From Acidimicrobiales bacterium (GTDB lineage Bacteria; Actinomycetota; Acidimicrobiia; Acidimicrobiales; SZUA-35), in NCBI GenBank assembly GCA_013003535.1, contig JABDIY010000116.1, positions 1 to 64,000 on the forward strand: a DNA stretch of 64,000 nucleotides. Direction: 5' to 3'. Below the pieces are notes generated by a model that did no database searches, was not told where the DNA came from, and saw only the letters and a list, made by a program, of their open reading frames with translations. The position numbers were made by a program, and so were the translations under genes. Every line of letters starts with the position of its first letter. The stretch's first letter is position 1. Below are positions 1 through 64,000 of this stretch, piece by piece.

Positions 1-88
1 TCAGCAAGCTGTGCCCGACGAGGTTCCTCACTCAGTTTCTAGGATTAACCGCCTTCTAGCTGAACGCAAATTCAAGATGGCTCGCTGA
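1..88 (+). CDS. 3' end of an unidentified protein (partial)
   Basis: One plus-strand frame is open from base 2 to a TGA at 86-88. It gives about 28 residues with a basic, helix-like ending (INRLLAERKFKMAR). The amino-acid mix looks protein-like and the two tRNA genes follow directly, so this is probably the tail of a gene that begins left of the window. The family cannot be told from so short a piece, and the frame could be open by chance. Confidence 0.35.
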   Translation, partial: QQAVPDEVPHSVSRINRLLAERKFKMAR

Positions 89-104
89 ACAGGCCTTTCG
101 TTAG

Positions 105-178
105 TCGGGACGGAGTGATTTGAACACTCGACCCCCTGCTCCCAAAGCAGGTGCGCTACCAAGCTGCGCCACGTCCCG
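105..178 (-). tRNA. tRNA-Pro (anticodon TGG)
   Basis: The reverse strand folds as a complete 74-base cloverleaf. The acceptor stem pairs CGGGACG with CGTCCCG, the anticodon loop CTTTGGG carries TGG, and the T arm contains GTTCAAATC. No CCA end is encoded. It lies 196 bases downstream of tRNA-Gly on the same strand and diverges from tig. Confidence 0.96.
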
Positions 179-374
179 TTCGCAAGAGTGTACGTCAGCC
201 GTGCGCCGATGGTCGGCAATTTCCTGGGTCAGGCTGTTCTGATCACCAACCAAGACGTGATCGTTGCCAGAACTCTGAACGCTGCGACCGGCGTGAGCCA
301 TTTGGTCGAGCGAAGCGAGCGTGAAGCGACCCGGAGTGAGGAACGAACGCAGGCGAGCGGAACTAATGAGACAG

Positions 375-446
375 AGCGGGTGGGGGGAATCGAACCCCCA
401 TTAACAGGTTGGAAACCTGTGGTTCTAGCCGTTGAACTACACCCGC
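375..446 (-). tRNA. tRNA-Gly (anticodon TCC)
   Basis: The reverse strand gives a 72-base cloverleaf. The acceptor stem pairs GCGGGTG with CACCCGC, the anticodon stem pairs ACAGG with CCTGT around the loop TTTCCAA (anticodon TCC), and the T arm is GGTTCGATTCC. It lies 78 bases upstream of the tig start and is transcribed away from it. Confidence 0.96.
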
Positions 447-502
447 AAGAACGGAGGACAGTTTAGCGGGTGGCGCCTGGTTGCGATGGAATTATTCGAC
501 GA

Positions 503-525
503 CTGGCCCAATACACTCGGGCCAG
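503..525 (+). promoter_or_regulatory. Leaderless -10 box of tig inside an inverted repeat
   Basis: TACACT at 512-517 matches a TANNNT -10 element and ends 7 bases before the GTG start at 525, so the transcript would begin at or next to the start codon. The hexamer sits in the loop of a perfect 7-bp inverted repeat, CTGGCCC (503-509) and GGGCCAG (519-525). That arrangement could serve as an operator. It is not a terminator, because no T run follows. Confidence 0.5.
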
Positions 526-1898
526 TGAAGTCGTCGGTTGAAGCCCTAGAGGGCAACAAAGTCAAGGTCATCGTCAATATCAGCGAAGAGGAGTTCGAAA
601 AGGACCTCGATGCTGCGTTCAAGCGGTTGGCCAGTGAGGTGCGTTTACCCGGGTTCCGCCCTGGCAAGGCGCCCCGCAAGGTCTTGGAAGCCCGCATCGG
701 CTCCGAGTACGCGCGCGGTGAGGCATTCGAGAAAGCCCTGCCGCGTTATTACTCCGAGGCAGCCCGTGACGGCGATGTTGATGTGATCGCCCCACCGGAC
801 ATCGACATCACCGAGGGTCGAGACGGCGGAGCCGTGACGTTCGAGGCGGTGGTAGAGGTTCGGCCGCAAATCTCCATTTCGGGGTACAAGGACATTGTTG
901 TCAAAATCGATGCCCCGGAAATCTCCGAGGATGAGCTCAACGAGGCCGAGGAACGTTTCCTCAAGGCCTACGGCGAATTGGTAGATGCCGACCGGCCCGC
1001 GGAATCCGGCGACACGCTGGAGTTGGACATCTCTGCTGAACACGACGGCGAGCCAGTGCCGGGGCTCATCAGTGATGCCTACAGCTACACCCTTGGATCT
1101 GGGACGATCGTGCCCGAACTGGACGTCGAACTGCTGGCCGCCGAACCCGGAGACGAGCTCGATTTCGCCGCTGTGCACCCTGACCCGGAGGAGGAGGCTC
1201 CGCTGCGCTTCTCCATCAGAGTGGCCAAGGTGCAGCGAGTCGAGAGCCCCGAGCCCACCCCAGAATTCATGCAGCAGAACTCCGAGTTCGAAACTATCGA
1301 GGAGTTCCGAGCCGACTACATCGAGAGAATGTCGGCCAATCGCGTCGAACGGGCACGGCAAGCCCGCGGGAATGCCGTTGCTGATGCCGTGGCAAAGCTT
1401 GTTGCTGATGACGATGTCGCTCCACCGCTGATCGAACTCGAGGTGGAGAATCGCATCGAGGACATGGCCATGCGAATGCAGGCACAGGGAATGCAGCTCG
1501 AACAGTTCATCCAGATGACCGGCCAGAGCACCCAGCAGTTCGTTGAGGGCATCCGGGCCACGGCCGGCGACGGGGCCAAACTCGATCTTGCCCTTCGAGC
1601 TGTAGTTGAGGCTGAAGGTCTCCATTGCACTGACGATCAGCTCACCGACGAAGTTCAGGCTGCAGCCGAAGCGATGGATGAGCCGGCTGATGAGATCCGC
1701 AAGCGCTACGCCGAAGCAGGTCTTCTTTCCAAGATCCGATGGGATCTGTCCAAGCGGAACGCCATGGACTTTCTCGTGGAACACGCCACGGTGAAAGACA
1801 AAGACGGCAACAAGATCAACACTGAGCGGTTCGAGGTACCCGAAACCGCCGAAGAAGACATCCCCGCCGAGCAAGCAACCGAGTCCGCCGACGCCTAG
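525..1898 (+). CDS. tig: Trigger factor (ribosome-bound peptidyl-prolyl isomerase and chaperone)
   Basis: Encodes about 457 residues. The family binds the ribosome at the polypeptide exit and folds nascent chains. The N-terminal ribosome-binding domain is recognisable by the segment [16 protein letters not shown], which matches the GFRKGKxP signature loop. A FKBP-like central domain follows (about residues 150-245), then the helical C-terminal arms and an acidic tail. The GTG at 525 is chosen because its product begins like known family members ([15 protein letters not shown]) and a -10 box lies 7 bases upstream. Upstream in-frame ATGs at 432 and 486 would overlap tRNA-Gly or lack any signal. 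It heads the tig-clpP-clpX cluster, a common bacterial order. Confidence 0.95.
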
Positions 1899-1951
1899 CT
1901 GTGATGGATTACACCAACGATCATGCGCACCCCCAAGAACAGGATCTTCCT

Positions 1952-2602
1952 ATGAGCACCCAAAACTTCCGGGCCCAGAACTATCTCGTTCCCACAGTTG
2001 TGGAGCGGACCAATCAAGGCGAGCGGGCGTTCGATCTTTACTCACGCCTTCTCAAGGACAACATCATCTTCTTGGGCACACCGATCGACGACAACATCGC
2101 CAACCTGATCTGTGCGCAGATGTTGCACCTGGAATCGGAGAATCCCGAACGAGACATCAGCATCTACATCAACTCCCCGGGCGGAGATGTCAATGCGATG
2201 TTTGCAATCTACGACACCATGCAATACATCAAGCCAGACATCAGCACGATCTGCTTCGGTCAGGCCGCTTCGGCCGCGGCGGTGCTGCTCGCCGCCGGTG
2301 CTCCCGGCAAGCGGATGGCTTTGCCCAGTAGTCGAATTCTTCTTCACCAGCCCTATTCGGGATCGCAGGGGCAGGTTTCGGACCTCGAGATCGCCGCGTC
2401 GGAGATCGAACGTCTCCGTACCCAGCTCGAAATGATCCTGGCAAACCACACGGGGCAGACGCAGGAGAAAATAAAAAACGACACAGAACGAGACTTCATT
2501 CTCACCGCCCTCGAAGCCAAAGAGTACGGGCTGATCGACCAGGTGATACAGGAGCGGAACGTAGTGGATCGAAGTGGACCGATCCGCGCCATCGACTCAT
2601 AG
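1952..2602 (+). CDS. clpP: ATP-dependent Clp protease proteolytic subunit (ClpP2-like)
   Basis: A serine protease subunit of 216 residues that stacks as two heptameric rings and degrades proteins fed by ClpX. The catalytic triad is visible: Ser107 in GQAASAAAV, His132 in RILLHQP and Asp177 in NDTERD. The wording around Ser and His ([13 protein letters not shown]) resembles mycobacterial ClpP2 rather than ClpP1. The ATG at 1952 has an AGGA ribosome site at the right distance. An in-frame GTG at 1901, two bases after the tig stop, would add 17 residues without a ribosome site. Only one clpP is present, whereas many Actinobacteria carry two in tandem. Confidence 0.94.
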
Positions 2603-2711
2603 AGTCGCTGGAGATGCAACACTGACCAGCCCACGGAATTTTCGGTGACGGAGGGATTCGTCGCCCGCCACGGTTCCATGGACGAGATAATCCGAGTACG
2701 CAGGCAGATTT

Positions 2712-2717
2712 AAGGAG
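2712..2717 (+). promoter_or_regulatory. Ribosome binding site of clpX
   Basis: AAGGAG lies 10 bases before the clpX ATG, one of the clearest Shine-Dalgarno sites in the window. It shows that the organism uses ordinary ribosome sites as well as the apparent leaderless starts. Confidence 0.7.
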
Positions 2718-2727
2718 AGCGAGCAAT

Positions 2728-3996
2728 ATGGCCAAGTTCGGTGAAGGCGGCGAATTGCTGAAGTGCTCGTTCTGTGGCAAGTCTCAGAAGCAGGTGAAGA
2801 AACTCATCGCTGGCCCGGGTGTCTACATCTGTGATGAGTGCATCGACCTCTGCAATGAGATCATCGAAGAGGAGCTTTCTGAGGGCGGCGAGGTCAACTT
2901 CGAGGAGTTGCCGAAGCCGAAGGAGATTGCAGATTTCCTGAACGAATACATCGTGGGGCAGGATCAAGCCAAGAAAATCCTGTCGGTAGCGGTCTACAAC
3001 CACTACAAGGGGATCCAATACGGAGCGTCCGCCACCGCCGACGTGGAGTTGGCGAAGTCCAACATTCTGCTGTTGGGCCCCACCGGTTCGGGCAAGACAC
3101 TCCTGGCCCAAACCATGGCCCGGATTCTGAACGTTCCCTTCGCCATCGCCGACGCCACCGCTCTCACTGAAGCGGGCTACGTTGGCGAAGATGTAGAGAA
3201 CATTCTGCTGAAGATCATCCAGGCCGCCGATTTCGATGTGAAGCGGGCCGAGACCGGCATCATCTACATCGACGAGATCGACAAGGTCGCTCGCAAGAGC
3301 GAGAACACCAGCATCACCCGGGATGTCTCGGGCGAGGGGGTCCAGCAGGCGCTGTTGAAGATTCTCGAGGGCACGGTTGCGTCGGTTCCTCCCCAGGGTG
3401 GCCGCAAGCATCCACACCAGGACTTCCTTCAAATCGATACCACAAACATCCTGTTCATTTGCGGTGGGTCGTTCGCCGGCCTCGATGACATCATCGAACG
3501 CCGGCTCGGCGGGACCTCGGTTGGGTTCGGAGCAGAGATCTCCAGCCGCGCCGACCGCAATGTCACTGACCTCTACGCCCAAGTTCGGCCCGAGGACCTG
3601 CTGCGCTTCGGGCTGATCCCGGAGTTCGTTGGTCGCCTGCCCGTCACCGCCACGGTTTCCCAGCTCAGCCGGGAAGCGCTCATGGAGATTCTCTCCACAC
3701 CCAAGAATGCGCTCACCCGTCAATACCAGACGTTCTTCAAGATGGAAGACGTTGAGTTGGAGTTCACGCCCGATGCGTTAGAAGCCATCTCCGATCTTGC
3801 CCTCTTGCGGGGAACTGGCGCTCGTGGTCTCCGTGCAATCCTCGAAGAAGTTCTGCTCGACGTCATGTATGACATTCCCGGTCGTGCCGATATCGGTAAA
3901 TGTGTGATCGACGCGGACACCGTCAAGGAGCGGGCCAACCCCACCCTGGTACCTCGTAGCGGAAAACGGTCCAGGCCCCGCCGGGCTGCATCCTGA
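2728..3996 (+). CDS. clpX: ClpX, AAA+ unfoldase of the ClpXP protease
   Basis: The 422-residue ATPase unfolds tagged substrates and passes them to ClpP. It has the N-terminal C4 zinc domain (Cys13, Cys16, Cys35, Cys38), the Walker A motif GPTGSGKT near residue 117, the Walker B region IIYIDEIDK, the pore-region segment [18 protein letters not shown], and a TSVGFG segment where the ClpP-binding IGF-type loop belongs. The length is normal. It sits 125 bases after clpP in the standard order and has a strong ribosome site. Confidence 0.97.
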
Positions 3997-4024
3997 GCGT
4001 CCCGTCAATCTCCGGCGGCACGGT

Positions 4025-5362
4025 ATGAAGATCGCCGAAGCGTTGCGGTGGCTCGACTCCCACCAGAATCTCGAGGGTCAGCGAGCCAAGCGTCACGGCT
4101 CGCCCGCACCATCGTCGCTCCCGGTGGCCGGACAAACTGAAACGTTGTCATTGGCGGCGATGGAAGAACTCATGGTGGCGGTTGGCGACCCTCACCTGTC
4201 GTTCCGTTCGATCCACATCACCGGCACCAATGGCAAGGGTTCGGTCGCTCGAATGTCTGACGCCATCCTTCGTGACTTGGGTCTATCAGTGGGTAGGTAC
4301 ACCAGTCCTCACCTCGAGCGCCTCAACGAACGATTCGTCTGGGACGATCGGGAGATCAGCGACGACGAGCTGGCCGAGATCCTCACTCTGCTGGCCCCGA
4401 TCGTGGCCACAATCAAGAAAACGCCAAGCTATTTCGAATTGTTGACCGCCGTGGCTTTCGTGTGGTTCGCCAATATGGGCGCCGAGGTAGCGGTGGTGGA
4501 AGTTGGTCTCCTCGGACGCTTCGATGCCACCAACGTGCTCGATGCCGATGTTGCGGTGATCACCAACATCGGCAAGGACCACACCGACGGCGCCGCCGGG
4601 TGGCAGCGAAAGGTCGCAAGCGAGAAAGCCGGGATCATCAAGCCGGGATCCCACGTGATCCTGGGGGCTCCGATGGGGGAGCTGAAACCCATCTTCGAAG
4701 CCGAACCCCACAGAGAACTTTGGTCGACGCCCGAGGAGTTCGGGCTGGAGGACGATGATCTGGCCGTCGGCGGTCATCTGGTGACGGTCCGGACCCCGCA
4801 TGGTCAGACCGAGCCTATATTTCTCCCTCTGTACGGGGCCTACCAGCCCCATAATCTGGTTACGGCGGTAGCGGCCGTCGAAGCATTCCTGGGTCGCTCC
4901 ATCGACTCGGAGGTCTTCGAGAGTCTGTCGGAACTGGCGATTCCGGGCCGGTTCGAGGTGGCACGACGTGACCCCACGGTCATCCTGGAAGGTGCCCACA
5001 ATCCCGACAGTGCTCGCGTAGCGAAGTACACGCTGGATTCCGAGTTCGCTCGCCTCGGGTCCTGGGTGTTGGTGATTGGTTTCCTCAACGGAAAGGATCC
5101 GCGAGAAATGTTGGAGGCGATCGGCGCGGCCGACTTCGATGCCGTGATCGTGTGCCAACCCAACTGGTCTCGAGCCATCCCCGCCACCGAGGTGGGTGAG
5201 ATTGCGGCCAAGATGCAGCTGTCGGTGGAAGTCGTGCCGGACCCCAACGAAGCGCTGGGACGAGCCATGGCGGTCACCAGTGACGAAGATTTGATTCTGG
5301 TGGCAGGTTCTCTCTACGTGGTGGGCGAGGTCCGTTCCAGGGCACGGGCCACCGACGTATAG
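4025..5362 (+). CDS. folC: Folylpolyglutamate synthase / dihydrofolate synthase
   Basis: Adds glutamate to folates (and in many bacteria joins dihydropteroate to glutamate) using ATP in the cytoplasm. The 445-residue product shows the Mur-ligase-type P-loop ITGTNGKGSVARM (about residue 64), the KDHTDGAAGW segment with its metal-site histidine, and the C-terminal-domain motif GAHNPDSA. A 25-residue loop rich in Ser, Pro and basic residues follows the first helix (QNLEGQRAKRHGSPAPSS). The gene starts 28 bases after clpX with no strong ribosome site, so it is probably co-transcribed with it. Confidence 0.93.
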   Translation: MKIAEALRWLDSHQNLEGQRAKRHGSPAPSSLPVAGQTETLSLAAMEELMVAVGDPHLSFRSIHITGTNGKGSVARMSDAILRDLGLSVGRYTSPHLERLNERFVWDDREISDDELAEILTLLAPIVATIKKTPSYFELLTAVAFVWFANMGAEVAVVEVGLLGRFDATNVLDADVAVITNIGKDHTDGAAGWQRKVASEKAGIIKPGSHVILGAPMGELKPIFEAEPHRELWSTPEEFGLEDDDLAVGGHLVTVRTPHGQTEPIFLPLYGAYQPHNLVTAVAAVEAFLGRSIDSEVFESLSELAIPGRFEVARRDPTVILEGAHNPDSARVAKYTLDSEFARLGSWVLVIGFLNGKDPREMLEAIGAADFDAVIVCQPNWSRAIPATEVGEIAAKMQLSVEVVPDPNEALGRAMAVTSDEDLILVAGSLYVVGEVRSRARATDV

Positions 5363-5428
5363 GTGCGTGGGTGGTTTCACCCCAAATTGAGAGCTAAGGG
5401 ATCGGCATCACCCGGTCGAATAGAGATT

Positions 5429-6079
5429 ATGAAGGAACGCGGCACCACGTTGACGGGGTATGCGCTGACGGTGGCTCTCTTTACGCTTGTGGCGCTGGGA
5501 TCTGTGAAGGCGCTGGAGGATAACGGTGAGACCTTCCTGGAAGGCACCGGACAGGAGATCGGTGCCCCTCGAGGCGAATCAGACAAGCTCGCAGTCGACC
5601 AGCTCGCCCACATCGCACCTGGACCGAATTCACTTGGTGACACGACGCACGGAGCGGCGGCAAAGGCCGCCGCTGCGGCGCCATCTAGCGGCCCGCCTAC
5701 CCAGTACATCGCCAGCACGGGAACGTCCGCCGTGGTGAATATGGATACGACCGGTTACGCACCGGCCGGAGATCCCTTGAGCCCGTCTACGGCTACCGCC
5801 GAGGCACCGAGGGCGAGAATATGGCTGACACCTCCCACCACCGGTTCCTACAGTGTGGAGATCGAGATCCTCGCCTCTGCTAGTGGCAGCCAATCGATCT
5901 TCGTTGACATTGGCAGCGGACTCCAGCTGTTCAACACTCCTTCGAACGTAACGAGCTCGGTCTGGCACGGTGGTTCGCTCACCGTGAGCCTCACTGCCGA
6001 TGACCCCTTTGAACTCGTCGTCTATCCACGCGAGGCCGGCGTCGTAATCGGCAGCGTCAGGCTCGTTCCTGTTCCGTAG
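5429..6079 (+). CDS. Flp-pilin-like protein with a C-terminal beta-rich domain
   Basis: About 216 residues. The N-terminus is a short basic leader ending KERG, then a hydrophobic helix (TTLTGYALTVALFTLVALGS), the layout of Flp/TadE-type class III signal peptides cleaved by a prepilin peptidase after Gly. The +5 residue is Gly rather than the usual Glu. A low-complexity Ala/Ser/Pro linker follows, then a beta-rich segment (about residues 125-216, RIWLTPPTTGSYSVEIEI onward) resembling carbohydrate-binding or jelly-roll folds. The leader matches the TadE-like genes at 15475 and 16185 (RERGTTLT). An in-frame GTG at 5363, abutting the folC stop, is the alternative start. No close family is recognised; a surface or pilus role is inferred. 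Confidence 0.6.
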   Translation: MKERGTTLTGYALTVALFTLVALGSVKALEDNGETFLEGTGQEIGAPRGESDKLAVDQLAHIAPGPNSLGDTTHGAAAKAAAAAPSSGPPTQYIASTGTSAVVNMDTTGYAPAGDPLSPSTATAEAPRARIWLTPPTTGSYSVEIEILASASGSQSIFVDIGSGLQLFNTPSNVTSSVWHGGSLTVSLTADDPFELVVYPREAGVVIGSVRLVPVP

Positions 6080-6112
6080 GGGAAAGCGGTCAAAATCTTC
6101 TCGGCCGAGGGG

Positions 6113-6118
6113 TACCCT
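6113..6118 (+). promoter_or_regulatory. Leaderless -10 box of ndk
   Basis: TACCCT ends exactly 6 bases before the ndk GTG, placing the expected transcription start on the start codon. No ribosome binding site is present. Confidence 0.5.
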
Positions 6119-6124
6119 CGCGGC

Positions 6125-6529
6125 GTGAGTAGAACCCTTGTGATCTGTAAGCCTGATGCTGTGGAACGCGGCTACGTGGGGGAGATCCTCTCCCGCTTCG
6201 AACGGAAAGGGCTCAAGATCGCTCGAGCGGAACTACGTACGCTCGATTCCACCACCCTTGCCCAACACTACGAAGAGCACGTTGGCAAAGGGTTCTACGA
6301 TGAACTCGTGGCGTTCATGAGCCGCAGCCCGGCGTTCGTTGCTGTTATCGAGGGACCTGAAGACACCTTCGCCATGGTTCGTACGCTCATGGGATCCACC
6401 AACCCGGCGGTTGCGCCGCCAGGAACCATCCGCGGTGACCTCGGTTCGGAGATGACAGAGAATCTGGTCCATGGCAGCGATTCGAACGAGTCCGCCGAGC
6501 GCGAGATCGCCATTTTCTTCCCCGAGTGA
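6125..6529 (+). CDS. ndk: Nucleoside diphosphate kinase
   Basis: Transfers the terminal phosphate of ATP to nucleoside diphosphates through a phospho-histidine. The 134-residue product is of normal length. It starts with the conserved RTLVICKPDAVERG and carries the active-site histidine, His116, in NLVHGSDS, followed by the EREIAIFFPE tail. The GTG start is set by homology and by the upstream -10 box. It stands alone between the pilin-like gene and mreB. Confidence 0.97.
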   Translation: MSRTLVICKPDAVERGYVGEILSRFERKGLKIARAELRTLDSTTLAQHYEEHVGKGFYDELVAFMSRSPAFVAVIEGPEDTFAMVRTLMGSTNPAVAPPGTIRGDLGSEMTENLVHGSDSNESAEREIAIFFPE

Positions 6530-6689
6530 CCAGCCGGTAACCGCCTCGGTGCAGCATTGGGCACCACCCTGACCCTGATGTAACGATTGAGGTGAAATAT
6601 TACGGATTTGTGGCGGACCATCCCTGCCGTCACGTCGCATGTTTTCTAGTGTTTGGAGACCTGTTGGGGCCGCAACCGTGGGGGTTCAC

Positions 6690-7733
6690 GTGGCCGGAAA
6701 TCGCTTTCAAAACATGTTCGGGGCTGTCGGCCAGAAAGACGTCGCTGTCGATCTCGGGACCACGAACACTTTGATTTATGTAGACGGTCAAGGCATTGTC
6801 CTCGACGAACCCTCAATCGTTGCTCGAGACAAGGCCAGTAAAGAACCGATCGCCATCGGGACCGAAGCCAAATTCATGATGGGCCGGACGCCGGCCAACA
6901 TCGAAGTGATGCGGCCCCTTTCCGACGGGGTTATCACCGACTTTGAAGCCTGCGAACAGATGTTGCGCTACTTCATCGCCAAAGCTCTCCCGGGACGTCG
7001 GATGGGTAAGCCTCGAATGGTGATCTGTGTACCGTCGGGGATCTCGGGGGTCGAACACCGATCCGTTCGGGATGCGGCTGAGTTTGCCGGCGCGAGAGAG
7101 TCCGTCATCGTGGAAGAGCCAGTGGCCGCGGCAATCGGCGCGGGGTTACCCATTCATCACGCCGCCGGAAATCTTGTGATCGACATTGGCGGTGGAACTA
7201 CCGAAGTAGCCGTGCTCAGCCTCGGGGGCGTTGTGGCGTCGCGGTCAGAGAAGGTCGGTGGATTGCTTATGGACAAGGCGATCGTCGATTACGCCCGCAA
7301 GGAATACAACCTCGCGCTCGGGGAGCGGACAGCGGAGGAAATCAAGATCAAGCTCGGTTCGGCATGTCCCATGCCCACCGAGTTCGAGGCCGAGATTCGA
7401 GGCCGTGACTTGATCACCGGACTTCCCAAGACAGTGGTGACTACAACCAGCGAGATCCGAGAAGCGCTCGACGAGGTGGTTTCGGGCATCGTTGACGCTC
7501 TCAAGGTCACCCTCGATTCCACACCGCCGGAGCTCGCCGCGGACTGCATGGACCGGGGTATCACCTTGGTTGGTGGTGGCTCCTTGTTGGCGGGAATGGA
7601 CCGCCGGCTTCACATCGAAACCGGCATGCCCATCCGCACGGTGAAGAATCCTCTTGAAGTAGTTGTGTTGGGTTCGGCGAAGTTCCTCGCCTCCTACGAC
7701 TCGCTTCAGGCTCTTGCCGCCGGCAAAGGCTAG
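6690..7733 (+). CDS. mreB: Rod shape-determining protein MreB (bacterial actin)
   Basis: The actin-like ATPase polymerises under the membrane and directs lateral wall synthesis. Phosphate-binding motifs are intact: VAVDLGTTNTLIYV near the N-terminus, IDIGGGTTEVAVLS in the middle and LVGGGSLLAGMD near the C-terminus. The start is uncertain. Homology requires the ATG at 6714 or earlier; in-frame GTGs at 6690 and 6678 and an ATG at 6639 are possible. GTG 6690 is chosen because GGGGG stands 5 bases upstream and the extra residues (AGNRFQN) could help form the amphipathic membrane helix. It heads mreB-mreC-mreD-mrdA-rodA. Confidence 0.93.
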   Translation: MAGNRFQNMFGAVGQKDVAVDLGTTNTLIYVDGQGIVLDEPSIVARDKASKEPIAIGTEAKFMMGRTPANIEVMRPLSDGVITDFEACEQMLRYFIAKALPGRRMGKPRMVICVPSGISGVEHRSVRDAAEFAGARESVIVEEPVAAAIGAGLPIHHAAGNLVIDIGGGTTEVAVLSLGGVVASRSEKVGGLLMDKAIVDYARKEYNLALGERTAEEIKIKLGSACPMPTEFEAEIRGRDLITGLPKTVVTTTSEIREALDEVVSGIVDALKVTLDSTPPELAADCMDRGITLVGGGSLLAGMDRRLHIETGMPIRTVKNPLEVVVLGSAKFLASYDSLQALAAGKG

Positions 7734-7742
7734 GAGGGCGAG

Positions 7743-8570
7743 GTGTCTCGCCGGAACAACCACAAACCAGCACCACTGCGCCTCGTTCTCTTGTTGCTGA
7801 TCACGGCGCTTGCATTGCTCGTCCTCGACGGAAGGGGATCCAGACTGGTAGGAACCGGTCGTTCGGTCGCCGCCGCCATCACGAGCCCAGTCAGTGGGAT
7901 GCTGGGTTGGGTGTCTACTCCGCTCGGCGCCGCACTCGATGGGGCTACCGGAGATTTCAACGAGTTGCGGGACGAGAATGAGGCACTTCGGGCCCAGTTG
8001 GCTGAACTGCAGGGACAGGTCGATCAGGCTGCAAACAATGAAGCCGAGTTGGCTGACCTGCGGTCGGCGGTTGGCATCGAGGTTGCTGATGCCCTTCCTA
8101 CGGTCGTGGCCCGAGTGACGGCCGACCGAACCACACCCACCAACCGCGAACTTGATATCGACCGCGGTGCCGAGGACGGCGTTGGCATCGGGCAGTCGGT
8201 CATAACTGGCGAGGGGCTGATTGGCCAGGTGATCGCGGTCGAGGAACACTCTGCAACGGTGCGGCCCATCACCGATCCGAGAATCGTTCTCGGTGTGACG
8301 TCGCCCGTTTCCGGTGCGGTAGGGGTTGCCGAGGGGCAAGGTTCGGGTCGTCGCTTGGTGTTGAAGTTGGTAGAGCGTGACCGAGAGGTGGTTCGCAGTG
8401 GGGCGAATTTCGTGACATCTGGATTCGATCGCAGTGTTTTTCCGCCCGGGATTCCGGTCGGCTCGTTCCAATTGGATTCTGGGGGAAGTCTCACCTTGGT
8501 TCCCTCAGCAGATCTGGAGCGGCCCGGATTCGTCTCGGTGGTCCTCACCGAACCGCGGGAGCCGTCATGA
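7743..8570 (+). CDS. mreC: Rod shape-determining protein MreC
   Basis: A 275-residue bitopic membrane protein that links MreB/MreD to the PBP2-RodA synthase outside the membrane. One membrane helix (about residues 12-30) is followed by a coiled coil (about 60-100, ELRDENEALRAQLAELQGQV) and then two beta-barrel subdomains. The start is a GTG preceded by an almost perfect ribosome site, AGGAGG at 7732-7737, which overlaps the end of mreB and indicates co-translation in the operon. Confidence 0.93.
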   Translation: MSRRNNHKPAPLRLVLLLLITALALLVLDGRGSRLVGTGRSVAAAITSPVSGMLGWVSTPLGAALDGATGDFNELRDENEALRAQLAELQGQVDQAANNEAELADLRSAVGIEVADALPTVVARVTADRTTPTNRELDIDRGAEDGVGIGQSVITGEGLIGQVIAVEEHSATVRPITDPRIVLGVTSPVSGAVGVAEGQGSGRRLVLKLVERDREVVRSGANFVTSGFDRSVFPPGIPVGSFQLDSGGSLTLVPSADLERPGFVSVVLTEPREPS

Positions 8571-9169
8571 GCCCGCTCCAGACCGTCCGGTTCCTTGTGG
8601 TGGCGTTGACGATCGCAGCTGTACAGGTGGCGGGGCTGGACCGATTCCTCCTGCTTGGGGTGGCCTACCTTGCGCTGCCATTGTGGCTCGTGGTGGCGGT
8701 CTCCGGGCGACTCCCTGCCACCAACGCAGCAATCGCCGGGTTTGCAGTTGGTGCGGCGTGGGACCTTCTGAGCGTCACACTCTTCGGTCGTTATGCATTC
8801 GCGCTTGCAGTCGTTGGTGGAATCTCCGGCATGCTGGGCACGAAGAGTAGATCCGCAGGTCGGGTCCGTGGTCCGATGGTTCGGGCAGGAGTCATCGTGT
8901 TCTCGACACTCTGGTTGTGGGCGTTCTCCGCGATGGTGGGTGAGGTCCTTCCGCCATTTTCGATCGCAACAGGACTCGGTCTCGGGTTAGCCACGCTGGT
9001 GAGTCTGCCGTTGGTACGGCCCGGCGGAGTCCTCGACCGATTCGCCATTGCGGGCTACACCGAGTGGGAGGATCACGCCGACCCCTCCAGCGATTGGGTC
9101 GACCGCCGGGCGGGCTTGTATTCGGTTGCGGTTCCGCCCGGGCCGGTTCGGCCGCGCGAAGCCGCATGA
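8567..9169 (+). CDS. mreD: Rod shape-determining protein MreD
   Basis: A 200-residue integral membrane protein with about five hydrophobic segments, the usual size and position for MreD. Its ATG overlaps the mreC stop by four bases (ATGA), so translation is coupled. The family is poorly conserved in sequence; the call rests on the hydrophobic pattern and on its place between mreC and mrdA. A charged cytoplasmic tail of about 35 residues follows the last membrane helix. Confidence 0.85.
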   Translation: MSPLQTVRFLVVALTIAAVQVAGLDRFLLLGVAYLALPLWLVVAVSGRLPATNAAIAGFAVGAAWDLLSVTLFGRYAFALAVVGGISGMLGTKSRSAGRVRGPMVRAGVIVFSTLWLWAFSAMVGEVLPPFSIATGLGLGLATLVSLPLVRPGGVLDRFAIAGYTEWEDHADPSSDWVDRRAGLYSVAVPPGPVRPREAA

Positions 9170-11367
9170 CCCTCGATCGCCGATTCTCGGTATTGGGATG
9201 GTTAGCCGCGCTTCTGTTCTTTGTGCTGATCGGTCGACTGTGGTTCCTTCAGGTCATTTCCAGCCCGGAGCTCACCGAGGTTGCGGCTGGGAATCGGACC
9301 CGCGAGGTGGTGTCTGAGTCGCCTCGCGGTCAGATATTCGACACCAATGGCACGGTCATCGCCGGCCGACGCGAGTCGTTGGTCGTCACACTGGACTGGA
9401 GCGGGCTTCGCCATCTCTCGGAGGAGGATCGCCTCGCGGTGCTGGGCGAAGCAGGCCACGAGATGAACCTCGGGGGAGTCAAGATCAAGGTCGATCGGTT
9501 GGAGAGTGTCTATGAGCGGGCGAGCACCCGGTCGCTGCAACCAGTGATCGTGGCCGAGGACGTTTCTGCAGCACTGTGGGTGACCCTGCAAGAACGAGGG
9601 TTCCCGGGCATCAAGGCGGAGCGCCGTACGCTCAGGGTGTATCCCTTTCGGGAGGTGGCCTCGCACCTCATCGGCTATGTCGGATCTGTCCAGGACCAGG
9701 CCGAGGCCGACGAACTGAATGGTCTCGATGACCTCAAGCCCTATCGTCCGGGCGATGAAATCGGTCGTTCCGGCATCGAGGCCGAGTTCGATCGTGTGCT
9801 TCGCGGCACGCCCGAACGTTTACTCGTTGAAGTCAATGCCAGCAACGAGGTGGTACGAACAATCGAGGTGCTCCAGCCCGGCGAACCGGGCTCAGATGTT
9901 CATCTCACGATCGACATCCAACTGCAGGCCGCAGCCGAGCGAACTGTGCAGACAGAACTGTTGGAGGCTCAGCGCCGCGCCCCGTGCGAAGACTGCCCGG
10001 TGCACGAGGCTAACGCCGGCGCGATGGTGGTGCTGGATGCCACCGACGGGTCGTTGATCGCCGCCGCTTCCTATCCGGGGTTCGCTCCGGGGGAGTTCCT
10101 CTTCGGTATGACACAGGACCAGGCTGACTACCTCTTCCAGAGCGCCGACCAGCCTTTCGTGAATCGGGCGATCTCAGGTCTTTACGCCCCGGGCTCCACA
10201 TTCAAACCGTTTACGGCCTATGCCGGGATCACCTCGGGAGCCAGGGCGGTTGATGATGTCTGGTTGGACGAAGGTCAGTATCGCTTGACCTCATGTGAAG
10301 AGGCTGCCAGTCGTTGCGTGTTCAGAAACGCCGGATCCCAAATCCTCGGAGAGGTGGATCTCGTTGACGCCATCTCCCGATCGTCTGACACGTATTTCTA
10401 CTCTCTCGGAGAAGAACTCTGGCTCAACGTGGATGCGTTCGGCGTTACACCGGTCCAGGACGCTGCGGAGCTCTTCGGGTTCGGATCCAGTACGGGAGTA
10501 TCCATCCCGTCGGATCGGGCCGGTAGAGTCCCCACCCCCGAGCGCCGGCGCGCCGACCATCGGGACAACCCTGAGGCCTACCCCAACGAGGGCTGGTTTG
10601 CCGGCGACAACGTCAACCTTGCCATTGGACAGGGCGATCTCTTGGTCACGCCGCTACAGCTGGCCAACGCCTACGCCATGATCGGTAACGAGGGCGTGCG
10701 GTATGAACCACGGGTGGTGAAGTCCATCACAAACGGGGTGAGCGGCCGCGTGGCCAAGTCATTTGATCCATTGGTAAGCGTCGCGGCCCAGCTGGACCCG
10801 GTGGCAATGAATGCAATCAGGGTCGGCCTTGCTGGTGCCACCACCGAAGGCACGGCACGAACCGCCTTCGTGGGGTTCGACAGTCGCATTGGAGTTGCAG
10901 GAAAGACCGGCACCGCGCAGGTGGCGGGCAAGGCCGACTTCGCATTGTTCGCCGGGTACGCGCCAGTGGCCTCGCCGAGCTACGCCATCTCGGTGATTCT
11001 CGAACAATCCGGTTTCGGTGGCGAGGCTGCCGCACCGGCAGCTCGCACAATGTTCGACTACCTGTTCGAAGAGATCGACGTCCCCCTTCGGGAACCCTTT
11101 ACCGATCCCGAGCCCATCATTCTTGAACCCCTTCTTGACGAGCAAGGCAACGAGGTCAACGGCTATGGCGAACGCATCGATGCCGACGGGAACATCATGA
11201 CTCCGGAACAGGTTGCGGCGGCTGACGCTCTCCGGGCCGCGGAGGAATTGGCGGCCGCAGAGGCCGCTACTGCTCCTGCACCTGCCTCTGTCTCTGCTGC
11301 ACCGCCCGCTCCACCAGTGTCAGCGGCCTCCGCCGTGACCCCACCCCCTGCCGAGGTGACCCCATGA
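9166..11367 (+). CDS. mrdA: Penicillin-binding protein 2 (elongasome transpeptidase)
   Basis: Cross-links peptidoglycan during lateral growth, working with RodA. The 733-residue protein has one N-terminal membrane helix, a dimerisation/pedestal domain with the PRGQIFDTNG motif, and a transpeptidase domain with STFK (active Ser344), SSD at 406-408 and KTG at 580-582. The last 60 or so residues form an Ala/Pro-rich tail that is not part of the core enzyme. The ATG at 9166 overlaps the mreD stop (ATGA). An in-frame start at 9064 would lie inside mreD and is rejected. Confidence 0.95.
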   Translation: MTLDRRFSVLGWLAALLFFVLIGRLWFLQVISSPELTEVAAGNRTREVVSESPRGQIFDTNGTVIAGRRESLVVTLDWSGLRHLSEEDRLAVLGEAGHEMNLGGVKIKVDRLESVYERASTRSLQPVIVAEDVSAALWVTLQERGFPGIKAERRTLRVYPFREVASHLIGYVGSVQDQAEADELNGLDDLKPYRPGDEIGRSGIEAEFDRVLRGTPERLLVEVNASNEVVRTIEVLQPGEPGSDVHLTIDIQLQAAAERTVQTELLEAQRRAPCEDCPVHEANAGAMVVLDATDGSLIAAASYPGFAPGEFLFGMTQDQADYLFQSADQPFVNRAISGLYAPGSTFKPFTAYAGITSGARAVDDVWLDEGQYRLTSCEEAASRCVFRNAGSQILGEVDLVDAISRSSDTYFYSLGEELWLNVDAFGVTPVQDAAELFGFGSSTGVSIPSDRAGRVPTPERRRADHRDNPEAYPNEGWFAGDNVNLAIGQGDLLVTPLQLANAYAMIGNEGVRYEPRVVKSITNGVSGRVAKSFDPLVSVAAQLDPVAMNAIRVGLAGATTEGTARTAFVGFDSRIGVAGKTGTAQVAGKADFALFAGYAPVASPSYAISVILEQSGFGGEAAAPAARTMFDYLFEEIDVPLREPFTDPEPIILEPLLDEQGNEVNGYGERIDADGNIMTPEQVAAADALRAAEELAAAEAATAPAPASVSAAPPAPPVSAASAVTPPPAEVTP

Positions 11368-12608
11368 AGGATGCATTGAATCGCCATCCATCCGTTCAAT
11401 TCTTTCGCCAGCTCGACCTGATCATGGTAGGAAGCGCGTTGGCGCTCCTCGTCATTGGACTCGGTGCAATCGCCAGTACCACCGGCGCCAGCGGAGGGTC
11501 CACTGGGTTTCTGCTTCGGCAGGTGGTGTTCTTCTCCGTGGGCGCAGTCGTGTTCACAATTGTGGCCTCCACCGATTATCAGAGATTGCGCACATTGGTT
11601 CCGGTGGGAATCGGACTCACCATTGTGGTTCTGTTGGCGGTCCTCGGACCGTTCGGTTCAACGGTGAACGGAACCAGAGGGTGGATCCGGTTCGGGCCGT
11701 TTTCGGTCCAGCCAGCGGAGTTCGCCAAGCTGGCGGTGATCGCCGGATTGGCTGCGGCGCTGAGTCGACCGTTAGGGAAGCGGTTCCAGCGAATGGGCAA
11801 TCCGGCGAAGGATCCAAGACGAATCATGGGTGCGCTGGTGCTGCTTGGGGTGATCATGGTGCTTGTCCTGGCCGAGGGAGAAACGGGTTCCGTGCTGGTC
11901 TACTGCATGGTGGCAATGGCGATTTTCTTCATCGCCGAAGCACCGCCGCGGCTGCTCGGGCTTCTTGTGGTCTCAGGCATGCTGGCCTTCGCTCTGGCCT
12001 TCAGCAGCGGTTTGCTCGGTGACCACGTGGCCGACCGGTTCACCTCCTTCCTGGATGCAGATGCCGACCCCCGCGGGGCGGGCTACAACCAAATCCAATC
12101 CGTGACCGCCATCGGGTCGGGCGGGCTTTTGGGCCAAGGGGTTTTTCAGGGTCCACAAACGCAGTTCGGTTTCCTGCCCGAAAAACAGACCGACTTCATC
12201 TTTGCTGCGGTCGGGGAGGAGACCGGCTTTTTGGGGGTTGTTGTGGTGCTTTCCCTCTATGGGCTTCTGTTGAAGCGGACGTTTCTCGTAGCTCGCGCCG
12301 CGTCTGATCGTTTCGGACAGCTGCTGGTCATCGGTGTCTTTGCCATGATTCTGGTACAGGTGGTGCAGAACGTCGGGATGACCATTCGGGTCCTCCCGAT
12401 CACCGGCATTCCATTGCCCCTGGTGTCATATGGCGGAAGTTCCCTGCTCACTACGCTGATCGCACTGGGATTGGTGCAGAGTGTGAAAGCCCACACACCC
12501 CGATCCGCACCGGGTGACGGTTCTTTGGTTCCTCCCGTCCTTGATCTGCGCCAGTCCGGCCCGGTCCCTGAGCTTGAACCCGACGCCGCTACCATTGGAC
12601 CACAATGA
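11364..12608 (+). CDS. rodA: RodA, SEDS-family peptidoglycan glycosyltransferase
   Basis: Polymerises lipid II into glycan strands alongside PBP2. The 414-residue protein has about ten membrane segments and SEDS-family landmarks: the GTRGWIRFGPFSVQPAEFAK stretch, the DADADPRGAGYNQIQS loop and the closing PLVSYGGSS motif. It could be mistaken for FtsW, but its coupling to mrdA (ATGA overlap at 11364) supports RodA. The region after the stop is a non-coding leader rather than another operon gene. Confidence 0.93.
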   Translation: MKDALNRHPSVQFFRQLDLIMVGSALALLVIGLGAIASTTGASGGSTGFLLRQVVFFSVGAVVFTIVASTDYQRLRTLVPVGIGLTIVVLLAVLGPFGSTVNGTRGWIRFGPFSVQPAEFAKLAVIAGLAAALSRPLGKRFQRMGNPAKDPRRIMGALVLLGVIMVLVLAEGETGSVLVYCMVAMAIFFIAEAPPRLLGLLVVSGMLAFALAFSSGLLGDHVADRFTSFLDADADPRGAGYNQIQSVTAIGSGGLLGQGVFQGPQTQFGFLPEKQTDFIFAAVGEETGFLGVVVVLSLYGLLLKRTFLVARAASDRFGQLLVIGVFAMILVQVVQNVGMTIRVLPITGIPLPLVSYGGSSLLTTLIALGLVQSVKAHTPRSAPGDGSLVPPVLDLRQSGPVPELEPDAATIGPQ

Positions 12609-13030
12609 GTAACAGAACATCCCTCGACGTCACGCCGCCTGCTCCGGTAGACGTCGAGATCTCCTCGAACGCCGGGGGCGTACTAGCGTCCACACGGCCG
12701 AGGAGCCTCGCGGTCAGGGCGGCAGCTGCTGCCCTGGCGGGGAAGATCGGGACCTTTGTCCCGAACTATTGGGTCTTCGGGCTCTCAAACCGAGCAGTAT
12801 CGACCCATCCGAGAGTCGTCAGCCTGTCGTTCCCATCGGGAGCTGACGGCCGGCACAAATCGGAATCGGCTGCGGTCCGCCTTGCACAGCTCTCACTCAG
12901 AGTCGCCAGGCCGATCGGGCGGAGGGGTTGGCCTACACAATTGGACGATGATCGATCGCCGTACGCCGGACTGGCTGCTGCGGTCGAGTTGCACCCTCGG
13001 TGGTGCGCATCATGAGAAGGGAAACTGCCC
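12609..13030 (+). other. 422-base rodA-rne intergenic region with hairpin-rich leader
   Basis: No convincing gene is seen here. One frame is open from an ATG overlapping the rodA stop (12605-13015, 136 codons), but its product is Arg/Ala-rich and resembles nothing known. Three perfect inverted repeats follow one another: 12661-12667 with 12699-12705 (7 bp), 12715-12720 with 12731-12736 (6 bp), and 12747-12753 with 12758-12764 (7 bp, 4-base loop). This looks like a folded 5' leader for the RNase gene. A GAAGGGAAA stretch precedes the rne ATG. Confidence 0.4.
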
Positions 13031-14758
13031 ATGTCCGAAATCTCGGACCAGACACCGTCGCTGCGGCCCAAAATGCCGCCGCCAGTGGCCAAGAAATCAA
13101 ACGAAAACGACAGCGATTCCAGCTCCTCTGAGCAGTCGCAGACCAAGAACAAGTCGTCCCGCCGGGGAAACCGGGGAGGCGGCAACAGCGGCCAGTCAAA
13201 GAGTTCCAAATCCGCTTCGGAGGCTCCAGCCAAAGACCAGTCGCGGGAGAACCGCAGTGGCGGTAGCGGTGACTCTGCTGGCGATGCTGGATCACCGGGG
13301 TCGAAGAGCCAAAAACGTCGGGGCCGTCGACGTCGCAACAAGAAGCCCAATAACCGTCCCGTCGAGGCGATTGTCGGTGATGCAATCGAGTTAGATGAAG
13401 CACAGCTCGAAGCTCGTCGCGGCGAGTCCCGCAACGGCGAGCCATTGGGCCGCTATTCGATGATCGTTTCCAAACGACCCGACGGCGCCCACATCGCAAT
13501 CCTGGAGGGCCGAAACCTCATCGAGTACTACGTGTCTCGGCCCAACGACGACGAATTTCAGATCCACGGGAACATCTATCTCGGCAAGGTGAAAAACATT
13601 CTGCCTGGAATGGAAGCCGCATTCGTCGACATCGGCACGCCGAAGAATGCCGTCATCTATCGCGGCGATGTGGCGATCGGCGCCGAGGACACCGACGCCA
13701 AACCGGTTCGGCGCAAGGACAAGCCCAAAATTGAAGATGCCTTGCACAACGGACAGCAGGTGATCTGTCAGGTGAGCAAGAACCCGATCGCCCACAAAGG
13801 CGCTCGGCTCACCACCGAGGTTTCGTTACCAGGCCGCTTTGTTGTTCTCGTGCCCAATTCCAATACCTATGGCATCTCGAAACGGCTCCCCGACAAGGAA
13901 CGAAAACGGCTTCGTCAAATTCTTGATCGGGTCAAGCCCAAGGAGCACGGCGTCATCGTCCGGACTGCAGCTGAGAACATCACCGCCGCAGAGATCGAAC
14001 GTGACGTCTTGGCGCTCGCGGAGCAATGGAAACAAATCGAGGCGTTGGCCAAGCGCTCCAATCGGCCAACCAAGCTCTACCAGGAACCAGAGTTGTCCAC
14101 CCGGGTGATCCGTGAAGAGTTCAACAAGGACTATCGGGCGGTCTTGATCGACCATCCTGAGATGTTTGCCGATGTCAAGGATTATGTGGAGTCGATCACG
14201 CCGGCGCTCGCCGAGCGAGTGAAACATTACGACCTCACAACAGAAGCGCTTCCTCTGTTCGAGCGATACCACGTGCACGAACAGCTGCATAAAGCGCTGG
14301 AGCGGTCGGTATGGCTTCCTTCGGGCGGTTCGCTGGTGATCGAGAGCACCGAGGCGCTCTGGGTGATCGACGTCAACACAGGAAAGAACGTTGGCTCGTC
14401 TTCGCTCGAGGAGACCGTCTTCCACAACAACATGGAAGCGGCGGTCGAGATCGCCCGCCAGGTTCGCCTGCGCGACATGGGCGGCATCATCGTGATCGAC
14501 TTCGTGGACATGGAGGACCGCAAGAATCGCGAGGAAGTGATCAACACATTCCGGCAAGCGTTGCGCCGAGACAAGACTCGCACCCAGGTGTTCGACATTT
14601 CCGAACTCGGCCTGGCCCAAATGACCCGCAAACGAATCGGGGAGGGCCTGGTTGAGTCCCTCAGCGAGAAGTGTGTGCATTGTGAGGGCCGGGGCCTCAT
14701 CGTGGATCCCAGCGCCACCGCGTCCGAGAGCGTTTCGTCCAAAGGTGGCCGCAAGTAA
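13031..14758 (+). CDS. rne: Ribonuclease E/G family endoribonuclease
   Basis: Cuts single-stranded RNA in mRNA decay and rRNA processing. The 575-residue protein begins with about 110 disordered Ser/Gly/basic residues, followed by the S1 domain (near IYLGKVKNILPGMEAAFVDI) and the catalytic domain. Metal-binding aspartates are Asp447 (VIDVNTGK) and Asp490 (VIDFVDMEDRKNR), and the zinc-link cysteines (CVHC) begin at 548. The spacings of 43 and 58 residues equal those of E. coli RNase E. No long C-terminal degradosome scaffold is present, so it is intermediate between RNases E and G. It is followed by rplU-rpmA, a frequent actinobacterial order. Confidence 0.93.
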   Translation: MSEISDQTPSLRPKMPPPVAKKSNENDSDSSSSEQSQTKNKSSRRGNRGGGNSGQSKSSKSASEAPAKDQSRENRSGGSGDSAGDAGSPGSKSQKRRGRRRRNKKPNNRPVEAIVGDAIELDEAQLEARRGESRNGEPLGRYSMIVSKRPDGAHIAILEGRNLIEYYVSRPNDDEFQIHGNIYLGKVKNILPGMEAAFVDIGTPKNAVIYRGDVAIGAEDTDAKPVRRKDKPKIEDALHNGQQVICQVSKNPIAHKGARLTTEVSLPGRFVVLVPNSNTYGISKRLPDKERKRLRQILDRVKPKEHGVIVRTAAENITAAEIERDVLALAEQWKQIEALAKRSNRPTKLYQEPELSTRVIREEFNKDYRAVLIDHPEMFADVKDYVESITPALAERVKHYDLTTEALPLFERYHVHEQLHKALERSVWLPSGGSLVIESTEALWVIDVNTGKNVGSSSLEETVFHNNMEAAVEIARQVRLRDMGGIIVIDFVDMEDRKNREEVINTFRQALRRDKTRTQVFDISELGLAQMTRKRIGEGLVESLSEKCVHCEGRGLIVDPSATASESVSSKGGRK

Positions 14759-14795
14759 CTGGTGCTCCACGACGCCATTTCGTCTGTGACCTCGC

Positions 14796-14801
14796 TACAC
14801 T
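14796..14801 (+). promoter_or_regulatory. -10 box close to the rplU start
   Basis: TACACT lies 10 bases before the rplU ATG, so a transcript from it would have almost no leader. No ribosome binding site is visible before rplU, and an upstream -35 is not clear. Confidence 0.4.
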
Positions 14802-14811
14802 TGTTGCTCTT

Positions 14812-15120
14812 ATGTACGCAGTTATCGCCACCGGTGGCAAACAGTACCGGGTGACCGAAGGTCAGCAATTGGCCGTGGAGCTTCTCGGAGAAGAAGGGTC
14901 CAAGGTCGATCTGCGGCCGGTGCTTGTGGTAAACGGCGACACCGTCCTCGCCACACCAGATCAGCTGGCCAAGGCCTCGGTTTCCGCCACGGTGATCGGC
15001 GACATGCGCGGCAAGAAGATCAACGGTTTCACGTACAAGAACAAGACCAATCAGCGGAGGCGTTACGGCCACCGCCAGAATCTCTCGACCATCGAGATCA
15101 CCAAGATCAAGGGGGCCTGA
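14812..15120 (+). CDS. rplU: Large ribosomal subunit protein bL21
   Basis: A 102-residue 23S rRNA-binding protein of normal length. It starts [18 protein letters not shown] and ends with the typical basic motif ([15 protein letters not shown]) followed by the ITKIKGA terminus. It is followed after one base by rpmA, the near-universal bL21-bL27 pair. Confidence 0.97.
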
Positions 15121-15121
15121 C

Positions 15122-15379
15122 ATGTCAAAGACCAAAGGTGGAGGCTCCACCAGAAACGGGCGTGACTCCAACGCCCAACGGCTCGGTGTCAAGGTGTACG
15201 ACGGCACCGAGGTGAGTTCCGGTTCCATCATCGTTCGGCAACGGGGCTCCAAGTTTCATCCCGGTGTGAACGTCGGCAAAGGTGGCGACGACACGCTCTT
15301 TGCCACCTCCGATGGCACAGTGAAATTCGGGTTCCGAAAGGGCCGACGTCTGGTCGACGTCATCACCAACGCTGATTAG
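15122..15379 (+). CDS. rpmA: Large ribosomal subunit protein bL27
   Basis: An 85-residue protein whose N-terminus reaches the peptidyl transferase centre. It shows the conserved [21 protein letters not shown] start and the [10 protein letters not shown] motif. It has no Firmicutes-type cleavable N-terminal extension. GGGGG 7 bases before the ATG can act as a ribosome site. Confidence 0.97.
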
Positions 15380-15474
15380 AGCAGGTACTTCCGCCAGAAT
15401 CCGCCCCTGTGGGTAATCTGCCCCGATCTTCCCCCTTTGTTCAGGTGAGGTCCATCGCGTGCCGATAGAAGGGG

Positions 15475-16185
15475 ATGCCAACTCCTGACCAGGAGAAATC
15501 TGGACGCGAGCGCGGTACCACCCTTACGGAGGCCGCGCTTGTCAGTTTGCCGTTCTTCTTGATTCTCTTTGGCATTCTCGAAATGGGCTTCCTGTTTCGG
15601 AACTACCTAACAACTGCCAACACTGCCGGCGAAGCGTCTCGAGCCGCATCGGTATTCGGATCCGCGGAGGATGCGGATTACCAGATCATGCGGAGTGCGG
15701 AACATGGGATCGCCGCGATGGGTCTCGAGAACCTCGAGATGATGGTGGTCTTTCGGGCTGATGGCCCCAGTGCTGTCGTCCCTCCTTCCTGTGTCACCTC
15801 GGGCAGCCAGACCCGAACCACCCCGGCCGCGAACAACACCGACGATGAGACCCACCCCGCAGCGGACGGCACGGCGGAGTGCAATGTCTATCTCCCGGGA
15901 GATTTCGCTCTCACCCTGATCGATGACCCCGACGGTGATGGGATCGGCCCGCCAACAGGAAATTTCGGATGCTTCACCAACTTCAGTGCTGATCGTCACT
16001 GGTGTCCGCTGGTTCGTGATGATGCGATCTCTGGATCAGCGGACCCCACGCTCGGTCCCGGTGACGGCACCGACTATGTCGGGATCTACGTCCAGGTGAA
16101 TCACAGGTTCCTCACCGGGTTCTTTCAATCGACCACGACCCTGACGTCGACCAAGATCGTCCGGATAGAACCGGAGCGCAACTGA
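15475..16185 (+). CDS. TadE-like pseudopilin, first of pair
   Basis: A 236-residue protein with the TadE layout. A short charged leader ends RERG, then TTLTEAALVSLPFFLILFGILEMGFLF forms a membrane helix with Glu at +5, which fits a prepilin-peptidase (TadV-like) site. The remainder is an exported domain with two cysteines and acidic loops that may bind calcium (DDPDGDGIGPP). The family makes minor pilins of Tad/Flp pili. It overlaps the next TadE-like gene (TGATG). No Tad ATPase or secretin is in the window. It lies between ribosomal protein genes and obgE. Confidence 0.75.
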   Translation: MPTPDQEKSGRERGTTLTEAALVSLPFFLILFGILEMGFLFRNYLTTANTAGEASRAASVFGSAEDADYQIMRSAEHGIAAMGLENLEMMVVFRADGPSAVVPPSCVTSGSQTRTTPAANNTDDETHPAADGTAECNVYLPGDFALTLIDDPDGDGIGPPTGNFGCFTNFSADRHWCPLVRDDAISGSADPTLGPGDGTDYVGIYVQVNHRFLTGFFQSTTTLTSTKIVRIEPERN

Positions 16186-16874
16186 TGGCAGAGTCACAAG
16201 TCCCTAGGCGTCGCGAACGAGGCGCAGCGCTCCTGGAATTGGCCATGGTCGCCTTGCCATTGATGACCATCGTCCTCGGGATCATCGAAGTGGGTGGAGC
16301 GTGGAAAGACAAATCGTCCGCAGTGCAGGCCTCCCGCCAGGGGGCTCGGGTGGTGACGTCGTCCAGTGTCGCCAACCCCGACAACGGGATCTATCTCGCG
16401 GACCAACAAGCACTCTTGGCGGTGCTCGCCGGCCTCCCCAACGGCGTCAACAGCGGAGGAGCCATTCCGGTGGTTCGGAAGGTCATCATCTTCGACGCAT
16501 CGATCACCGACGCCGAGCTGGACCAATGCAAGGACCTCGGAGAGTCCGGGGTGGAGATCCATGAGCTTCCGCGAGACAACAACGATGGGCTCGGCGTTGG
16601 CGGCCACTGCAACGTTTACCTCGCCGGGAATGACCCCAACAAGAATTCGTTGGACCAGACCGAGATCGAAGACAGCTCCAATTTCGGTGGTAACGGCGGC
16701 GATTGGGATCGGAAGTTCGATCCTGACAGCGATAGGAGTGGCACGGTTGGTAGCGCCACCGAGATCGGTGTCTACGTCGAGCTGTTTCGCCCCTACATCA
16801 CGGGCCTCATTCCGGGAGAGGGAATGAAGGTATCGGGGTACACCGTGATGCAAGTGGAGCCCGCCGGGCTCTAG
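16185..16874 (+). CDS. TadE-like pseudopilin, second of pair
   Basis: A 229-residue protein, leader MAESQVPRRRERG then AALLELAMVALPLMTIVLGIIEVG with Glu at +5, again a class III signal. The exported part has two cysteines and an Asp/Asn/Gly-rich stretch (DNNDGLGVGG, DPDSDRSGTVGS) that may bind metal. Its start codon overlaps the stop of the first TadE gene, so the two are translated together and may form a heteromeric tip complex. That inference comes from the TadE/TadF pairs of known Tad systems. Confidence 0.75.
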   Translation: MAESQVPRRRERGAALLELAMVALPLMTIVLGIIEVGGAWKDKSSAVQASRQGARVVTSSSVANPDNGIYLADQQALLAVLAGLPNGVNSGGAIPVVRKVIIFDASITDAELDQCKDLGESGVEIHELPRDNNDGLGVGGHCNVYLAGNDPNKNSLDQTEIEDSSNFGGNGGDWDRKFDPDSDRSGTVGSATEIGVYVELFRPYITGLIPGEGMKVSGYTVMQVEPAGL

Positions 16875-16884
16875 GCAAACGTGA

Positions 16885-19265
<2,381 letters not shown>

Positions 19266-19318
19266 ATGCGCTGCATTCGGCTCTGCCGGCATCGGTCGCA
19301 GTGGGCTGGCAATCCCAC

Positions 19319-19324
19319 TACGCT
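19319..19324 (+). promoter_or_regulatory. Leaderless -10 box of pspA
   Basis: TACGCT ends 6 bases before the ATG at 19331. The same hexamer at the same spacing precedes galU and moaA. No ribosome binding site is seen. Confidence 0.5.
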
Positions 19325-19330
19325 CAGAAG

Positions 19331-20119
19331 ATGATCAAGCTTTTCAAGCGCATGTGGCGCTACATGACCGCCCGCGGAAATGCAGCGTTTAATGACGCCG
19401 CCGATCCGAAGATCCAGCTGGAACAGGCTATTCAGGAGGCTCAGGAGCAGCATCGGCGCCTGAAAGAGCAGGCGGCCAATGTGATCGCCAACCAGAAGCA
19501 GACCGAGATCCGGCTCAACCGCACCATGGAGGAGTACGAAAAAGTTGGCAAGAACGCCCGTCAGGCGATTCTCATGGCCGACGATGCTTCCAAGCGCGGC
19601 GACCAGGCGAAGCTCACCGAGTACACCAGCGCCGCCGAGGCCTTCGCCAACCGGATGGTGGCCTTGGAGACCGAGGTAGAGGACCTCAAGGCCCTTCATC
19701 TGCAGGCATCACAGGCCGCCGATCAGGCCAAGTCTGCGGTCAATCAGAACAGCAATGCGCTCCAGAAGAAGCTCGCCGAGCGTCAGAAGCTTCTGAGTCA
19801 GCTTGATCAGGCCAAGATGCAGGAGCAGCTCAACAAGGCTATGACCTCCCTTTCGGAGACCGTTGGCGACGAAGTTCCGAGTTTCGACGAGGTCCGAGCC
19901 AAGGTGGAGCTGCGCTACGCCAAGGCCAAGGGTGCCTCCGAACTCAACGAAGCGTCGGTCGAGGGCCGCATGCTAGAGGTTGAGCAAGCATCAATGAATG
20001 TGGAGGCACAGAGCCGTCTGAACGAACTCCGAGCCCAGCTTGGTATCGAGAGTTCTGCCAGCACCGCCCCCGCTCAGGTCGCCACCGAGACGGCCGAACC
20101 CACGACGGCCGAAGGTTAA
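19331..20119 (+). CDS. pspA: PspA/IM30 family membrane-stress protein
   Basis: About 262 residues, almost entirely long charged helices as in phage-shock protein A and Vipp1, peripheral ESCRT-III-like proteins that protect the inner membrane. The N-terminus MIKLFKRMWRYMTARGNAA is the amphipathic membrane helix, followed by DAADPKIQLEQAIQEAQEQHRRL, typical of the family. The last 25 residues are an Ala/Thr/Glu-rich tail. An in-frame ATG at 19301 would overlap the proposed -10 box. The gene is single, with its own promoter and a terminator just downstream. Confidence 0.92.
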   Translation: MIKLFKRMWRYMTARGNAAFNDAADPKIQLEQAIQEAQEQHRRLKEQAANVIANQKQTEIRLNRTMEEYEKVGKNARQAILMADDASKRGDQAKLTEYTSAAEAFANRMVALETEVEDLKALHLQASQAADQAKSAVNQNSNALQKKLAERQKLLSQLDQAKMQEQLNKAMTSLSETVGDEVPSFDEVRAKVELRYAKAKGASELNEASVEGRMLEVEQASMNVEAQSRLNELRAQLGIESSASTAPAQVATETAEPTTAEG

Positions 20120-20161
20120 AGCGCAGCAACTCAAGCACCGAAGCGCAGCATTCAAACACTG

Positions 20162-20194
20162 ACGGCCCGCTTCGGCGGGCCGTTTATTGTTTTC
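20162..20194 (+). terminator. Rho-independent terminator of pspA
   Basis: A perfect 9-bp stem (ACGGCCCGC with GCGGGCCGT) closed by a TTCG tetraloop is followed by TTATTGTTTT. It lies between the converging pspA and murJ. The T run fits plus-strand termination; on the minus strand the run is poor. Confidence 0.88.
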
Positions 20195-20195
20195 C

Positions 20196-21956
20196 CTACG
20201 ACGGTGCCGGCGTCGACCCGTGGAACGCTGGTCCCAAGCCAAGAACCCGGAGCGTGCCGATATACGCAGTCAGCGCCAACGGCCCCAAGATCAGAAGGGG
20301 CACTGGTGACGGCAGCCAGTTGGCCAGGAAGATTCTGACCGTCAGTGTGACCACGCCGACCACCGCCGCGCCGGCGGCGACGTTGATCACTATGCCGCTT
20401 TGCACCGAACCAGCGACGCCTTTCTTGAGGCGGCGCCGAAGGAGCGCAAATTCGGCCCAGCTGGCGAGAGCCGAGGCCAATCCCAGCCCGACGGGCCCGA
20501 GATGGTCAAAGAGCTGCGCCTCCCGAACCAATGGCGGTTGGGCCTCCCATACGGGCCAGTGGGGAAAGCCGTTCACCTCAATTGTGCCGCCCATGCCGTC
20601 GGCAACTTCCACGCCGAGCTCATCCATGGTTTCGATGACTGACTCCTGGGCCGATATTGCCGCGGCCCGTGGATCGAGATCGATGTCGGCAATCGCAAGA
20701 TGATCCAACTGGAGCATCAGGAAGAACCCGCTGAAGGCCACGATTGCGAGCCGGATGATCGAGATGCGAGCGGGACCCCGCACATCGCCGAGCGCGAAAA
20801 GCGCATTTTGGGTCACTCGGGCCTGCATCGCCGCCGGGAGCCCCAGAGCGAAGGCGGCGAGCGTGAGGCCGGTGACTCGCAACCCGGAATCTGACAAGGT
20901 CGCTAATGGAAGCAGCCGGTTCAGCCAGCCATAAAGCCCGTCGACCACGATCGGTGCCCCGAAGATGAGGATTGGCGTGACCACTCCGGTGGGAAGGAGG
21001 ACGCGTCGGATCCCAATTCTGACACGTCGAGCCACCGCCGCATCGAGAAGTCCAGAGCGCGATATTTCGGTCAGTTCGGCGGTGGCAACACTGAAGCCGA
21101 ACACCCCAATACTGATCAGGTAAAGGGGGGCCACCATGCCCAGCGTTGCAACCGCACCGGCCACCAGAAACGAAGCCAATGCCAGGTCGAGGAAACTGGA
21201 AAGCTGGATGACCCCACGAGCCGTGAGGGCTGGTACGAAACGTTTGAATACCTCGTCCACATACTTGCCCCGGGCCAGGGAAGGACGGAATCCCGGAACA
21301 AGTTGACGAACCGAGGGCCACTGAACGGCGAGTTGCAGGAAACTTCCCACAACCACCGCCCACGCCAGAACGTTTCGCACGTTGCTCTCGGAACTGAAAT
21401 CGGTGGCACCCTCGGGAATGTCAGCGAACAACAGGACGCCGATCAATGCCACGATCTGGGCACCGCTCCAGAGCATCGGAGCGGCATAAGGGAGGAAATA
21501 TTTCCTGTGGCTGTTGAGAATGCCGAGGCAGAGTGCCGATATCACGAGAAGTCCAGCGCCGGCGGCGGTAATTCGCGTGAGTTCTATGGCCCACTCATAC
21601 CGGTTTCCTGTCCACCGGCCCAGGGTGACAATCCAGACCAGCGGTCGGGCCAGAAGAATCGACAAGGCAACCAGGAGGGCGACCAGCACTGACAGGTGGC
21701 CGAGTATGCTGGTTGCCAGTCGCTGACTGTCTTGGTCATTGTCCTCCTCGACGAGCCGAGCGAAGACCGGGACAAAGCTGGCGGAAATGGCCCCCTCACC
21801 CAGCAGGTTCTGCAGCATGTTCGGCACTCGCATTGCGGCGCGGAACGCATCTGCTGAGATCGACCTACCGAGAATTGCCCCGATCAGGATTTCCCGCAAC
21901 AACCCGACGATTCGACTGGAGAAGATCCCGGCGGCAACGCGATTCGACCCGCTCAC
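20196..21956 (-). CDS. murJ: MurJ-type lipid II flippase (MviN family)
   Basis: A 586-residue protein with about 14 membrane segments, of the MOP superfamily that moves lipid II across the membrane. The N-terminal SSRIVGLLREILIGAILG and ADAFRAAMRVPNMLQNLLGEGAISASFVPVF are classic MurJ signatures. A hydrophilic insertion between late helices (QESVIETMDELGVEVADGMG, about residues 440-480) is unusual for the family. The GTG start has no clear ribosome site. The gene runs 34 bases after the CbxX-type gene and is probably co-transcribed with it. Confidence 0.88.
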   Translation of the reverse strand: MSGSNRVAAGIFSSRIVGLLREILIGAILGRSISADAFRAAMRVPNMLQNLLGEGAISASFVPVFARLVEEDNDQDSQRLATSILGHLSVLVALLVALSILLARPLVWIVTLGRWTGNRYEWAIELTRITAAGAGLLVISALCLGILNSHRKYFLPYAAPMLWSGAQIVALIGVLLFADIPEGATDFSSESNVRNVLAWAVVVGSFLQLAVQWPSVRQLVPGFRPSLARGKYVDEVFKRFVPALTARGVIQLSSFLDLALASFLVAGAVATLGMVAPLYLISIGVFGFSVATAELTEISRSGLLDAAVARRVRIGIRRVLLPTGVVTPILIFGAPIVVDGLYGWLNRLLPLATLSDSGLRVTGLTLAAFALGLPAAMQARVTQNALFALGDVRGPARISIIRLAIVAFSGFFLMLQLDHLAIADIDLDPRAAAISAQESVIETMDELGVEVADGMGGTIEVNGFPHWPVWEAQPPLVREAQLFDHLGPVGLGLASALASWAEFALLRRRLKKGVAGSVQSGIVINVAAGAAVVGVVTLTVRIFLANWLPSPVPLLILGPLALTAYIGTLRVLGLGPAFHGSTPAPS

Positions 21957-21990
21957 AAGGTGGCGTCCATGGAAGCGATGGTCTAACCCT

Positions 21991-23424
21991 TCACGACGTC
22001 AGGGAGTCGTGGCCGGGTTTCGGGGCAGGCGGCAGGTCGGCCGGGACCAGAAGCATCAGTTGGTCGTCAGTGGGATCGTCGATTTCGATGAGCCGGGTGG
22101 CGTGGCGGGCCACCATCGCCTCGAACAGATTGCGGGCCAGACGGCCGTTGCCGAAACCCTGACCGCGCTGATGTTTGCTGAACCATTCGGTGCAGGCTTC
22201 CTTCATCTCTTCGGACAGTGTGTATTTGCCCTTATTGCAGATCAGCTCCAAGATGGCCACCAACTCGTCGTTGCTGTAGTCCGGGAAGAGGATGGTCTTG
22301 GGGAACCGACTGGAGAACCCCGGGTTGGTGGAGACCAGTTGCGTCATTTCTTTGGGATACCCCGCGAGGATCACCACCATCGTGTCTCGCCGATCCTCCA
22401 CGTTTTTTACGATGGCGTCGATCGCTTCGCGACCGAAGTCCTTTTCGCCACCCCGGATGAGGCTGTATGCCTCGTCGATCAGAAGGACTCCACCGTCGGC
22501 CTTTTCGAAGACCTCGGTCACCTTGGTGGCCGTCTGACCCACAAAGCCGGCAACAAGTCCGCTGCGGTCGACCTCGGTCAGGTGGCCACGCTCCACCACG
22601 TCCAAGCTCCGATAGATCCGACTCAGCAACCGAGCGACCGTAGTCTTGCCCGTACCGGGATTGCCGCTGAAAACCAAGTGCTTGGTGCTGTCGATGACCG
22701 GGAGTTTCCGATCAGCGCGCATCTTCTGGACCCGAAGGAGGGCCGACAGGAGTCTCACCTCTTCCTTGACGGCCTCGAGACCTATCAACTGGTCGAGCTC
22801 CGCCAGGACGTCTTCGAGGGGTTCTTTTGGTTCTGGAGCTGGAGCATCTTGGCCCGGTTCCATCGCTTCGGCAGAGGGTGCGGGGCCGCCCGTTGCTGCC
22901 GCGGTGGCTCCCGCAGACGGCATGTTGTCACGCAGGAGCTTCTGAAACGCCACGATGGCTTTGAGCTCACTGTCCGAAGGGAAACGATCGAGGGAGCCGA
23001 CCATGTGCGCCAGCTTCATGGCCTCGTCGTAGTACGTCTGGGCCAACTGCGTGCCCCGCATTCGGTCAACCTGGGCGAGGACCGTAAATACTTCTGAGGG
23101 CTGCTCCAGCCAGGATCGCCGACCCGCCAATGCCCGTTCGGCCCTCATTTCGGCAGGGGTTGTGGTGGGCGGGAGCATGTCGAGTTTGCTGAACGTGGCG
23201 ATGAGCGGCCAGAGCTCGTCGTCGCTGAGGCGACTGTCCGAGTCCATGATTGCCGTTGCAAGGTTGTAGGCCTCGATCGGCACGTTTCGCTTGAGAACCT
23301 CGATGTTGGTTGTGGTTCCCGCCGCCGCCATCCGCATTGCCCCGCCAACCCGTTCAACGAATTGATCCACAGCGCGCGTTAGCCCTTTGTCCACTTTGCA
23401 AGCGTAGTTGCCCTGACACACCAC
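21991..23424 (-). CDS. CbxX/CfqX-type AAA+ ATPase with helical N-terminal region
   Basis: A 477-residue protein. The C-terminal half (about 205-470) is a CbxX/CfqX AAA+ domain, the family of rubisco activase CbbX, SpoVK and ESX EccA: Walker A GNPGTGKT, Walker B GVLLIDEAYSL, sensor region VVILAGYP and FSSRFPKTI. The N-terminal 180 residues are helical, with TerB-like wording (AYNLATAIMDSDSRLSDDELWPLIATF), and a Pro/Ala linker separates the halves. Rubisco and ESX genes are absent, so the substrate is unknown. It starts with GTG and diverges from moxR across a 43-base gap containing a palindrome. Confidence 0.8.
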   Translation of the reverse strand: MVCQGNYACKVDKGLTRAVDQFVERVGGAMRMAAAGTTTNIEVLKRNVPIEAYNLATAIMDSDSRLSDDELWPLIATFSKLDMLPPTTTPAEMRAERALAGRRSWLEQPSEVFTVLAQVDRMRGTQLAQTYYDEAMKLAHMVGSLDRFPSDSELKAIVAFQKLLRDNMPSAGATAAATGGPAPSAEAMEPGQDAPAPEPKEPLEDVLAELDQLIGLEAVKEEVRLLSALLRVQKMRADRKLPVIDSTKHLVFSGNPGTGKTTVARLLSRIYRSLDVVERGHLTEVDRSGLVAGFVGQTATKVTEVFEKADGGVLLIDEAYSLIRGGEKDFGREAIDAIVKNVEDRRDTMVVILAGYPKEMTQLVSTNPGFSSRFPKTILFPDYSNDELVAILELICNKGKYTLSEEMKEACTEWFSKHQRGQGFGNGRLARNLFEAMVARHATRLIEIDDPTDDQLMLLVPADLPPAPKPGHDSLTS

Positions 23425-23427
23425 TCG

Positions 23428-23458
23428 TTGACTAGGGAGTCAAGTCAGGCGGTATCGT
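23428..23458 (+). promoter_or_regulatory. moxR promoter overlapping an inverted repeat
   Basis: TTGACT (23428-23433) and TATCGT (23453-23458) resemble -35 and -10 boxes with a 19-base spacer; the -10 ends 9 bases before the moxR ATG. The -35 is one arm of a perfect inverted repeat, TTGACT-AGGG-AGTCAA (23428-23443), lying in the short gap to the divergent CbxX-type gene. A repressor or activator bound there could control both. Confidence 0.45.
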
Positions 23459-23467
23459 CGACGAGAT

Positions 23468-24352
23468 ATGAGTGAGCGTTTTGCCTCCGTTGATGCTGTC
23501 AGAGTAGGACTTCGGGCCGTCGATTATCTTGCCGATGACTCCATCGCCGGGGTTACGTTCCTTGCGGATCGGTTGGAGAAGCCGGTCATGATCGAAGGCC
23601 CAGCCGGAACGGGCAAGACCCAGCTGGCGAAATCAGTAGCCGAGATGCTGGGTGCCCGACTCATCCGTCTCCAGTGTTATGAAGGGCTCGACGAGGCCAA
23701 GGCGCTTTATGAGTGGAACTACAAGAAACAGTTGCTACGCATCCAGGCTGAAGACGAGGGAGCCAGTTGGGATGACGTGCAGAACGACATCTTTTCCGAC
23801 GAATTCCTCCTCGAACGACCGCTGCTCGAGGCGATCCGAGCGGAGGATCCGGTCGTGCTCCTCATCGATGAGGTCGATCGAGTGGAGATGGAGACAGAAG
23901 CGCTCTTGCTGGAAATCCTCAGCGACTACCAAGTCTCCATTCCCGAGCTGGGAACCCTTACCGCCAACCAGATCCCATTGGTCTTCCTCACTTCCAACAA
24001 CACCCGCGAACTCTCCGAGGCGCTGAAGCGCCGCTGTTTGTTCCTGCACCTCGACTACCCCACCATGGAACGGGAAAAAGAAATTGTTCTCACCAAGGTG
24101 CCCGATATCAACGATCACCTCGCCGATCAAGTTGCCCGGATCGTCCGAAGCATCCGGACCATGGAGCTGAAGAAACACCCCAGCGTTTCCGAAACGCTCG
24201 ACTGGGCCAGGACTCTTCTCATTCTCGGCAAGAACTCGATCTCTGAAGAAGACGCAAACCAAACTCTCAACATCCTGCTGAAGTATCAAAGCGACATAGA
24301 GAAGGTCAGCAAAGACTTCAGCACCAATTCCGCTGCTCATTTCGCTACCTGA
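23468..24352 (+). CDS. MoxR-family AAA+ ATPase (CoxD-like)
   Basis: A 294-residue ATPase with Walker A EGPAGTGKTQLAKSVAE, Walker B VVLLIDEVDRVEMETEALLLEIL and sensor FLTSNNTRELSEALKRRC. The family acts as chaperones that load metals or assemble complexes, always with a VWA partner. It is closest in wording to CoxD of carbon monoxide dehydrogenase clusters, but no coxMSL genes are present. The VWA partner follows 14 bases downstream. The family is clear; the client enzyme is not known. Confidence 0.88.
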   Translation: MSERFASVDAVRVGLRAVDYLADDSIAGVTFLADRLEKPVMIEGPAGTGKTQLAKSVAEMLGARLIRLQCYEGLDEAKALYEWNYKKQLLRIQAEDEGASWDDVQNDIFSDEFLLERPLLEAIRAEDPVVLLIDEVDRVEMETEALLLEILSDYQVSIPELGTLTANQIPLVFLTSNNTRELSEALKRRCLFLHLDYPTMEREKEIVLTKVPDINDHLADQVARIVRSIRTMELKKHPSVSETLDWARTLLILGKNSISEEDANQTLNILLKYQSDIEKVSKDFSTNSAAHFAT

Positions 24353-24366
24353 GCTGGCTTCGTGCC

Positions 24367-25839
24367 ATGACTGACACCGACCAAAACCTGCCGCTGTTCG
24401 AGTTGATCGAAGGTTTCGTAGTAGAACTGCGATCAGCCGGGCTTCCCGTGTCACTCGTGGAAAACATCGACGCCATCGAGGCGGCAAAGGAGATCCCGCT
24501 CGCTGACCGAGACGCATTCAAGTATGCGCTCGCCGCGACCTTGGTGAAGAACCAGTCGCACTGGAAGACGTTCGAGACATTGTTCGAGGTGTACTTCTCC
24601 ATTCGTGGCGCCGAGTATCTCCTCGATCCGGATGCCGATAACCCCTTCGGTGAGCTCGACCTCGACATGGATGAGATGGAAGGGCAGGGTGAGCAGCCTC
24701 CCGGCCAGGGCGGCCAAGGGGGCAGTTCCATGACCCCGGAAGAAATGGCCGAGATGCTCTTCCAGGCCATGCTCCATTCGGACCAGACGCTGATGCGGGC
24801 CATCGCCAAACAAGCGGTGAAACGGTTCGCCGGGATGGAACCCGGTCGGCCCGTCGGTGGCACCTATTACCTCTATCGCACGCTCCGGAATCTTGACCTG
24901 GACGGCGTGATCGACCGGCTGATGGAGCAGGCGGCACAGCAGCTGGGGAAAGAACGTCTGGAAGGGTTGGACGAACGGTTGGCCCGAGACGAATTCAATG
25001 ACCGGGTCGAAGCCATGAAGAAAGAAATCGAAGCCGAAATCCGGCGTCGGCTGGTCGCTGATCGAGGCGCCGAGGCGATGGCCAAAACACTACGCAAACC
25101 ACTTCCCGAGGACGTCGACTTCATGCACGCCAGCCGTGAGGAGATGGCCAAAATCAAACAGGCCATCTATCCACTCACCCGCAAGTTGGCGGTACGACTA
25201 GCGCGGAAGAGGAAACACAAGCGCAAAGGTGCCTTGGATTTCCGTCGCACCGTTCGGGCGTCGCTGAGTTATGGCGGCGTTCCGGCCGAGCCGCGATTCA
25301 GGAACCCTCATCCCGCCAAGCCCGAGATCATGGTCATCGCCGACATCTCCGGCTCGGTCGCGGCGTTCGCCCGCTTCACGCTGCACCTCGTGTATGCCAT
25401 ATCCGGGCAGTTCTCCAAGGTTCGGAGCTTCGTCTTCATCGACGGGCTCGATGAGGTCACCCACTTCTTCGACAAGACCGATGACATCAACCAGGCCGTC
25501 CACCGAGTGAACACCGAGGCCGACGTTGTGTGGGTCGACGGCCATTCCGATTACGGCCACGCTTTTGAAGTGTTCTGGGACAAGTTCGGAAGCCAGATCA
25601 CGCCCAAGACCACCGTCCTCATACTGGGTGACGCTCGAAACAACTATCACGCTTCGCAGAGTTGGATCGTGAAGGAAGTGGAAAAGAAGGCGCGGAAAGT
25701 CTTCTGGCTGAACCCCGAACCGAAGGCCTACTGGAACACCGGCGACAGCATCGTCGGAGAGTACGCCCAGTTCACCAACGGTCTCTTCGAAGTACGCACC
25801 CTCCGGCAGCTCGAGAAGTTCGTCGACAACCTTGCCTGA
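24367..25839 (+). CDS. VWA-domain protein, CoxE-like
   Basis: A 490-residue protein. The N-terminal half is helical and charged, with a Gly/Gln-rich stretch (GQGEQPPGQGGQGG, about residues 110-125). The C-terminal half is a von Willebrand A domain with the metal-site motif DISGS at 326-330 and a conserved HSDYGHAF segment. CoxE-like proteins pair with MoxR/CoxD ATPases in metal insertion or complex maturation. The gene belongs to an apparent moxR-coxE-MFS transcription unit. With no molybdenum hydroxylase nearby, the target is unknown. Confidence 0.85.
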   Translation: MTDTDQNLPLFELIEGFVVELRSAGLPVSLVENIDAIEAAKEIPLADRDAFKYALAATLVKNQSHWKTFETLFEVYFSIRGAEYLLDPDADNPFGELDLDMDEMEGQGEQPPGQGGQGGSSMTPEEMAEMLFQAMLHSDQTLMRAIAKQAVKRFAGMEPGRPVGGTYYLYRTLRNLDLDGVIDRLMEQAAQQLGKERLEGLDERLARDEFNDRVEAMKKEIEAEIRRRLVADRGAEAMAKTLRKPLPEDVDFMHASREEMAKIKQAIYPLTRKLAVRLARKRKHKRKGALDFRRTVRASLSYGGVPAEPRFRNPHPAKPEIMVIADISGSVAAFARFTLHLVYAISGQFSKVRSFVFIDGLDEVTHFFDKTDDINQAVHRVNTEADVVWVDGHSDYGHAFEVFWDKFGSQITPKTTVLILGDARNNYHASQSWIVKEVEKKARKVFWLNPEPKAYWNTGDSIVGEYAQFTNGLFEVRTLRQLEKFVDNLA

Positions 25840-25842
25840 CCG

Positions 25843-27180
25843 ATGAGCGACGAGCACGCCGCGCTCCGCGATATTCCAAGGAAGCTGTGGGCGTATCTCC
25901 TGTCGCGCCTACTTGACACAGCCGCCACATCCGGGCTGGTGTTCATCGTTGGCAAGCAGATCTACGACATGACCGAGGGTCGGCCCGAAGAACAGCGTCT
26001 GCTGTACCTCGGCTATCTGGGCCTGGTTCAGTTCATCCCGACCTTCGTATTCGCACCATTCGCCGGTTCACTGGCCGACCGATTCGATCGTCGTCTCGTC
26101 AGCGCCGGGGGCGCAGCGATCTACGCCCTCCTGGCGATGGCCTTGTATGCCTATGTGCGAACCGATCCGACGGCGCTAGCCCCGATCTATGTTCTGATGG
26201 CAGTCCAGGGGACCACCGAGGCATTCCAACGGCCGGCGGCCCGCGCATTGCCGATGGACCTTTCTCCGGAAACCCTCATCACCCGAGTTATGGCGCTGAA
26301 TGCCGCATCGTGGCAGACCGGTGCCATTGTTGGACCGGTCCTGGCCGGCTTCCTCTTCGCTACCGCCATCGCGCTGCCGTATCTGGTGTTCACCGCGATG
26401 TTCGCCGTCGCCACCATCTCGTTACTGGCCATACCTCCAACCGAGGTGGAGCGCCTGAAAACCGACCGGCGAGGTGGCGGGCAGGCCATCCGGGATGCAA
26501 TCGAGGGGTTTCGATTCATCCGCAAAACCCCGGTCCTCGGCGCCGCCATCTCACTGGATCTCTTCGCGGTGCTTTTTGGCGGCGCCGTAGCCTTGCTTCC
26601 CGCAATCGCTGACGAGCGTTTGGGTGTTGACGCGGTAGGTCTTGGCTGGCTTCGCGCCGCGATCAGCATCGGTGCCGCCAGCGTCACCCTCACCCTGGCA
26701 GCCCGGCCGTTGAGCCGTCGCGTCGGACCGATTCTGCTGTGGTCCGTAGCGGTTTTCGGCGCTGGGACGATCGTGCTCGGCATCACCCGCAATTTTGTTG
26801 TAGCCATGATTGCCCTGCTGGTGTTGGGAGGTGCCGACTCGGTCAGCGTTTTCATTCGCTCCACCCTGGTTCCGTTGGCCACTCCGGAGAACATGCGTGG
26901 GCGAGTTCTGGCTCTGGAAAATGTCTTCATCGGCGCCAGCAACGAACTTGGCGGATTCGAGTCCGGAGCCACCGGAGCCCTGTTCGGTCTCGTGGGCGCC
27001 GTTATCTTTGGTGGCGCTGCGACGCTTGGAGTCGTGGCGGTCTTCGCCTTCGTCTTCCCCGCCCTCCGCCACGTGGACAGCTTTAGCGACGTGCGCAAGA
27101 CCGTAACTCCTGCCCTAATTCCCTCTGTAATTCCCTCCGGGGGCCGTTCAGACGCCACGGAGGCTCCGCCTTCGGCCTGA
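25843..27180 (+). CDS. Major facilitator superfamily transporter
   Basis: A 445-residue protein with about 12 membrane helices. The FAPFAGSLADRFDRR loop between helices 2 and 3 is the MFS signature, in the form seen in the EntS/MFS_3 exporter group. The gene starts 3 bases after the VWA gene, so it is probably in the same operon. The substrate cannot be told. The C-terminal 30 residues are cytoplasmic and Pro/Ser-rich, and their DNA contains one copy of an 18-base repeat found again downstream. Confidence 0.82.
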   Translation: MSDEHAALRDIPRKLWAYLLSRLLDTAATSGLVFIVGKQIYDMTEGRPEEQRLLYLGYLGLVQFIPTFVFAPFAGSLADRFDRRLVSAGGAAIYALLAMALYAYVRTDPTALAPIYVLMAVQGTTEAFQRPAARALPMDLSPETLITRVMALNAASWQTGAIVGPVLAGFLFATAIALPYLVFTAMFAVATISLLAIPPTEVERLKTDRRGGGQAIRDAIEGFRFIRKTPVLGAAISLDLFAVLFGGAVALLPAIADERLGVDAVGLGWLRAAISIGAASVTLTLAARPLSRRVGPILLWSVAVFGAGTIVLGITRNFVVAMIALLVLGGADSVSVFIRSTLVPLATPENMRGRVLALENVFIGASNELGGFESGATGALFGLVGAVIFGGAATLGVVAVFAFVFPALRHVDSFSDVRKTVTPALIPSVIPSGGRSDATEAPPSA

Positions 27181-27242
27181 GTCAAGGCCTTGCGGTGAGT
27201 TTCGGCTCGGACTGCAAAGGGCGTCCCTCCGGGGGCCGTTCA
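27133..27242. repeat. 18-base direct repeat at the MFS gene end
   Basis: The sequence ccctccgggggccgttca occurs at 27133-27150, inside the end of the MFS gene, and again at 27225-27242, in the gap before the converging aroG gene. The rest of the gap (27181-27336) holds no gene and no clear terminator. Confidence 0.6.
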
Positions 27243-27336
27243 AGTGAAGGTGGCAGCTGAGGTTGGCGGGAGGGCGTTCTGGCAGAGGAGGTTGGCGCCA
27301 GCGCGGTTTTGGGCTGCCAGTTGGGCTTGGCGCGAT

Positions 27337-28668
27337 TTACTGCAGGAGTTCGGCTACTCGGAACGCCAGTTCGATCCCCTGGCTAGCGTTGAGGCGCGGG
27401 TCGCACATCGTCTCATAGCGCTTGCTCAGGTCAGTGGTTTCAACCACTGACGCTCCGCCAACACATTCGGTCACGTCGTCGCCGGTGACTTCTACGTGGA
27501 TGCCACCGGGATGCGTGCCCGCTTCCTTGTGGGCGGAGAAGAATCCTGCCACTTCCGCAACGACATGTTCGAAGTCACGGGTTTTGTGCCCGGAGTCGGC
27601 CGTGAAGGTGTTGCCATGCATTGGATCGCAGGCCCAGACCACCGGATGGCCCGATTCGCGGACAGCTTTGAGTAACGGCGGCAATCCTTCGGCTACGCCC
27701 TGATGGCCCATACGGCTGATGAGCGTGAGACGACCGGGGGAGCGGTCTGGGTCGAGTGCGTCGCACAGGGCAACGACCTCGTCGGGAGTTGCAGTGGGGC
27801 CGATCTTGCAGCCGATCGGGTTGTGGATCCCTCGGAAGAACTCGACATGGGCCCCATCGAGTTTCCGGGTCCTTTCACCGATCCAGACCATGTGGGCCGA
27901 ACAGTTGTACCAGTCTCCGGTAAGGGAGTCCTTGCGGGTGAGGGCTTCTTCGTATTGAAGAATGAGCGCCTCGTGGCTAGTGAAAAAATCGGCCTCATGG
28001 ATTTCGGGGTGGTGCGACGAGATACCGGCGGCTTCCATGAAACGCAGGGCGCGGGTGATCTCGTCACCGAGCTGGGCATACCGTTGACCCGACGGGCTCT
28101 GGGCCACGAACTCCGAGTTCCACGTATTGACCCGATGGAGATCGGCGAACCCCCCTTTGGTGAATGCTCGAAGCAGATTCAACGTGGAGGCGCTCTGGTT
28201 GTAGGCATGGAGCAGACGTTCGGGGTTGGGGCGACGGTCCGCGTCGGAGAAGGGAAGATCATTGACCATGTGACCCAAGAAGCTCGGCAGTTCGGTCCCA
28301 TCGACCGTCTCGGTGGGGTTTGAGCGCGGCTTGGCGAACTGCCCGGCGATCCGACCAACCTTGATAGCTGGCACCCCCGAGGAATAGGTGAGTACGACAG
28401 CCATCTGGAGTATGACTTTGAGTTTGTCCCGGATCTGGTCGGCGTTGAATCCGTCGAAGCTTTCGGCACAATCACCGGCCTGGAGAAGGAAAGCCTCCCC
28501 ACGGCTCACCTTGGCCAGTCGCTGGCGAAGATCTCGGGTTTCCCCGGCGAACACCAGCGGTGGGACCGTAGAGAGAGTCTTTTCGACGCGGTCGAGTTGA
28601 TCCTGCTCTGGCCAAAGGGGCTGCTGCAGCGCCTCAAAGGTACGCCAGGAGTCGGGAGTCCAATTCAT
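27337..28668 (-). CDS. aroG: Class II 3-deoxy-7-phosphoheptulonate (DAHP) synthase
   Basis: Condenses phosphoenolpyruvate and erythrose 4-phosphate, the first step of the shikimate pathway. The 443-residue protein matches the plant/mycobacterial class II type from end to end: QAGDCAESFDG, VGRIAGQFAKPRSNPTE, SHHPEIHEADFFTSHEALILQYE, HNPIGCKIGPT, SRMGHQ and WACDPMHGNT. The metal-site cysteine sits in AGDCAES. The start is the ATG at 28668, with TAGACT 8 bases upstream. Confidence 0.95.
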   Translation of the reverse strand: MNWTPDSWRTFEALQQPLWPEQDQLDRVEKTLSTVPPLVFAGETRDLRQRLAKVSRGEAFLLQAGDCAESFDGFNADQIRDKLKVILQMAVVLTYSSGVPAIKVGRIAGQFAKPRSNPTETVDGTELPSFLGHMVNDLPFSDADRRPNPERLLHAYNQSASTLNLLRAFTKGGFADLHRVNTWNSEFVAQSPSGQRYAQLGDEITRALRFMEAAGISSHHPEIHEADFFTSHEALILQYEEALTRKDSLTGDWYNCSAHMVWIGERTRKLDGAHVEFFRGIHNPIGCKIGPTATPDEVVALCDALDPDRSPGRLTLISRMGHQGVAEGLPPLLKAVRESGHPVVWACDPMHGNTFTADSGHKTRDFEHVVAEVAGFFSAHKEAGTHPGGIHVEVTGDDVTECVGGASVVETTDLSKRYETMCDPRLNASQGIELAFRVAELLQ

Positions 28669-28676
28669 GGGAGCAA

Positions 28677-28682
28677 AGTCTA
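28677..28682 (-). promoter_or_regulatory. -10 box close to the aroG start
   Basis: On the minus strand TAGACT ends 8 bases before the aroG ATG, which implies a very short or absent leader. Confidence 0.42.
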
Positions 28683-28716
28683 GTGGCGTGTTCTACCGAC
28701 TTTCCCCCAGCGCTGA

Positions 28717-28753
28717 CCCCAAAACGCAAGAATGGCCGCCCGAAGGCGGCCAT
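28717..28753 (-). terminator. Rho-independent terminator of the sigma factor gene
   Basis: On the minus strand ATGGCCGCC and GGCGGCCAT form a 9-bp stem with a TTCG loop, followed by TCTTGCGTTTT. It starts 20 bases after the sigma factor stop and separates it from aroG. The stem-loop design is the same as that after pspA. Confidence 0.82.
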
Positions 28754-28773
28754 CCTCGAACAGAGCGGTGGGT

Positions 28774-29613
28774 CTAGGCGGCGTCGAAGTCTGCCATCAC
28801 GTCGCCAGCTTGATCGCGGACGGCGCTGACGGCTCGCTTCACCAAACGACGAGCGGCCTCAGCGGTCACGCCGAGCTCCTCTCCAACCTCGCGATAGCTG
28901 CGCTTGCGACCATCGTTGAGGCCAAAGCGCTGCTCTACGGCGTAGCGGGCACGCTCGTCGAGTACATCGAGCAGGCCGGTGACCATGTTTTCTTCCGCCC
29001 GGGCCATAACCTCAACCTCGGGGCCGGGGTTCGAATCAGGAAGAAGATCTACCAATTCGTTGCTGTCGTCGTCGCCGATCGTGCGGTCGAGCGAGGTTGG
29101 CGTGGTGAGACGGTGAAGACGGGCATGCTCGTCATCGAGCTCATCGCCATCTCCAGAAACCTGGCGCAGGGCCGCTCGCAGTGATGCGGAGCGATCACCG
29201 GGTAGGCGGACGAGGCTGGCCTTCTGATCCAGGGCCCGGCCGATCGCCTGGCGGATCCAGAACGTTGCGTAGGTGCTGAACTTGAATCCCTTGCGCCAGT
29301 CGAACTTGTCTACCGCATGCTCGAGTCCGAGGTTGCCTTCCTGGATGAGATCCAGAAGTTCCATGGAAGGGGGAAGGGGGTACCGACGGGCGACGCTTAC
29401 CACGAGGCGAAGGTTGGCCCGAATGAACCGATCCTTGGCCCGGGCGGCGGCCCGTACGGCTCGACGGTTTTCCGGGGTGTTGTTGCCTTCGTCGATATCG
29501 ACCTGGGCGTCACGGCCCTTTTCGATGATCTGGCTCAGCTCCCGCTCCTCGATGGCGGTGAGCAGCGGCACTAGGCCGATTTCGTTTAAGTACTGACCTA
29601 CTGAGTCACTCAT
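28774..29613 (-). CDS. RNA polymerase sigma-70 family factor (group 1/2 type)
   Basis: A 279-residue sigma factor with region 1.2 (SVGQYLNEIGLVPLLT), region 2 (IRANLRLVVSVARRY, DLIQEGNLGLEHAVDKFDWRKGFKFSTYATFWIRQAI) and region 4 with its helix-turn-helix (SYREVGEELGVTAEAARRLVKRAV). It lacks the long N-terminal extension of most actinobacterial housekeeping factors, so it is more likely a SigB-like group 2 factor than the main one. No anti-sigma gene is adjacent. It has its own terminator. Confidence 0.9.
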   Translation of the reverse strand: MSDSVGQYLNEIGLVPLLTAIEERELSQIIEKGRDAQVDIDEGNNTPENRRAVRAAARAKDRFIRANLRLVVSVARRYPLPPSMELLDLIQEGNLGLEHAVDKFDWRKGFKFSTYATFWIRQAIGRALDQKASLVRLPGDRSASLRAALRQVSGDGDELDDEHARLHRLTTPTSLDRTIGDDDSNELVDLLPDSNPGPEVEVMARAEENMVTGLLDVLDERARYAVEQRFGLNDGRKRSYREVGEELGVTAEAARRLVKRAVSAVRDQAGDVMADFDAA

Positions 29614-29813
29614 TTAGCGCGTCTCTAACTCTCGTGCGGGTTGAAGGGAGTGGGGGAAGGGGATCCGTGACTGCGAAGGCGGGTAACTTGTAGTCACTCT
29701 TTACATGAACGCTTTTGTGCCGATTAGTAGTCCATCTAGTGGATATGTTTGTGACACGCGGGAGCCTGCAAAGACCAAGCGTCATTAGTACTACAGAGGG
29801 TTCCCTCCCGTCG

Positions 29814-29829
29814 AGTGACTCTTGTCACT
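29814..29829. promoter_or_regulatory. Inverted repeat in the sigma factor-nadD divergent region
   Basis: AGTGAC-TCTT-GTCACT is a perfect 6-bp-arm inverted repeat midway between two divergent genes. The remaining 260-base gap (29614-29872) is AT-richer than its surroundings and probably holds both promoters, but no box can be assigned with confidence. Confidence 0.35.
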
Positions 29830-29872
29830 TTTGTGTGTAATTTCGTTTCCGATGAGCTAGCCCACCCCCAAT

Positions 29873-30547
29873 ATGGCCCCGATTTCCGACCCCTCCATAG
29901 TGCAGTCGCCGAACGGGCACCGGCGTGTGGGTCTCTTTGGTGGGACCTTCGACCCACCTCATGTAGGTCATATTCTCACTGGTCAAAGGGTTGCGGAGCA
30001 GCTGGGGTTAGATGAGGTGTGGTTTGTGGTCGCTCACGACCCTTGGCAAAAGACCGAAGCACAGCAGGTGAGCCCGGCCGAGCTACGGCGGGATATGACC
30101 GCGGCCGCGTGTTATGTGTCACGCCCAGGACGGTCCGATGGGGCTGGCGGTGTCCAAATGAAGGTCAGCGAGGTCGAATTGGAGGCGGGCGGTCCCAGCT
30201 ACAGCGCCGACACGCTTCGCACGCTCTCGGCCCGGCATGAGCACTATTCCTTCAGCTTGATCGTTGGTTCGGACGCGGCCGCCCTACTGGATACCTGGCA
30301 CGATGCTCAGTGGCTCCGGGACAATGCCAGGTTCATTGTGGTTCGTCGTGGGGCTGACACATCGGTTCCCGCCACTGGATTCAACATCGAAACCGTGCAC
30401 TGTCCGCTTCTGGAGATTTCCAGCACCGAGATCAGGGCCCGGATTCGAGCCGATCTCCCGGTAAAACACATGGTGCCCGATGCTGTTCTCGGCCTGATCA
30501 AGGCCTACGCGCTTTACCGCGATGCGGACGCGGAGAAACCGGAATGA
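29873..30547 (+). CDS. nadD: Nicotinate-nucleotide adenylyltransferase
   Basis: Transfers AMP to nicotinate mononucleotide in NAD synthesis. The 224-residue protein has the nucleotidyltransferase motif GLFGGTFDPPHVGH (about residues 20-33) and the C-terminal SSTEIRARI motif. An insertion near residues 78-100 (SRPGRSDGAGG) lengthens it slightly. The gene overlaps the LytR_C-domain gene by four bases (ATGA). nadD next to an LCP-type gene and rsfS is the usual actinobacterial set, but here rsfS is inverted. Confidence 0.93.
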   Translation: MAPISDPSIVQSPNGHRRVGLFGGTFDPPHVGHILTGQRVAEQLGLDEVWFVVAHDPWQKTEAQQVSPAELRRDMTAAACYVSRPGRSDGAGGVQMKVSEVELEAGGPSYSADTLRTLSARHEHYSFSLIVGSDAAALLDTWHDAQWLRDNARFIVVRRGADTSVPATGFNIETVHCPLLEISSTEIRARIRADLPVKHMVPDAVLGLIKAYALYRDADAEKPE

Positions 30548-31635
30548 CCGCAGCCCGAACCACCGGTCGCACTCGACAGGTTTTCGTGGTGATGGAGGTG
30601 ACGCTCCTGCTGGCGATCCCTCTCCTCGGCTACGCCGGGTTCCGCACGCTGCTGGACACCCGTTCCGGAACATTCATCGAAAACCCTGGGCCGGATGATC
30701 CCGGGTGGCTAGCGCTCGTCGACCCCTCACCGCTCACCACGGTGGTGGAGGTTGGCGACCAGGGAACCGTAACTGGTCTCGCTGTGATAGCGGAGCTGGG
30801 GCAAACCACCACGGGTGGAGCTGTCGTCTTGATCCCTGCGGAGATGGTCTTTGCCGAAAAGAAACTGGCGTCGCTCTCACCTGTGGATGCCGCTGCGGTC
30901 GTGGAAGACATTTTGAAGCTTCGAATTCCCGCCATCGAAGTTGTGGACGCCCAACGGTGGGCGCAACTCCTCCAAGACACCACCTACAGTCTCCAGAATC
31001 CCGATCCCGTTCCCGACGCCACCGGCGCGGTCGTGTTCGGAGTTGGGGAGGTAGAGGTGGATGGCGGCCGCGCTGCGCTCTTCCTGGGTCGAACTGGCGA
31101 GGGCGCCGATCCTTTGGCTTCGCTTGTACGACGTGAGCTCTTTTGGACCGAGTTGCTCGCCAAGCCGCCACCGATTGGGACAGATCCACTGGGCCGAGTG
31201 CTTCACACGGTTGCCGACGGTCCTCACGAGGTGGTCGTCGTGCCATTCGCCCGAAGTATTGGTGGCCCACCGGAACCCCTCGTTGACGAGGTCGAGGCGC
31301 TCGTCAACCGCGTGGTGCCTTTTCCGGTCGCAGGCGATGTTGGCGAGCGTTACCAAGCGACCGTCGAGGATCGCACGGGCAGCGCTGACCTCGACCAGAT
31401 CGCCAGGAACCTCGCCGGCCGGGGAGTCGAGGTTGTGGCGATCGCCAACGGCTCGGTCTTCGACAATGCGCTCACTGCGGTTCGCGTCAGTCCGGAGTTC
31501 ACCGGTCGTGAAGCGCTAAGCGAGTTCTTTTCCGGCATTCCGGTTGTCACCGATGTATCGATGAGCCCGTCGGATCCAGTGGTGCTTCAATTGGGCCCCG
31601 ACTTCCAACAGGCGCTGGAGCTGGTTGTTCCGTAG
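30544..31635 (+). CDS. Membrane-anchored protein with a LytR C-terminal (LytR_C) domain
   Basis: A 363-residue protein with one N-terminal membrane helix (about residues 12-32) and an extracytoplasmic remainder. The last 100 residues (YQATVEDRTGSADLDQIARNLAGRGVEVVAIAN, ending in VVLQLGPDF) match the LytR_C domain found at the end of LytR-CpsA-Psr ligases. The middle part occupies the place of an LCP domain, but I cannot see the usual arginine-rich catalytic motifs, so it is probably a diverged or inactive LCP-type protein. The call rests on the C-terminus and on the nadD neighbourhood. Confidence 0.7.
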   Translation: MTAARTTGRTRQVFVVMEVTLLLAIPLLGYAGFRTLLDTRSGTFIENPGPDDPGWLALVDPSPLTTVVEVGDQGTVTGLAVIAELGQTTTGGAVVLIPAEMVFAEKKLASLSPVDAAAVVEDILKLRIPAIEVVDAQRWAQLLQDTTYSLQNPDPVPDATGAVVFGVGEVEVDGGRAALFLGRTGEGADPLASLVRRELFWTELLAKPPPIGTDPLGRVLHTVADGPHEVVVVPFARSIGGPPEPLVDEVEALVNRVVPFPVAGDVGERYQATVEDRTGSADLDQIARNLAGRGVEVVAIANGSVFDNALTAVRVSPEFTGREALSEFFSGIPVVTDVSMSPSDPVVLQLGPDFQQALELVVP

Positions 31636-32019
31636 CTATGCCGACTGCGTCTGGAAGCGAGGAACGTCGGACCACAACCGTTCGAGGTTGTAGTAAGAGC
31701 GAGTCTCGGAATGGAAGACGTGGACGACGAACCCCCCGAAGTCCATCAACACCCAGGTGAGGCTGTCGAGCCCTTCAATCCTCAACGGTTTCACGCCGGC
31801 TCGAGTGAGCTCGGCTTCAATGTTCTCCACAATCGCCCGAACCTGACGGGGATTTGAGCCACCGGTCACAACGAACCAGTCGGTGATGCCCATTACATCT
31901 CCAACAAAGAACGCCGTAGTGTTTTCCGCCTTGCGGTCCTCGGCTGCCTCGAGCGCAATGCCGACGTGCCGACGAAGATCTGCATCCTCACGGGCCCGTT
32001 CTATTTCTTTGTCGGACAG
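31636..32019 (-). CDS. rsfS: Ribosomal silencing factor RsfS
   Basis: Binds uL14 and blocks subunit joining in starved cells. The core is clear: ITDWFVVTGGSNPRQVRAIVENIE, then LTWVLMDFGGFVVHVFHSETRSYYNLERLW. The first ordinary start, ATG 31893, falls inside the domain and would drop the conserved ALEAAEDRKAENTTAFFVGDV. The frame is open upstream to a TAA near 32104 but contains no ATG, GTG or TTG. CTG at 32019-32017 has GGAG 8 bases before it and gives a normal 127 residues. The gene converges on the LytR_C gene, with their stop codons touching (TAG|CTA). Confidence 0.82.
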   Translation of the reverse strand: MSDKEIERAREDADLRRHVGIALEAAEDRKAENTTAFFVGDVMGITDWFVVTGGSNPRQVRAIVENIEAELTRAGVKPLRIEGLDSLTWVLMDFGGFVVHVFHSETRSYYNLERLWSDVPRFQTQSA

Positions 32020-32097
32020 GGTGACATCTCCAAGTTGGATGAATACCGGCGGCCTTCGGTGGTGGGGCCGACGGTAAGGGCAGTGTGAGGTCTTGAG

Positions 32098-32170
32098 TGG
32101 AGCTTAGGAGAATTGAACTCCTGACCTCTTCCATGCCATGGAAGCGCTCTACCAACTGAGCTAAAGCCCC
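32098..32170 (-). tRNA. tRNA-Ala (anticodon GGC)
   Basis: The reverse strand forms a 73-base cloverleaf: acceptor GGGGCTT with AAGCTCC (one G-T pair), D arm AGCTCAGTTGGTAGAGC, anticodon loop ATGGCAT (GGC) on a CTTCC/GGAAG stem, T arm AGTTCAATTCT. It lies 78 bases upstream of the rsfS CTG on the same strand. Confidence 0.96.
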
Positions 32171-32327
32171 TGAGCCACTGGACGTGGCGTGGATCAGCAA
32201 GGTTAGCAAAGCTGCCGAGGATCTCAACGCCCAATTTCGTCCGTGGTCTGCGATGCTCTGTTTCGTCGACGCTTTCAGGAGCACATTCTCCGACTTAAGA
32301 ACGACGCAACAGCGCCGATAGGCCGAT

Positions 32328-33983
32328 GTGAATGCGATCGCCGCCAATCAGGTCTCTTCAGTCGATGATGGCCTCAAAGAAACCCCGCGCTGGTCTCCGA
32401 CCGACGATCTTCTGGTCTGGACCGTCTCCCGTCTCGAGGGCGGACGTCGTTCCGGCGTAGAAGCCGACTGTCACGTGGTTTATGCGCTCACCGCCACCCA
32501 TTTCGTTGAACAAACGCGCCGCTACCGTGCGTCAGCTCAGCAATGTATTGAGATGCTTCTCGACAACAAGAAGCTTGGTCGCATGCAGCGCAAGATCGAC
32601 CTCAGTACGGTTATGGCGCTGCACTCGGATGCCCGGACCGGTCGCCTCGCCATTCGCACCCTCAACGGAACCCATTACCTCGAGCCCGTCAGCTACGAAG
32701 AAGCCGACGTGCTTCGCGAAATCGCGATGGAGATCGAGGTTCGAATGCCCGCCGGGGGGGCGCAGTTCCACGGTGCCCCGATCGATTTTGGTGACGAGCC
32801 ACGGCGGTATTCCGCCGAGGAGGATCGCCGAGCAGGAGTTGCGGTGGATCACGCCCGCGCCGAAGATGAACCGGACACGATGGAGCCTCCTCACTACGTG
32901 CTCGCTTCGCCACCGCCCCCGATTCCGGCTGAGGTGCAGCAATACGTTGCCGCCGCCGAAAGCGCTGCGGCCCCGCCAACTGAGGCGTTGCAGGAGAACG
33001 TTGCAGCCCCGAACGTTGTGCCAGACGAAACGCTCCCTCAGAACATCACGGTCGCTGGTGGTGTGGCCATCACTTACGCCCCGTCACAGGACCAGGCTCC
33101 GCACCAGCATGCCCCCACGTTGAGTGGCTATGTACCGGTCGCCGCAACGATCGCCGGTCTACAAGAGGCACCGAGTCCTGCACCAATCCCCGTACCCGAG
33201 AACGAGGTTGAACGCCGAGTGGTGGATGATCCCGCCTTTCCTGCCGCATTCGATCGCCGCCAACACCGGACGTTCCGTGGTCAGCTCGAGGGCGTACCAG
33301 CGGCCAATGCCATTCGATCGAAGCCGGCGCCGATAGCTCCCGTTCAGGAGTCGCCCTCTACTGCCCCGGCTCCCGTTCAGGAGTCGCCCTATGCTGCCCC
33401 GGCTCCCGTTCAGGAGTCGCCCTATGCTGCCCCGGCTCCCGTTCAGGAGTCGCCCTATGCTGCCCCGGTGCCGGCTCAGGAGTCGCCCTATGCTGCCCCG
33501 GTGCCGGCTCAGGAGTCGCTCTATGCTGCCCCGGTGCCGGCTCAGGAGTCCTCGGCTACCAAGCCGTCGGGCGGAGAAGCTATGCCACACAGGCCACCAG
33601 CCGGCGCTTCTTCCGACATCCCGGTCACCGCGTCAGACATGTACAGCACGCAGCCGAATGTGCGAGCGCCGGGTGCCTCGCCGCTTGCTCCGTCCACCGA
33701 GGACCGTCGCGACAACGACGATCCGGCGTTCCCGTCTGTATTTGACCGACGCAGCTTGCGGGCGGCGAGTGAAACAACTCCAGGGTGGCTCGCCCCCGGA
33801 TCCATCGATCCCGAAACTGGTGCCGAGGCTGATGACGCTAACGAGGATCCCACCGAAGTTGAACTGCCCGAAGCGCCACCAACGATCGAACCGCCGGTGA
33901 TTTCCTCAAACGGTCCCCAAACCATCTCAACCGGGGGTGCGATCGGCTTCAATCCGGACTTTGACGTCAACCCATTCCGCTAG
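32328..33983 (+). CDS. Unknown protein with N-terminal globular domain and 11-residue repeats
   Basis: A 551-residue protein of no recognised family. Residues 20-150 form a compact mixed domain (LLVWTVSRLEGGRRSGVEAD onward) that may be PH-like. The rest is Pro/Ala/Glu-rich and disordered. It contains six full and one partial copy of an 11-residue repeat (APVQESPYAAP type, about residues 337-409), flanked by two copies of a motif DDPAFPxxFDRR (near residues 300 and 465). No signal peptide or membrane helix is seen, so it is likely a cytoplasmic scaffold. The GTG start at 32328 is the first in the frame; there is no strong ribosome site. Confidence 0.72.
   Translation: MNAIAANQVSSVDDGLKETPRWSPTDDLLVWTVSRLEGGRRSGVEADCHVVYALTATHFVEQTRRYRASAQQCIEMLLDNKKLGRMQRKIDLSTVMALHSDARTGRLAIRTLNGTHYLEPVSYEEADVLREIAMEIEVRMPAGGAQFHGAPIDFGDEPRRYSAEEDRRAGVAVDHARAEDEPDTMEPPHYVLASPPPPIPAEVQQYVAAAESAAAPPTEALQENVAAPNVVPDETLPQNITVAGGVAITYAPSQDQAPHQHAPTLSGYVPVAATIAGLQEAPSPAPIPVPENEVERRVVDDPAFPAAFDRRQHRTFRGQLEGVPAANAIRSKPAPIAPVQESPSTAPAPVQESPYAAPAPVQESPYAAPAPVQESPYAAPVPAQESPYAAPVPAQESLYAAPVPAQESSATKPSGGEAMPHRPPAGASSDIPVTASDMYSTQPNVRAPGASPLAPSTEDRRDNDDPAFPSVFDRRSLRAASETTPGWLAPGSIDPETGAEADDANEDPTEVELPEAPPTIEPPVISSNGPQTISTGGAIGFNPDFDVNPFR
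33336..33554 (+). repeat. In-frame 33-base tandem repeat
   Basis: Six full units plus a 21-base partial unit, 33 bases each, within the coding frame of the protein above. Units 1-4 begin gctcccgttcaggag and units 5-7 begin gtgccggctcaggag, so the array grew from two subtypes. The near identity of neighbouring units points to recent expansion. Copy number probably varies between strains. Confidence 0.95.
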
Positions 33984-34017
33984 GCAAACTCGTCGCAGAG
34001 CGGCATGCTGGGTGAGC

Positions 34018-34842
34018 ATGAATTCTCGCCTCGATCCCAGCGTTCCGATCGAATCGGTGACGTTTGCGGAAATTCTCGATCTTGATCACCACGGGCCAGA
34101 CACCTATGTAGGGATCGCACCCAAATACCCATGGGGCCGCCTCTTCGGTGGCCAGGTGTTGGCCCAGGCCCTGCGAGCAGCCCTCGCCACAGTTGATCCT
34201 GCGTTCGCACCACATTCACTGCACGCCTATTTCATTCGTGGCGGTACGCACACCGAACCGGTTCGATTCGAAGTGGAGCGTCTCCGAAACGGAGACTCCT
34301 TCGCTGCGCGAAGCGTCGTTGCCCGTCAGAGCAGCGGGGCAATCCTGCACCTGTCTGCCTCGTTCCAAATCGCTGAGGTAGCCGCCGACGTCTCCCCAAT
34401 TCCGATGCCGGCAGCGAAACCACCAGAAACCGGCAAGGACATGGGCTGGGGCAATCTTGTCGAACGGAGAATGGTTTCCCGGGAGAACGGCCACGTCCAG
34501 ATGTGGGTCCGGATGGTGGAAACACCCCCGTTCACCGATCTCGGGTTGGCGGCATGTGCGCTCGCCTTCCTCTCAGACACACTCATGAGCGAGCCGCCCC
34601 GATCGCTCCATCCGAAACAGATTCGGCGCTCAGAACAGACCAAAGCCTTCGTTGGCGCAAGTTTGGATCACGCGATGCACTTTCACCGGCCGTCCGCCCC
34701 AACCGAATGGATCCTGGCCGACTCCCAAACCCAAACACTGGTGGGGTCCCGTGGCCTTACCGTGGGTCGGCTCTACTCCGCCGATGGCGTACACGTTGCC
34801 ACCTGCTCGCAGGAGGTCTTGCTGCGGGAGCGAACACGTTAA
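34018..34842 (+). CDS. tesB: Acyl-CoA thioesterase II (TesB family)
   Basis: Hydrolyses acyl-CoA to free acid and CoA. The 274-residue double-hotdog protein shows YVGIAPKYPWGRLFGGQVLAQAL and HSLHAYFIRGGTHTEPVRFEVERLRNGDSFA in the first hotdog, and SLDHAMHFHRP and GRLYSADGVHVATCSQEVLLR in the second, placing the conserved Asp, Thr and Gln of the family. The start is ATG 34018, where homology begins. An in-frame GTG at 34012 and a longer frame from 33937 overlap the preceding gene. It stands alone. Confidence 0.92.
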   Translation: MNSRLDPSVPIESVTFAEILDLDHHGPDTYVGIAPKYPWGRLFGGQVLAQALRAALATVDPAFAPHSLHAYFIRGGTHTEPVRFEVERLRNGDSFAARSVVARQSSGAILHLSASFQIAEVAADVSPIPMPAAKPPETGKDMGWGNLVERRMVSRENGHVQMWVRMVETPPFTDLGLAACALAFLSDTLMSEPPRSLHPKQIRRSEQTKAFVGASLDHAMHFHRPSAPTEWILADSQTQTLVGSRGLTVGRLYSADGVHVATCSQEVLLRERTR

Positions 34843-34947
34843 AGGTTTGCGGATCGGCCTCAAGGCGGCCGTTTTGGCGCCGATCATAAGGGGACCAAAC
34901 CAATCCAGCTTTCGCGGCTTCTGTTCCGCCCTTTGTGAGGACCAAAT

Positions 34948-36333
34948 ATGGCGTTTCGCCGCTCAATCGAAGAGCCTCAACAGCGCATCGAAGAAGTCTC
35001 TGATGAGGGTTCCGCTCACACCGATGGACTCACCGGTCTGCCCGATCGTTGGCAACTGGAAGAATGGATCTCGCACCAGCTCGTCCGCAACCGGCGCACC
35101 GGCGACCGTTTTGGGATGTTCCTCGTATCCGTAGCGAATCTGGTGGAGATCAACTCTGGTTATGGGTCGGCGGTTGGTGACGAGGTCCTTCAAGCCGTTG
35201 CCGAGTCACTAACCAGCAAGGTCGGTGCCCGAGCCCAGCTGGCTCGTTACCTCGGCTCGGAGTTTGCTGTCGTCTGGCCGGGCATCTTCGGGTCGGACGA
35301 GATGGACCGGATTGCTGCAGACCTGGTTGCAAGCCTGCCCCAGCAGGTGACCTTCGAAGCGTTCGTGGTCCCGGTGGAAGTTGCCGTTTCGGGCGTGCTC
35401 TCCGATCCCGACCTGAGTGAGCGGTTGCTCTTGGTGGATTCTGAAGCCGCATTGGCTGAAGCTCGGGCGATGAAGTCGAACCGGATCGTTGTGCGAGACG
35501 AGACCTACGGTGCTCGCCGCAAGCCCGACGTTCTTGCGGTACGGCTTCAGCGGGCGTTTGACAACAACGAATTCCAGCTCTACTACCAGCCGATCGTGTC
35601 GATGACGTCCGGCACCGTCGTCGGCTTTGAAGCCGTGTTGAGGTGGCTGTCGCCAGACGCCGGGCCGAACGGCGCTGAGCTCATTGCGCCGGGCGCGTTC
35701 TTGGACGCCCTGCGGGCGTCCCCGATCGTGGTGCCAATGCATGCCTGGGTCCTCCGCCAATGCACCCGCCACACCAGCAGCTGGTCACGCCGCCTCAATA
35801 CCCCAAGCCTCTTCGGCTCCACAAACCTCGACGCCAGCTTCGTGAAAGACGAACGCTTCGTGAATGTGGTGCTGGATGCGATTCACGAAAGCAACTTGCG
35901 TCCCACCCAAGTTTTGCTGGACGTGAACGGTCACACGGCCGGCCCGCAGCTGAACCTCCTGTGGCCCTCGCTTCAGGAACTGAAGGCTGAGGGCGTCGGC
36001 ATCGCACTCGAGGACTTCGGCATCGGGTATGGATCCCCGGATCTGCTCCGCCGTTGTCGCTTCGACGTGATTCGCCTTCCGCGAATCCTAGTGAAGGGTC
36101 TCGGGCTTGCTGAGGAGGACCGAGTCATTGTCACGTCGCTGATTCGGATGGCTCACGACCTCGGGTGTTACGTGATTGCCGAGGGTGTTGAGACGGAGGC
36201 GCAGGCCCGGATTCTACGCGAAGCTGACTGCGATCTGGCCCAGGGATTCTTGTTCGGGAAACCGGCACCGGATACGCAGATCAGTCGTGATTTGGAACTG
36301 ATTGCAAAACAGGCAAAGGTCGCTATCCAGTAA
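34948..36333 (+). CDS. Degenerate GGDEF-EAL protein, probably catalytically inactive
   Basis: A 461-residue soluble protein with a GGDEF domain (about 25-185) and an EAL domain (about 195-450). The GGDEF motif reads LGSEF (102-106), so cyclase activity is unlikely. In the EAL domain the motif is EAV (228-230), the DDFGTGYSS loop reads EDFGIGYGS, the internal acidic motif reads LLDVNG, and the catalytic lysine of KID is Arg (IRLPR). The late EGVE and QG motifs remain. It probably senses c-di-GMP or GTP or acts through protein contacts. AGGA stands 8 bases before the ATG. Confidence 0.85.
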   Translation: MAFRRSIEEPQQRIEEVSDEGSAHTDGLTGLPDRWQLEEWISHQLVRNRRTGDRFGMFLVSVANLVEINSGYGSAVGDEVLQAVAESLTSKVGARAQLARYLGSEFAVVWPGIFGSDEMDRIAADLVASLPQQVTFEAFVVPVEVAVSGVLSDPDLSERLLLVDSEAALAEARAMKSNRIVVRDETYGARRKPDVLAVRLQRAFDNNEFQLYYQPIVSMTSGTVVGFEAVLRWLSPDAGPNGAELIAPGAFLDALRASPIVVPMHAWVLRQCTRHTSSWSRRLNTPSLFGSTNLDASFVKDERFVNVVLDAIHESNLRPTQVLLDVNGHTAGPQLNLLWPSLQELKAEGVGIALEDFGIGYGSPDLLRRCRFDVIRLPRILVKGLGLAEEDRVIVTSLIRMAHDLGCYVIAEGVETEAQARILREADCDLAQGFLFGKPAPDTQISRDLELIAKQAKVAIQ

Positions 36334-36343
36334 TCTTCGATTC

Positions 36344-38170
36344 CTAGCCCTTGCGGGCTTCTGCGGCCAGTCCTTCGGCATCGAGGCCGAGCGAACCCAA
36401 GATGGCGTCGGCGTTGGCATGGGAGATATACGTGGTGGGCACGCCCATCACCCGCACCTTGGTTTGATCGCTGATCTCGTCGGCGATGGCGGACCCGATC
36501 CCGCCCTCGCGGTAGCCGTCCTCGGCAGTGATGACAAAGGAATGTTTGGCGGCGTCATTGAGCATCAAAGGATCCAGAGGGAGGGCGGCTCGAGGGTCCC
36601 AGACCGTGACGTCGATCCCTTCCGGGGCCAGGAGGTCAGCCGCCTCCATTGCGATGTTGAACATTTTGCCAACGCCAATGAAACAGATGGATCCGTCGCC
36701 GGTGCGGCCTTTCCGCGCTGCCAACCCGCGACCGACCTCAGCCGGTGGACGATGGGTCGCACTGGTTTTGGGCCAACGGATGCACACCGGTCCCCGGTTC
36801 AAGAGATAGGCGTCGCCGAGCATCTGTTTCAGTTCTTCATAGCTACTGGGGCACAAGATCGTCATGTTGGGGACCTTGGACATCAGTACCAGATCGAGCA
36901 CCCCGTGATGTGATGCGCCGTCGTCACCGGTTATGCCGGCGCGGTCCAGGCAGAAGATCACCGGTTGCTCATGGAGTCCCACATCAAGGTTCACCTGATC
37001 GAACGCTCGAGTGAGGAAGGTGGAATAGACGGCGAAGACGGGTCGGAGACCACCCATCGCCAGGCCGGCGGCAAATGTGACCGCATGCTGCTCAGCGATC
37101 CCCACGTCGAACATGCGGTCGGGGAACCGTGCAGCGAAGTCGAGCAGACCGGTGGAGTCTGGCATTGCTGCCGTTATCGCCACCACGTCATCGTGTTGCT
37201 CGCCTAGCTCGACGATCGCCTTGGCGAACGCATCGGTGTAGCTCCCCGGCTTTAGCTGCGAAGTGTCGTGCATGTTCTTGATTGCATCGTTCTCGGCCGG
37301 CGCGTAACCCCGGCCTTTGTTGGTGAGGACGTGCAGAACCACTGGCCCTTCGAAGGCCGCGGCGTTTTCCAGGGCTTGTTCGACAGCGCGAATCTCGTGT
37401 CCGTCGAATGGGCCCATGTACCGAACGCCCAACTGTTCGAAGAAGGCCTTCGGTTCGAACGCCTCACGGATCGCAGCCTTCCATGCCCGGACGGCTCCGT
37501 GCGCGGCGGGACCCACCAGGGGCAAGGTTTCCGTGAAAGATTCGAACCGACGCTGTCGGGCCATGTAGACCGGGTTGGATCGGATCTTCACCAGCGAATC
37601 CGAAAGAAGCGAGACGGTTGGTGCATACGAACGCCCGTTGTCGTTGAGGACGATGGTGACGTCGGAACCGGAATGGCCGAGGTTGTTCAAACCCTCATAC
37701 GCCATCCCCCCGGTCATCGAGCCGTCACCGATTACCGCAACAACGCGTCGGTTGACACCCGCAACTTTGAACGAGGTGGCGAGCCCGTGCGCATAGCTCA
37801 ACGCGGTGCTGGCATGACTGTTTTCGATCCAGTCGTGCTCGGACTCGGACCGGCTTGGGTAACCGCTCATGCCTCCCGCTTGGCGAAGGTCCTGGAAGCC
37901 TTTCATCCGCCCGGTCAGGAGCTTGTGGACGTAGGCCTGGTGGCCGGTATCCCACAGAATGACATCGTGCGGGGAACGCAGAGTGCGATGCAACGCAACC
38001 GTGAGTTCCACCGCTCCCAGATTTGACCCCAGATGCCCGCCTGTCCTATTGACGGCATCAACTACGAATTCGCGTATTTCTTCGCACAGCTGATCTAGTT
38101 GTTTGTAGGACAGTTGCCGCAGATCAGCGGGATCGCTTATCTGGGGAAGGATTGGCGAGAAGGCGTCCAC
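36344..38170 (-). CDS. dxs: 1-deoxy-D-xylulose-5-phosphate synthase
   Basis: A thiamine diphosphate enzyme that joins pyruvate and glyceraldehyde 3-phosphate at the entry to the MEP isoprenoid pathway. The 608-residue protein is complete: GGHLGSNLGAVELTVALH, WDTGHQAYVHKLLTGR, the GDGSMTGGMAYEGLNN cofactor motif, DVGIAEQHAVTFAAGLA and the C-terminal transketolase domain. GTG 38170 lies 8 bases after a TACGGT box. It is divergent from tldD over 121 bases, and its stop is 10 bases from the stop of the GGDEF-EAL gene. Confidence 0.96.
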   Translation of the reverse strand: MDAFSPILPQISDPADLRQLSYKQLDQLCEEIREFVVDAVNRTGGHLGSNLGAVELTVALHRTLRSPHDVILWDTGHQAYVHKLLTGRMKGFQDLRQAGGMSGYPSRSESEHDWIENSHASTALSYAHGLATSFKVAGVNRRVVAVIGDGSMTGGMAYEGLNNLGHSGSDVTIVLNDNGRSYAPTVSLLSDSLVKIRSNPVYMARQRRFESFTETLPLVGPAAHGAVRAWKAAIREAFEPKAFFEQLGVRYMGPFDGHEIRAVEQALENAAAFEGPVVLHVLTNKGRGYAPAENDAIKNMHDTSQLKPGSYTDAFAKAIVELGEQHDDVVAITAAMPDSTGLLDFAARFPDRMFDVGIAEQHAVTFAAGLAMGGLRPVFAVYSTFLTRAFDQVNLDVGLHEQPVIFCLDRAGITGDDGASHHGVLDLVLMSKVPNMTILCPSSYEELKQMLGDAYLLNRGPVCIRWPKTSATHRPPAEVGRGLAARKGRTGDGSICFIGVGKMFNIAMEAADLLAPEGIDVTVWDPRAALPLDPLMLNDAAKHSFVITAEDGYREGGIGSAIADEISDQTKVRVMGVPTTYISHANADAILGSLGLDAEGLAAEARKG

Positions 38171-38178
38171 TACACCTC

Positions 38179-38184
38179 ACCGTA
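38179..38184 (-). promoter_or_regulatory. -10 box close to the dxs start
   Basis: TACGGT on the minus strand ends 8 bases before the dxs GTG; no ribosome site is visible. Confidence 0.42.
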
Positions 38185-38279
38185 GCAGTTGAACTCTCTA
38201 GCGGACCTTGCCGGGCTGGCTCATCTCACCCTTCACGTGATGGCGATCACACCGTTCTCCAGACCGGGCGTAAGCGCCC

Positions 38280-38285
38280 TACCAT
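38280..38285 (+). promoter_or_regulatory. Leaderless -10 box of tldD
   Basis: TACCAT ends 6 bases before the tldD ATG at 38292, with no ribosome binding site between. Confidence 0.48.
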
Positions 38286-38291
38286 GGACGC

Positions 38292-39698
38292 ATGGCTCAA
38301 TTGGTTGCAGAAGGTTTGGTGGCGGAGTTGCTCTCCGCCGGTCGAGCGGCGGGCGCAGAGTTCGTAGAGGTGTTCGTGGAAGACGTCGAGCGACGGTCAG
38401 TCAACCTGGATGACCGACGCATCGAAAACCTGGTTTCCAGTAGGGATCGGGGAGCCGGGATCCGTGCACTGGTGGGGGAGCGGATCGGCTTTGCTCATAC
38501 GTCAAACCTGGCCCAGGAGTCTCTACTCGAAGCGGTTGCCACGGCAACCGCTGCGGCGGTTGGTGGAGACGAACCTATTGGTGGCCATGCCGCTGAAGGC
38601 GTCGACTCTGATGTCACAGGTGTGCAGAAGATCGCAATTCCACCGGCTGACGTGGATGCCGCTACCAAGGTTGCGCTCGTTCGTTCCGCCGATGAAGCAG
38701 CCCGCGCGGTCGACGAAGCGATCACCCAAGTGTCCGCGCGCTACGCCGAGACTCGCCGGCAGATCCAGATCGCAAACTCCGATGGTGTTCGCTCCCACGA
38801 TGACCAGACGCGAACGCTGTTCAGCGTCACCGCCATCGCGTCGGGGGACACGGGCCAGCAAACCGGGTCTGAGACCGTGGGTTTGTCGGTGGGCTTCGAG
38901 CTCTTCGACAGCAACGATGTGAAGGACTTGGCGCGGAAGGCTGCCGAGCGAGCGTTGATCAAAGTGAACGCCAGGCCAGCACCGTCGGGGAGCATGACAG
39001 TGGTCATCGGTCCCGGCTCGGGCGGAGTGCTCTTCCATGAGGCGTGTGGACACGGTCTGGAAGCCGATCTCGTGAACAAGGGAGCGTCGGCCTTTGCGGG
39101 AAAGGTTGGTGAGAAGGTTGCGTCAGAACTGGTCACAATTATCGACGACGGGACGATGCCAGACGAATGGGGACGGTATGCAGTGGACGACGAGGGTCGT
39201 CCCGCCGCTCGTAATGTGCTCATCGAAAACGGTGTTTTGAAGGATTACATGTGGGACGGCCTCCGGGCTCGGGCGGCGGGTCGAGTCAGCTCCGGGAATG
39301 GTAGGCGCCAAAGTTATCGACACCTTCCGATGGTTCGAATGACCAACACGTATCTGGCCGCAGGCGACCAAACCCCAGAAGAAATCATCGGCGGCGTTGA
39401 CCACGGTGTCTACGTGGCCCGTTTGGGCGGAGGGCAAGTAAACACCGCCTCGGGCGACTTCGTCTTCGGGATGACCGAGGCTTACATGATCGAGGACGGC
39501 AGAATCACCGACCCAATTCGCGAAGGGCAGCTCATCGGCAACGGGCCCAAGGTGCTGCAAATGATCGACGCCGTCGGAAACGATTTCGAGATGGGCCCAC
39601 CGGGGACCTGCGGCAAGGACGGCCAAGGCGTACCGGTTGGTGACGGTGTTCCCACTCTACGAGTCACTGAGCTGACGATTGGTGGAACCACCACGTGA
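38292..39698 (+). CDS. tldD: TldD metalloprotease subunit
   Basis: A 468-residue protein that with TldE forms a zinc protease degrading unfolded peptides and, in some bacteria, maturing modified peptides. The active-site HExxxH is intact as HEACGH (His249, Glu250, His254), followed by GLEADLVNKGASAFAGKVGEKV as in the family. Further family segments are DDEGRPAARNVLIENGVLKDYMWD and SYRHLPMVRMTNTYL. The start overlaps tldE at the far end (GTGA) and has a -10 box at the leaderless distance. Confidence 0.94.
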   Translation: MAQLVAEGLVAELLSAGRAAGAEFVEVFVEDVERRSVNLDDRRIENLVSSRDRGAGIRALVGERIGFAHTSNLAQESLLEAVATATAAAVGGDEPIGGHAAEGVDSDVTGVQKIAIPPADVDAATKVALVRSADEAARAVDEAITQVSARYAETRRQIQIANSDGVRSHDDQTRTLFSVTAIASGDTGQQTGSETVGLSVGFELFDSNDVKDLARKAAERALIKVNARPAPSGSMTVVIGPGSGGVLFHEACGHGLEADLVNKGASAFAGKVGEKVASELVTIIDDGTMPDEWGRYAVDDEGRPAARNVLIENGVLKDYMWDGLRARAAGRVSSGNGRRQSYRHLPMVRMTNTYLAAGDQTPEEIIGGVDHGVYVARLGGGQVNTASGDFVFGMTEAYMIEDGRITDPIREGQLIGNGPKVLQMIDAVGNDFEMGPPGTCGKDGQGVPVGDGVPTLRVTELTIGGTTT

Positions 39699-41062
39699 GC
39701 ACGGTCGAGACCACAGATCAAGAGTTCCTCCTCGGTCTGGGCGAGCAGGTTCTCGCTTTGGTCCGGCCGGGCGAACAGATGGAGGTGGCTGTGTCTTCGG
39801 GCCATTCCACCTCGGTCAAGGTGTACGGCGGGGAGGTCGAAAGCTATACCTCCGCAGACAGCAGTGGCGCCGGAATTCGGATCATCGCGGACGGTCGTGA
39901 AGGATTTGCCAGTGCCGGCACCTTGGACCTCGACATCCTCAGTGCTCTGGTAGAAGATGCCCGTCAGAACGCCGCGTTTGCCGAGCACGACGAACACGCC
40001 GGCATCGCCGAGCCCGACGGGTGGGAAGTAGTGGAACTCGACACCTGGCGCTCCGAAGTCCTGGCCATAACGGCTGAGGAACGCATCGCTCGGGCGATCG
40101 ACCTTGAATCCCGAGTGCTCGGCGGCCATCCCGCCATCTCTGGGGTCCGGACCGCGTCGTATTCGGATTCGGCAGGGGCTAGTGCACTGGTTTCCACCGC
40201 GGGGATACGCGCCGCCAACCGCTCCACTGGCGTGAGTGCCATGGTGCAAGCGCTTGCCGTCGATGGCGATCGCAGTCAGACCGGATTCGGATGGCATGGG
40301 GGTAGAGCCCCCGCCGATGTAGACATGGACCACATCGTCGAGCGGGCGGTAAGCCGGGCTACCGAGCTGATCGGCGCAGTCAAACCGGACTCCGCAACGG
40401 TGGAGCTCGTACTCGATCCGCATCTGAGTGCCACGATTCTCGGCCTGACCGCCGGAACGCTCGGCGGAGATCGGATCGTCAAGAAGCGGTCGCCGTTTGT
40501 GGGGAGAGATGGCCAAACCATCGCGTCACCGCTCCTCAACATGGTCGATGACCCCACCGACCCCCTTTCTCTGGCGGCCGAGTCGACTGACGGAGAGGGG
40601 CTGGCCACCCGTCCCGTCCCATTGGTCACCAATGGCGTGCTCGATGGATTTGTCTGGGACAGCTACAACGCCCGGAAAGCGGGCGTTGCCTCAACGGGGT
40701 CTGCACAACGCGGGACCCGAGGCCTGCCAACTCCAGGCGTTCATGCGTTGAGTGTGGCAGGCGGGGATGGGGGATCGTTGGAGGACCTTATCGCCTCGGT
40801 CGATCTGGGGATATTCGTTTTCTCGCTCGCTGGTCTCCACAGCGGCGTCAATGCGATATCGGGGGACTTCAGCGTTGGTGTAGAAGGCCGAATGATCCGT
40901 AGCGGCGCCCTCGCCGAGCCGATCAGTGAGTGCACGCTCGGCTCCACGCTGCAGCGACTGCTCCTGGATATCACCTCAGTAGGTTCGGACCGAACGCACC
41001 TGGCGTCGGGTGTCGCTACACCCAGCATGATCATAAGTGGCGTGCGACTCTCCGGATCCTAA
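39695..41062 (+). CDS. tldE: TldE/PmbA partner of TldD
   Basis: A 455-residue protein of the same fold as TldD but without HExxxH, which is normal for the partner subunit. Recognisable segments are AVSSGHSTSVKVYGGEVESYTSADSSGAGIRII, YNARKAGVASTGSAQRGTRGLPTPGVHAL and the C-terminal NAISGDFSVGVEGRMI. Its GTG overlaps the tldD stop by four bases, coupling translation of the two subunits. The signalling operon begins 64 bases further on, in the same direction. Confidence 0.92.
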   Translation: MSTVETTDQEFLLGLGEQVLALVRPGEQMEVAVSSGHSTSVKVYGGEVESYTSADSSGAGIRIIADGREGFASAGTLDLDILSALVEDARQNAAFAEHDEHAGIAEPDGWEVVELDTWRSEVLAITAEERIARAIDLESRVLGGHPAISGVRTASYSDSAGASALVSTAGIRAANRSTGVSAMVQALAVDGDRSQTGFGWHGGRAPADVDMDHIVERAVSRATELIGAVKPDSATVELVLDPHLSATILGLTAGTLGGDRIVKKRSPFVGRDGQTIASPLLNMVDDPTDPLSLAAESTDGEGLATRPVPLVTNGVLDGFVWDSYNARKAGVASTGSAQRGTRGLPTPGVHALSVAGGDGGSLEDLIASVDLGIFVFSLAGLHSGVNAISGDFSVGVEGRMIRSGALAEPISECTLGSTLQRLLLDITSVGSDRTHLASGVATPSMIISGVRLSGS

Positions 41063-41126
41063 GGGAAAGCTCGAACATCGCAAGAACTCCTCCTAACGGG
41101 GAGAGCGAGGCTGCCGATAGAGACCG

Positions 41127-43061
41127 GTGACGGTCGATTCCACCTCACCCGCTTTTTCGGCCCTTACCGCGACCACGCTGGCGGAGCTGTGGCACCGGGT
41201 CAATATGCGTTGCGAGGCGCGCCTTCATCAGCTCGAGCTGCTCATCAGTCACCTTTTTGACCGGGCCCTCACCACAGACGAGGTTCGACACGCTCAGATC
41301 TACTCAAATGAACTCGCCAGTCGGCTCGGACTTCTCGGTGTGGTCGCCGGAGCGACCAAATTACGGCGCGTGAGCCAGCTTTTGGATTTGCCGCCCGTGC
41401 GGTCATCGGACCCCACACTGACCACCCGGCGGTCCGAGTTGGCCATACAACTCGCCACACTCACCGATGAAGTCCGGAGCAATACCGAGGACGCAGCCGC
41501 GGATCTTCAGCTACTTTCCCGGGGCCCCGACGCCGTTCTCGTTGTCGGCGCTCAGGGCGAGTTGACCGATGCGATTCTCTGGTCTGCTGCCGCCAGCGGC
41601 CTCGCGGTCCGGCACTTGAAGCCGCACCATATCGACCGGCTGCAAGAGTTTTCCCCTACTGGGATCATCCAAATCCTCGACGATGCGGACCACATCGCTG
41701 ACTTCACCGCGTCGTTGCGGGAAGTGTTCCCTTCGATCCCGCTGCTCGCACTTTCCCCCCGGCTTCGACCTTCCGAGCAGGTCTACCTCGCTGAGTTCGC
41801 AACGCTGATCCTTCCCCGGCGGACCCATCCTGACGTTGTGACCGAAGAAGCGCATCGACTTCTGCGAGCCAGCTTCATAGAGCCAACAGTGGCCCTGTTC
41901 GGGCCCGGTGCAACCGCAATTGCCGGCAGCATGACGGAAGGTGGTCTCGTCCCAACCGTGTTCGAGACCGGCGAGGCTCTGATGGAAGCGATCGTAGAAG
42001 CCCAAGTTCGCAGTGTCATCTGCGCCCCACTACCTGACGGTGCGATGGCCAGCGGTCTTGTAAAGCTGATTCGGAGCGAACGACGCGGTAGAAATATCGT
42101 GATCGGCTGTCTGGCGGCGAATGAGGGACACCGGACGATGGCCCTGGAAGCCGGAGCTGACTGCTTCTGGACAACCGCAACTGATAGTGGAGATGTAGCA
42201 GCAGAGCTGCTCGCTCGCCTGAATCGAAACGCCATCACCGATGCTTCGGTGAGCGAGATCGACGACAACACGGTGGTGCCGTGGGCGATTGGGATCGTCC
42301 TGCTCCAGCGATTGGTTGGCAATGGCGCAAGAACCAAGACCGCGGCCGCCTTCGCACTGCTGCGCCTCAGGGAATCACCGGACCTCGATATGCGGATTGC
42401 GCAGTCGTTCCGGAGGAGCGACGTTATCACCCGCCGTGACCCCCAAACCTTGGTGTTGGCCCTCCGGGGTGCCGATCGGGCGACCTTGACTCGGCGCCTC
42501 CAGAGCGTTCTCGAGAATCTTCGCCCCGATACCGCCGGCGTCCGTGCCGCTGTCATGGAGTATCCCACCGACGCCCGATCAGCGGTGCAGGCTCTGGAGA
42601 GGGCTGACTCGGCGCTGGATCGCTCGGAGATGCTTGGCGGACCCGACATTGTTGGCATCGACTGGTGTCCAGACTTCGAGGCACCGCCCGATGTCCTGGT
42701 GATGGATAGCGACCAGCTACTGTCCAGCACGCTCATCTCTGCGCTGGGTCGAGCTGGCTATGACTGCGTCGCTGTTGAGCCATCTCTCGCCAGCGGAACG
42801 GCCGATGACATCCGGCTGAATCAAGTTCCACCACCCCGCGTTGCCATCGTGGACGTCGACACCGACGTCGTGAGCCATATGGACGAACTTCGGCACCTTC
42901 GCCGCCTCTATCCAGCGGAATCCACGAAGCTGATTGTGATGTCGTCCGACGTCGGTTTGGCATTGATCGACCATGCATTTGGGATTGACGCATTCGACGT
43001 TGTGGAGAAACCGTTCAACCTTCCCTTGCTCGTCAGAAGGATCCAGCGGGAGCTTTCCTGA
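41127..43061 (+). CDS. Multi-domain signalling protein with receiver-like and GGDEF-like domains
   Basis: A 644-residue cytoplasmic protein. The first 120 residues are helical and may be Hpt-like, but no clear phospho-histidine motif is seen. Two receiver-like domains follow (about 135-248 and 252-365), both lacking an evident acidic phosphorylation pocket. A diverged GGDEF-like domain without the GGDEF motif comes next (about 385-510). The C-terminal receiver (about 522-644) looks active: MDSDQ at its start, VDVDTD with the acceptor Asp, and VVEKPFN with the conserved Lys. No DNA-binding output is present. It is fused by TGATG overlap to the HEAT gene. Start GTG 41127 is tentative. Confidence 0.7.
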   Translation: MTVDSTSPAFSALTATTLAELWHRVNMRCEARLHQLELLISHLFDRALTTDEVRHAQIYSNELASRLGLLGVVAGATKLRRVSQLLDLPPVRSSDPTLTTRRSELAIQLATLTDEVRSNTEDAAADLQLLSRGPDAVLVVGAQGELTDAILWSAAASGLAVRHLKPHHIDRLQEFSPTGIIQILDDADHIADFTASLREVFPSIPLLALSPRLRPSEQVYLAEFATLILPRRTHPDVVTEEAHRLLRASFIEPTVALFGPGATAIAGSMTEGGLVPTVFETGEALMEAIVEAQVRSVICAPLPDGAMASGLVKLIRSERRGRNIVIGCLAANEGHRTMALEAGADCFWTTATDSGDVAAELLARLNRNAITDASVSEIDDNTVVPWAIGIVLLQRLVGNGARTKTAAAFALLRLRESPDLDMRIAQSFRRSDVITRRDPQTLVLALRGADRATLTRRLQSVLENLRPDTAGVRAAVMEYPTDARSAVQALERADSALDRSEMLGGPDIVGIDWCPDFEAPPDVLVMDSDQLLSSTLISALGRAGYDCVAVEPSLASGTADDIRLNQVPPPRVAIVDVDTDVVSHMDELRHLRRLYPAESTKLIVMSSDVGLALIDHAFGIDAFDVVEKPFNLPLLVRRIQRELS

Positions 43062-44107
43062 TGCCCGGATTCCTTGTCTTCATTCTGTCACTCTCCCTGC
43101 TCGTCATCGCTTCCCTTTCCTATCTGATTCTCGGTGCAGCGGCTGACTCCCGATCACAAGACTCACATCGGCGCCGTCAGATCGCGATCGATGCCTTCGC
43201 AACGGTGCTATTTGCCGAAAGCGACGACGTGACCAAGGCCTTCCACGTGAAGGAACGATTCGAACGTGACACGTTGATCGAGGTGGTCTCCTCATTGCCG
43301 ATACATATGGGCGATGACGGCCGCAAACGGTTGCGTTCCATTATCGAGACACCGAGGACTGATCGAACCTTCTCCCGTCAAGTGTCGGCCCGGCGGTGGT
43401 CTCGACGGGTGGACGCTGCTCGGCTCTCTGGACTCATCGGGTCGCCAGCAGATCGGGCGGCGTTGCTCCGTGATGATCATTTTGCAGTGCGCGGCGTGGC
43501 CCTCGCTGCGCTGTCGCCGCAACAGGTTGGCGAGCACGCGGATGACGTGGCAGCTGCTCTGCTGGACCCGGAGCCGTCGGTTCGGGCGATAGCCGCCGGC
43601 GTACTTCCCTCTGGCGGTGGGGCCTGCACCATGCCGTTGAGCGCAATCCTGGCCGCCACGAGCATTGATCGCCGGGCGGCGTTGCTGGCGGCGGCCCACA
43701 TCACCGACCGAACGCTGTTGGGGGTGCTCCATCTACACGCTCGCTGCGACCACCCCGAGAATCGGGTACTGGCTGCCAACGCTTTGGCACATCAGAGTCC
43801 GGCGGAGGCCGAATCCATCTTGCTGGAGATGTTGAGAGATCCCGACTCGGCGGTTCGCGTGGCCGCGATCGCTGGTCTTAGCCGCATCGGAGGGGTGGCC
43901 AGCCTCGTGCCTCTACGCGGGCTCTTGGACGATCCAAGCTGGACGGTTCGGACCGCCGCCGAGAAGGCTCTGACCGTGATCGGTCCCGCTGGTTCGATGC
44001 TCTTGCGGCAGCAGAACCGAAAGAGGGCGGAGCTGCCGCCTAGCGGATCCAGTGGCCGAGCAGGAATACCAGCCCCCGTCCATAGGCAACTCCAGGTCAA
44101 GCCATGA
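43061..44107 (+). CDS. Membrane-anchored HEAT-repeat protein
   Basis: A 348-residue protein with one N-terminal membrane helix (about residues 4-27, LVFILSLSLLVIASLSYLIL) and a cytoplasmic helical domain. From about residue 120 the pattern of paired helices with VR/AA signatures (DDHFAVRGVALAALS, DPEPSVRAIAAGVL, DPDSAVRVAAIAGLSRIG, DPSWTVRTAAEKALTVIG) is that of HEAT/PBS-lyase repeats, protein-protein contact modules. Both ends overlap neighbours (TGATG and ATGA), so it is made with the receiver protein and the glycosyltransferase-like protein and may bridge them. Confidence 0.75.
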   Translation: MPGFLVFILSLSLLVIASLSYLILGAAADSRSQDSHRRRQIAIDAFATVLFAESDDVTKAFHVKERFERDTLIEVVSSLPIHMGDDGRKRLRSIIETPRTDRTFSRQVSARRWSRRVDAARLSGLIGSPADRAALLRDDHFAVRGVALAALSPQQVGEHADDVAAALLDPEPSVRAIAAGVLPSGGGACTMPLSAILAATSIDRRAALLAAAHITDRTLLGVLHLHARCDHPENRVLAANALAHQSPAEAESILLEMLRDPDSAVRVAAIAGLSRIGGVASLVPLRGLLDDPSWTVRTAAEKALTVIGPAGSMLLRQQNRKRAELPPSGSSGRAGIPAPVHRQLQVKP

Positions 44108-45408
44108 TTATCGAAAGTTTCGCTCCGTCCATATCCGGCGCCTTCACACTGGTGATCCTCGGAACAGCCGGGCTCATCGCCGGGCTCGCAACGCTTCGAT
44201 TCCTCTTGGTCCTGGGTTCGGCTAACGATTTGTTCGATGGTGCGAAGCGCACGGTAGCTCCCGTTATCGACCGGGTTGCCGTCTCCGTTGGATCGAGAAG
44301 CGTGAGCATGATCTGCGACCTCGCGGAGTGGACTGAGGCTTCGACCTCGGCATCCCCAGTTCGTTTGGTGCAGTCGCTTCTCGCCCAACGCTACCGCAGC
44401 CTTGAACTCGTAGTCATTGCGGCAGAGGAGCGGATACCCACGGACCTTCACTTGGCCTTCGATCTGCGCGAATCTGGGACCGACGGAACGACCTTGATCT
44501 ACCGTTCTGGGCGCGATGAGCGCTTGGTCTGCATCGTGCCAATGAACAGGGTCGGCGAATCGATGGCCCACGATCCCGGGGCTGCGGTCCCACGATTGGC
44601 GGCCGCCGTTCGAATCGCATCCGGCGATCTCATCTGTCCGATCAGTACTGCGTGGGACCTGCGACCGTTGGCTGTCGCCGAACTCGCTTCTCCATGGATT
44701 CACGCCCCCCAACTGTCTGCCAGTTTTGGGATTGTGCATCCCGGCACCGGGAGAAACGGTGCCGGCCGCCTTGTGGCCGTTCGAGCAGACCTCTTGGCGA
44801 TAGCCGGCCACGGAGAGAACCCCACGATACTGGGTGGTGTCGGCCTCCTCGCAGGGGGCCAGCGGGGCTGCATCGTGGGAATGCTCGCCAAACGAGATCT
44901 CGAGCTAGCGGGGGGAATGCCGGGTTCACCAGTTGATCCGAATACTTGGGCAGTCCTCGGAGCCGTTCTGGCCGAGCTGGGGCGGGATCGACGATCCCAA
45001 GCGGCAATCAAAGTATTGCCCGCTCCGCTAGGACGGGTTGCGGTCTCGGGTCGGACATGGCCTTCTCGTCGACGCTCGCTGATTGGAGATCACTTCATCG
45101 GTTCACGCCGCACACGTCTGGTGCTGGCCGCAGGTCGACTCGTCCCGGCTGCCTTTGGCGCGGCTGTTCTCTCAAGTTTGCTGGGTTTGGTCACTGGGAC
45201 AGTTGCCACCGACGTGGTCTGGCTCGGGGCCAGCGCACCGATCCTATTGATGACCGTTGTGGTGCTGAGCCTGATAGTCGACGATCGAGCAGTTCAACCC
45301 GTCGGGCGCACCCGCCTTCGTCTCCTCCTTCTGGGGGGAGCGGTGAGCGCAGCCATCTCAGGGGTTGTGGGCTCACCCATACGGTGGACGACGGGCGAAT
45401 TCCACTGA
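44104..45408 (+). CDS. Degenerate membrane glycosyltransferase-2-like protein
   Basis: A 434-residue protein with membrane helices at the N-terminus (about 12-38) and three near the C-terminus (about 342-430), the plan of processive GT2 enzymes such as BcsA or IcaA. The middle domain keeps family wording (VRLVQSLLAQRYRSLELVVIAAEE resembles the SLLAQDYPNLEIIVVDD strand-helix), but the DxD position reads CPISTAWD after GDLI, and no QxxRW motif is found. It is therefore probably not catalytic. It is the last gene of the overlapping trio, and its 3' end overlaps the converging SAF gene by 36 bases. Confidence 0.62.
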   Translation: MIIESFAPSISGAFTLVILGTAGLIAGLATLRFLLVLGSANDLFDGAKRTVAPVIDRVAVSVGSRSVSMICDLAEWTEASTSASPVRLVQSLLAQRYRSLELVVIAAEERIPTDLHLAFDLRESGTDGTTLIYRSGRDERLVCIVPMNRVGESMAHDPGAAVPRLAAAVRIASGDLICPISTAWDLRPLAVAELASPWIHAPQLSASFGIVHPGTGRNGAGRLVAVRADLLAIAGHGENPTILGGVGLLAGGQRGCIVGMLAKRDLELAGGMPGSPVDPNTWAVLGAVLAELGRDRRSQAAIKVLPAPLGRVAVSGRTWPSRRRSLIGDHFIGSRRTRLVLAAGRLVPAAFGAAVLSSLLGLVTGTVATDVVWLGASAPILLMTVVVLSLIVDDRAVQPVGRTRLRLLLLGGAVSAAISGVVGSPIRWTTGEFH

Positions 45409-46059
45409 TCCAATCGCCAAGGCCCGAAGCAGCTCCGAAACCTCATGGCGCGCCACCACAACCGTGATGCCGTTCTCAGTCATGGCGACGACCCGGGCCC
45501 GTTCAACGAGAACCTCTGCTTGAGCGCCGGTCGATTGCGCGCTCACACCGAAGATCTCGACAAGATCTCCTGGGTCCACGGCCGGCGGCGCAAGTGGGAG
45601 AGGCAGTGTTACCGCTCTGGCTTGCTCCTCAAGCCCATCCCGGTCACCGGAGATGGCCAACCGAGTCAGGATCTGTCCGTCGCTGATGGTCGTGGCCGCA
45701 AACGTGGGCTCGTCGAGAATGCTGAGAGGTTCTGCTGGTAACACGGCTAGCGGCAGCGAACGCAAGACGCTGTTGTGGGAACCGACCTCGGCACCGCTGC
45801 CGATTACTTCTGTGGCCACGAGGACGGGCGTCACCCCACCCCAGGATGCCGCCTGCTCTCGGGCTGACTGCACAACACTGGCCGTCACGACGGCAACCCC
45901 TCCGGCCGCGATGCAGGCAATCACCTGTCGCCGGGAGATCAGGTTCAGCCAAGACCGAAGGTTCTCGGCGATGGTTCGGCGACCGCCGAAATCGGCAGAG
46001 GGTCGCCGAAGGCGCTCGTCGTTTGAACCCGAGTCGGGTCCTGGTGTGCTGGTTGCCAT
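45373..46059 (-). CDS. SAF-domain protein (CpaB/RcpC-like)
   Basis: A 228-residue protein with a cytoplasmic basic N-terminus, one membrane helix (about 43-62) and an exported part. The segment PVLVATEVIGSGAEVGSHNSVLRSLPLAVLP followed by a DGQILTRL strand is the SAF domain, found in the pilus assembly protein CpaB, which acts at the secretin in Tad systems. It lies 33 bases after the FmdB-like gene on the same strand. A link to the TadE/Flp-like genes elsewhere in the window is possible but unproven. Confidence 0.72.
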   Translation of the reverse strand: MATSTPGPDSGSNDERLRRPSADFGGRRTIAENLRSWLNLISRRQVIACIAAGGVAVVTASVVQSAREQAASWGGVTPVLVATEVIGSGAEVGSHNSVLRSLPLAVLPAEPLSILDEPTFAATTISDGQILTRLAISGDRDGLEEQARAVTLPLPLAPPAVDPGDLVEIFGVSAQSTGAQAEVLVERARVVAMTENGITVVVARHEVSELLRALAIGSVEFARRPPYG

Positions 46060-46092
46060 GTGCTGCTCTCGGTGAAGAGAGCGCCGCCGGAT

Positions 46093-46416
46093 TCAGTCGC
46101 TATTGGTGGAGGCCTTCGTAGAGGACGTCTCTGTGCTGGACTTCTTTTCCGTGGTTGTGCTGGAGGTTGAAGCGGTAGACGATCCGTTCTTGGCTGACCC
46201 GTTCTCGGCGCTCGAAGTTGACTTTGGGCTCTTCTTGGCCGAGTCGTTCTTGTAGAAGCCGGAGCCCTTGAACGAGATTCCTACCGGGGAGAAAACCTTC
46301 TTCACCTTGTGGGTGTGGTTGTCACCTTTGATTTGAGTGAGTGTCTTGTCGCTCATCGACTGCTCCACTTCGAAGCGTTCGAGGCACTCAACACATTTGT
46401 ATTCATAGACCGGCAT
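46093..46416 (-). CDS. FmdB-family zinc-ribbon-like protein with one cysteine pair missing
   Basis: A 107-residue protein. The N-terminal 60 residues match FmdB-type regulators (MPVYEYKCVECLERFEVEQSMSD and KVFSPVGISFKGSGFYKND). The first CxxC (CVEC) is present, but where the second pair (CPxCG) should be the sequence reads IKGDNHTHK, so a normal four-cysteine zinc site cannot form; histidines might substitute. The tail is a Ser/Thr/Lys low-complexity region. It is divergent from galU over 37 bases, the same neighbourhood as in mycobacteria. Confidence 0.85.
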   Translation of the reverse strand: MPVYEYKCVECLERFEVEQSMSDKTLTQIKGDNHTHKVKKVFSPVGISFKGSGFYKNDSAKKSPKSTSSAENGSAKNGSSTASTSSTTTEKKSSTETSSTKASTNSD

Positions 46417-46425
46417 CGACCGACC

Positions 46426-46447
46426 ATGTTATCGGGCGTCGTACGCT
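46426..46447. promoter_or_regulatory. Compact divergent promoters of galU and the FmdB-like gene
   Basis: Only 37 bases separate the two start codons. On the plus strand TACGCT (46442-46447) ends 6 bases before the galU ATG. On the minus strand TAACAT (46431-46426) ends 9 bases before the FmdB ATG. With so little space each -35 must lie within or beyond the other promoter, so the two cannot both be occupied fully at once. Confidence 0.48.
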
Positions 46448-46453
46448 GAAACG

Positions 46454-47341
46454 ATGAGTAATTCTGTTCGAAAAGCGGTTATTCCGGCGGCGGGCTTTGG
46501 AACCCGGTTCTTGCCGTTCTCGAAGTCCGTGCCGAAAGAGATGCTTCCGATCGTTGATACCCCGGTGATCCAATTCATCGTGGCTGAAGCTGTTGCCGCG
46601 GGAATGACGGACATCCTGATTATCACCAGTCGACACAAGAAGGTCATGGAAGACCATTTCGACCGGTTCGGCGAGTTGGAAGCTGCCTTGGTGGACAAGG
46701 GGAAACAGGCTGAGTTCGACCAAATCGTAGATCTTACGAAGATGGCCGATATCCACTTTGTGCGCCAAGGTGAGGCGAAGGGACTCGGTCACGCCATCGG
46801 CATGGCGTCTGCCCATGTTGGAAACGAACCCTTTGCGGTCCTGCTGGGCGACGACATCATGCATGAACGCGCCGGCGTCTTGAAGGGGATGGTGGATGCG
46901 TTCGAGACCCACGGGTCCGCAGTTGTGGCCCTGATGGAGGTGGACCCCTCCGAGATCGGGTCCTACGGATGCGCTTCCACGGAGGATTTCGCCGCTGATC
47001 GCCTTGTGAAGGTCACTGGGATGGTGGAGAAACCGTCGCCCGAGGTGGCCCCGTCCAACCTGGCCGTGATGGGCCGTTACATCTTCACGCCCTCCATCTT
47101 TGGGGAAATCGAGCAAACGACGCCGGGAGTTGGAGGGGAGATCCAGATCACCGACGCAATGGTGGCTCTGCTCGCCAAGGAACAGCTGCTCGGTTATACG
47201 TTCAGTGACGGCCGCTTCGATACCGGGAAGAAGATCGACTACCTGCGGGCTGTGGTAGAACTCGCTCTCGAACGGCCCGACGTCGGCCCCGAGTTCGGCT
47301 CCTTTTTGGCGGAGATATGCCAGCGCGAGGGACTGGTATGA
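46454..47341 (+). CDS. galU: UTP-glucose-1-phosphate uridylyltransferase
   Basis: Makes UDP-glucose for envelope polysaccharides and galactose metabolism. The 295-residue protein has the nucleotide-binding start RKAVIPAAGFGTRFLPFSKSVPKEMLPIVDTPVIQ, LLGDDIMH with metal-binding Asp, and a C-terminal FDTGKKIDYLRAVVELAL. The start is leaderless (TACGCT at 6 bases). It overlaps moeA by four bases (ATGA). A galactokinase gene is 6 kb downstream, but no Leloir operon is present. Confidence 0.96.
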   Translation: MSNSVRKAVIPAAGFGTRFLPFSKSVPKEMLPIVDTPVIQFIVAEAVAAGMTDILIITSRHKKVMEDHFDRFGELEAALVDKGKQAEFDQIVDLTKMADIHFVRQGEAKGLGHAIGMASAHVGNEPFAVLLGDDIMHERAGVLKGMVDAFETHGSAVVALMEVDPSEIGSYGCASTEDFAADRLVKVTGMVEKPSPEVAPSNLAVMGRYIFTPSIFGEIEQTTPGVGGEIQITDAMVALLAKEQLLGYTFSDGRFDTGKKIDYLRAVVELALERPDVGPEFGSFLAEICQREGLV

Positions 47342-48561
47342 CCCTGTTGCCGCTGGCGGAGGCTCAGGCTCGGGTGTTGGCCCAGGTGAAGGCCCTGCCA
47401 TCGGTCGTCGTGCCACTCGGGGAGGCGAGGGGTTTGGTTCTTGCCCAAGACGTAACCGCCAAGGAGAACATCCCCCCATTTGCCAACACCGGCATGGACG
47501 GTTTTGCCGTCAAAGCCGCCGACACTGCGGGTGCCACGAGTTCAAACCCCGTCGCTCTCGCCGTCGCCGGCACCATCGCTGCCGGAGCGGTAGCTGACCG
47601 GCCCCTGAACCATGGCGAGGCCATGCGGATCATGACCGGTGCGCCGCTACCCGATGGCGCTGACGCCGTAATCATGGTGGAACTCACATCGCCGGATCCG
47701 AGTGGGGATGATCGCATTGTGCTCTGTACGGCCGAGGTCCAGGTCGGCAATCACGTACGTCCAGCCGGGGACGACCTTCTGGCTGGCGATCTGGTCTTCC
47801 GTCCCGGCGAGGTGCTCAGTCCTGCCCACATCGGCATGCTCGCGACGCTGGGCTACTACGACGTGAAGGTGATCCAGCGGCCCCGAGTCGGGGTCTTTTC
47901 CACCGGCGATGAGCTGGTGATCGGTGCGGAACCGCTCGGACCGGGTCAGATTCGGGACTCCAACCGACCCCAACTGCTGGCATTGGTTGCTGAAGCCGGC
48001 CTCGAGCCGATCGATCTCGGCTGGCTCCCTGACGACGAGGTAATGATTGAGTCCGCCTTGCGCGAGGCCGCCGAGCGTTGTGACGCGCTGGTGACGAGCG
48101 GGGGCGTGAGCATGGGTGACTTCGACTTCGTGAAGGCCATACTGCAGCGCCTCGGTGAGATGAACTGGATGCAGATTGCCATCAAGCCGGCCAAGCCGTT
48201 CGCTTTCGGAACCGTGCTGGAAACCCCGATATTTGGCCTGCCGGGAAATCCGGTGAGTTCGGCGGTGAGTTTCGAACTTCTTGCCCGACCCGCGCTCCTG
48301 GCGATGATGGGGCGACCCGACACCCAGCGGCGCCACGTTTGGGCCATGGCTGATGAACCCATGCCCCGGAAAGCAGATGGCAAGACCCATTTTGTCCGGG
48401 TGACCGTTTCTGAATCGATAGACGGTGCCCCCCGAATTCGGTCGGCCGGAAATCAGGGCTCCCACCAACTCTCGGGCCTCGCCAACGCCAACGGCCTTGC
48501 CGCAATCCCCGACGGCGACGGTCTCGCTACGGGCGACCGGGTAAACGTGTTGCTGTTGTGA
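47338..48561 (+). CDS. moeA: MoeA/gephyrin-like protein (molybdopterin molybdenumtransferase or Glp-type)
   Basis: A 407-residue protein with all MoeA domains: N-terminal domain with PPFANTGMDGFAVKA, MoCF_biosynth domain with STGDELV, RDSNRPQLLAL, TSGGVSMGDFDFVK and GLPGNPVSS, and the C-terminal beta domain. MoeA inserts molybdate into adenylated molybdopterin. In Corynebacterium the galU-linked MoeA homologue (Glp) instead takes part in cell division with a membrane receptor, GlpR. Position after galU and the membrane protein at 50229 allow either role. ATG 47338 overlaps the galU stop; an earlier frame start at 47317 is inside galU. Confidence 0.93.
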   Translation: MTLLPLAEAQARVLAQVKALPSVVVPLGEARGLVLAQDVTAKENIPPFANTGMDGFAVKAADTAGATSSNPVALAVAGTIAAGAVADRPLNHGEAMRIMTGAPLPDGADAVIMVELTSPDPSGDDRIVLCTAEVQVGNHVRPAGDDLLAGDLVFRPGEVLSPAHIGMLATLGYYDVKVIQRPRVGVFSTGDELVIGAEPLGPGQIRDSNRPQLLALVAEAGLEPIDLGWLPDDEVMIESALREAAERCDALVTSGGVSMGDFDFVKAILQRLGEMNWMQIAIKPAKPFAFGTVLETPIFGLPGNPVSSAVSFELLARPALLAMMGRPDTQRRHVWAMADEPMPRKADGKTHFVRVTVSESIDGAPRIRSAGNQGSHQLSGLANANGLAAIPDGDGLATGDRVNVLLL

Positions 48562-48563
48562 GC

Positions 48564-49043
48564 CTAGTTGCCACGCTTGTAGGCACCTGACCGGCCGCCA
48601 GTCTTCTCCCACAGAGCGATGTCGGTGATCACCATGTTCTTATCTGCTGACTTACACATGTCATAAATCGTCAGCGCCGCCACCGAGCAAGCGGTCAACG
48701 CCTCCATCTCCACGCCGGTTCGATCAACGGTGTCTACCGTGGCTTCCACCTCGATGTAGTTGTCGCCGAGCTCGAAGTTGATAACGATCGCCCCCACCAT
48801 GAGCTGGTGACACAACGGCAGGAGGTCAGGGGTGCGTTTGGCCGCCTGGATCCCAGCGATTCGCGCCACGGCCAGTACATCTCCTTTGGCCACGGCACCG
48901 CGAGCGATCATGCTGGTGGTTTCGGGCTCCATGGTGACGCGCCCCCGCGCGATCGCCCGCCGGTGCGTGGGTTCTTTGGGGGTGACATCGACCATTCGGG
49001 CCCGTCCGAGGGGATCAAGATGGGTCAATTCGCGTTCAGCCAT
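48564..49043 (-). CDS. moaC: Cyclic pyranopterin monophosphate synthase MoaC
   Basis: With MoaA converts GTP to cyclic pyranopterin monophosphate in molybdenum cofactor synthesis. The 159-residue protein shows MVDVTPKEPTHRRAIARG, KRTPDLLPLCHQL and the active-site TGVEMEALTACSVAALTIYDM, with KSADKNMVI near the end. The ATG at 49043 is set by homology and a TATCTT box 6 bases upstream; an in-frame extension to 49136 would run into moaA. It converges with moeA, the stops being 2 bases apart. Confidence 0.95.
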   Translation of the reverse strand: MAERELTHLDPLGRARMVDVTPKEPTHRRAIARGRVTMEPETTSMIARGAVAKGDVLAVARIAGIQAAKRTPDLLPLCHQLMVGAIVINFELGDNYIEVEATVDTVDRTGVEMEALTACSVAALTIYDMCKSADKNMVITDIALWEKTGGRSGAYKRGN

Positions 49044-49049
49044 TGGCCA

Positions 49050-49055
49050 AAGATA
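49050..49055 (-). promoter_or_regulatory. Leaderless -10 box of moaC
   Basis: TATCTT on the minus strand ends 6 bases before the moaC ATG. It lies in the short gap after moaA, so moaC may have its own promoter despite standing in an apparent moaA-moaC operon. Confidence 0.45.
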
Positions 49056-49063
49056 GCGAGCGA

Positions 49064-50047
49064 TCAGCCGCCCAGTTGACTCATGGACTTGGACGGGCGG
49101 ATGAAATGCACTTGATTGATCGAGTGGCCAGCCCACTTCTGCCGAACCTCACCGGCAACTGCGGCCACGATTTCGGCGTCCGACGCTCCGCTCCGAAGGA
49201 GGCCGCGGAGATCTGTATGCCCCAATGCAAAGAGGCAGTTTCGCAGTTGGCCGTCTGCGGTGAGGCGGATCCGGTCACACGCCTCGCAGAACGGTTCTGT
49301 GACGCTGGCGATAACCCCGAACTCGCCACTGCCGTCGGCGTACGCGAATCTCTCTGCCGGGGAGGAACCTCGGGTGATGGGCGAGAAGTTGAACTCGGTG
49401 GCAGCCGTGGTCAGGATCTCCTTTGCGGTGATCACGCGTTCGTTCGACCATTCGCTTTGCGCGTCCAAGGGCATGAACTCGATGAATCGTACAATGACCC
49501 CCTTTTCCCGGCCGAAGTGAAGGAAGTCCAGGATCTCGTCGTGGTTGATGCCCCGCATCGGGACCACGTTGAGCTTGACGGGGTCGAATCCGGCGGCGAC
49601 GGCCGCATCGATTCCCTCTAGCACTCGCGGAAGCTCGTTGCGCTTGGTCAATTGATAGAACCGGTCTTCGTGCAACGTATCGATACTGATATTGAGGCGG
49701 GTAAGGCCAGCAGCTCGCAGATCGTTGGCGATGAGCGCCAAGGTTGCGCCGTTGGTGGTCATGGAGAGCTCTACACCAAGCTTGGCGAGGCGTTCCACAA
49801 GGATGGTGAGCCGGGCTCGTACGGTGGGCTCGCCGCCGGTGAGTCGAATGGTCTTGACCCCTGCGTCGTTAACGAGAATTCTGGCAATGCGCTCGATCTC
49901 TTCGTATGAAAGAATGCCCTCGCGCTTGAGCCATTCCATGCCCTCTTCCGGCATGCAGTAGGCACATCGGAAATTGCAGCGGTCGGTGACCGAGATCCGC
50001 AGATCGGTGTGGACCCGTCCGAACGTGTCGATCAGCGATTGAGTCAC
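49064..50047 (-). CDS. moaA: GTP 3',8-cyclase MoaA (radical SAM)
   Basis: A 327-residue radical SAM enzyme. The N-terminal 4Fe-4S motif is CNFRCAYC. The second cluster cysteines are CEACDRIRLTADGQLRNC. The conserved C-terminal double glycine (SQLGG) is present, needed to bind GTP. Start GTG 50047 has TACGCT 6 bases upstream. It is followed 20 bases on by moaC, so both MoCo first-step enzymes are together. Confidence 0.96.
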   Translation of the reverse strand: MTQSLIDTFGRVHTDLRISVTDRCNFRCAYCMPEEGMEWLKREGILSYEEIERIARILVNDAGVKTIRLTGGEPTVRARLTILVERLAKLGVELSMTTNGATLALIANDLRAAGLTRLNISIDTLHEDRFYQLTKRNELPRVLEGIDAAVAAGFDPVKLNVVPMRGINHDEILDFLHFGREKGVIVRFIEFMPLDAQSEWSNERVITAKEILTTAATEFNFSPITRGSSPAERFAYADGSGEFGVIASVTEPFCEACDRIRLTADGQLRNCLFALGHTDLRGLLRSGASDAEIVAAVAGEVRQKWAGHSINQVHFIRPSKSMSQLGG

Positions 50048-50053
50048 GCTGTC

Positions 50054-50059
50054 AGCGTA
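50054..50059 (-). promoter_or_regulatory. Leaderless -10 box of moaA
   Basis: TACGCT on the minus strand, 6 bases before the GTG; identical hexamer and spacing to galU and pspA. Confidence 0.5.
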
Positions 50060-50228
50060 CCTATCGCCGGCGCCCCTGCGGAATCGGGGTTCGCCAGGAG
50101 ATTGACGCCGAACGTGGCCGAAAGTGGCGGAGTGCCAACCTCGGAGGCAAACCTTCGACTAATAATGGGCAGTAGTACCCGTCTTCCCGCGTTTCATACG
50201 CGCCGTTCACCGAAAGTGCGTTCACCCA

Positions 50229-50735
50229 ATGCCTCTGCCCCCCTGGCAAATGATAATCGTCACCGGCGTCGTCGGTCTTTGGATGGCCTGGCTCGTCGTG
50301 CCGTTTTTACGCTCCCTCCGAGCCCAGGAGCACGATTCGATCGGGTCCTTCCGCCAGCAACTCAACGCCATGGGCAAAGCACCCGACGAAGTGATCGTTG
50401 AACGCAGCAACGGGGGACACCTGGCTACGTCCCCGTCGAAGTGGCGATCCCAGTCGGTTCATGCGCGGCGCCGCCAAATATTCGGTGCCCTGGTGATCTC
50501 GGCCGTGGTGTCTTTGGTTCTCGCCGTAATCATGGGTGGTCTTTTTGTGGGGCTGCACCTCACGATGGACGTCATGCTGGCCACCTTCGTTACATTCGCC
50601 AACCGGTCCGGAGCCCGTGAACTCGACCGTCGGGAAACCGTGGTGTACCTCGACGAGTACGGCGCTGGCTACGAAGACTCCCCGTTCGACGAATACGAAG
50701 AATTCGACGACGAACTCTTGGTGAACTACGGCTAA
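50229..50735 (+). CDS. Small membrane protein resembling GlpR-type receptors
   Basis: A 168-residue protein with a membrane helix near the N-terminus (about 7-27, IIVTGVVGLWMAWLVVPFL), a basic cytoplasmic region (about 28-80, FRQQLNAMGKAPDEV and RRRQ), a second membrane helix (about 84-108) and an acidic Tyr/Asp/Glu-rich tail. Membrane proteins of this plan lie close to galU and moeA in mycobacteria (Rv0996) and Corynebacterium, where the homologue GlpR anchors Glp to the divisome. The assignment here is inference from layout and position; similarity has not been measured. No ribosome site is evident. Confidence 0.6.
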   Translation: MPLPPWQMIIVTGVVGLWMAWLVVPFLRSLRAQEHDSIGSFRQQLNAMGKAPDEVIVERSNGGHLATSPSKWRSQSVHARRRQIFGALVISAVVSLVLAVIMGGLFVGLHLTMDVMLATFVTFANRSGARELDRRETVVYLDEYGAGYEDSPFDEYEEFDDELLVNYG

Positions 50736-50761
50736 GCTTTCCCTTCCTCACCTGAGAAGGA

Positions 50762-50835
50762 GGGGGTGTAGCTCAGTTGGCTAGAGCGCCTCGGTCGCAT
50801 CGAGGAGGCCAGGGGTTCGAATCCCCTCACCTCCA
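50762..50835 (+). tRNA. tRNA-Ala (anticodon CGC)
   Basis: A 74-base cloverleaf: acceptor GGGGGTG with CACCTCC (one G-T pair), D arm AGCTCAGTTGGCTAGAGC, anticodon stem CCTCG/CGAGG with loop GTCGCAT (CGC), T arm GGGTTCGAATCCC. It is 26 bases after the GlpR-like gene. Confidence 0.95.
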
Positions 50836-50939
50836 CCCATTTCCTGCGTCATCTGAGTCTCGATGCTTGTCTCAGCAGCATTGGTGAAGAGGGTAAAAAG
50901 GTCGGTTTAGGACCTCCGTTCTCTCTCCGATATGAAAGG

Positions 50940-53597
50940 GTGAGTCTCAACAAGCAGCATTTCGCACCGGGCGTTCGCGTCGTGTTCGCTGCCGTTGTTC
51001 TCCTACCACTGCTCGGTTTGGGTTGGCTGGCCAACTCTGATGTCCGAGAGGCCAATGATCTGGTGGGACGGACCGTCCGGATCGATGAACTCACTGCCCG
51101 CGTGGCAGACTCGCTCCACGCCGAAGCTCTCCTCGCCGAAGAGTCGTATTGGGCTCAGGCCGGAACGTCGCTCGGCGAGTTGGGTATCTCGAGTGGTCTC
51201 ATTCGAGGAATCAGTGACCTCGATGTGACGGCCAACTTTCTCGATGCTCAGAACCGTGTGGATGCGGCCCTTGCTGAAGGAGACTTCGCGGCGGGGCTCA
51301 GCGATCAACTCACAAGGGCCCGACAAGAAACTGAACCATCGGCCGAACCCTCGGTCGGGTACGAAAGCGCAGCCAGGATACTCAGTGAGTCCATTGCCGC
51401 CGATCTCGCTGAGATCCGCTCCCTGGCTCGGGCGATCCCCGATGCTGGCCATCTGACGGACACGGTGGAGCTCTTGGAACTGTCTGTGGATCTTCGCGCG
51501 TCGATCTCAGGAATGACCCAATCCTATTTTTCGGTGAACTTCCCGACTGACGACGATGTCCGCCTCGAAACCGAGCAGTTGTTCCAGTACTACGTCCAAT
51601 ACGAGGCCGACGTACGCGCCGTATCCGAATCGCTGCAGGAGGAGGGAGAGCCGAGAATGCTTTGGGCAGAGATCGAGTCAGATCCGGACGTCGTCGCTTT
51701 CTTCGGCCGCGTCGGGAATCTTACGCGATCGCTCTTCGCTCCTGACCCGTCCACTCCGGTAATTGATTCAGAAGCTCTGAGCGTTCCAGGCGGTTCGTCG
51801 ACCGACGCATTCGTTGGATCGCTTGTGGCCGTCAGCCGACATGAACAATTCGTGGACGCGGTCACCGAAGACGTTCGGTCACAGTCCGGACTGGTGCGCT
51901 CGAACGCCGAGCAGGCCCGGAACCGGCGCCTCCTCTTCGTGTTCGGCCTCGGTGCGGTGGCCTCGCTTGGGGTAGTTGGCGCAAGTCTTTGGATTGTGGT
52001 TCCGCTACGCCGAATGGCCATCGTGGTAGCCCAGCTGCGGGAGGGGCGGCAAGCCGGGCGAGTTCGCGAAGCCGGGCCCTCCGAGGTGAGAGCGGCGGCA
52101 CGGGCACTCAACGAGGCCGTGGAGAGTATGGGAGTGGCTGAACAAATGGCCATGGCGCTCGCCAGACGAGATCTCGACAGTCCAGCGTTCGCCGTGGCCA
52201 CGTCCGGCCGCCTGGGGGCCTCACTTCGAGACGCAGTATCAGCCCTGGCTTCTTCGATTGCCGACCGGGAGGAGTTTCGGGAACGCCTGGCATACGAAGC
52301 AACCCACGACGGGCTAACGGGCGTAGCCAACCGCGCCAACACGATGAAACACCTCGGTCAGGCGCTGGGGCGATTCGATCGGGGCGATCAAGAATTGGCG
52401 GTCATGTTCATCGACATTGATGGTTTCAAAACCGTCAACGACGTTCACGGTCACGCAGTCGGCGACGTCGTCCTGCGCACGGTGGCGGATCGGGTTTCGG
52501 CTGCCATGCGTTTGGGAGACCACGTTGGACGTCTCGGCGGCGATGAGTTCGTGGTGATCGCCGAGCCGATCGCCGACCTAGAGACGGCCATGGGACTGGC
52601 CAACCGCGTACTTCAAGGCCTTTGTCAACCGTTCACCACTCACGGCGTCTCTCTGAGCCTGAGTGCCAGCATCGGCGTCACCCTTGCCACAGTCAACTCC
52701 ACACCCGAAGATCTGCTTCGCGACGCCGACCTCGCCCTGTATGAGGCCAAGGGCCAGGGGAGGTCTCGTGTGGTTTTCTGCGACGAGGTGCTCAAAGACC
52801 GCACCGAGTCCCGGATAACAACCGAGAAGGCCCTCAAACGGGCGATCGCCAACGACGAATTGGAGTTCCATTTCCAACCGATTCTCAATGCCGAGACAGG
52901 CCAGCTCACGTCGGTTGAAGCGTTGCTGCGATGGCGGTTGCCCGATGGCACCTACTGTCCGCCTTCAGAGTTCATCCCGTTGGCCGAACGCAGCGAACTC
53001 ATTCTGGCCGTCGACAAGTGGGTACTGAGCGAAGCAGCCGAGCAGCTTCTGGCGTGGTCCACCGATCCCATGCTCAGTGCGCTCGGCGTCTCGGTAAATG
53101 TCTCGGCGCTCCATCTCTCCGAACCTACGCTGGCCGAGACGGTACTTCGGCCGCTGCGGGAACTCTCGATCGATCCTCAACGGCTGACGGTCGAGGTAAC
53201 CGAGACAGCGTTTCTCGACGATCTCGATCTCGCGGCTGCCACACTTCGAACGCTTCGTGACGCCGGTGTTCGTATAGCGATCGACGACTTCGGCACCGGT
53301 TACGCCTCGCTGGCCCATCTGCGACGCTTGCCAGTGGATATTCTCAAAATCGACCATAGCTTCGTCGACGGCCTCGGTCGGGCCGATGACCGAACCCTCG
53401 TACAGCTGACGATTGAGACCGGTCACCTTCTGGGCGCTTCAATCATCGCCGAAGGAGTGGAGACCGCAGAACAAGCCCGTCAACTGCTAGAAATGGGCAC
53501 CGATTTCCTACAGGGTTACGGCCTTGGCAGACCGATGCCAGCCAGGGAGTTCGTGGAATGGGCGAAGAATCGACGGTCCCAACGTTCAGGCGTCTGA
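50940..53597 (+). CDS. Membrane receptor with intact GGDEF and EAL domains
   Basis: An 885-residue protein: a membrane helix (about 14-33), a helical exported sensor (about 35-315), a second helix (about 325-345), a HAMP-like linker, GGDEF (about 445-600) and EAL (about 630-880). Active residues are kept: GGDEF 533-537, EAL 660-662, NVSALHL, EVTETAF, DDFGTGYASL, LKIDHSF and EGVET. It can thus both make and break c-di-GMP, with one activity probably dominant. No nucleotide-binding RxxD-site check was possible. GTG 50940 is tentative, and the 3' end overlaps the converging galK by 12 bases. Confidence 0.9.
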   Translation: MSLNKQHFAPGVRVVFAAVVLLPLLGLGWLANSDVREANDLVGRTVRIDELTARVADSLHAEALLAEESYWAQAGTSLGELGISSGLIRGISDLDVTANFLDAQNRVDAALAEGDFAAGLSDQLTRARQETEPSAEPSVGYESAARILSESIAADLAEIRSLARAIPDAGHLTDTVELLELSVDLRASISGMTQSYFSVNFPTDDDVRLETEQLFQYYVQYEADVRAVSESLQEEGEPRMLWAEIESDPDVVAFFGRVGNLTRSLFAPDPSTPVIDSEALSVPGGSSTDAFVGSLVAVSRHEQFVDAVTEDVRSQSGLVRSNAEQARNRRLLFVFGLGAVASLGVVGASLWIVVPLRRMAIVVAQLREGRQAGRVREAGPSEVRAAARALNEAVESMGVAEQMAMALARRDLDSPAFAVATSGRLGASLRDAVSALASSIADREEFRERLAYEATHDGLTGVANRANTMKHLGQALGRFDRGDQELAVMFIDIDGFKTVNDVHGHAVGDVVLRTVADRVSAAMRLGDHVGRLGGDEFVVIAEPIADLETAMGLANRVLQGLCQPFTTHGVSLSLSASIGVTLATVNSTPEDLLRDADLALYEAKGQGRSRVVFCDEVLKDRTESRITTEKALKRAIANDELEFHFQPILNAETGQLTSVEALLRWRLPDGTYCPPSEFIPLAERSELILAVDKWVLSEAAEQLLAWSTDPMLSALGVSVNVSALHLSEPTLAETVLRPLRELSIDPQRLTVEVTETAFLDDLDLAAATLRTLRDAGVRIAIDDFGTGYASLAHLRRLPVDILKIDHSFVDGLGRADDRTLVQLTIETGHLLGASIIAEGVETAEQARQLLEMGTDFLQGYGLGRPMPAREFVEWAKNRRSQRSGV

Positions 53598-54632
53598 GAT
53601 CCAAGAAATGTTGGCCCCTGCAGAGGGCGCGGCGGCTGTCCACCACGTATCGACGTTGGGTTGGGCGCCGGGCTCGGCGAAAGCAACGATTGACCCGCCG
53701 AACCCTCCGCCGGTGAGACGAGCGGCCCGGATGCCTGGCTGGGCTATGAGGTGGGCAACCATCGCTTCGACCGTTGCTGTTGAGGCGCCGAAGTTGTCGG
53801 CATAGCTACGATGCCCTTCGGTGAGGATTTGGGCTGCGAGATCGAGATCCGAGGCCTCGAACGCGGCTGCCATTAGCCGAACACGAGCGTTGTCACCGAC
53901 AACATGCGTGGCGATTCGTCGGACTGTTGGATCCTTGAGCGTTGCGACGTCGCTCAGCGTGGCCAGCCGCAGGGGACCGATCTGCTCCTGAGCGGCGTAA
54001 CAGGCTTCCCGGCGATCGCTGTACTCGGACCCGACGAGCTCCCGTTCCTGCCCCGAATGAACGATGAGAATCTGCAGTTCGTCGGGAACGACCACCGGTG
54101 TGATGGCAAGATCATGACAATCGATCATCAGCGCAGATCCGGCCACACCGAAGAGGGAGGCCAGTTGGTCCATGATGCCTGTCTCCACACCGGTGGCGTC
54201 CTGCTCGGCGGCCTTGACCAGCTTGGCGAGTTGGAGGCGGTCGATATCGTCGGGTCGATCCGGAGTAGTTGCCAGGGGAAGCACGAACGCACAGGACAGT
54301 GCGGTGCTGGTGGAGAGACCGGTCCCCCCGCTCGGGAGCGAGCTGGAGATCTCCACGTCGAGGCCGGTCGAGTCCGGGACCCGGTTGAGTACTGCGGCCA
54401 GGAATCGTCCCCACGAGGGGGAGACGGTGGCAAGATCCTCAACGGGCAGCCGAAGGTGGACCGGTTCGCTCTGATTGTTGGATTTGGCCCGTAGCTCGCC
54501 CGGAATGACGCGCCCTGTGATGGTGATGCCGAGATCCAAGGCCATAGGGAACACAAGACCTCCGGTGTAATCGGTGTGTTCGCCGATCAGATTGACTCGG
54601 CCGGGCGCAAATGAGCGAAAGGAGTAGCTCAT
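53586..54632 (-). CDS. galK: GHMP-family kinase, probable galactokinase
   Basis: A 348-residue kinase with the galactokinase signature APGRVNLIGEHTDYTGG at the start, the ATP loop SLPSGGTGLSTSTALSCAF and the C-terminal GGGFGGSIVAF. It would phosphorylate galactose at C1. The substrate is not certain because close GHMP kinases act on other sugars, and no galT or galE is near. ATG 54632 overlaps the pfkA stop (ATGA), so the two kinases are translated together. Confidence 0.85.
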   Translation of the reverse strand: MSYSFRSFAPGRVNLIGEHTDYTGGLVFPMALDLGITITGRVIPGELRAKSNNQSEPVHLRLPVEDLATVSPSWGRFLAAVLNRVPDSTGLDVEISSSLPSGGTGLSTSTALSCAFVLPLATTPDRPDDIDRLQLAKLVKAAEQDATGVETGIMDQLASLFGVAGSALMIDCHDLAITPVVVPDELQILIVHSGQERELVGSEYSDRREACYAAQEQIGPLRLATLSDVATLKDPTVRRIATHVVGDNARVRLMAAAFEASDLDLAAQILTEGHRSYADNFGASTATVEAMVAHLIAQPGIRAARLTGGGFGGSIVAFAEPGAQPNVDTWWTAAAPSAGANISWISDA

Positions 54633-55657
54633 GGAAAGAACTGCTTGGCGGTGTCCCAAATCTCATCGTTCACGTATTTCAGATCGGCCACAGCGTCGGC
54701 GATCGGGACCCTGACCACCTTGTTGGCCTGAAGCGCCACCATCTGCCCAAACGCTCGGTCGTGCACGGCGTCGATGGCGGCGACTCCGAACCATGTGGAA
54801 AGCACCCGGTCGAATGCGGTTGGTGAGCCGCCCCGTTGGACGTGGCCCAGAATTGTTACACGCGTCTCGTATCCAGTCCGCGCCTCGATTTCACGCGTGA
54901 CCAAGTTGCCGATCCCGCCGAGACGGATGTGGCCGTACTCATCGTATTCGTCTGGGGCGATCTCGATCGTTCCCGCCTTTGGTTTGGCCCCTTCGGCCAC
55001 GACCACGATCGAGGCATAACGACCGTCTTCGTGTCGACGCCGCAAAGCGTTGCACACTTCCTCGATATCGAAGGGCTGTTCGGGGATGAGGGTGATGGTT
55101 GCGCCACCGGCAAGTCCCGCCCATGTGGCGATATGACCCACATGACGACCCATTACCTCCACCACCATGATGCGGTTGTGGCTTTCGGCGGTGGTGTGCA
55201 GGCGGTCGATCGCCTCGGTGGCGATGGCCACTGCGGTGTCGAAACCGAACGTCCTTTCGGTGATCCCGATATCGTTGTCGATGGTTTTGGGCACGCCGAC
55301 GACGGGGATTCCGACACGGAAGAGTTCCGCGGAGCAGGAAAGTGTGCCCTCGCCGCCAATGGCCACGATGGCGTCGATGCCGAGCCGTTCCACGGTGTTC
55401 TTCACGCGGTCAACGCCGTCAGGGTACATGTAGGGGTTGATGCGGCTTGTGCCGAGGACGGTGCCGCCGCGCGGCAGCGTCCCTCTCATGAAGTTGACGG
55501 ACAGTTCGGTGAATTCACCGGCCATGACGCCCCGCCATCCGTCATGGAATCCCATGAGGGTGTCACCGTATTCCCGTTCCCCCTTGCGCACGATGCCTCG
55601 GATTACTGCATTCAAACCGGGACAGTCGCCACCACCGGTCAGGATCCCAACGTTCAT
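54629..55657 (-). CDS. pfkA: 6-phosphofructokinase
   Basis: Phosphorylates fructose 6-phosphate, committing it to glycolysis. The 342-residue protein has GGGDCPGLNAVIRG, GGEGTLSCSAEL, PKTIDNDIGITERTFGFDTA, VMGRHVGHIATWAGLAGGA and GHVQRGGSPTAFDR. Gly in GGEGT favours ATP as donor, while Lys in PKTIDND is shared with pyrophosphate-type enzymes; actinobacterial ATP enzymes show this mixture. The ATG follows TAGATT by 6 bases, and the intervening GAGGGG is too close to serve as a ribosome site. Confidence 0.93.
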   Translation of the reverse strand: MNVGILTGGGDCPGLNAVIRGIVRKGEREYGDTLMGFHDGWRGVMAGEFTELSVNFMRGTLPRGGTVLGTSRINPYMYPDGVDRVKNTVERLGIDAIVAIGGEGTLSCSAELFRVGIPVVGVPKTIDNDIGITERTFGFDTAVAIATEAIDRLHTTAESHNRIMVVEVMGRHVGHIATWAGLAGGATITLIPEQPFDIEEVCNALRRRHEDGRYASIVVVAEGAKPKAGTIEIAPDEYDEYGHIRLGGIGNLVTREIEARTGYETRVTILGHVQRGGSPTAFDRVLSTWFGVAAIDAVHDRAFGQMVALQANKVVRVPIADAVADLKYVNDEIWDTAKQFFP

Positions 55658-55663
55658 CCCCTC

Positions 55664-55669
55664 AATCTA
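55664..55669 (-). promoter_or_regulatory. Leaderless -10 box of pfkA
   Basis: TAGATT on the minus strand ends 6 bases before the pfkA ATG. Confidence 0.48.
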
Positions 55670-55703
55670 TTCGCCGGTGGTCCCAACCCTGCGCACGCTG
55701 GGA

Positions 55704-56366
55704 CTATTCGTCATCGGCCGATGCCTCAGGGTCCAGCGTCTCGCCCGTTTGTTGCGATTCGGCAATCTGGTTCACATCGGTTGCGAGACAATCGTTGTAG
55801 TTCTCCCGTCGTGCGAACTCGCTCTCGATTGACTCGGCATTCGCTCCCGCAAGCTGGATCGGTCCCCGAGAGTCTCGGAGCTGAACGGCGTTGACCCCTT
55901 CGAACTGGGTAAGCGTACAAACCAACACTTGAGCGGGAAGACGATTGCTGGAGTCGCGAAGTTGAGCTTCGTCTGACACGGTGATGACAACGAGCCCCGC
56001 GGTGGGAGCCGACGCCACCGGGTTGAGCGACTCGGAGAACCTCGCTCGCATTGGCGCAAGGGCGAGCTCGGCCTCGGTTGGGCCGGCGCTGAGAGCATCG
56101 ATGGCTTCTTGGAGCTGGGGAGGTTGTTCTCGATTGCGGACCACCGAGATGAGCGACTCATCAGCCTCGGAGATGAAGTACAACGTGAGCGTGAAGGGAC
56201 CTTCGGGCTCAACAACTGGCGGCACCGTAGCGACCGATGTTCCCGTGAGTTCATATGGCACGTCTTGGATGACAACTGCGGCATTGCCGCTGGCGGTGGT
56301 GCAACCCAGAACGCCGTAGGCGATGGCAACGATCAGCCATCCACGGCGGCGGAGCGAATGATTCAT
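55704..56366 (-). CDS. GerMN-domain lipoprotein
   Basis: A 220-residue exported lipoprotein. The signal peptide RRRGWLIVAIAYGVLGC ends in a lipobox (VLGC). A GerMN domain follows (about 58-175, FTLTLYFISEADESLISVVRNREQPPQLQEAIDALSAGP resembles its core), with an acidic C-terminus. In mycobacteria the MtrA/MtrB kinase genes are followed by LpqB, a lipoprotein with a GerMN domain and a beta-propeller; this product has only the GerMN part. It follows the kinase gene by 31 bases. ATG 56366 has AAAGGA upstream; a longer frame to 56528 lies inside the kinase gene. Confidence 0.8.
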   Translation of the reverse strand: MNHSLRRRGWLIVAIAYGVLGCTTASGNAAVVIQDVPYELTGTSVATVPPVVEPEGPFTLTLYFISEADESLISVVRNREQPPQLQEAIDALSAGPTEAELALAPMRARFSESLNPVASAPTAGLVVITVSDEAQLRDSSNRLPAQVLVCTLTQFEGVNAVQLRDSRGPIQLAGANAESIESEFARRENYNDCLATDVNQIAESQQTGETLDPEASADDE

Positions 56367-56382
56367 CTGGCTAGGTCCTTTC

Positions 56383-56412
56383 TCATATGGCCAACTCTCA
56401 TATGGCCAACTC
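56383..56412. repeat. 15-base perfect tandem duplication across the kinase stop codon
   Basis: tcatatggccaactc occurs at 56383-56397 and 56398-56412. On the minus strand each unit reads GAG TTG GCC ATA TGA, so the last four codons and the stop of the histidine kinase are copied. The kinase ends at the first TGA. Confidence 0.95.
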
Positions 56413-57885
56413 CTCAAAGGCAATGGCATAGTCGGGGCTGACCCCGGGTAGCTCGAGGACGAATCGAGCGCCGGTTCCCGTTGGTGTTGACCCGTCGACC
56501 CAAATCCGGCCCCCGTGGAGACGCACATGTTCTGCTACGAGCGAGAGTCCGAGCCCGACCCCTTTGGCGACGTCACGGCGGCCAGCGTCGGAACCGGCTC
56601 GTGAGAAGCGATCGAAGATCCGAAGCCGGTCGGCGGGGGCTACTCCGGGACCTTCGTCGATCACGGCGATGCGCAGTCGATCGTTGTGACGCGATACGTG
56701 AATCTCGGTTGCCCCGCCGGCGTATTTGCGAGCATTGTCGAGCAGGTTGGCGATGACTTGATGCAACCGACGCTTGTCAGCATCCACCAGGAACGGGTTG
56801 TCGTCTTCAGCGATGACTTGAATGGTCGGGACACGGCTCTGGGCCACCACTCGCTCAAGGAATTCCACCACGTTGAAGACGTCGGTATCCAGCTGGATTG
56901 CCCCGGCGTCGAGCCGAGAGATCTCCAGCAAGTCCTCTACGAGCCGTTGGAACCGCTGGATGTCCTTCGACAGGAGATCGGTGGCTCGTTGCGCCGCTTC
57001 GGGTAGCTCCGGTCTACGGTGCTCCAGAACATCGACGGAGGCAGCCAAGGTCATCAACGGCGATCGGAGTTCGTGGGAGACATCCGAAGCAAAGCGCTCG
57101 TCCCGTTCGATTCTTGCTTTGAGGGCCCCCACCATGTCGTTGAACGAGGCGGAAAGTTTGGCGAGATCGGGATCCGATGGGGGATCGAGCCGGGTGTCGA
57201 AGTCCCCTCCCGAGATGGCTTCAGCGGCTTCAGCCGCTCGCGTGATCGGTTGCAGGATTCGGCGGGCGAAGTAGTAGCCCATACCAGCGCCGAGGATCGT
57301 GGCCACGGCCGATGCACCGATCAGGATTCTCCGCAGAGTGGCCAGTGTGGCCTCGGTGGCCGTGAGGGGGAGGATCTCGTAGTAGTCAGCGTTTATTTCG
57401 GCAATTCGAACCCCGCTGGCGAATTGGGCACCATCGGGTGTCTCGAAGCGCTTGCTCGCGGCCTCACCGCGGATGATCAGCTGGCGCAGGTCGGTGGGAA
57501 TATTCTGTTCCACCAAACCCGAGAGCGAGCGCGGTTGGTTGTCCGCCAGGATGAGCAACACGCGAGCGTTGTTGGCCCGAGGAAGTTCTTCCAGGATGTT
57601 GGATACCGGGTCTACCGCTTCGGCGTCGACCGTGGTGGAGTCGGGCAGGTTTTGCAGACCATTCCGAAGACGCTCGGCGTTGTTGAACATTTGTGAAACA
57701 GCGAGGTTCTCCGTATCGGCCAGAAGGCGCTGCTGAGCGAGTACAAAAGTGCTGACTGCCATGCCGGTGGACAACAAGAGGGCACCGAGAGCATAGGAAA
57801 GGGAGACGCGGGTCCGTAGCCCGAACGCCCGCCAGACCGGGAACAGTCCCCGGCGGCGGTGCTCAGGGCTGAAGCTTGTAGCCAA
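56398..57885 (-). CDS. Sensor histidine kinase, MtrB-like
   Basis: A 495-residue membrane kinase: membrane helices at about 29-50 and 186-208 flanking an exported sensor, a HAMP domain (RRILQPITRAAEAAEAISGGDFDTRL), dimerisation helix with phospho-His in DVSHELRSPL, and an ATPase domain (NLLDNARKYA, DEGPGVAP, GVGLGLSLVAEHVRLHGG). The TTG at 57885 overlaps the response regulator gene by 23 bases. The lipoprotein downstream supports an MtrAB-LpqB-like module that controls envelope and division. The start codon is the least certain part. Confidence 0.88.
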   Translation of the reverse strand: MATSFSPEHRRRGLFPVWRAFGLRTRVSLSYALGALLLSTGMAVSTFVLAQQRLLADTENLAVSQMFNNAERLRNGLQNLPDSTTVDAEAVDPVSNILEELPRANNARVLLILADNQPRSLSGLVEQNIPTDLRQLIIRGEAASKRFETPDGAQFASGVRIAEINADYYEILPLTATEATLATLRRILIGASAVATILGAGMGYYFARRILQPITRAAEAAEAISGGDFDTRLDPPSDPDLAKLSASFNDMVGALKARIERDERFASDVSHELRSPLMTLAASVDVLEHRRPELPEAAQRATDLLSKDIQRFQRLVEDLLEISRLDAGAIQLDTDVFNVVEFLERVVAQSRVPTIQVIAEDDNPFLVDADKRRLHQVIANLLDNARKYAGGATEIHVSRHNDRLRIAVIDEGPGVAPADRLRIFDRFSRAGSDAGRRDVAKGVGLGLSLVAEHVRLHGGRIWVDGSTPTGTGARFVLELPGVSPDYAIAFEELAI

Positions 57886-58546
57886 GGCCCCGAGCCGTCA
57901 CGACGTAGCGAGGGCTCGCAGGATCAGGCTCTACTTTGGTGCGCAAGCGGCGAATGTGGACGTCGACGAGACGACCATCGCCGAAATAGTCGTACCCCCA
58001 CACCCGCTCCAGGAGCACCTCTCGACTGAAAACCTTGCCCGGTTGAGATGCCAGTTCACACAGCAGTTTGAATTCCGTTTTGGTGAGGTGGACCTCGGCC
58101 TCGTCCTGGGTGACCATTCCCTCCTCGGGGCTGATCTCCAGGTCGCCAACTTTCACGCGCTGCATGTTGCCCTGCTCGGCGTTTCGACTGCGCCGCAGCA
58201 TGGCTCGGATTCGTGCCGACAGTTCCTTCGGTGCGAACGGCTTGGTCATGTAATCGTCTGCACCCGCCTCGAGGCCGGCAACAACGTCGTGGGTGTCGGC
58301 GCGTGCGGTGACCATGATGATGGGAACATCGCTTTCGCGACGCAACTGACGGCACACCTCGAACCCGTCCATCCCCGGAAGATTGATGTCGATAAGGACG
58401 ACGTCCGGCGGCGTTGTCATGAATGAGTCCATGGCCGCCTCGCCGGTCCCCGCCTCCGTGACGGTCCAGCCTTCCTCCTCCAACGCCAGTTTCACCGCTT
58501 GCCGGATCCGCTCGTCGTCTTCTACGGTCAGAATGTGTGTGCCCAC
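57863..58546 (-). CDS. OmpR/PhoB-family response regulator, MtrA-like
   Basis: A 227-residue regulator: receiver domain with EDDERIRQ, phospho-acceptor Asp53 (VVLIDINLPGMDG), MVTARAD and MTKPFAPKEL, then a winged-helix DNA-binding domain (TKTEFKLLCELASQPGKVFSREVLLERVWGYDYFGDGRLVDVHIRRLRTKVE, broken here only by length) ending GLGYKLQP. It is the first gene of the regulator-kinase-lipoprotein unit. The GTG at 58546 follows a leader of about 40 bases containing a T-rich tract. Confidence 0.93.
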   Translation of the reverse strand: MGTHILTVEDDERIRQAVKLALEEEGWTVTEAGTGEAAMDSFMTTPPDVVLIDINLPGMDGFEVCRQLRRESDVPIIMVTARADTHDVVAGLEAGADDYMTKPFAPKELSARIRAMLRRSRNAEQGNMQRVKVGDLEISPEEGMVTQDEAEVHLTKTEFKLLCELASQPGKVFSREVLLERVWGYDYFGDGRLVDVHIRRLRTKVEPDPASPRYVVTARGLGYKLQP

Positions 58547-58588
58547 AGCGTCCTATGGTGCCCCAAAAAACAACAAAATTGTGGACAG

Positions 58589-58598
58589 GACACATTAG
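58589..58598 (-). promoter_or_regulatory. Probable -10 region of the response regulator gene
   Basis: CTAATGTGTC on the minus strand contains a TAATGT -10-like hexamer about 45 bases before the GTG. The same ten bases occur before the DUF3040 gene (60166-60175). Confidence 0.35.
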
Positions 58599-58611
58599 GC
58601 ATCGATTTGGC

Positions 58612-59415
58612 CTACGGATCCAATGGTGCGCCAGCTGCTTCGAGGGCCGCTTCTAGCGGATCGAACACGCTGGCAGTGGCAGCCAGGAGAAGTCGTCGTT
58701 CGTGAGACTCAGGCGTGAGGAATGCAACTTTGGCCCCCGCTTCGGCGGCGATGATCCAACCCGCCGCCAGGTCCCACTGATTCAAACCCGCCTCGAAGTA
58801 GGCATCGCACGACCCCTCGGCTACGAGGCATAGATCTTTGGCGGCGCTGCCCAGGCGTCGAATGTCTCGAACTTGGGGAATGAGCTCAACCAAGATCTGG
58901 GCCTGGCGTTTCCGCTGGTGCGCTTGATACGAGAACCCGGTTGCCACGAGAGCGCTGCTGAGTGGCGTGACTTGCTGGCGAGCGGTGATGGGCTTCCCAT
59001 TCCTTTGCGCCCCACCGCCGCGATAGGCCGAATACATCAGATCGGCCACGGGATCGAAGACCGCACCGACAGCGATCCCCTCGCTGTCAGATACGGCGAT
59101 GCTTACCACCCACCCTGGCAGGCCGTAATAGAAATTGGTGGTTCCATCGATCGGATCGAGGAACCACGTGAGACCTGATGTCCCCGCTTTGGCAGCACCC
59201 TCCTCGCCCACGATGGCGTCGTGGGGACGAGTGGCTAGGAGGCGATCACGGATCAATTGCTCGCCAGCCCGATCGGCCGCAGTGACGATGTCGACCGTGC
59301 TGGACTTGGTGTCCACATCGTGCAGGGCCTGGCTTCGTTGGGTGAGTGCTAGGGCTCCGGCGGCGGCTGCCATCTCCCGGCTCAGTTTTGTCAGGTCTTC
59401 AAGATTCTCCGGCAT
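58612..59415 (-). CDS. Inositol monophosphatase family protein
   Basis: A 267-residue Mg-dependent phosphatase. The family motifs are DAIVGEEGAAKAG with the metal-binding Glu, WFLDPIDGTTNFYYGLP with two metal Asp residues, and NQWDLAAGWIIAAEAGA. Substrates in the family include inositol phosphates, fructose 1,6-bisphosphate, histidinol phosphate and PAP, so the exact role is open. ATG 59415 lies one base after the stop of the upstream small gene (TGAGATG); an in-frame start at 59466 would overlap it. Confidence 0.9.
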   Translation of the reverse strand: MPENLEDLTKLSREMAAAAGALALTQRSQALHDVDTKSSTVDIVTAADRAGEQLIRDRLLATRPHDAIVGEEGAAKAGTSGLTWFLDPIDGTTNFYYGLPGWVVSIAVSDSEGIAVGAVFDPVADLMYSAYRGGGAQRNGKPITARQQVTPLSSALVATGFSYQAHQRKRQAQILVELIPQVRDIRRLGSAAKDLCLVAEGSCDAYFEAGLNQWDLAAGWIIAAEAGAKVAFLTPESHERRLLLAATASVFDPLEAALEAAGAPLDP

Positions 59416-59416
59416 C

Positions 59417-59782
59417 TCAGCTTCTTCGTCGGGGATCTTCGGGATGCTGTACGGCGCGCCATTCATTCATGGCTCGCAACGTCAGCTGAGCGACGATGCC
59501 AACACCACTGGCACCGCCTATGGCAAAGGCCACTGCGGCGAGTGCAGCAAGCCATGGCTGCGCTCCCAGGAGATCGGCGGTGCCGTAGCCGATCATGCCG
59601 CCCAGTAGCCCACCCACAATGATTCCGGCAAAAGCCAACCAGCGCGCTTGGGTCGGTGGTTCGGTCGCTCGCGGTTCAGGGGCAACGAAGTTTTTGAACG
59701 GAAGCACCGAATCGTGCGGGAGATTGGGGGATAGGGAGGATCCGTCTGTCGCCGAGTAGTCCTCGGGCTCGGAGTCACTCAA
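59417..59782 (-). CDS. Small two-helix membrane protein of unknown function
   Basis: A 121-residue protein: a 45-residue acidic/Pro-rich cytoplasmic N-terminus, then two membrane helices (about 48-70 and 75-102) rich in Gly, and a basic tail. The start is TTG 59782, nine bases after the DUF3040 stop, with no better in-frame codon. The two small membrane proteins and the phosphatase are probably one transcript. I do not recognise the family. Confidence 0.6.
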   Translation of the reverse strand: MSDSEPEDYSATDGSSLSPNLPHDSVLPFKNFVAPEPRATEPPTQARWLAFAGIIVGGLLGGMIGYGTADLLGAQPWLAALAAVAFAIGGASGVGIVAQLTLRAMNEWRAVQHPEDPRRRS

Positions 59783-59791
59783 CCGAAAAGA

Positions 59792-60136
59792 TCAGTCTTC
59801 GCTCTGGCTTGACGGCTCATCGAGACTGTTTGCCCGGATCGCCGACGTCACCTGCTGCATTCCCGCTCGTCCCATCATCCGGAAATTGCGTTCGAGTCCT
59901 AGGCCGCTGACCAGCATCAGCACAAAACCTGCGAAGGCGAGAAGGAAATGAATCTGGAGCGTTGCGAGCATCACGACAAGCCCAATTCCCAGTCCGGCGA
60001 CAGACCAGCGAATGGAGGACAGAGCGTGGCCGTACACGGTGGTTTCCCCGACCTCCCGAACAAGTTCAGGGTCGGTCTGGTGTAGATGGCGCTCGATCTC
60101 GTCGAGGATGTTTTGTTCGTTATCTGATAGCGGCAT
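59792..60136 (-). CDS. DUF3040 membrane protein
   Basis: A 114-residue protein beginning MPLSDNEQNILDEIERHLHQTDPELV, the hallmark of DUF3040, a family of Actinobacteria, with two membrane helices (about 46-62 and 65-85). Function is unknown; in other actinobacteria the family sits near division and wall genes. The ATG at 60136 has GGAGAGG 12 bases before it. A longer frame (to 60217) has no similarity. Confidence 0.85.
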   Translation of the reverse strand: MPLSDNEQNILDEIERHLHQTDPELVREVGETTVYGHALSSIRWSVAGLGIGLVVMLATLQIHFLLAFAGFVLMLVSGLGLERNFRMMGRAGMQQVTSAIRANSLDEPSSQSED

Positions 60137-60165
60137 AGCCCAACAACACCTCTCCAAACCCGTGT

Positions 60166-60187
60166 GACACATTAGTCTCGCGCGAGA
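60166..60187 (-). promoter_or_regulatory. DUF3040 promoter with adjoining 12-base palindrome
   Basis: On the minus strand the perfect palindrome TCTCGCGCGAGA (60176-60187) abuts CTAATGTGTC (60175-60166), which holds a TAATGT -10-like box. The palindrome lies just upstream of the -10, a usual operator position. Confidence 0.42.
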
Positions 60188-60264
60188 TTCTCCAATCGGC
60201 AACGCGGGTGGATTCATTACCCTGTGAAAATTTCGGAGTGCATTCCATCATGTTGATCATTGTT

Positions 60265-62550
60265 TCAGCGCGTTCGAAGACGGACGGTGGGCCTCAAAAG
60301 GCGACGCGGATCCGCCTCCTGCCACCAACGACGAATGGGGGACTGGTCGGCGTGAAGTTCGGCGAGGATCGCCTCAGCCTGAGTTTTGGCAGTTGAGGCC
60401 CCATCGTTCGTGACCTGGTCTGGTGCGTACCGAGCGGTGGTGGCGAGCACACCGAATGCTCGCATTGGAAGCGATCGGAACGGGTAACGATCGACGAGTC
60501 GGTCACAGAACGTGGCGCGAGTTTCTGAAGGGAATCTGAGAATTGCATATTGGCGCTCGATCGCCTCGGTGACATCTGCCCATGCGGCGTTGACTTGGTC
60601 CGCAGGTGTTCCTGCAGCCAACCACCGACGTTGTCGCCGGAGACGTTGAATCATGGGGAGGCCTACAACGAACCCAAGAGCGGCGAGAGCGACGGCGATC
60701 CACCGAAGGGGGAGACTGAAACCGGACCCCGCCGCGCCCCCAAAGCCTTCGCCGCCCCCGGCCAGGTCCGGATCCTGGAATGGCCGCTCCGGCAAGGAAG
60801 AAGTGCTCTGCCCGGTGGGGGGTGCGGTGGTGGTGGTAGCGGCAAATGGATTGTCGGGTTGGCTCTCTGAATCTTGGGCCGCCGGCAGGGTGGTGTAGCC
60901 GGTGGCTGCGGGCGAGCCTCGCTGCGGTGTGGGTTCGAATGACACCCACCCCAGCTCAGCGAAGTACACCTCGGGCCATGCATGGGTGTGGCGCCCGGTG
61001 ATCTGGTAGACGCCAGGCTCGCCAGGGACGGGATCTCCCCAGGTGAATCCCACCGCAACCCGGGAAGGGATGTTCAGAGTGCGGGCCATCAGTGCGAACG
61101 TCCCAGAGAACTGCTGACAGAAACCGCGCCGCTCGCTCAGAAATTGCTCGATCGGATCCCCACTGGCTGCTCCCAGATCCAACGAGTAGTCGAATTCCTG
61201 GAAGTAATCTTCAAGGAGGATGAGCCTGTCGAAGTCCGTGGTGGCTCCGGCGGTCACACTGGCGGCGATTTCGGCCAATTGTGGCGTGATTTCTTCTGGG
61301 ATCGAGAGATACCTGGCCGCAATTTCTGGCGGAGCCTCGGTTGAGGCATTCCGTAGCTCTTCGCTGGTGTAGAGGGGAACGACCGATTCAAGTTGGTACG
61401 TGAGCTCTGAGACCGAACTGACGGAGCCATCAGTGATGAGAGATCCGGTCTCGGCGATCCACGAGAACTGGACGTCGGAGGCGATGATGGTGGCGGGGGC
61501 GTACGCCGCGGGGGCCCAGTCGCCGCTGAGAGCCTGGATTTCGAACTGTTGGTTCACCACCTGAGTTGAGCCGCTGGTTGGCCGCTGCCCCGGTAGGGTG
61601 CCGCCTCGTTCGTCGACGGCGTTTTGGCCCCGAGAAACCCAATCGCCCCCTTCGAATGTATCGAGACCCGCCAGTCGGTAATAGCTGGGCCGTTCAGTGG
61701 TGACTTTGAAGAGATCGACATCGCGTTGTTCGACGAGGCGGTCTCCGATGCTCACGAACGGGCTCACGACTACGCGCGTAGGGTCGCCGCTATTGCGCCA
61801 ATCGAACAACTCGTCGTTCCCTGCTCCGGGGAGTAGCGGTCCGGCGACGAGTCCGGCAGCAACCGCAACCGCGCTGAACGCTGCAGCCCCGCCCGCAATG
61901 CGGGTAGGGCCACGGAGGCGATCGGCGGTGAGCCACAGCAATTGTCGTTCTTTCGCCAACCGATTTGCGACAGTCCAGAGAATGATGGCGCTAGCGAAGA
62001 TCGCCGTGCTGACGATCTGGTACTGCCCGGACCCGGTCACCGCGGTGAACACGAAGAGGAGCCCGGCCGGCAAAATGGGTTCGAACGCGAGACGGAGGCG
62101 TAGCGCCGCCCAGTCGACGATGAACGCCGCGATCCACGCTCCGGCCGCAGCTGCGGCAACAAAGCCGTCGATGGCTTCCACCGGGGCCCGTTGGGTTCGG
62201 AAAACCTCCAGCGACGTTGTGGCGATCGCCTCCAGCGCAGCCCGGGTCTCTTCGGTTGGCACCAGCACGAATCGAGTTGTTCCCGGCGCAAGCGCATTCA
62301 GCAGGATGGCTAGCAGAGCCAGCAACGACAGGGGCGCCGCCAGGATGAGTGGAACCCGGATCCGTCGAAGGATCAGAGCGAGAAGCGACGACGCAACACC
62401 GGCGAGGGCGACGAGGAAAAAATCGCTCGGCACCTCGAAGATTCGAATGAACCCCACCGCAGCAGCGGGCACTAACAGAAAAGCGGCCACCTCGGTCAGG
62501 ACCGGGCTCTGGATTCGTCGAGTTGCATTCACCGAGCGAGCATCGCTCAT
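60265..62550 (-). CDS. Transglutaminase-like membrane protein (TgpA family)
   Basis: A 761-residue protein: six or so membrane helices in the first 230 residues, a large exported part with the transglutaminase core (active Cys in RRGFCQQFSGTFALMAR, His in GRHTHAWPEVYF, acidic residue in FEPTP), a Pro/Thr linker, another membrane helix (about 625-645) and a cytoplasmic DUF4129 domain. TgpA proteins cluster with DUF58 and MoxR genes, as here. A role in envelope protein processing is inferred. The ATG overlaps the DUF58 stop (ATGA). Confidence 0.88.
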   Translation of the reverse strand: MSDARSVNATRRIQSPVLTEVAAFLLVPAAAVGFIRIFEVPSDFFLVALAGVASSLLALILRRIRVPLILAAPLSLLALLAILLNALAPGTTRFVLVPTEETRAALEAIATTSLEVFRTQRAPVEAIDGFVAAAAAGAWIAAFIVDWAALRLRLAFEPILPAGLLFVFTAVTGSGQYQIVSTAIFASAIILWTVANRLAKERQLLWLTADRLRGPTRIAGGAAAFSAVAVAAGLVAGPLLPGAGNDELFDWRNSGDPTRVVVSPFVSIGDRLVEQRDVDLFKVTTERPSYYRLAGLDTFEGGDWVSRGQNAVDERGGTLPGQRPTSGSTQVVNQQFEIQALSGDWAPAAYAPATIIASDVQFSWIAETGSLITDGSVSSVSELTYQLESVVPLYTSEELRNASTEAPPEIAARYLSIPEEITPQLAEIAASVTAGATTDFDRLILLEDYFQEFDYSLDLGAASGDPIEQFLSERRGFCQQFSGTFALMARTLNIPSRVAVGFTWGDPVPGEPGVYQITGRHTHAWPEVYFAELGWVSFEPTPQRGSPAATGYTTLPAAQDSESQPDNPFAATTTTAPPTGQSTSSLPERPFQDPDLAGGGEGFGGAAGSGFSLPLRWIAVALAALGFVVGLPMIQRLRRQRRWLAAGTPADQVNAAWADVTEAIERQYAILRFPSETRATFCDRLVDRYPFRSLPMRAFGVLATTARYAPDQVTNDGASTAKTQAEAILAELHADQSPIRRWWQEADPRRLLRPTVRLRTR

Positions 62551-63764
62551 GCTGGAACCTCCCGATCCCCCCGAGCAGCGGTTTCGATGTCAGCAGTGGA
62601 ACCGCTGAATGCGGCCCGCCATTCCGGGAGCGGATCGTGGAGGCCATCATGGCGGACGTGTCCACGGATCCCGGTGATTGGGCTGGGTTCGCAGGTGATG
62701 GTGGCGACGCGTTCGAAGCGTCGGCGAAGGCCCACAAGAGCGGCGGCGAGGTTGTCTTCCGGTGCTCCGGTGACCACGATCAACGTACCCCCCCGGCTCT
62801 TGCGGCCAAGGTCCCGCAGATTGAGAAGAAGAGACGATTGCCCCGAATTCTCTTCGGCGGTGGTGGACCACCGTAGGGTGGCGAATTGGTCGTCGATCAG
62901 GTCGAGCTCGTGCAGCGTTTGCACTTCGGTGACAAGCGTCGGCTCGGTGGTGACCAGGCGAAGACTGTCTTCACTGGTCCACCCGGCGATTAGGGCGCTC
63001 AGGGCTGCGGAAACGGCTCGTTCGAAACCCTCGACGCTATAGACCGAAGCTCGCTTGTCGAAGAGGACGGTGGTGCGCCCGGTCCGGGGCCGTTCATCGG
63101 TACGGACCATCAGCTCATCGGTGCGTGCCGTCGCCCTCCAGTTGACTCGGCGCAGCTCGTCTCCCACCACGTAGGGGCGAAGGGCAAAGAACTCATCGCC
63201 ACCGCTCCGCAAAGATCGATCGTTGCTCAGCTCACCTACTTGTTCATGGCCCATCCGGCCTCTGAGAGAAACGAAGGGAAGCAGGTTGGCGTGGACCAAC
63301 AGCTGGGTGGCTGCGGACGCCCGAACGCGAGATCGTGTGAGCGCCATGGGATCGCCGAAGGCAAGGTCCAGTGGACCAACTTCGAGGAGTCCTCGCGTCC
63401 GTGTGGGGAGTTGGTAGGCCACAACGGAGCGTGAACGCCCTCGGATTCCTGCCAGCGAGACCTTTGCGCCGCTGCTGCCACTCACGTGATCTGTGACCCG
63501 AAGGACCGGCGTGGACCGTCGGGACGCATTGCGGATCTCCAGATCGATCCGGGCTGGCTGGCCGGCCCGAAGTTTGGTTGGAGACGCACGGCGACTGATT
63601 TCGAGGTCCAGTTGCACGGACGCGGTGTACAGGACCGCAATGATCACCGCGAAGCCGGCCATGGCAGCCAGCAGATACATCTCCAATGTGCCAAGCGCTC
63701 GCCCCACGAACGCCATTGCGAGGCCAGCGGCGATGAGGGCGAAGCTGGCTCTCGTAGGACGCAT
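62547..63764 (-). CDS. DUF58 domain protein
   Basis: A 405-residue protein with two N-terminal membrane helices (about 8-45), a beta domain, and the DUF58 core (GDELRRVNWRATARTDELMVRTDE, about residues 200-225), which leads into a VWA-like fold. DUF58 proteins act with MoxR ATPases. It overlaps the MoxR gene by one base (TAATG) and the transglutaminase gene by four. Confidence 0.88.
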   Translation of the reverse strand: MRPTRASFALIAAGLAMAFVGRALGTLEMYLLAAMAGFAVIIAVLYTASVQLDLEISRRASPTKLRAGQPARIDLEIRNASRRSTPVLRVTDHVSGSSGAKVSLAGIRGRSRSVVAYQLPTRTRGLLEVGPLDLAFGDPMALTRSRVRASAATQLLVHANLLPFVSLRGRMGHEQVGELSNDRSLRSGGDEFFALRPYVVGDELRRVNWRATARTDELMVRTDERPRTGRTTVLFDKRASVYSVEGFERAVSAALSALIAGWTSEDSLRLVTTEPTLVTEVQTLHELDLIDDQFATLRWSTTAEENSGQSSLLLNLRDLGRKSRGGTLIVVTGAPEDNLAAALVGLRRRFERVATITCEPSPITGIRGHVRHDGLHDPLPEWRAAFSGSTADIETAARGDREVPA

Positions 63765-64000
63765 TACATGCGATCGTAGGGCACCGGTACAGAGTCGAGT
63801 ACGTCGGCCACCACTCGGTCCGTATCGGTACCTTGAAGCTCTGCTTCGGGTCGGAGCATCAGTCGATGGCTGATGACTGAACTGGCGACGGCTTTGATGT
63901 CGTCGTCGATGACGTAGGCACGTTGAGAGGCCAAGGCATGGGCTCGGCTGACCTGCTGGAGGCTGAGGGTTGCCCGAGGCGACATACCTAGCTCCAGCGA
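63764..64000 (-). CDS. MoxR-family ATPase, C-terminal part (runs off the window)
   Basis: The last 78 or so residues of a MoxR ATPase: LGMSPRATLSLQQVSRAHALASQRAYVIDDDIKAVASSVISHRL is the helical lid conserved in the family (G-S/A-P-R-A, the arginine near the sensor). The N-terminal ATPase core lies beyond base 64000. It completes the MoxR-DUF58-TgpA unit. It is distinct from the MoxR at 23468, which is CoxD-like. Confidence 0.88.
   Translation of the reverse strand, partial: SLELGMSPRATLSLQQVSRAHALASQRAYVIDDDIKAVASSVISHRLMLRPEAELQGTDTDRVVADVLDSVPVPYDRM

Follow-up and report, generated by a model that had tools for sequence, protein, structure and literature searches.

A conserved CTG codon as the probable start of rsfS in a family of Acidimicrobiales, with a possible role in keeping RsfS synthesis low

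The rsfS locus

The window analysed here is a stretch of 64,000 nucleotides from an Acidimicrobiales bacterium (contig JABDIY010000116.1), and it carries rsfS on the minus strand directly behind a tRNA gene (Table 1). The gene is convergent with nadD and with a neighbour that we take to be LytR-C-like (LytRC), the stops adjoining at 31635/31636; the domain search gave no Pfam match for this neighbour. Read from CTG, the 127-residue protein matches the RsfS domain over most of its length in PF02410 (1.5e-28) and TIGR00090 (1.2e-28), far exceeding both cut-offs, and its TIGR00090 score of 99.2 bits, against a cut-off of 56.9, makes it a member of the RsfS (Iojap/YbeB) family.

Table 1. Features of the rsfS region, in coordinates of the window
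Feature	Position	Strand	Basis
CTG, inferred rsfS start codon	32017..32019	-	sole in-frame NTG before the core; CTG with SD in 24/35 family loci
GGAG, Shine-Dalgarno (SD) motif, 8-base spacer	32028..32031	-	SD-CTG association in relatives
rsfS coding sequence, CTG to TAG, 127 codons and stop	31636..32019	-	PF02410, TIGR00090, solved RsfS chains
Internal ATG, first canonical in-frame codon, within the conserved core	31891..31893	-	not kept as ATG in the family
Out-of-frame ATG, eight-codon frame and TAG, judged incidental	32001..32027	-	ATG there in 2/24 CTG loci
tRNA-Ala(GGC) directly upstream of rsfS, containing the in-frame TAA 32106-32104	32097..32170	-	likewise in L003, L004 and L005 of the genus

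The TAA that precedes the rsfS frame lies within the tRNA gene, and from there to the internal ATG 31893 the frame contains no ATG, GTG or TTG. Through this first canonical codon, the only NTG codons in the frame are the CTG at 32019-32017 and the ATG itself. The CTG is separated from GGAG by ATGTCACC (32027-32020). An earlier note on this DNA, made from the sequence alone, had described the missing canonical codon, the CTG and its SD motif exactly, and the out-of-frame ATG that it reported is also present: ATG 32027-32025 begins a frame encoding MSPCPTKK, which ends at TAG 32003-32001. A scan of the region for promoters and terminators found none. In the window, the leader between tRNA-Ala and rsfS (31975-32096, minus strand) folds somewhat better than shuffled versions of itself (z -2.56), and part of GGAG is paired; this fold plays no part in the argument below.

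CTG at the probable start of rsfS within the family

Of the 39 genomes of the family, 35 yielded RsfS, and five of these 35 belong to the genus of the window. SD motifs were scored as matches of 3-6 bases from AAGGAGGT with a spacer of 4-11, and the limit of 3.4 amounts in effect to four matching bases. In 24 of the 35 loci the apparent start is a CTG preceded by an SD motif: 20 are strict, unrivalled calls, three have a canonical rival, and one has an SD score just below the limit, with CTG as its only NTG codon. The remaining 11 loci have GTG with an SD motif (three), TTG with an SD motif (one), ATG with an SD motif (two) or a canonical codon without one (five). Eight of the 35 (L001, L002, L003, L012, L014, L020, L024 and L125) lack any canonical in-frame codon upstream of the core, and rsfS thus resembles infC and sigR, in that many relatives share one non-canonical codon where the gene apparently starts, in place of a canonical one. 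The weak start for which the earlier note proposed to search relatives is indeed conserved. Its counter-argument, that relatives might have an ATG nearby, fails in general, although a certain or possible canonical start is present in 11 of the 35 loci.

Of the 24 residues that follow CTG, 22 are Ser, Thr or Asn, which at the second position are typical of protein N-termini. AGC is the commonest second codon there (10/24). CTG is also associated with SD motifs in a codon-blind test that took every in-frame codon upstream of the core and assumed no start codon: over the 35 family loci, 23 of 47 CTG codons follow an SD score of at least 3.4, whereas of all 1399 codons 142 do so (p=5.1e-12, an optimistic value as kinship is ignored). 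The runner-up is AGC (11/30 behind an SD motif), the same codon that most often comes second after CTG. This codon-blind association provides the SD support that goes with a conserved non-canonical start of the infC and sigR kind.

In a tree of RsfS, 34 of the 35 family loci fall in one supported clade, on which CTG needs at least 20 changes, a figure that depends on few alignment columns. The locus outside the clade (L128, rsfS of G011) perhaps sits on a foreign contig in its bin. On comparison of these sequences, CTG 32019 is very probably the start codon of rsfS in the window.

The out-of-frame ATG has no such history. It occurs at -8 in two of the 24 CTG loci and opens an eight-codon frame in one of them, while in the other, L003, the frame does not end at eight codons. 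The suggestion in the earlier note that this ATG competes for ribosomes is not borne out by so sparse a distribution, and control by an upstream open reading frame (leader peptide) was rejected, as a conserved short frame over the start is lacking.

Distribution in the order and the phylum

The search of the order gave 362 matches beyond the family, of which 128 were read. CTG is again the codon most associated with a preceding SD motif (20/77, p=2.1e-4, kinship ignored). Strict CTG calls number 15 of 128, which is near the 0-11% noise of well-populated control groups, so that outside the family only CTG loci without an alternative carry weight. Such loci, with CTG behind an SD motif and without a good rival, make up all five of one family (f13) and one locus each in f6, f12, f17, f23 and f24. 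They also include Ca. Microthrix parvicella (L114) and its relative L097, in both of which CTG lies three codons after the in-frame stop. Other families of the order have ATG or GTG, some of them with a -10-like motif, which suggests a leaderless mRNA.

Across the phylum, TIGR00090 found RsfS in 117 of 118 genomes, and 70 loci were read, namely the 30 best matches and 40 spread over families. No canonical codon is present 19-60 codons before the anchor in 22 of the 70, compared with none of 30 loci of frr (p=1.5e-4), where the frr control consists of the 30 best matches and so differs in spread from the rsfS sample. Judged by the lengths of the open frames, 16 of the 22 have no canonical codon back to the stop, eight of these from one family (f78). 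The clearest case is a distant actinobacterial order (that of G523), which has CTG in 11 of 11 loci, with an AGGAGG-type SD motif in ten, and one to seven codons separate the in-frame stop from this CTG. CTG is also found in some loci of f75, f99, f67 and f97, and ATA or ATT follows AGGAGG in some loci of f77, f83 and f89. The order of G514 (L347, L350-L352, L363, L441-L450) is erratic: the codon behind a near-perfect AGGAGGTG-like motif, or one close to it, is ATA, GTA, GTG, ACA or ATT, and in three genomes CAA, TGA or TAG. At a further locus (L389) the AGGAGGTG motif precedes GTC, the first in-frame codon after TGA, as in Streptomyces sigR.

Most actinobacterial families sampled have GTG or ATG at rsfS, which argues against a universal rule. 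The named Lachnospiraceae loci mostly have ATG with an SD motif, and rsfS of E. coli K-12 is annotated from TTG. No relative was found on viral contigs.

Other genes as controls

The neighbouring genes of the family served as a control, in the form of orthologue groups built from segments of roughly 20 kb in each of 20 relatives, together with 24 kb of the window. Among the 21 rsfS members, CTG has the best support as start in 14, whereas in 19 other groups it does so in only 9 of 204 members (p=1e-11). This count omits one group of ten, presumed to be a spurious antisense frame, and becomes 9/214 when the group is included. The rarity of CTG in the neighbours implies that the family makes no general use of it as a start. 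As a positive control, the same reading was applied to infC at 33 family loci (L264-L293, L328-L330), where it gave ATA at 31 and ATC at two, with no canonical in-frame codon in 31 of the 33; the lineage therefore possesses the best-known non-canonical start.

The earlier note had also pointed to obgE as a second ribosome-assembly gene with a weak start, hinting at a shared control feature. The codon at its expected start (window 16918-16920, plus strand) is indeed ATC, and a short upstream frame contains no ATG, GTG or TTG. The part about control did not stand, since all nine relatives compared have ATG or GTG, with ATG in all four congeners among them. The ATC, which may be a private mutation, an error or a true start, is confined to this genome, and obgE was set aside as a parallel to rsfS, having no bearing on its control.

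An altered initiator tRNA was considered as well. The usual anticodon stem-loop string occurs in 31 of the 39 family genomes and in one of the five of the genus (G000, G002, G003 and G004 are without it). A longer pattern, with up to three mismatches allowed, matched in none of the five genus genomes, in which missing contigs and a differing sequence are indistinguishable.

Gene order around rsfS

The usual order in the family is nadD, the LytR-C-like gene and rsfS, all in one direction, and in relatives outside the genus the last two were likewise seen to run the same way. In the window and three of its four congeners, rsfS lies behind tRNA-Ala. The CTG has thus been kept in the genus despite the move of rsfS out of the nadD-LytRC row. 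Where it was measured, the distance from the LytR-C stop to the rsfS start ranges from -8 to 184 bases.

Alternative explanations

Two alternatives would do away with the CTG start altogether. Translation could begin at ATG 31893, the first canonical codon in the frame, with the upstream part left untranslated. Solved bacterial RsfS chains align from about residue 15-25, counted from CTG, and ATG 31893 is residue 43, inside the aligned core; a start there would remove 42 residues, including conserved core matched in those chains. The earlier note was correct that the conserved N-terminus reaches upstream of this ATG, as the first conserved segment would be lost. The codon at this position is ATG in just 11 of 35 family loci and otherwise mainly a Leu codon. 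The solved-chain alignment and the lack of conservation together rule the internal start out, and we give it practically no credence. An error of sequencing or assembly, in which a base lost between ATG 32027 and CTG hides an in-frame ATG start, could be imagined because this ATG is two bases off the rsfS frame and the assembly is a draft in 221 contigs. However, in two members of the genus, L002 and L005, CTG follows GGAG and no such ATG is present, and CTG recurs in 24 of 35 family loci. The frameshift that the earlier note named as a possible refutation cannot account for the same CTG in many genomes; the relatives rule it out for the family pattern, and it is scarcely credible for the window itself.

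Two further alternatives accept the CTG and deny it a meaning of its own. It could be a relic of translational coupling, from a time when the start of rsfS lay within the last bases of the upstream LytRC gene (CTGA) and its identity was of little importance. Overlaps of four to eight bases with the LytRC stop do exist, in L190 (CTGA) and in L194 and L202 (GTGA), and the base after CTG is A in many loci. Of 20 family segments examined, 18 have LytRC directly upstream on the same strand, but in 15 of the 18 the gap is 13-184 bases, and in the genus of the window the gene upstream encodes a tRNA, yet CTG is still there with an SD motif of its own. The measured gaps imply that coupling accounts for some loci and not for most, which leaves this explanation a slim chance. 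Alternatively, CTG may be the true start without regulatory meaning: if little RsfS is needed, drift to weak codons would be tolerable next to a good SD motif. Start codons interchange freely in the family and the order (ATG, GTG, TTG, CTG), some families are apparently leaderless, and most sampled families have ATG or GTG. Selection may merely have tolerated a weak start without favouring it. Against drift stand the retention of exactly CTG across the family and its fixation in a distant order beside strong SD motifs, and the absence of any frr locus without a canonical codon in the same phylum. In addition, a reported reconstruction of 61,358 AUG starts contains only two AUG-to-CUG switches (PMC5622118), which makes drift to CUG rare. 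We consider this explanation unlikely, though it deserves to be taken seriously.

A weak start under possible IF3 control

The reading that we prefer, with a probability of roughly 0.6, is that rsfS joins infC and Streptomyces sigR as a gene kept weak by a non-canonical start and probably tuned by IF3. The position, the codon, the SD motif, its conservation and its recurrence come from comparison of sequences; from these we infer the use of the start, selection for its weakness and IF3 as the sensor. Translation of rsfS would begin at CTG 32019, which the initiator tRNA would read as methionine with the aid of GGAG. CUG initiation complexes are reported to be less stable than those on AUG, GUG or UUG (PMC11497404), and RsfS is described as binding uL14 and blocking subunit association (PMC7125091). 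Selection would maintain the weak start and so keep down the amount of this inhibitor of subunit joining; that the weakness is selected seems to us somewhat the better bet.

How much RsfS is made would then depend on how strictly start codons are selected, and most likely on IF3, as for infC and sigR. IF3 represses non-canonical starts, as demonstrated for Streptomyces sigR, and the self-control of IF3 in E. coli acts via the non-canonical start of infC (both as given in PMC5472188). A shortage of IF3 relative to 30S subunits would raise RsfS synthesis, and an ample supply would lower it; the combination of an SD motif with a poor codon would make this synthesis both low and IF3-sensitive. By analogy with these systems, we tentatively name IF3 as the main sensor, at a little below even odds. 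A joint action of IF1, IF3 and RsfS has been reported in E. coli (PMC13246957). We speculate further, and regard it as rather unlikely in full, that rsfS is a second infC: its start would be repeatedly non-canonical across Actinomycetota (CTG, ATA, perhaps ATT, GTA and GTC), RsfS synthesis would read out IF3 activity, and one fidelity circuit would balance the two anti-association factors, IF3 of the 30S and RsfS of the 50S subunit, with RsfS perhaps limiting its own weak, slow-joining initiation complexes.

Comparison with known systems

Retention of a non-canonical start is known for few bacterial genes, and those that have been studied are control points. An apparent CTG start in this bacterium and in many relatives suggests that the ribosome brake RsfS is kept low and adjustable. 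If this is true, rsfS ties ribosome silencing to start-codon fidelity, and its starts will be missed or mis-set by gene finders restricted to ATG, GTG and TTG. A literature search of open-licence papers returned no recognisable description of a CUG start for rsfS.

In E. coli the same gene has a weak non-AUG start, UUG (PMC10917681), which differs from CTG in counting as canonical; the same source reports no polyamine effect on its translation. In S. aureus, ccpN (AUA) and cvfC1 (AUU) also have conserved non-canonical starts, and extended SD motifs there are described as lowering initiation (PMC13009471). They belong to another phylum, use other codons and encode unrelated products, and their starts were verified by retapamulin profiling and reporters (PMC13009471). 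The actinobacterial sigR of Streptomyces likewise has a non-canonical start that is conserved in relatives and stands behind a strong SD motif (PMC5472188). Its GTC start is confined to one genus and was tested by mutation and IF3 alleles, whereas the putative CTG start of rsfS, seen in sequence comparison, spans families and a distant order. A further parallel is infC, a translation-factor gene with a conserved non-canonical start (AUU, AUC or AUA) through which IF3 regulates itself. IF3 and RsfS are alike in that both are described as hindering subunit joining (PMC13246957). Since rsfS has CTG and its product is not IF3, the control would be a putative cross-control and not direct autoregulation.
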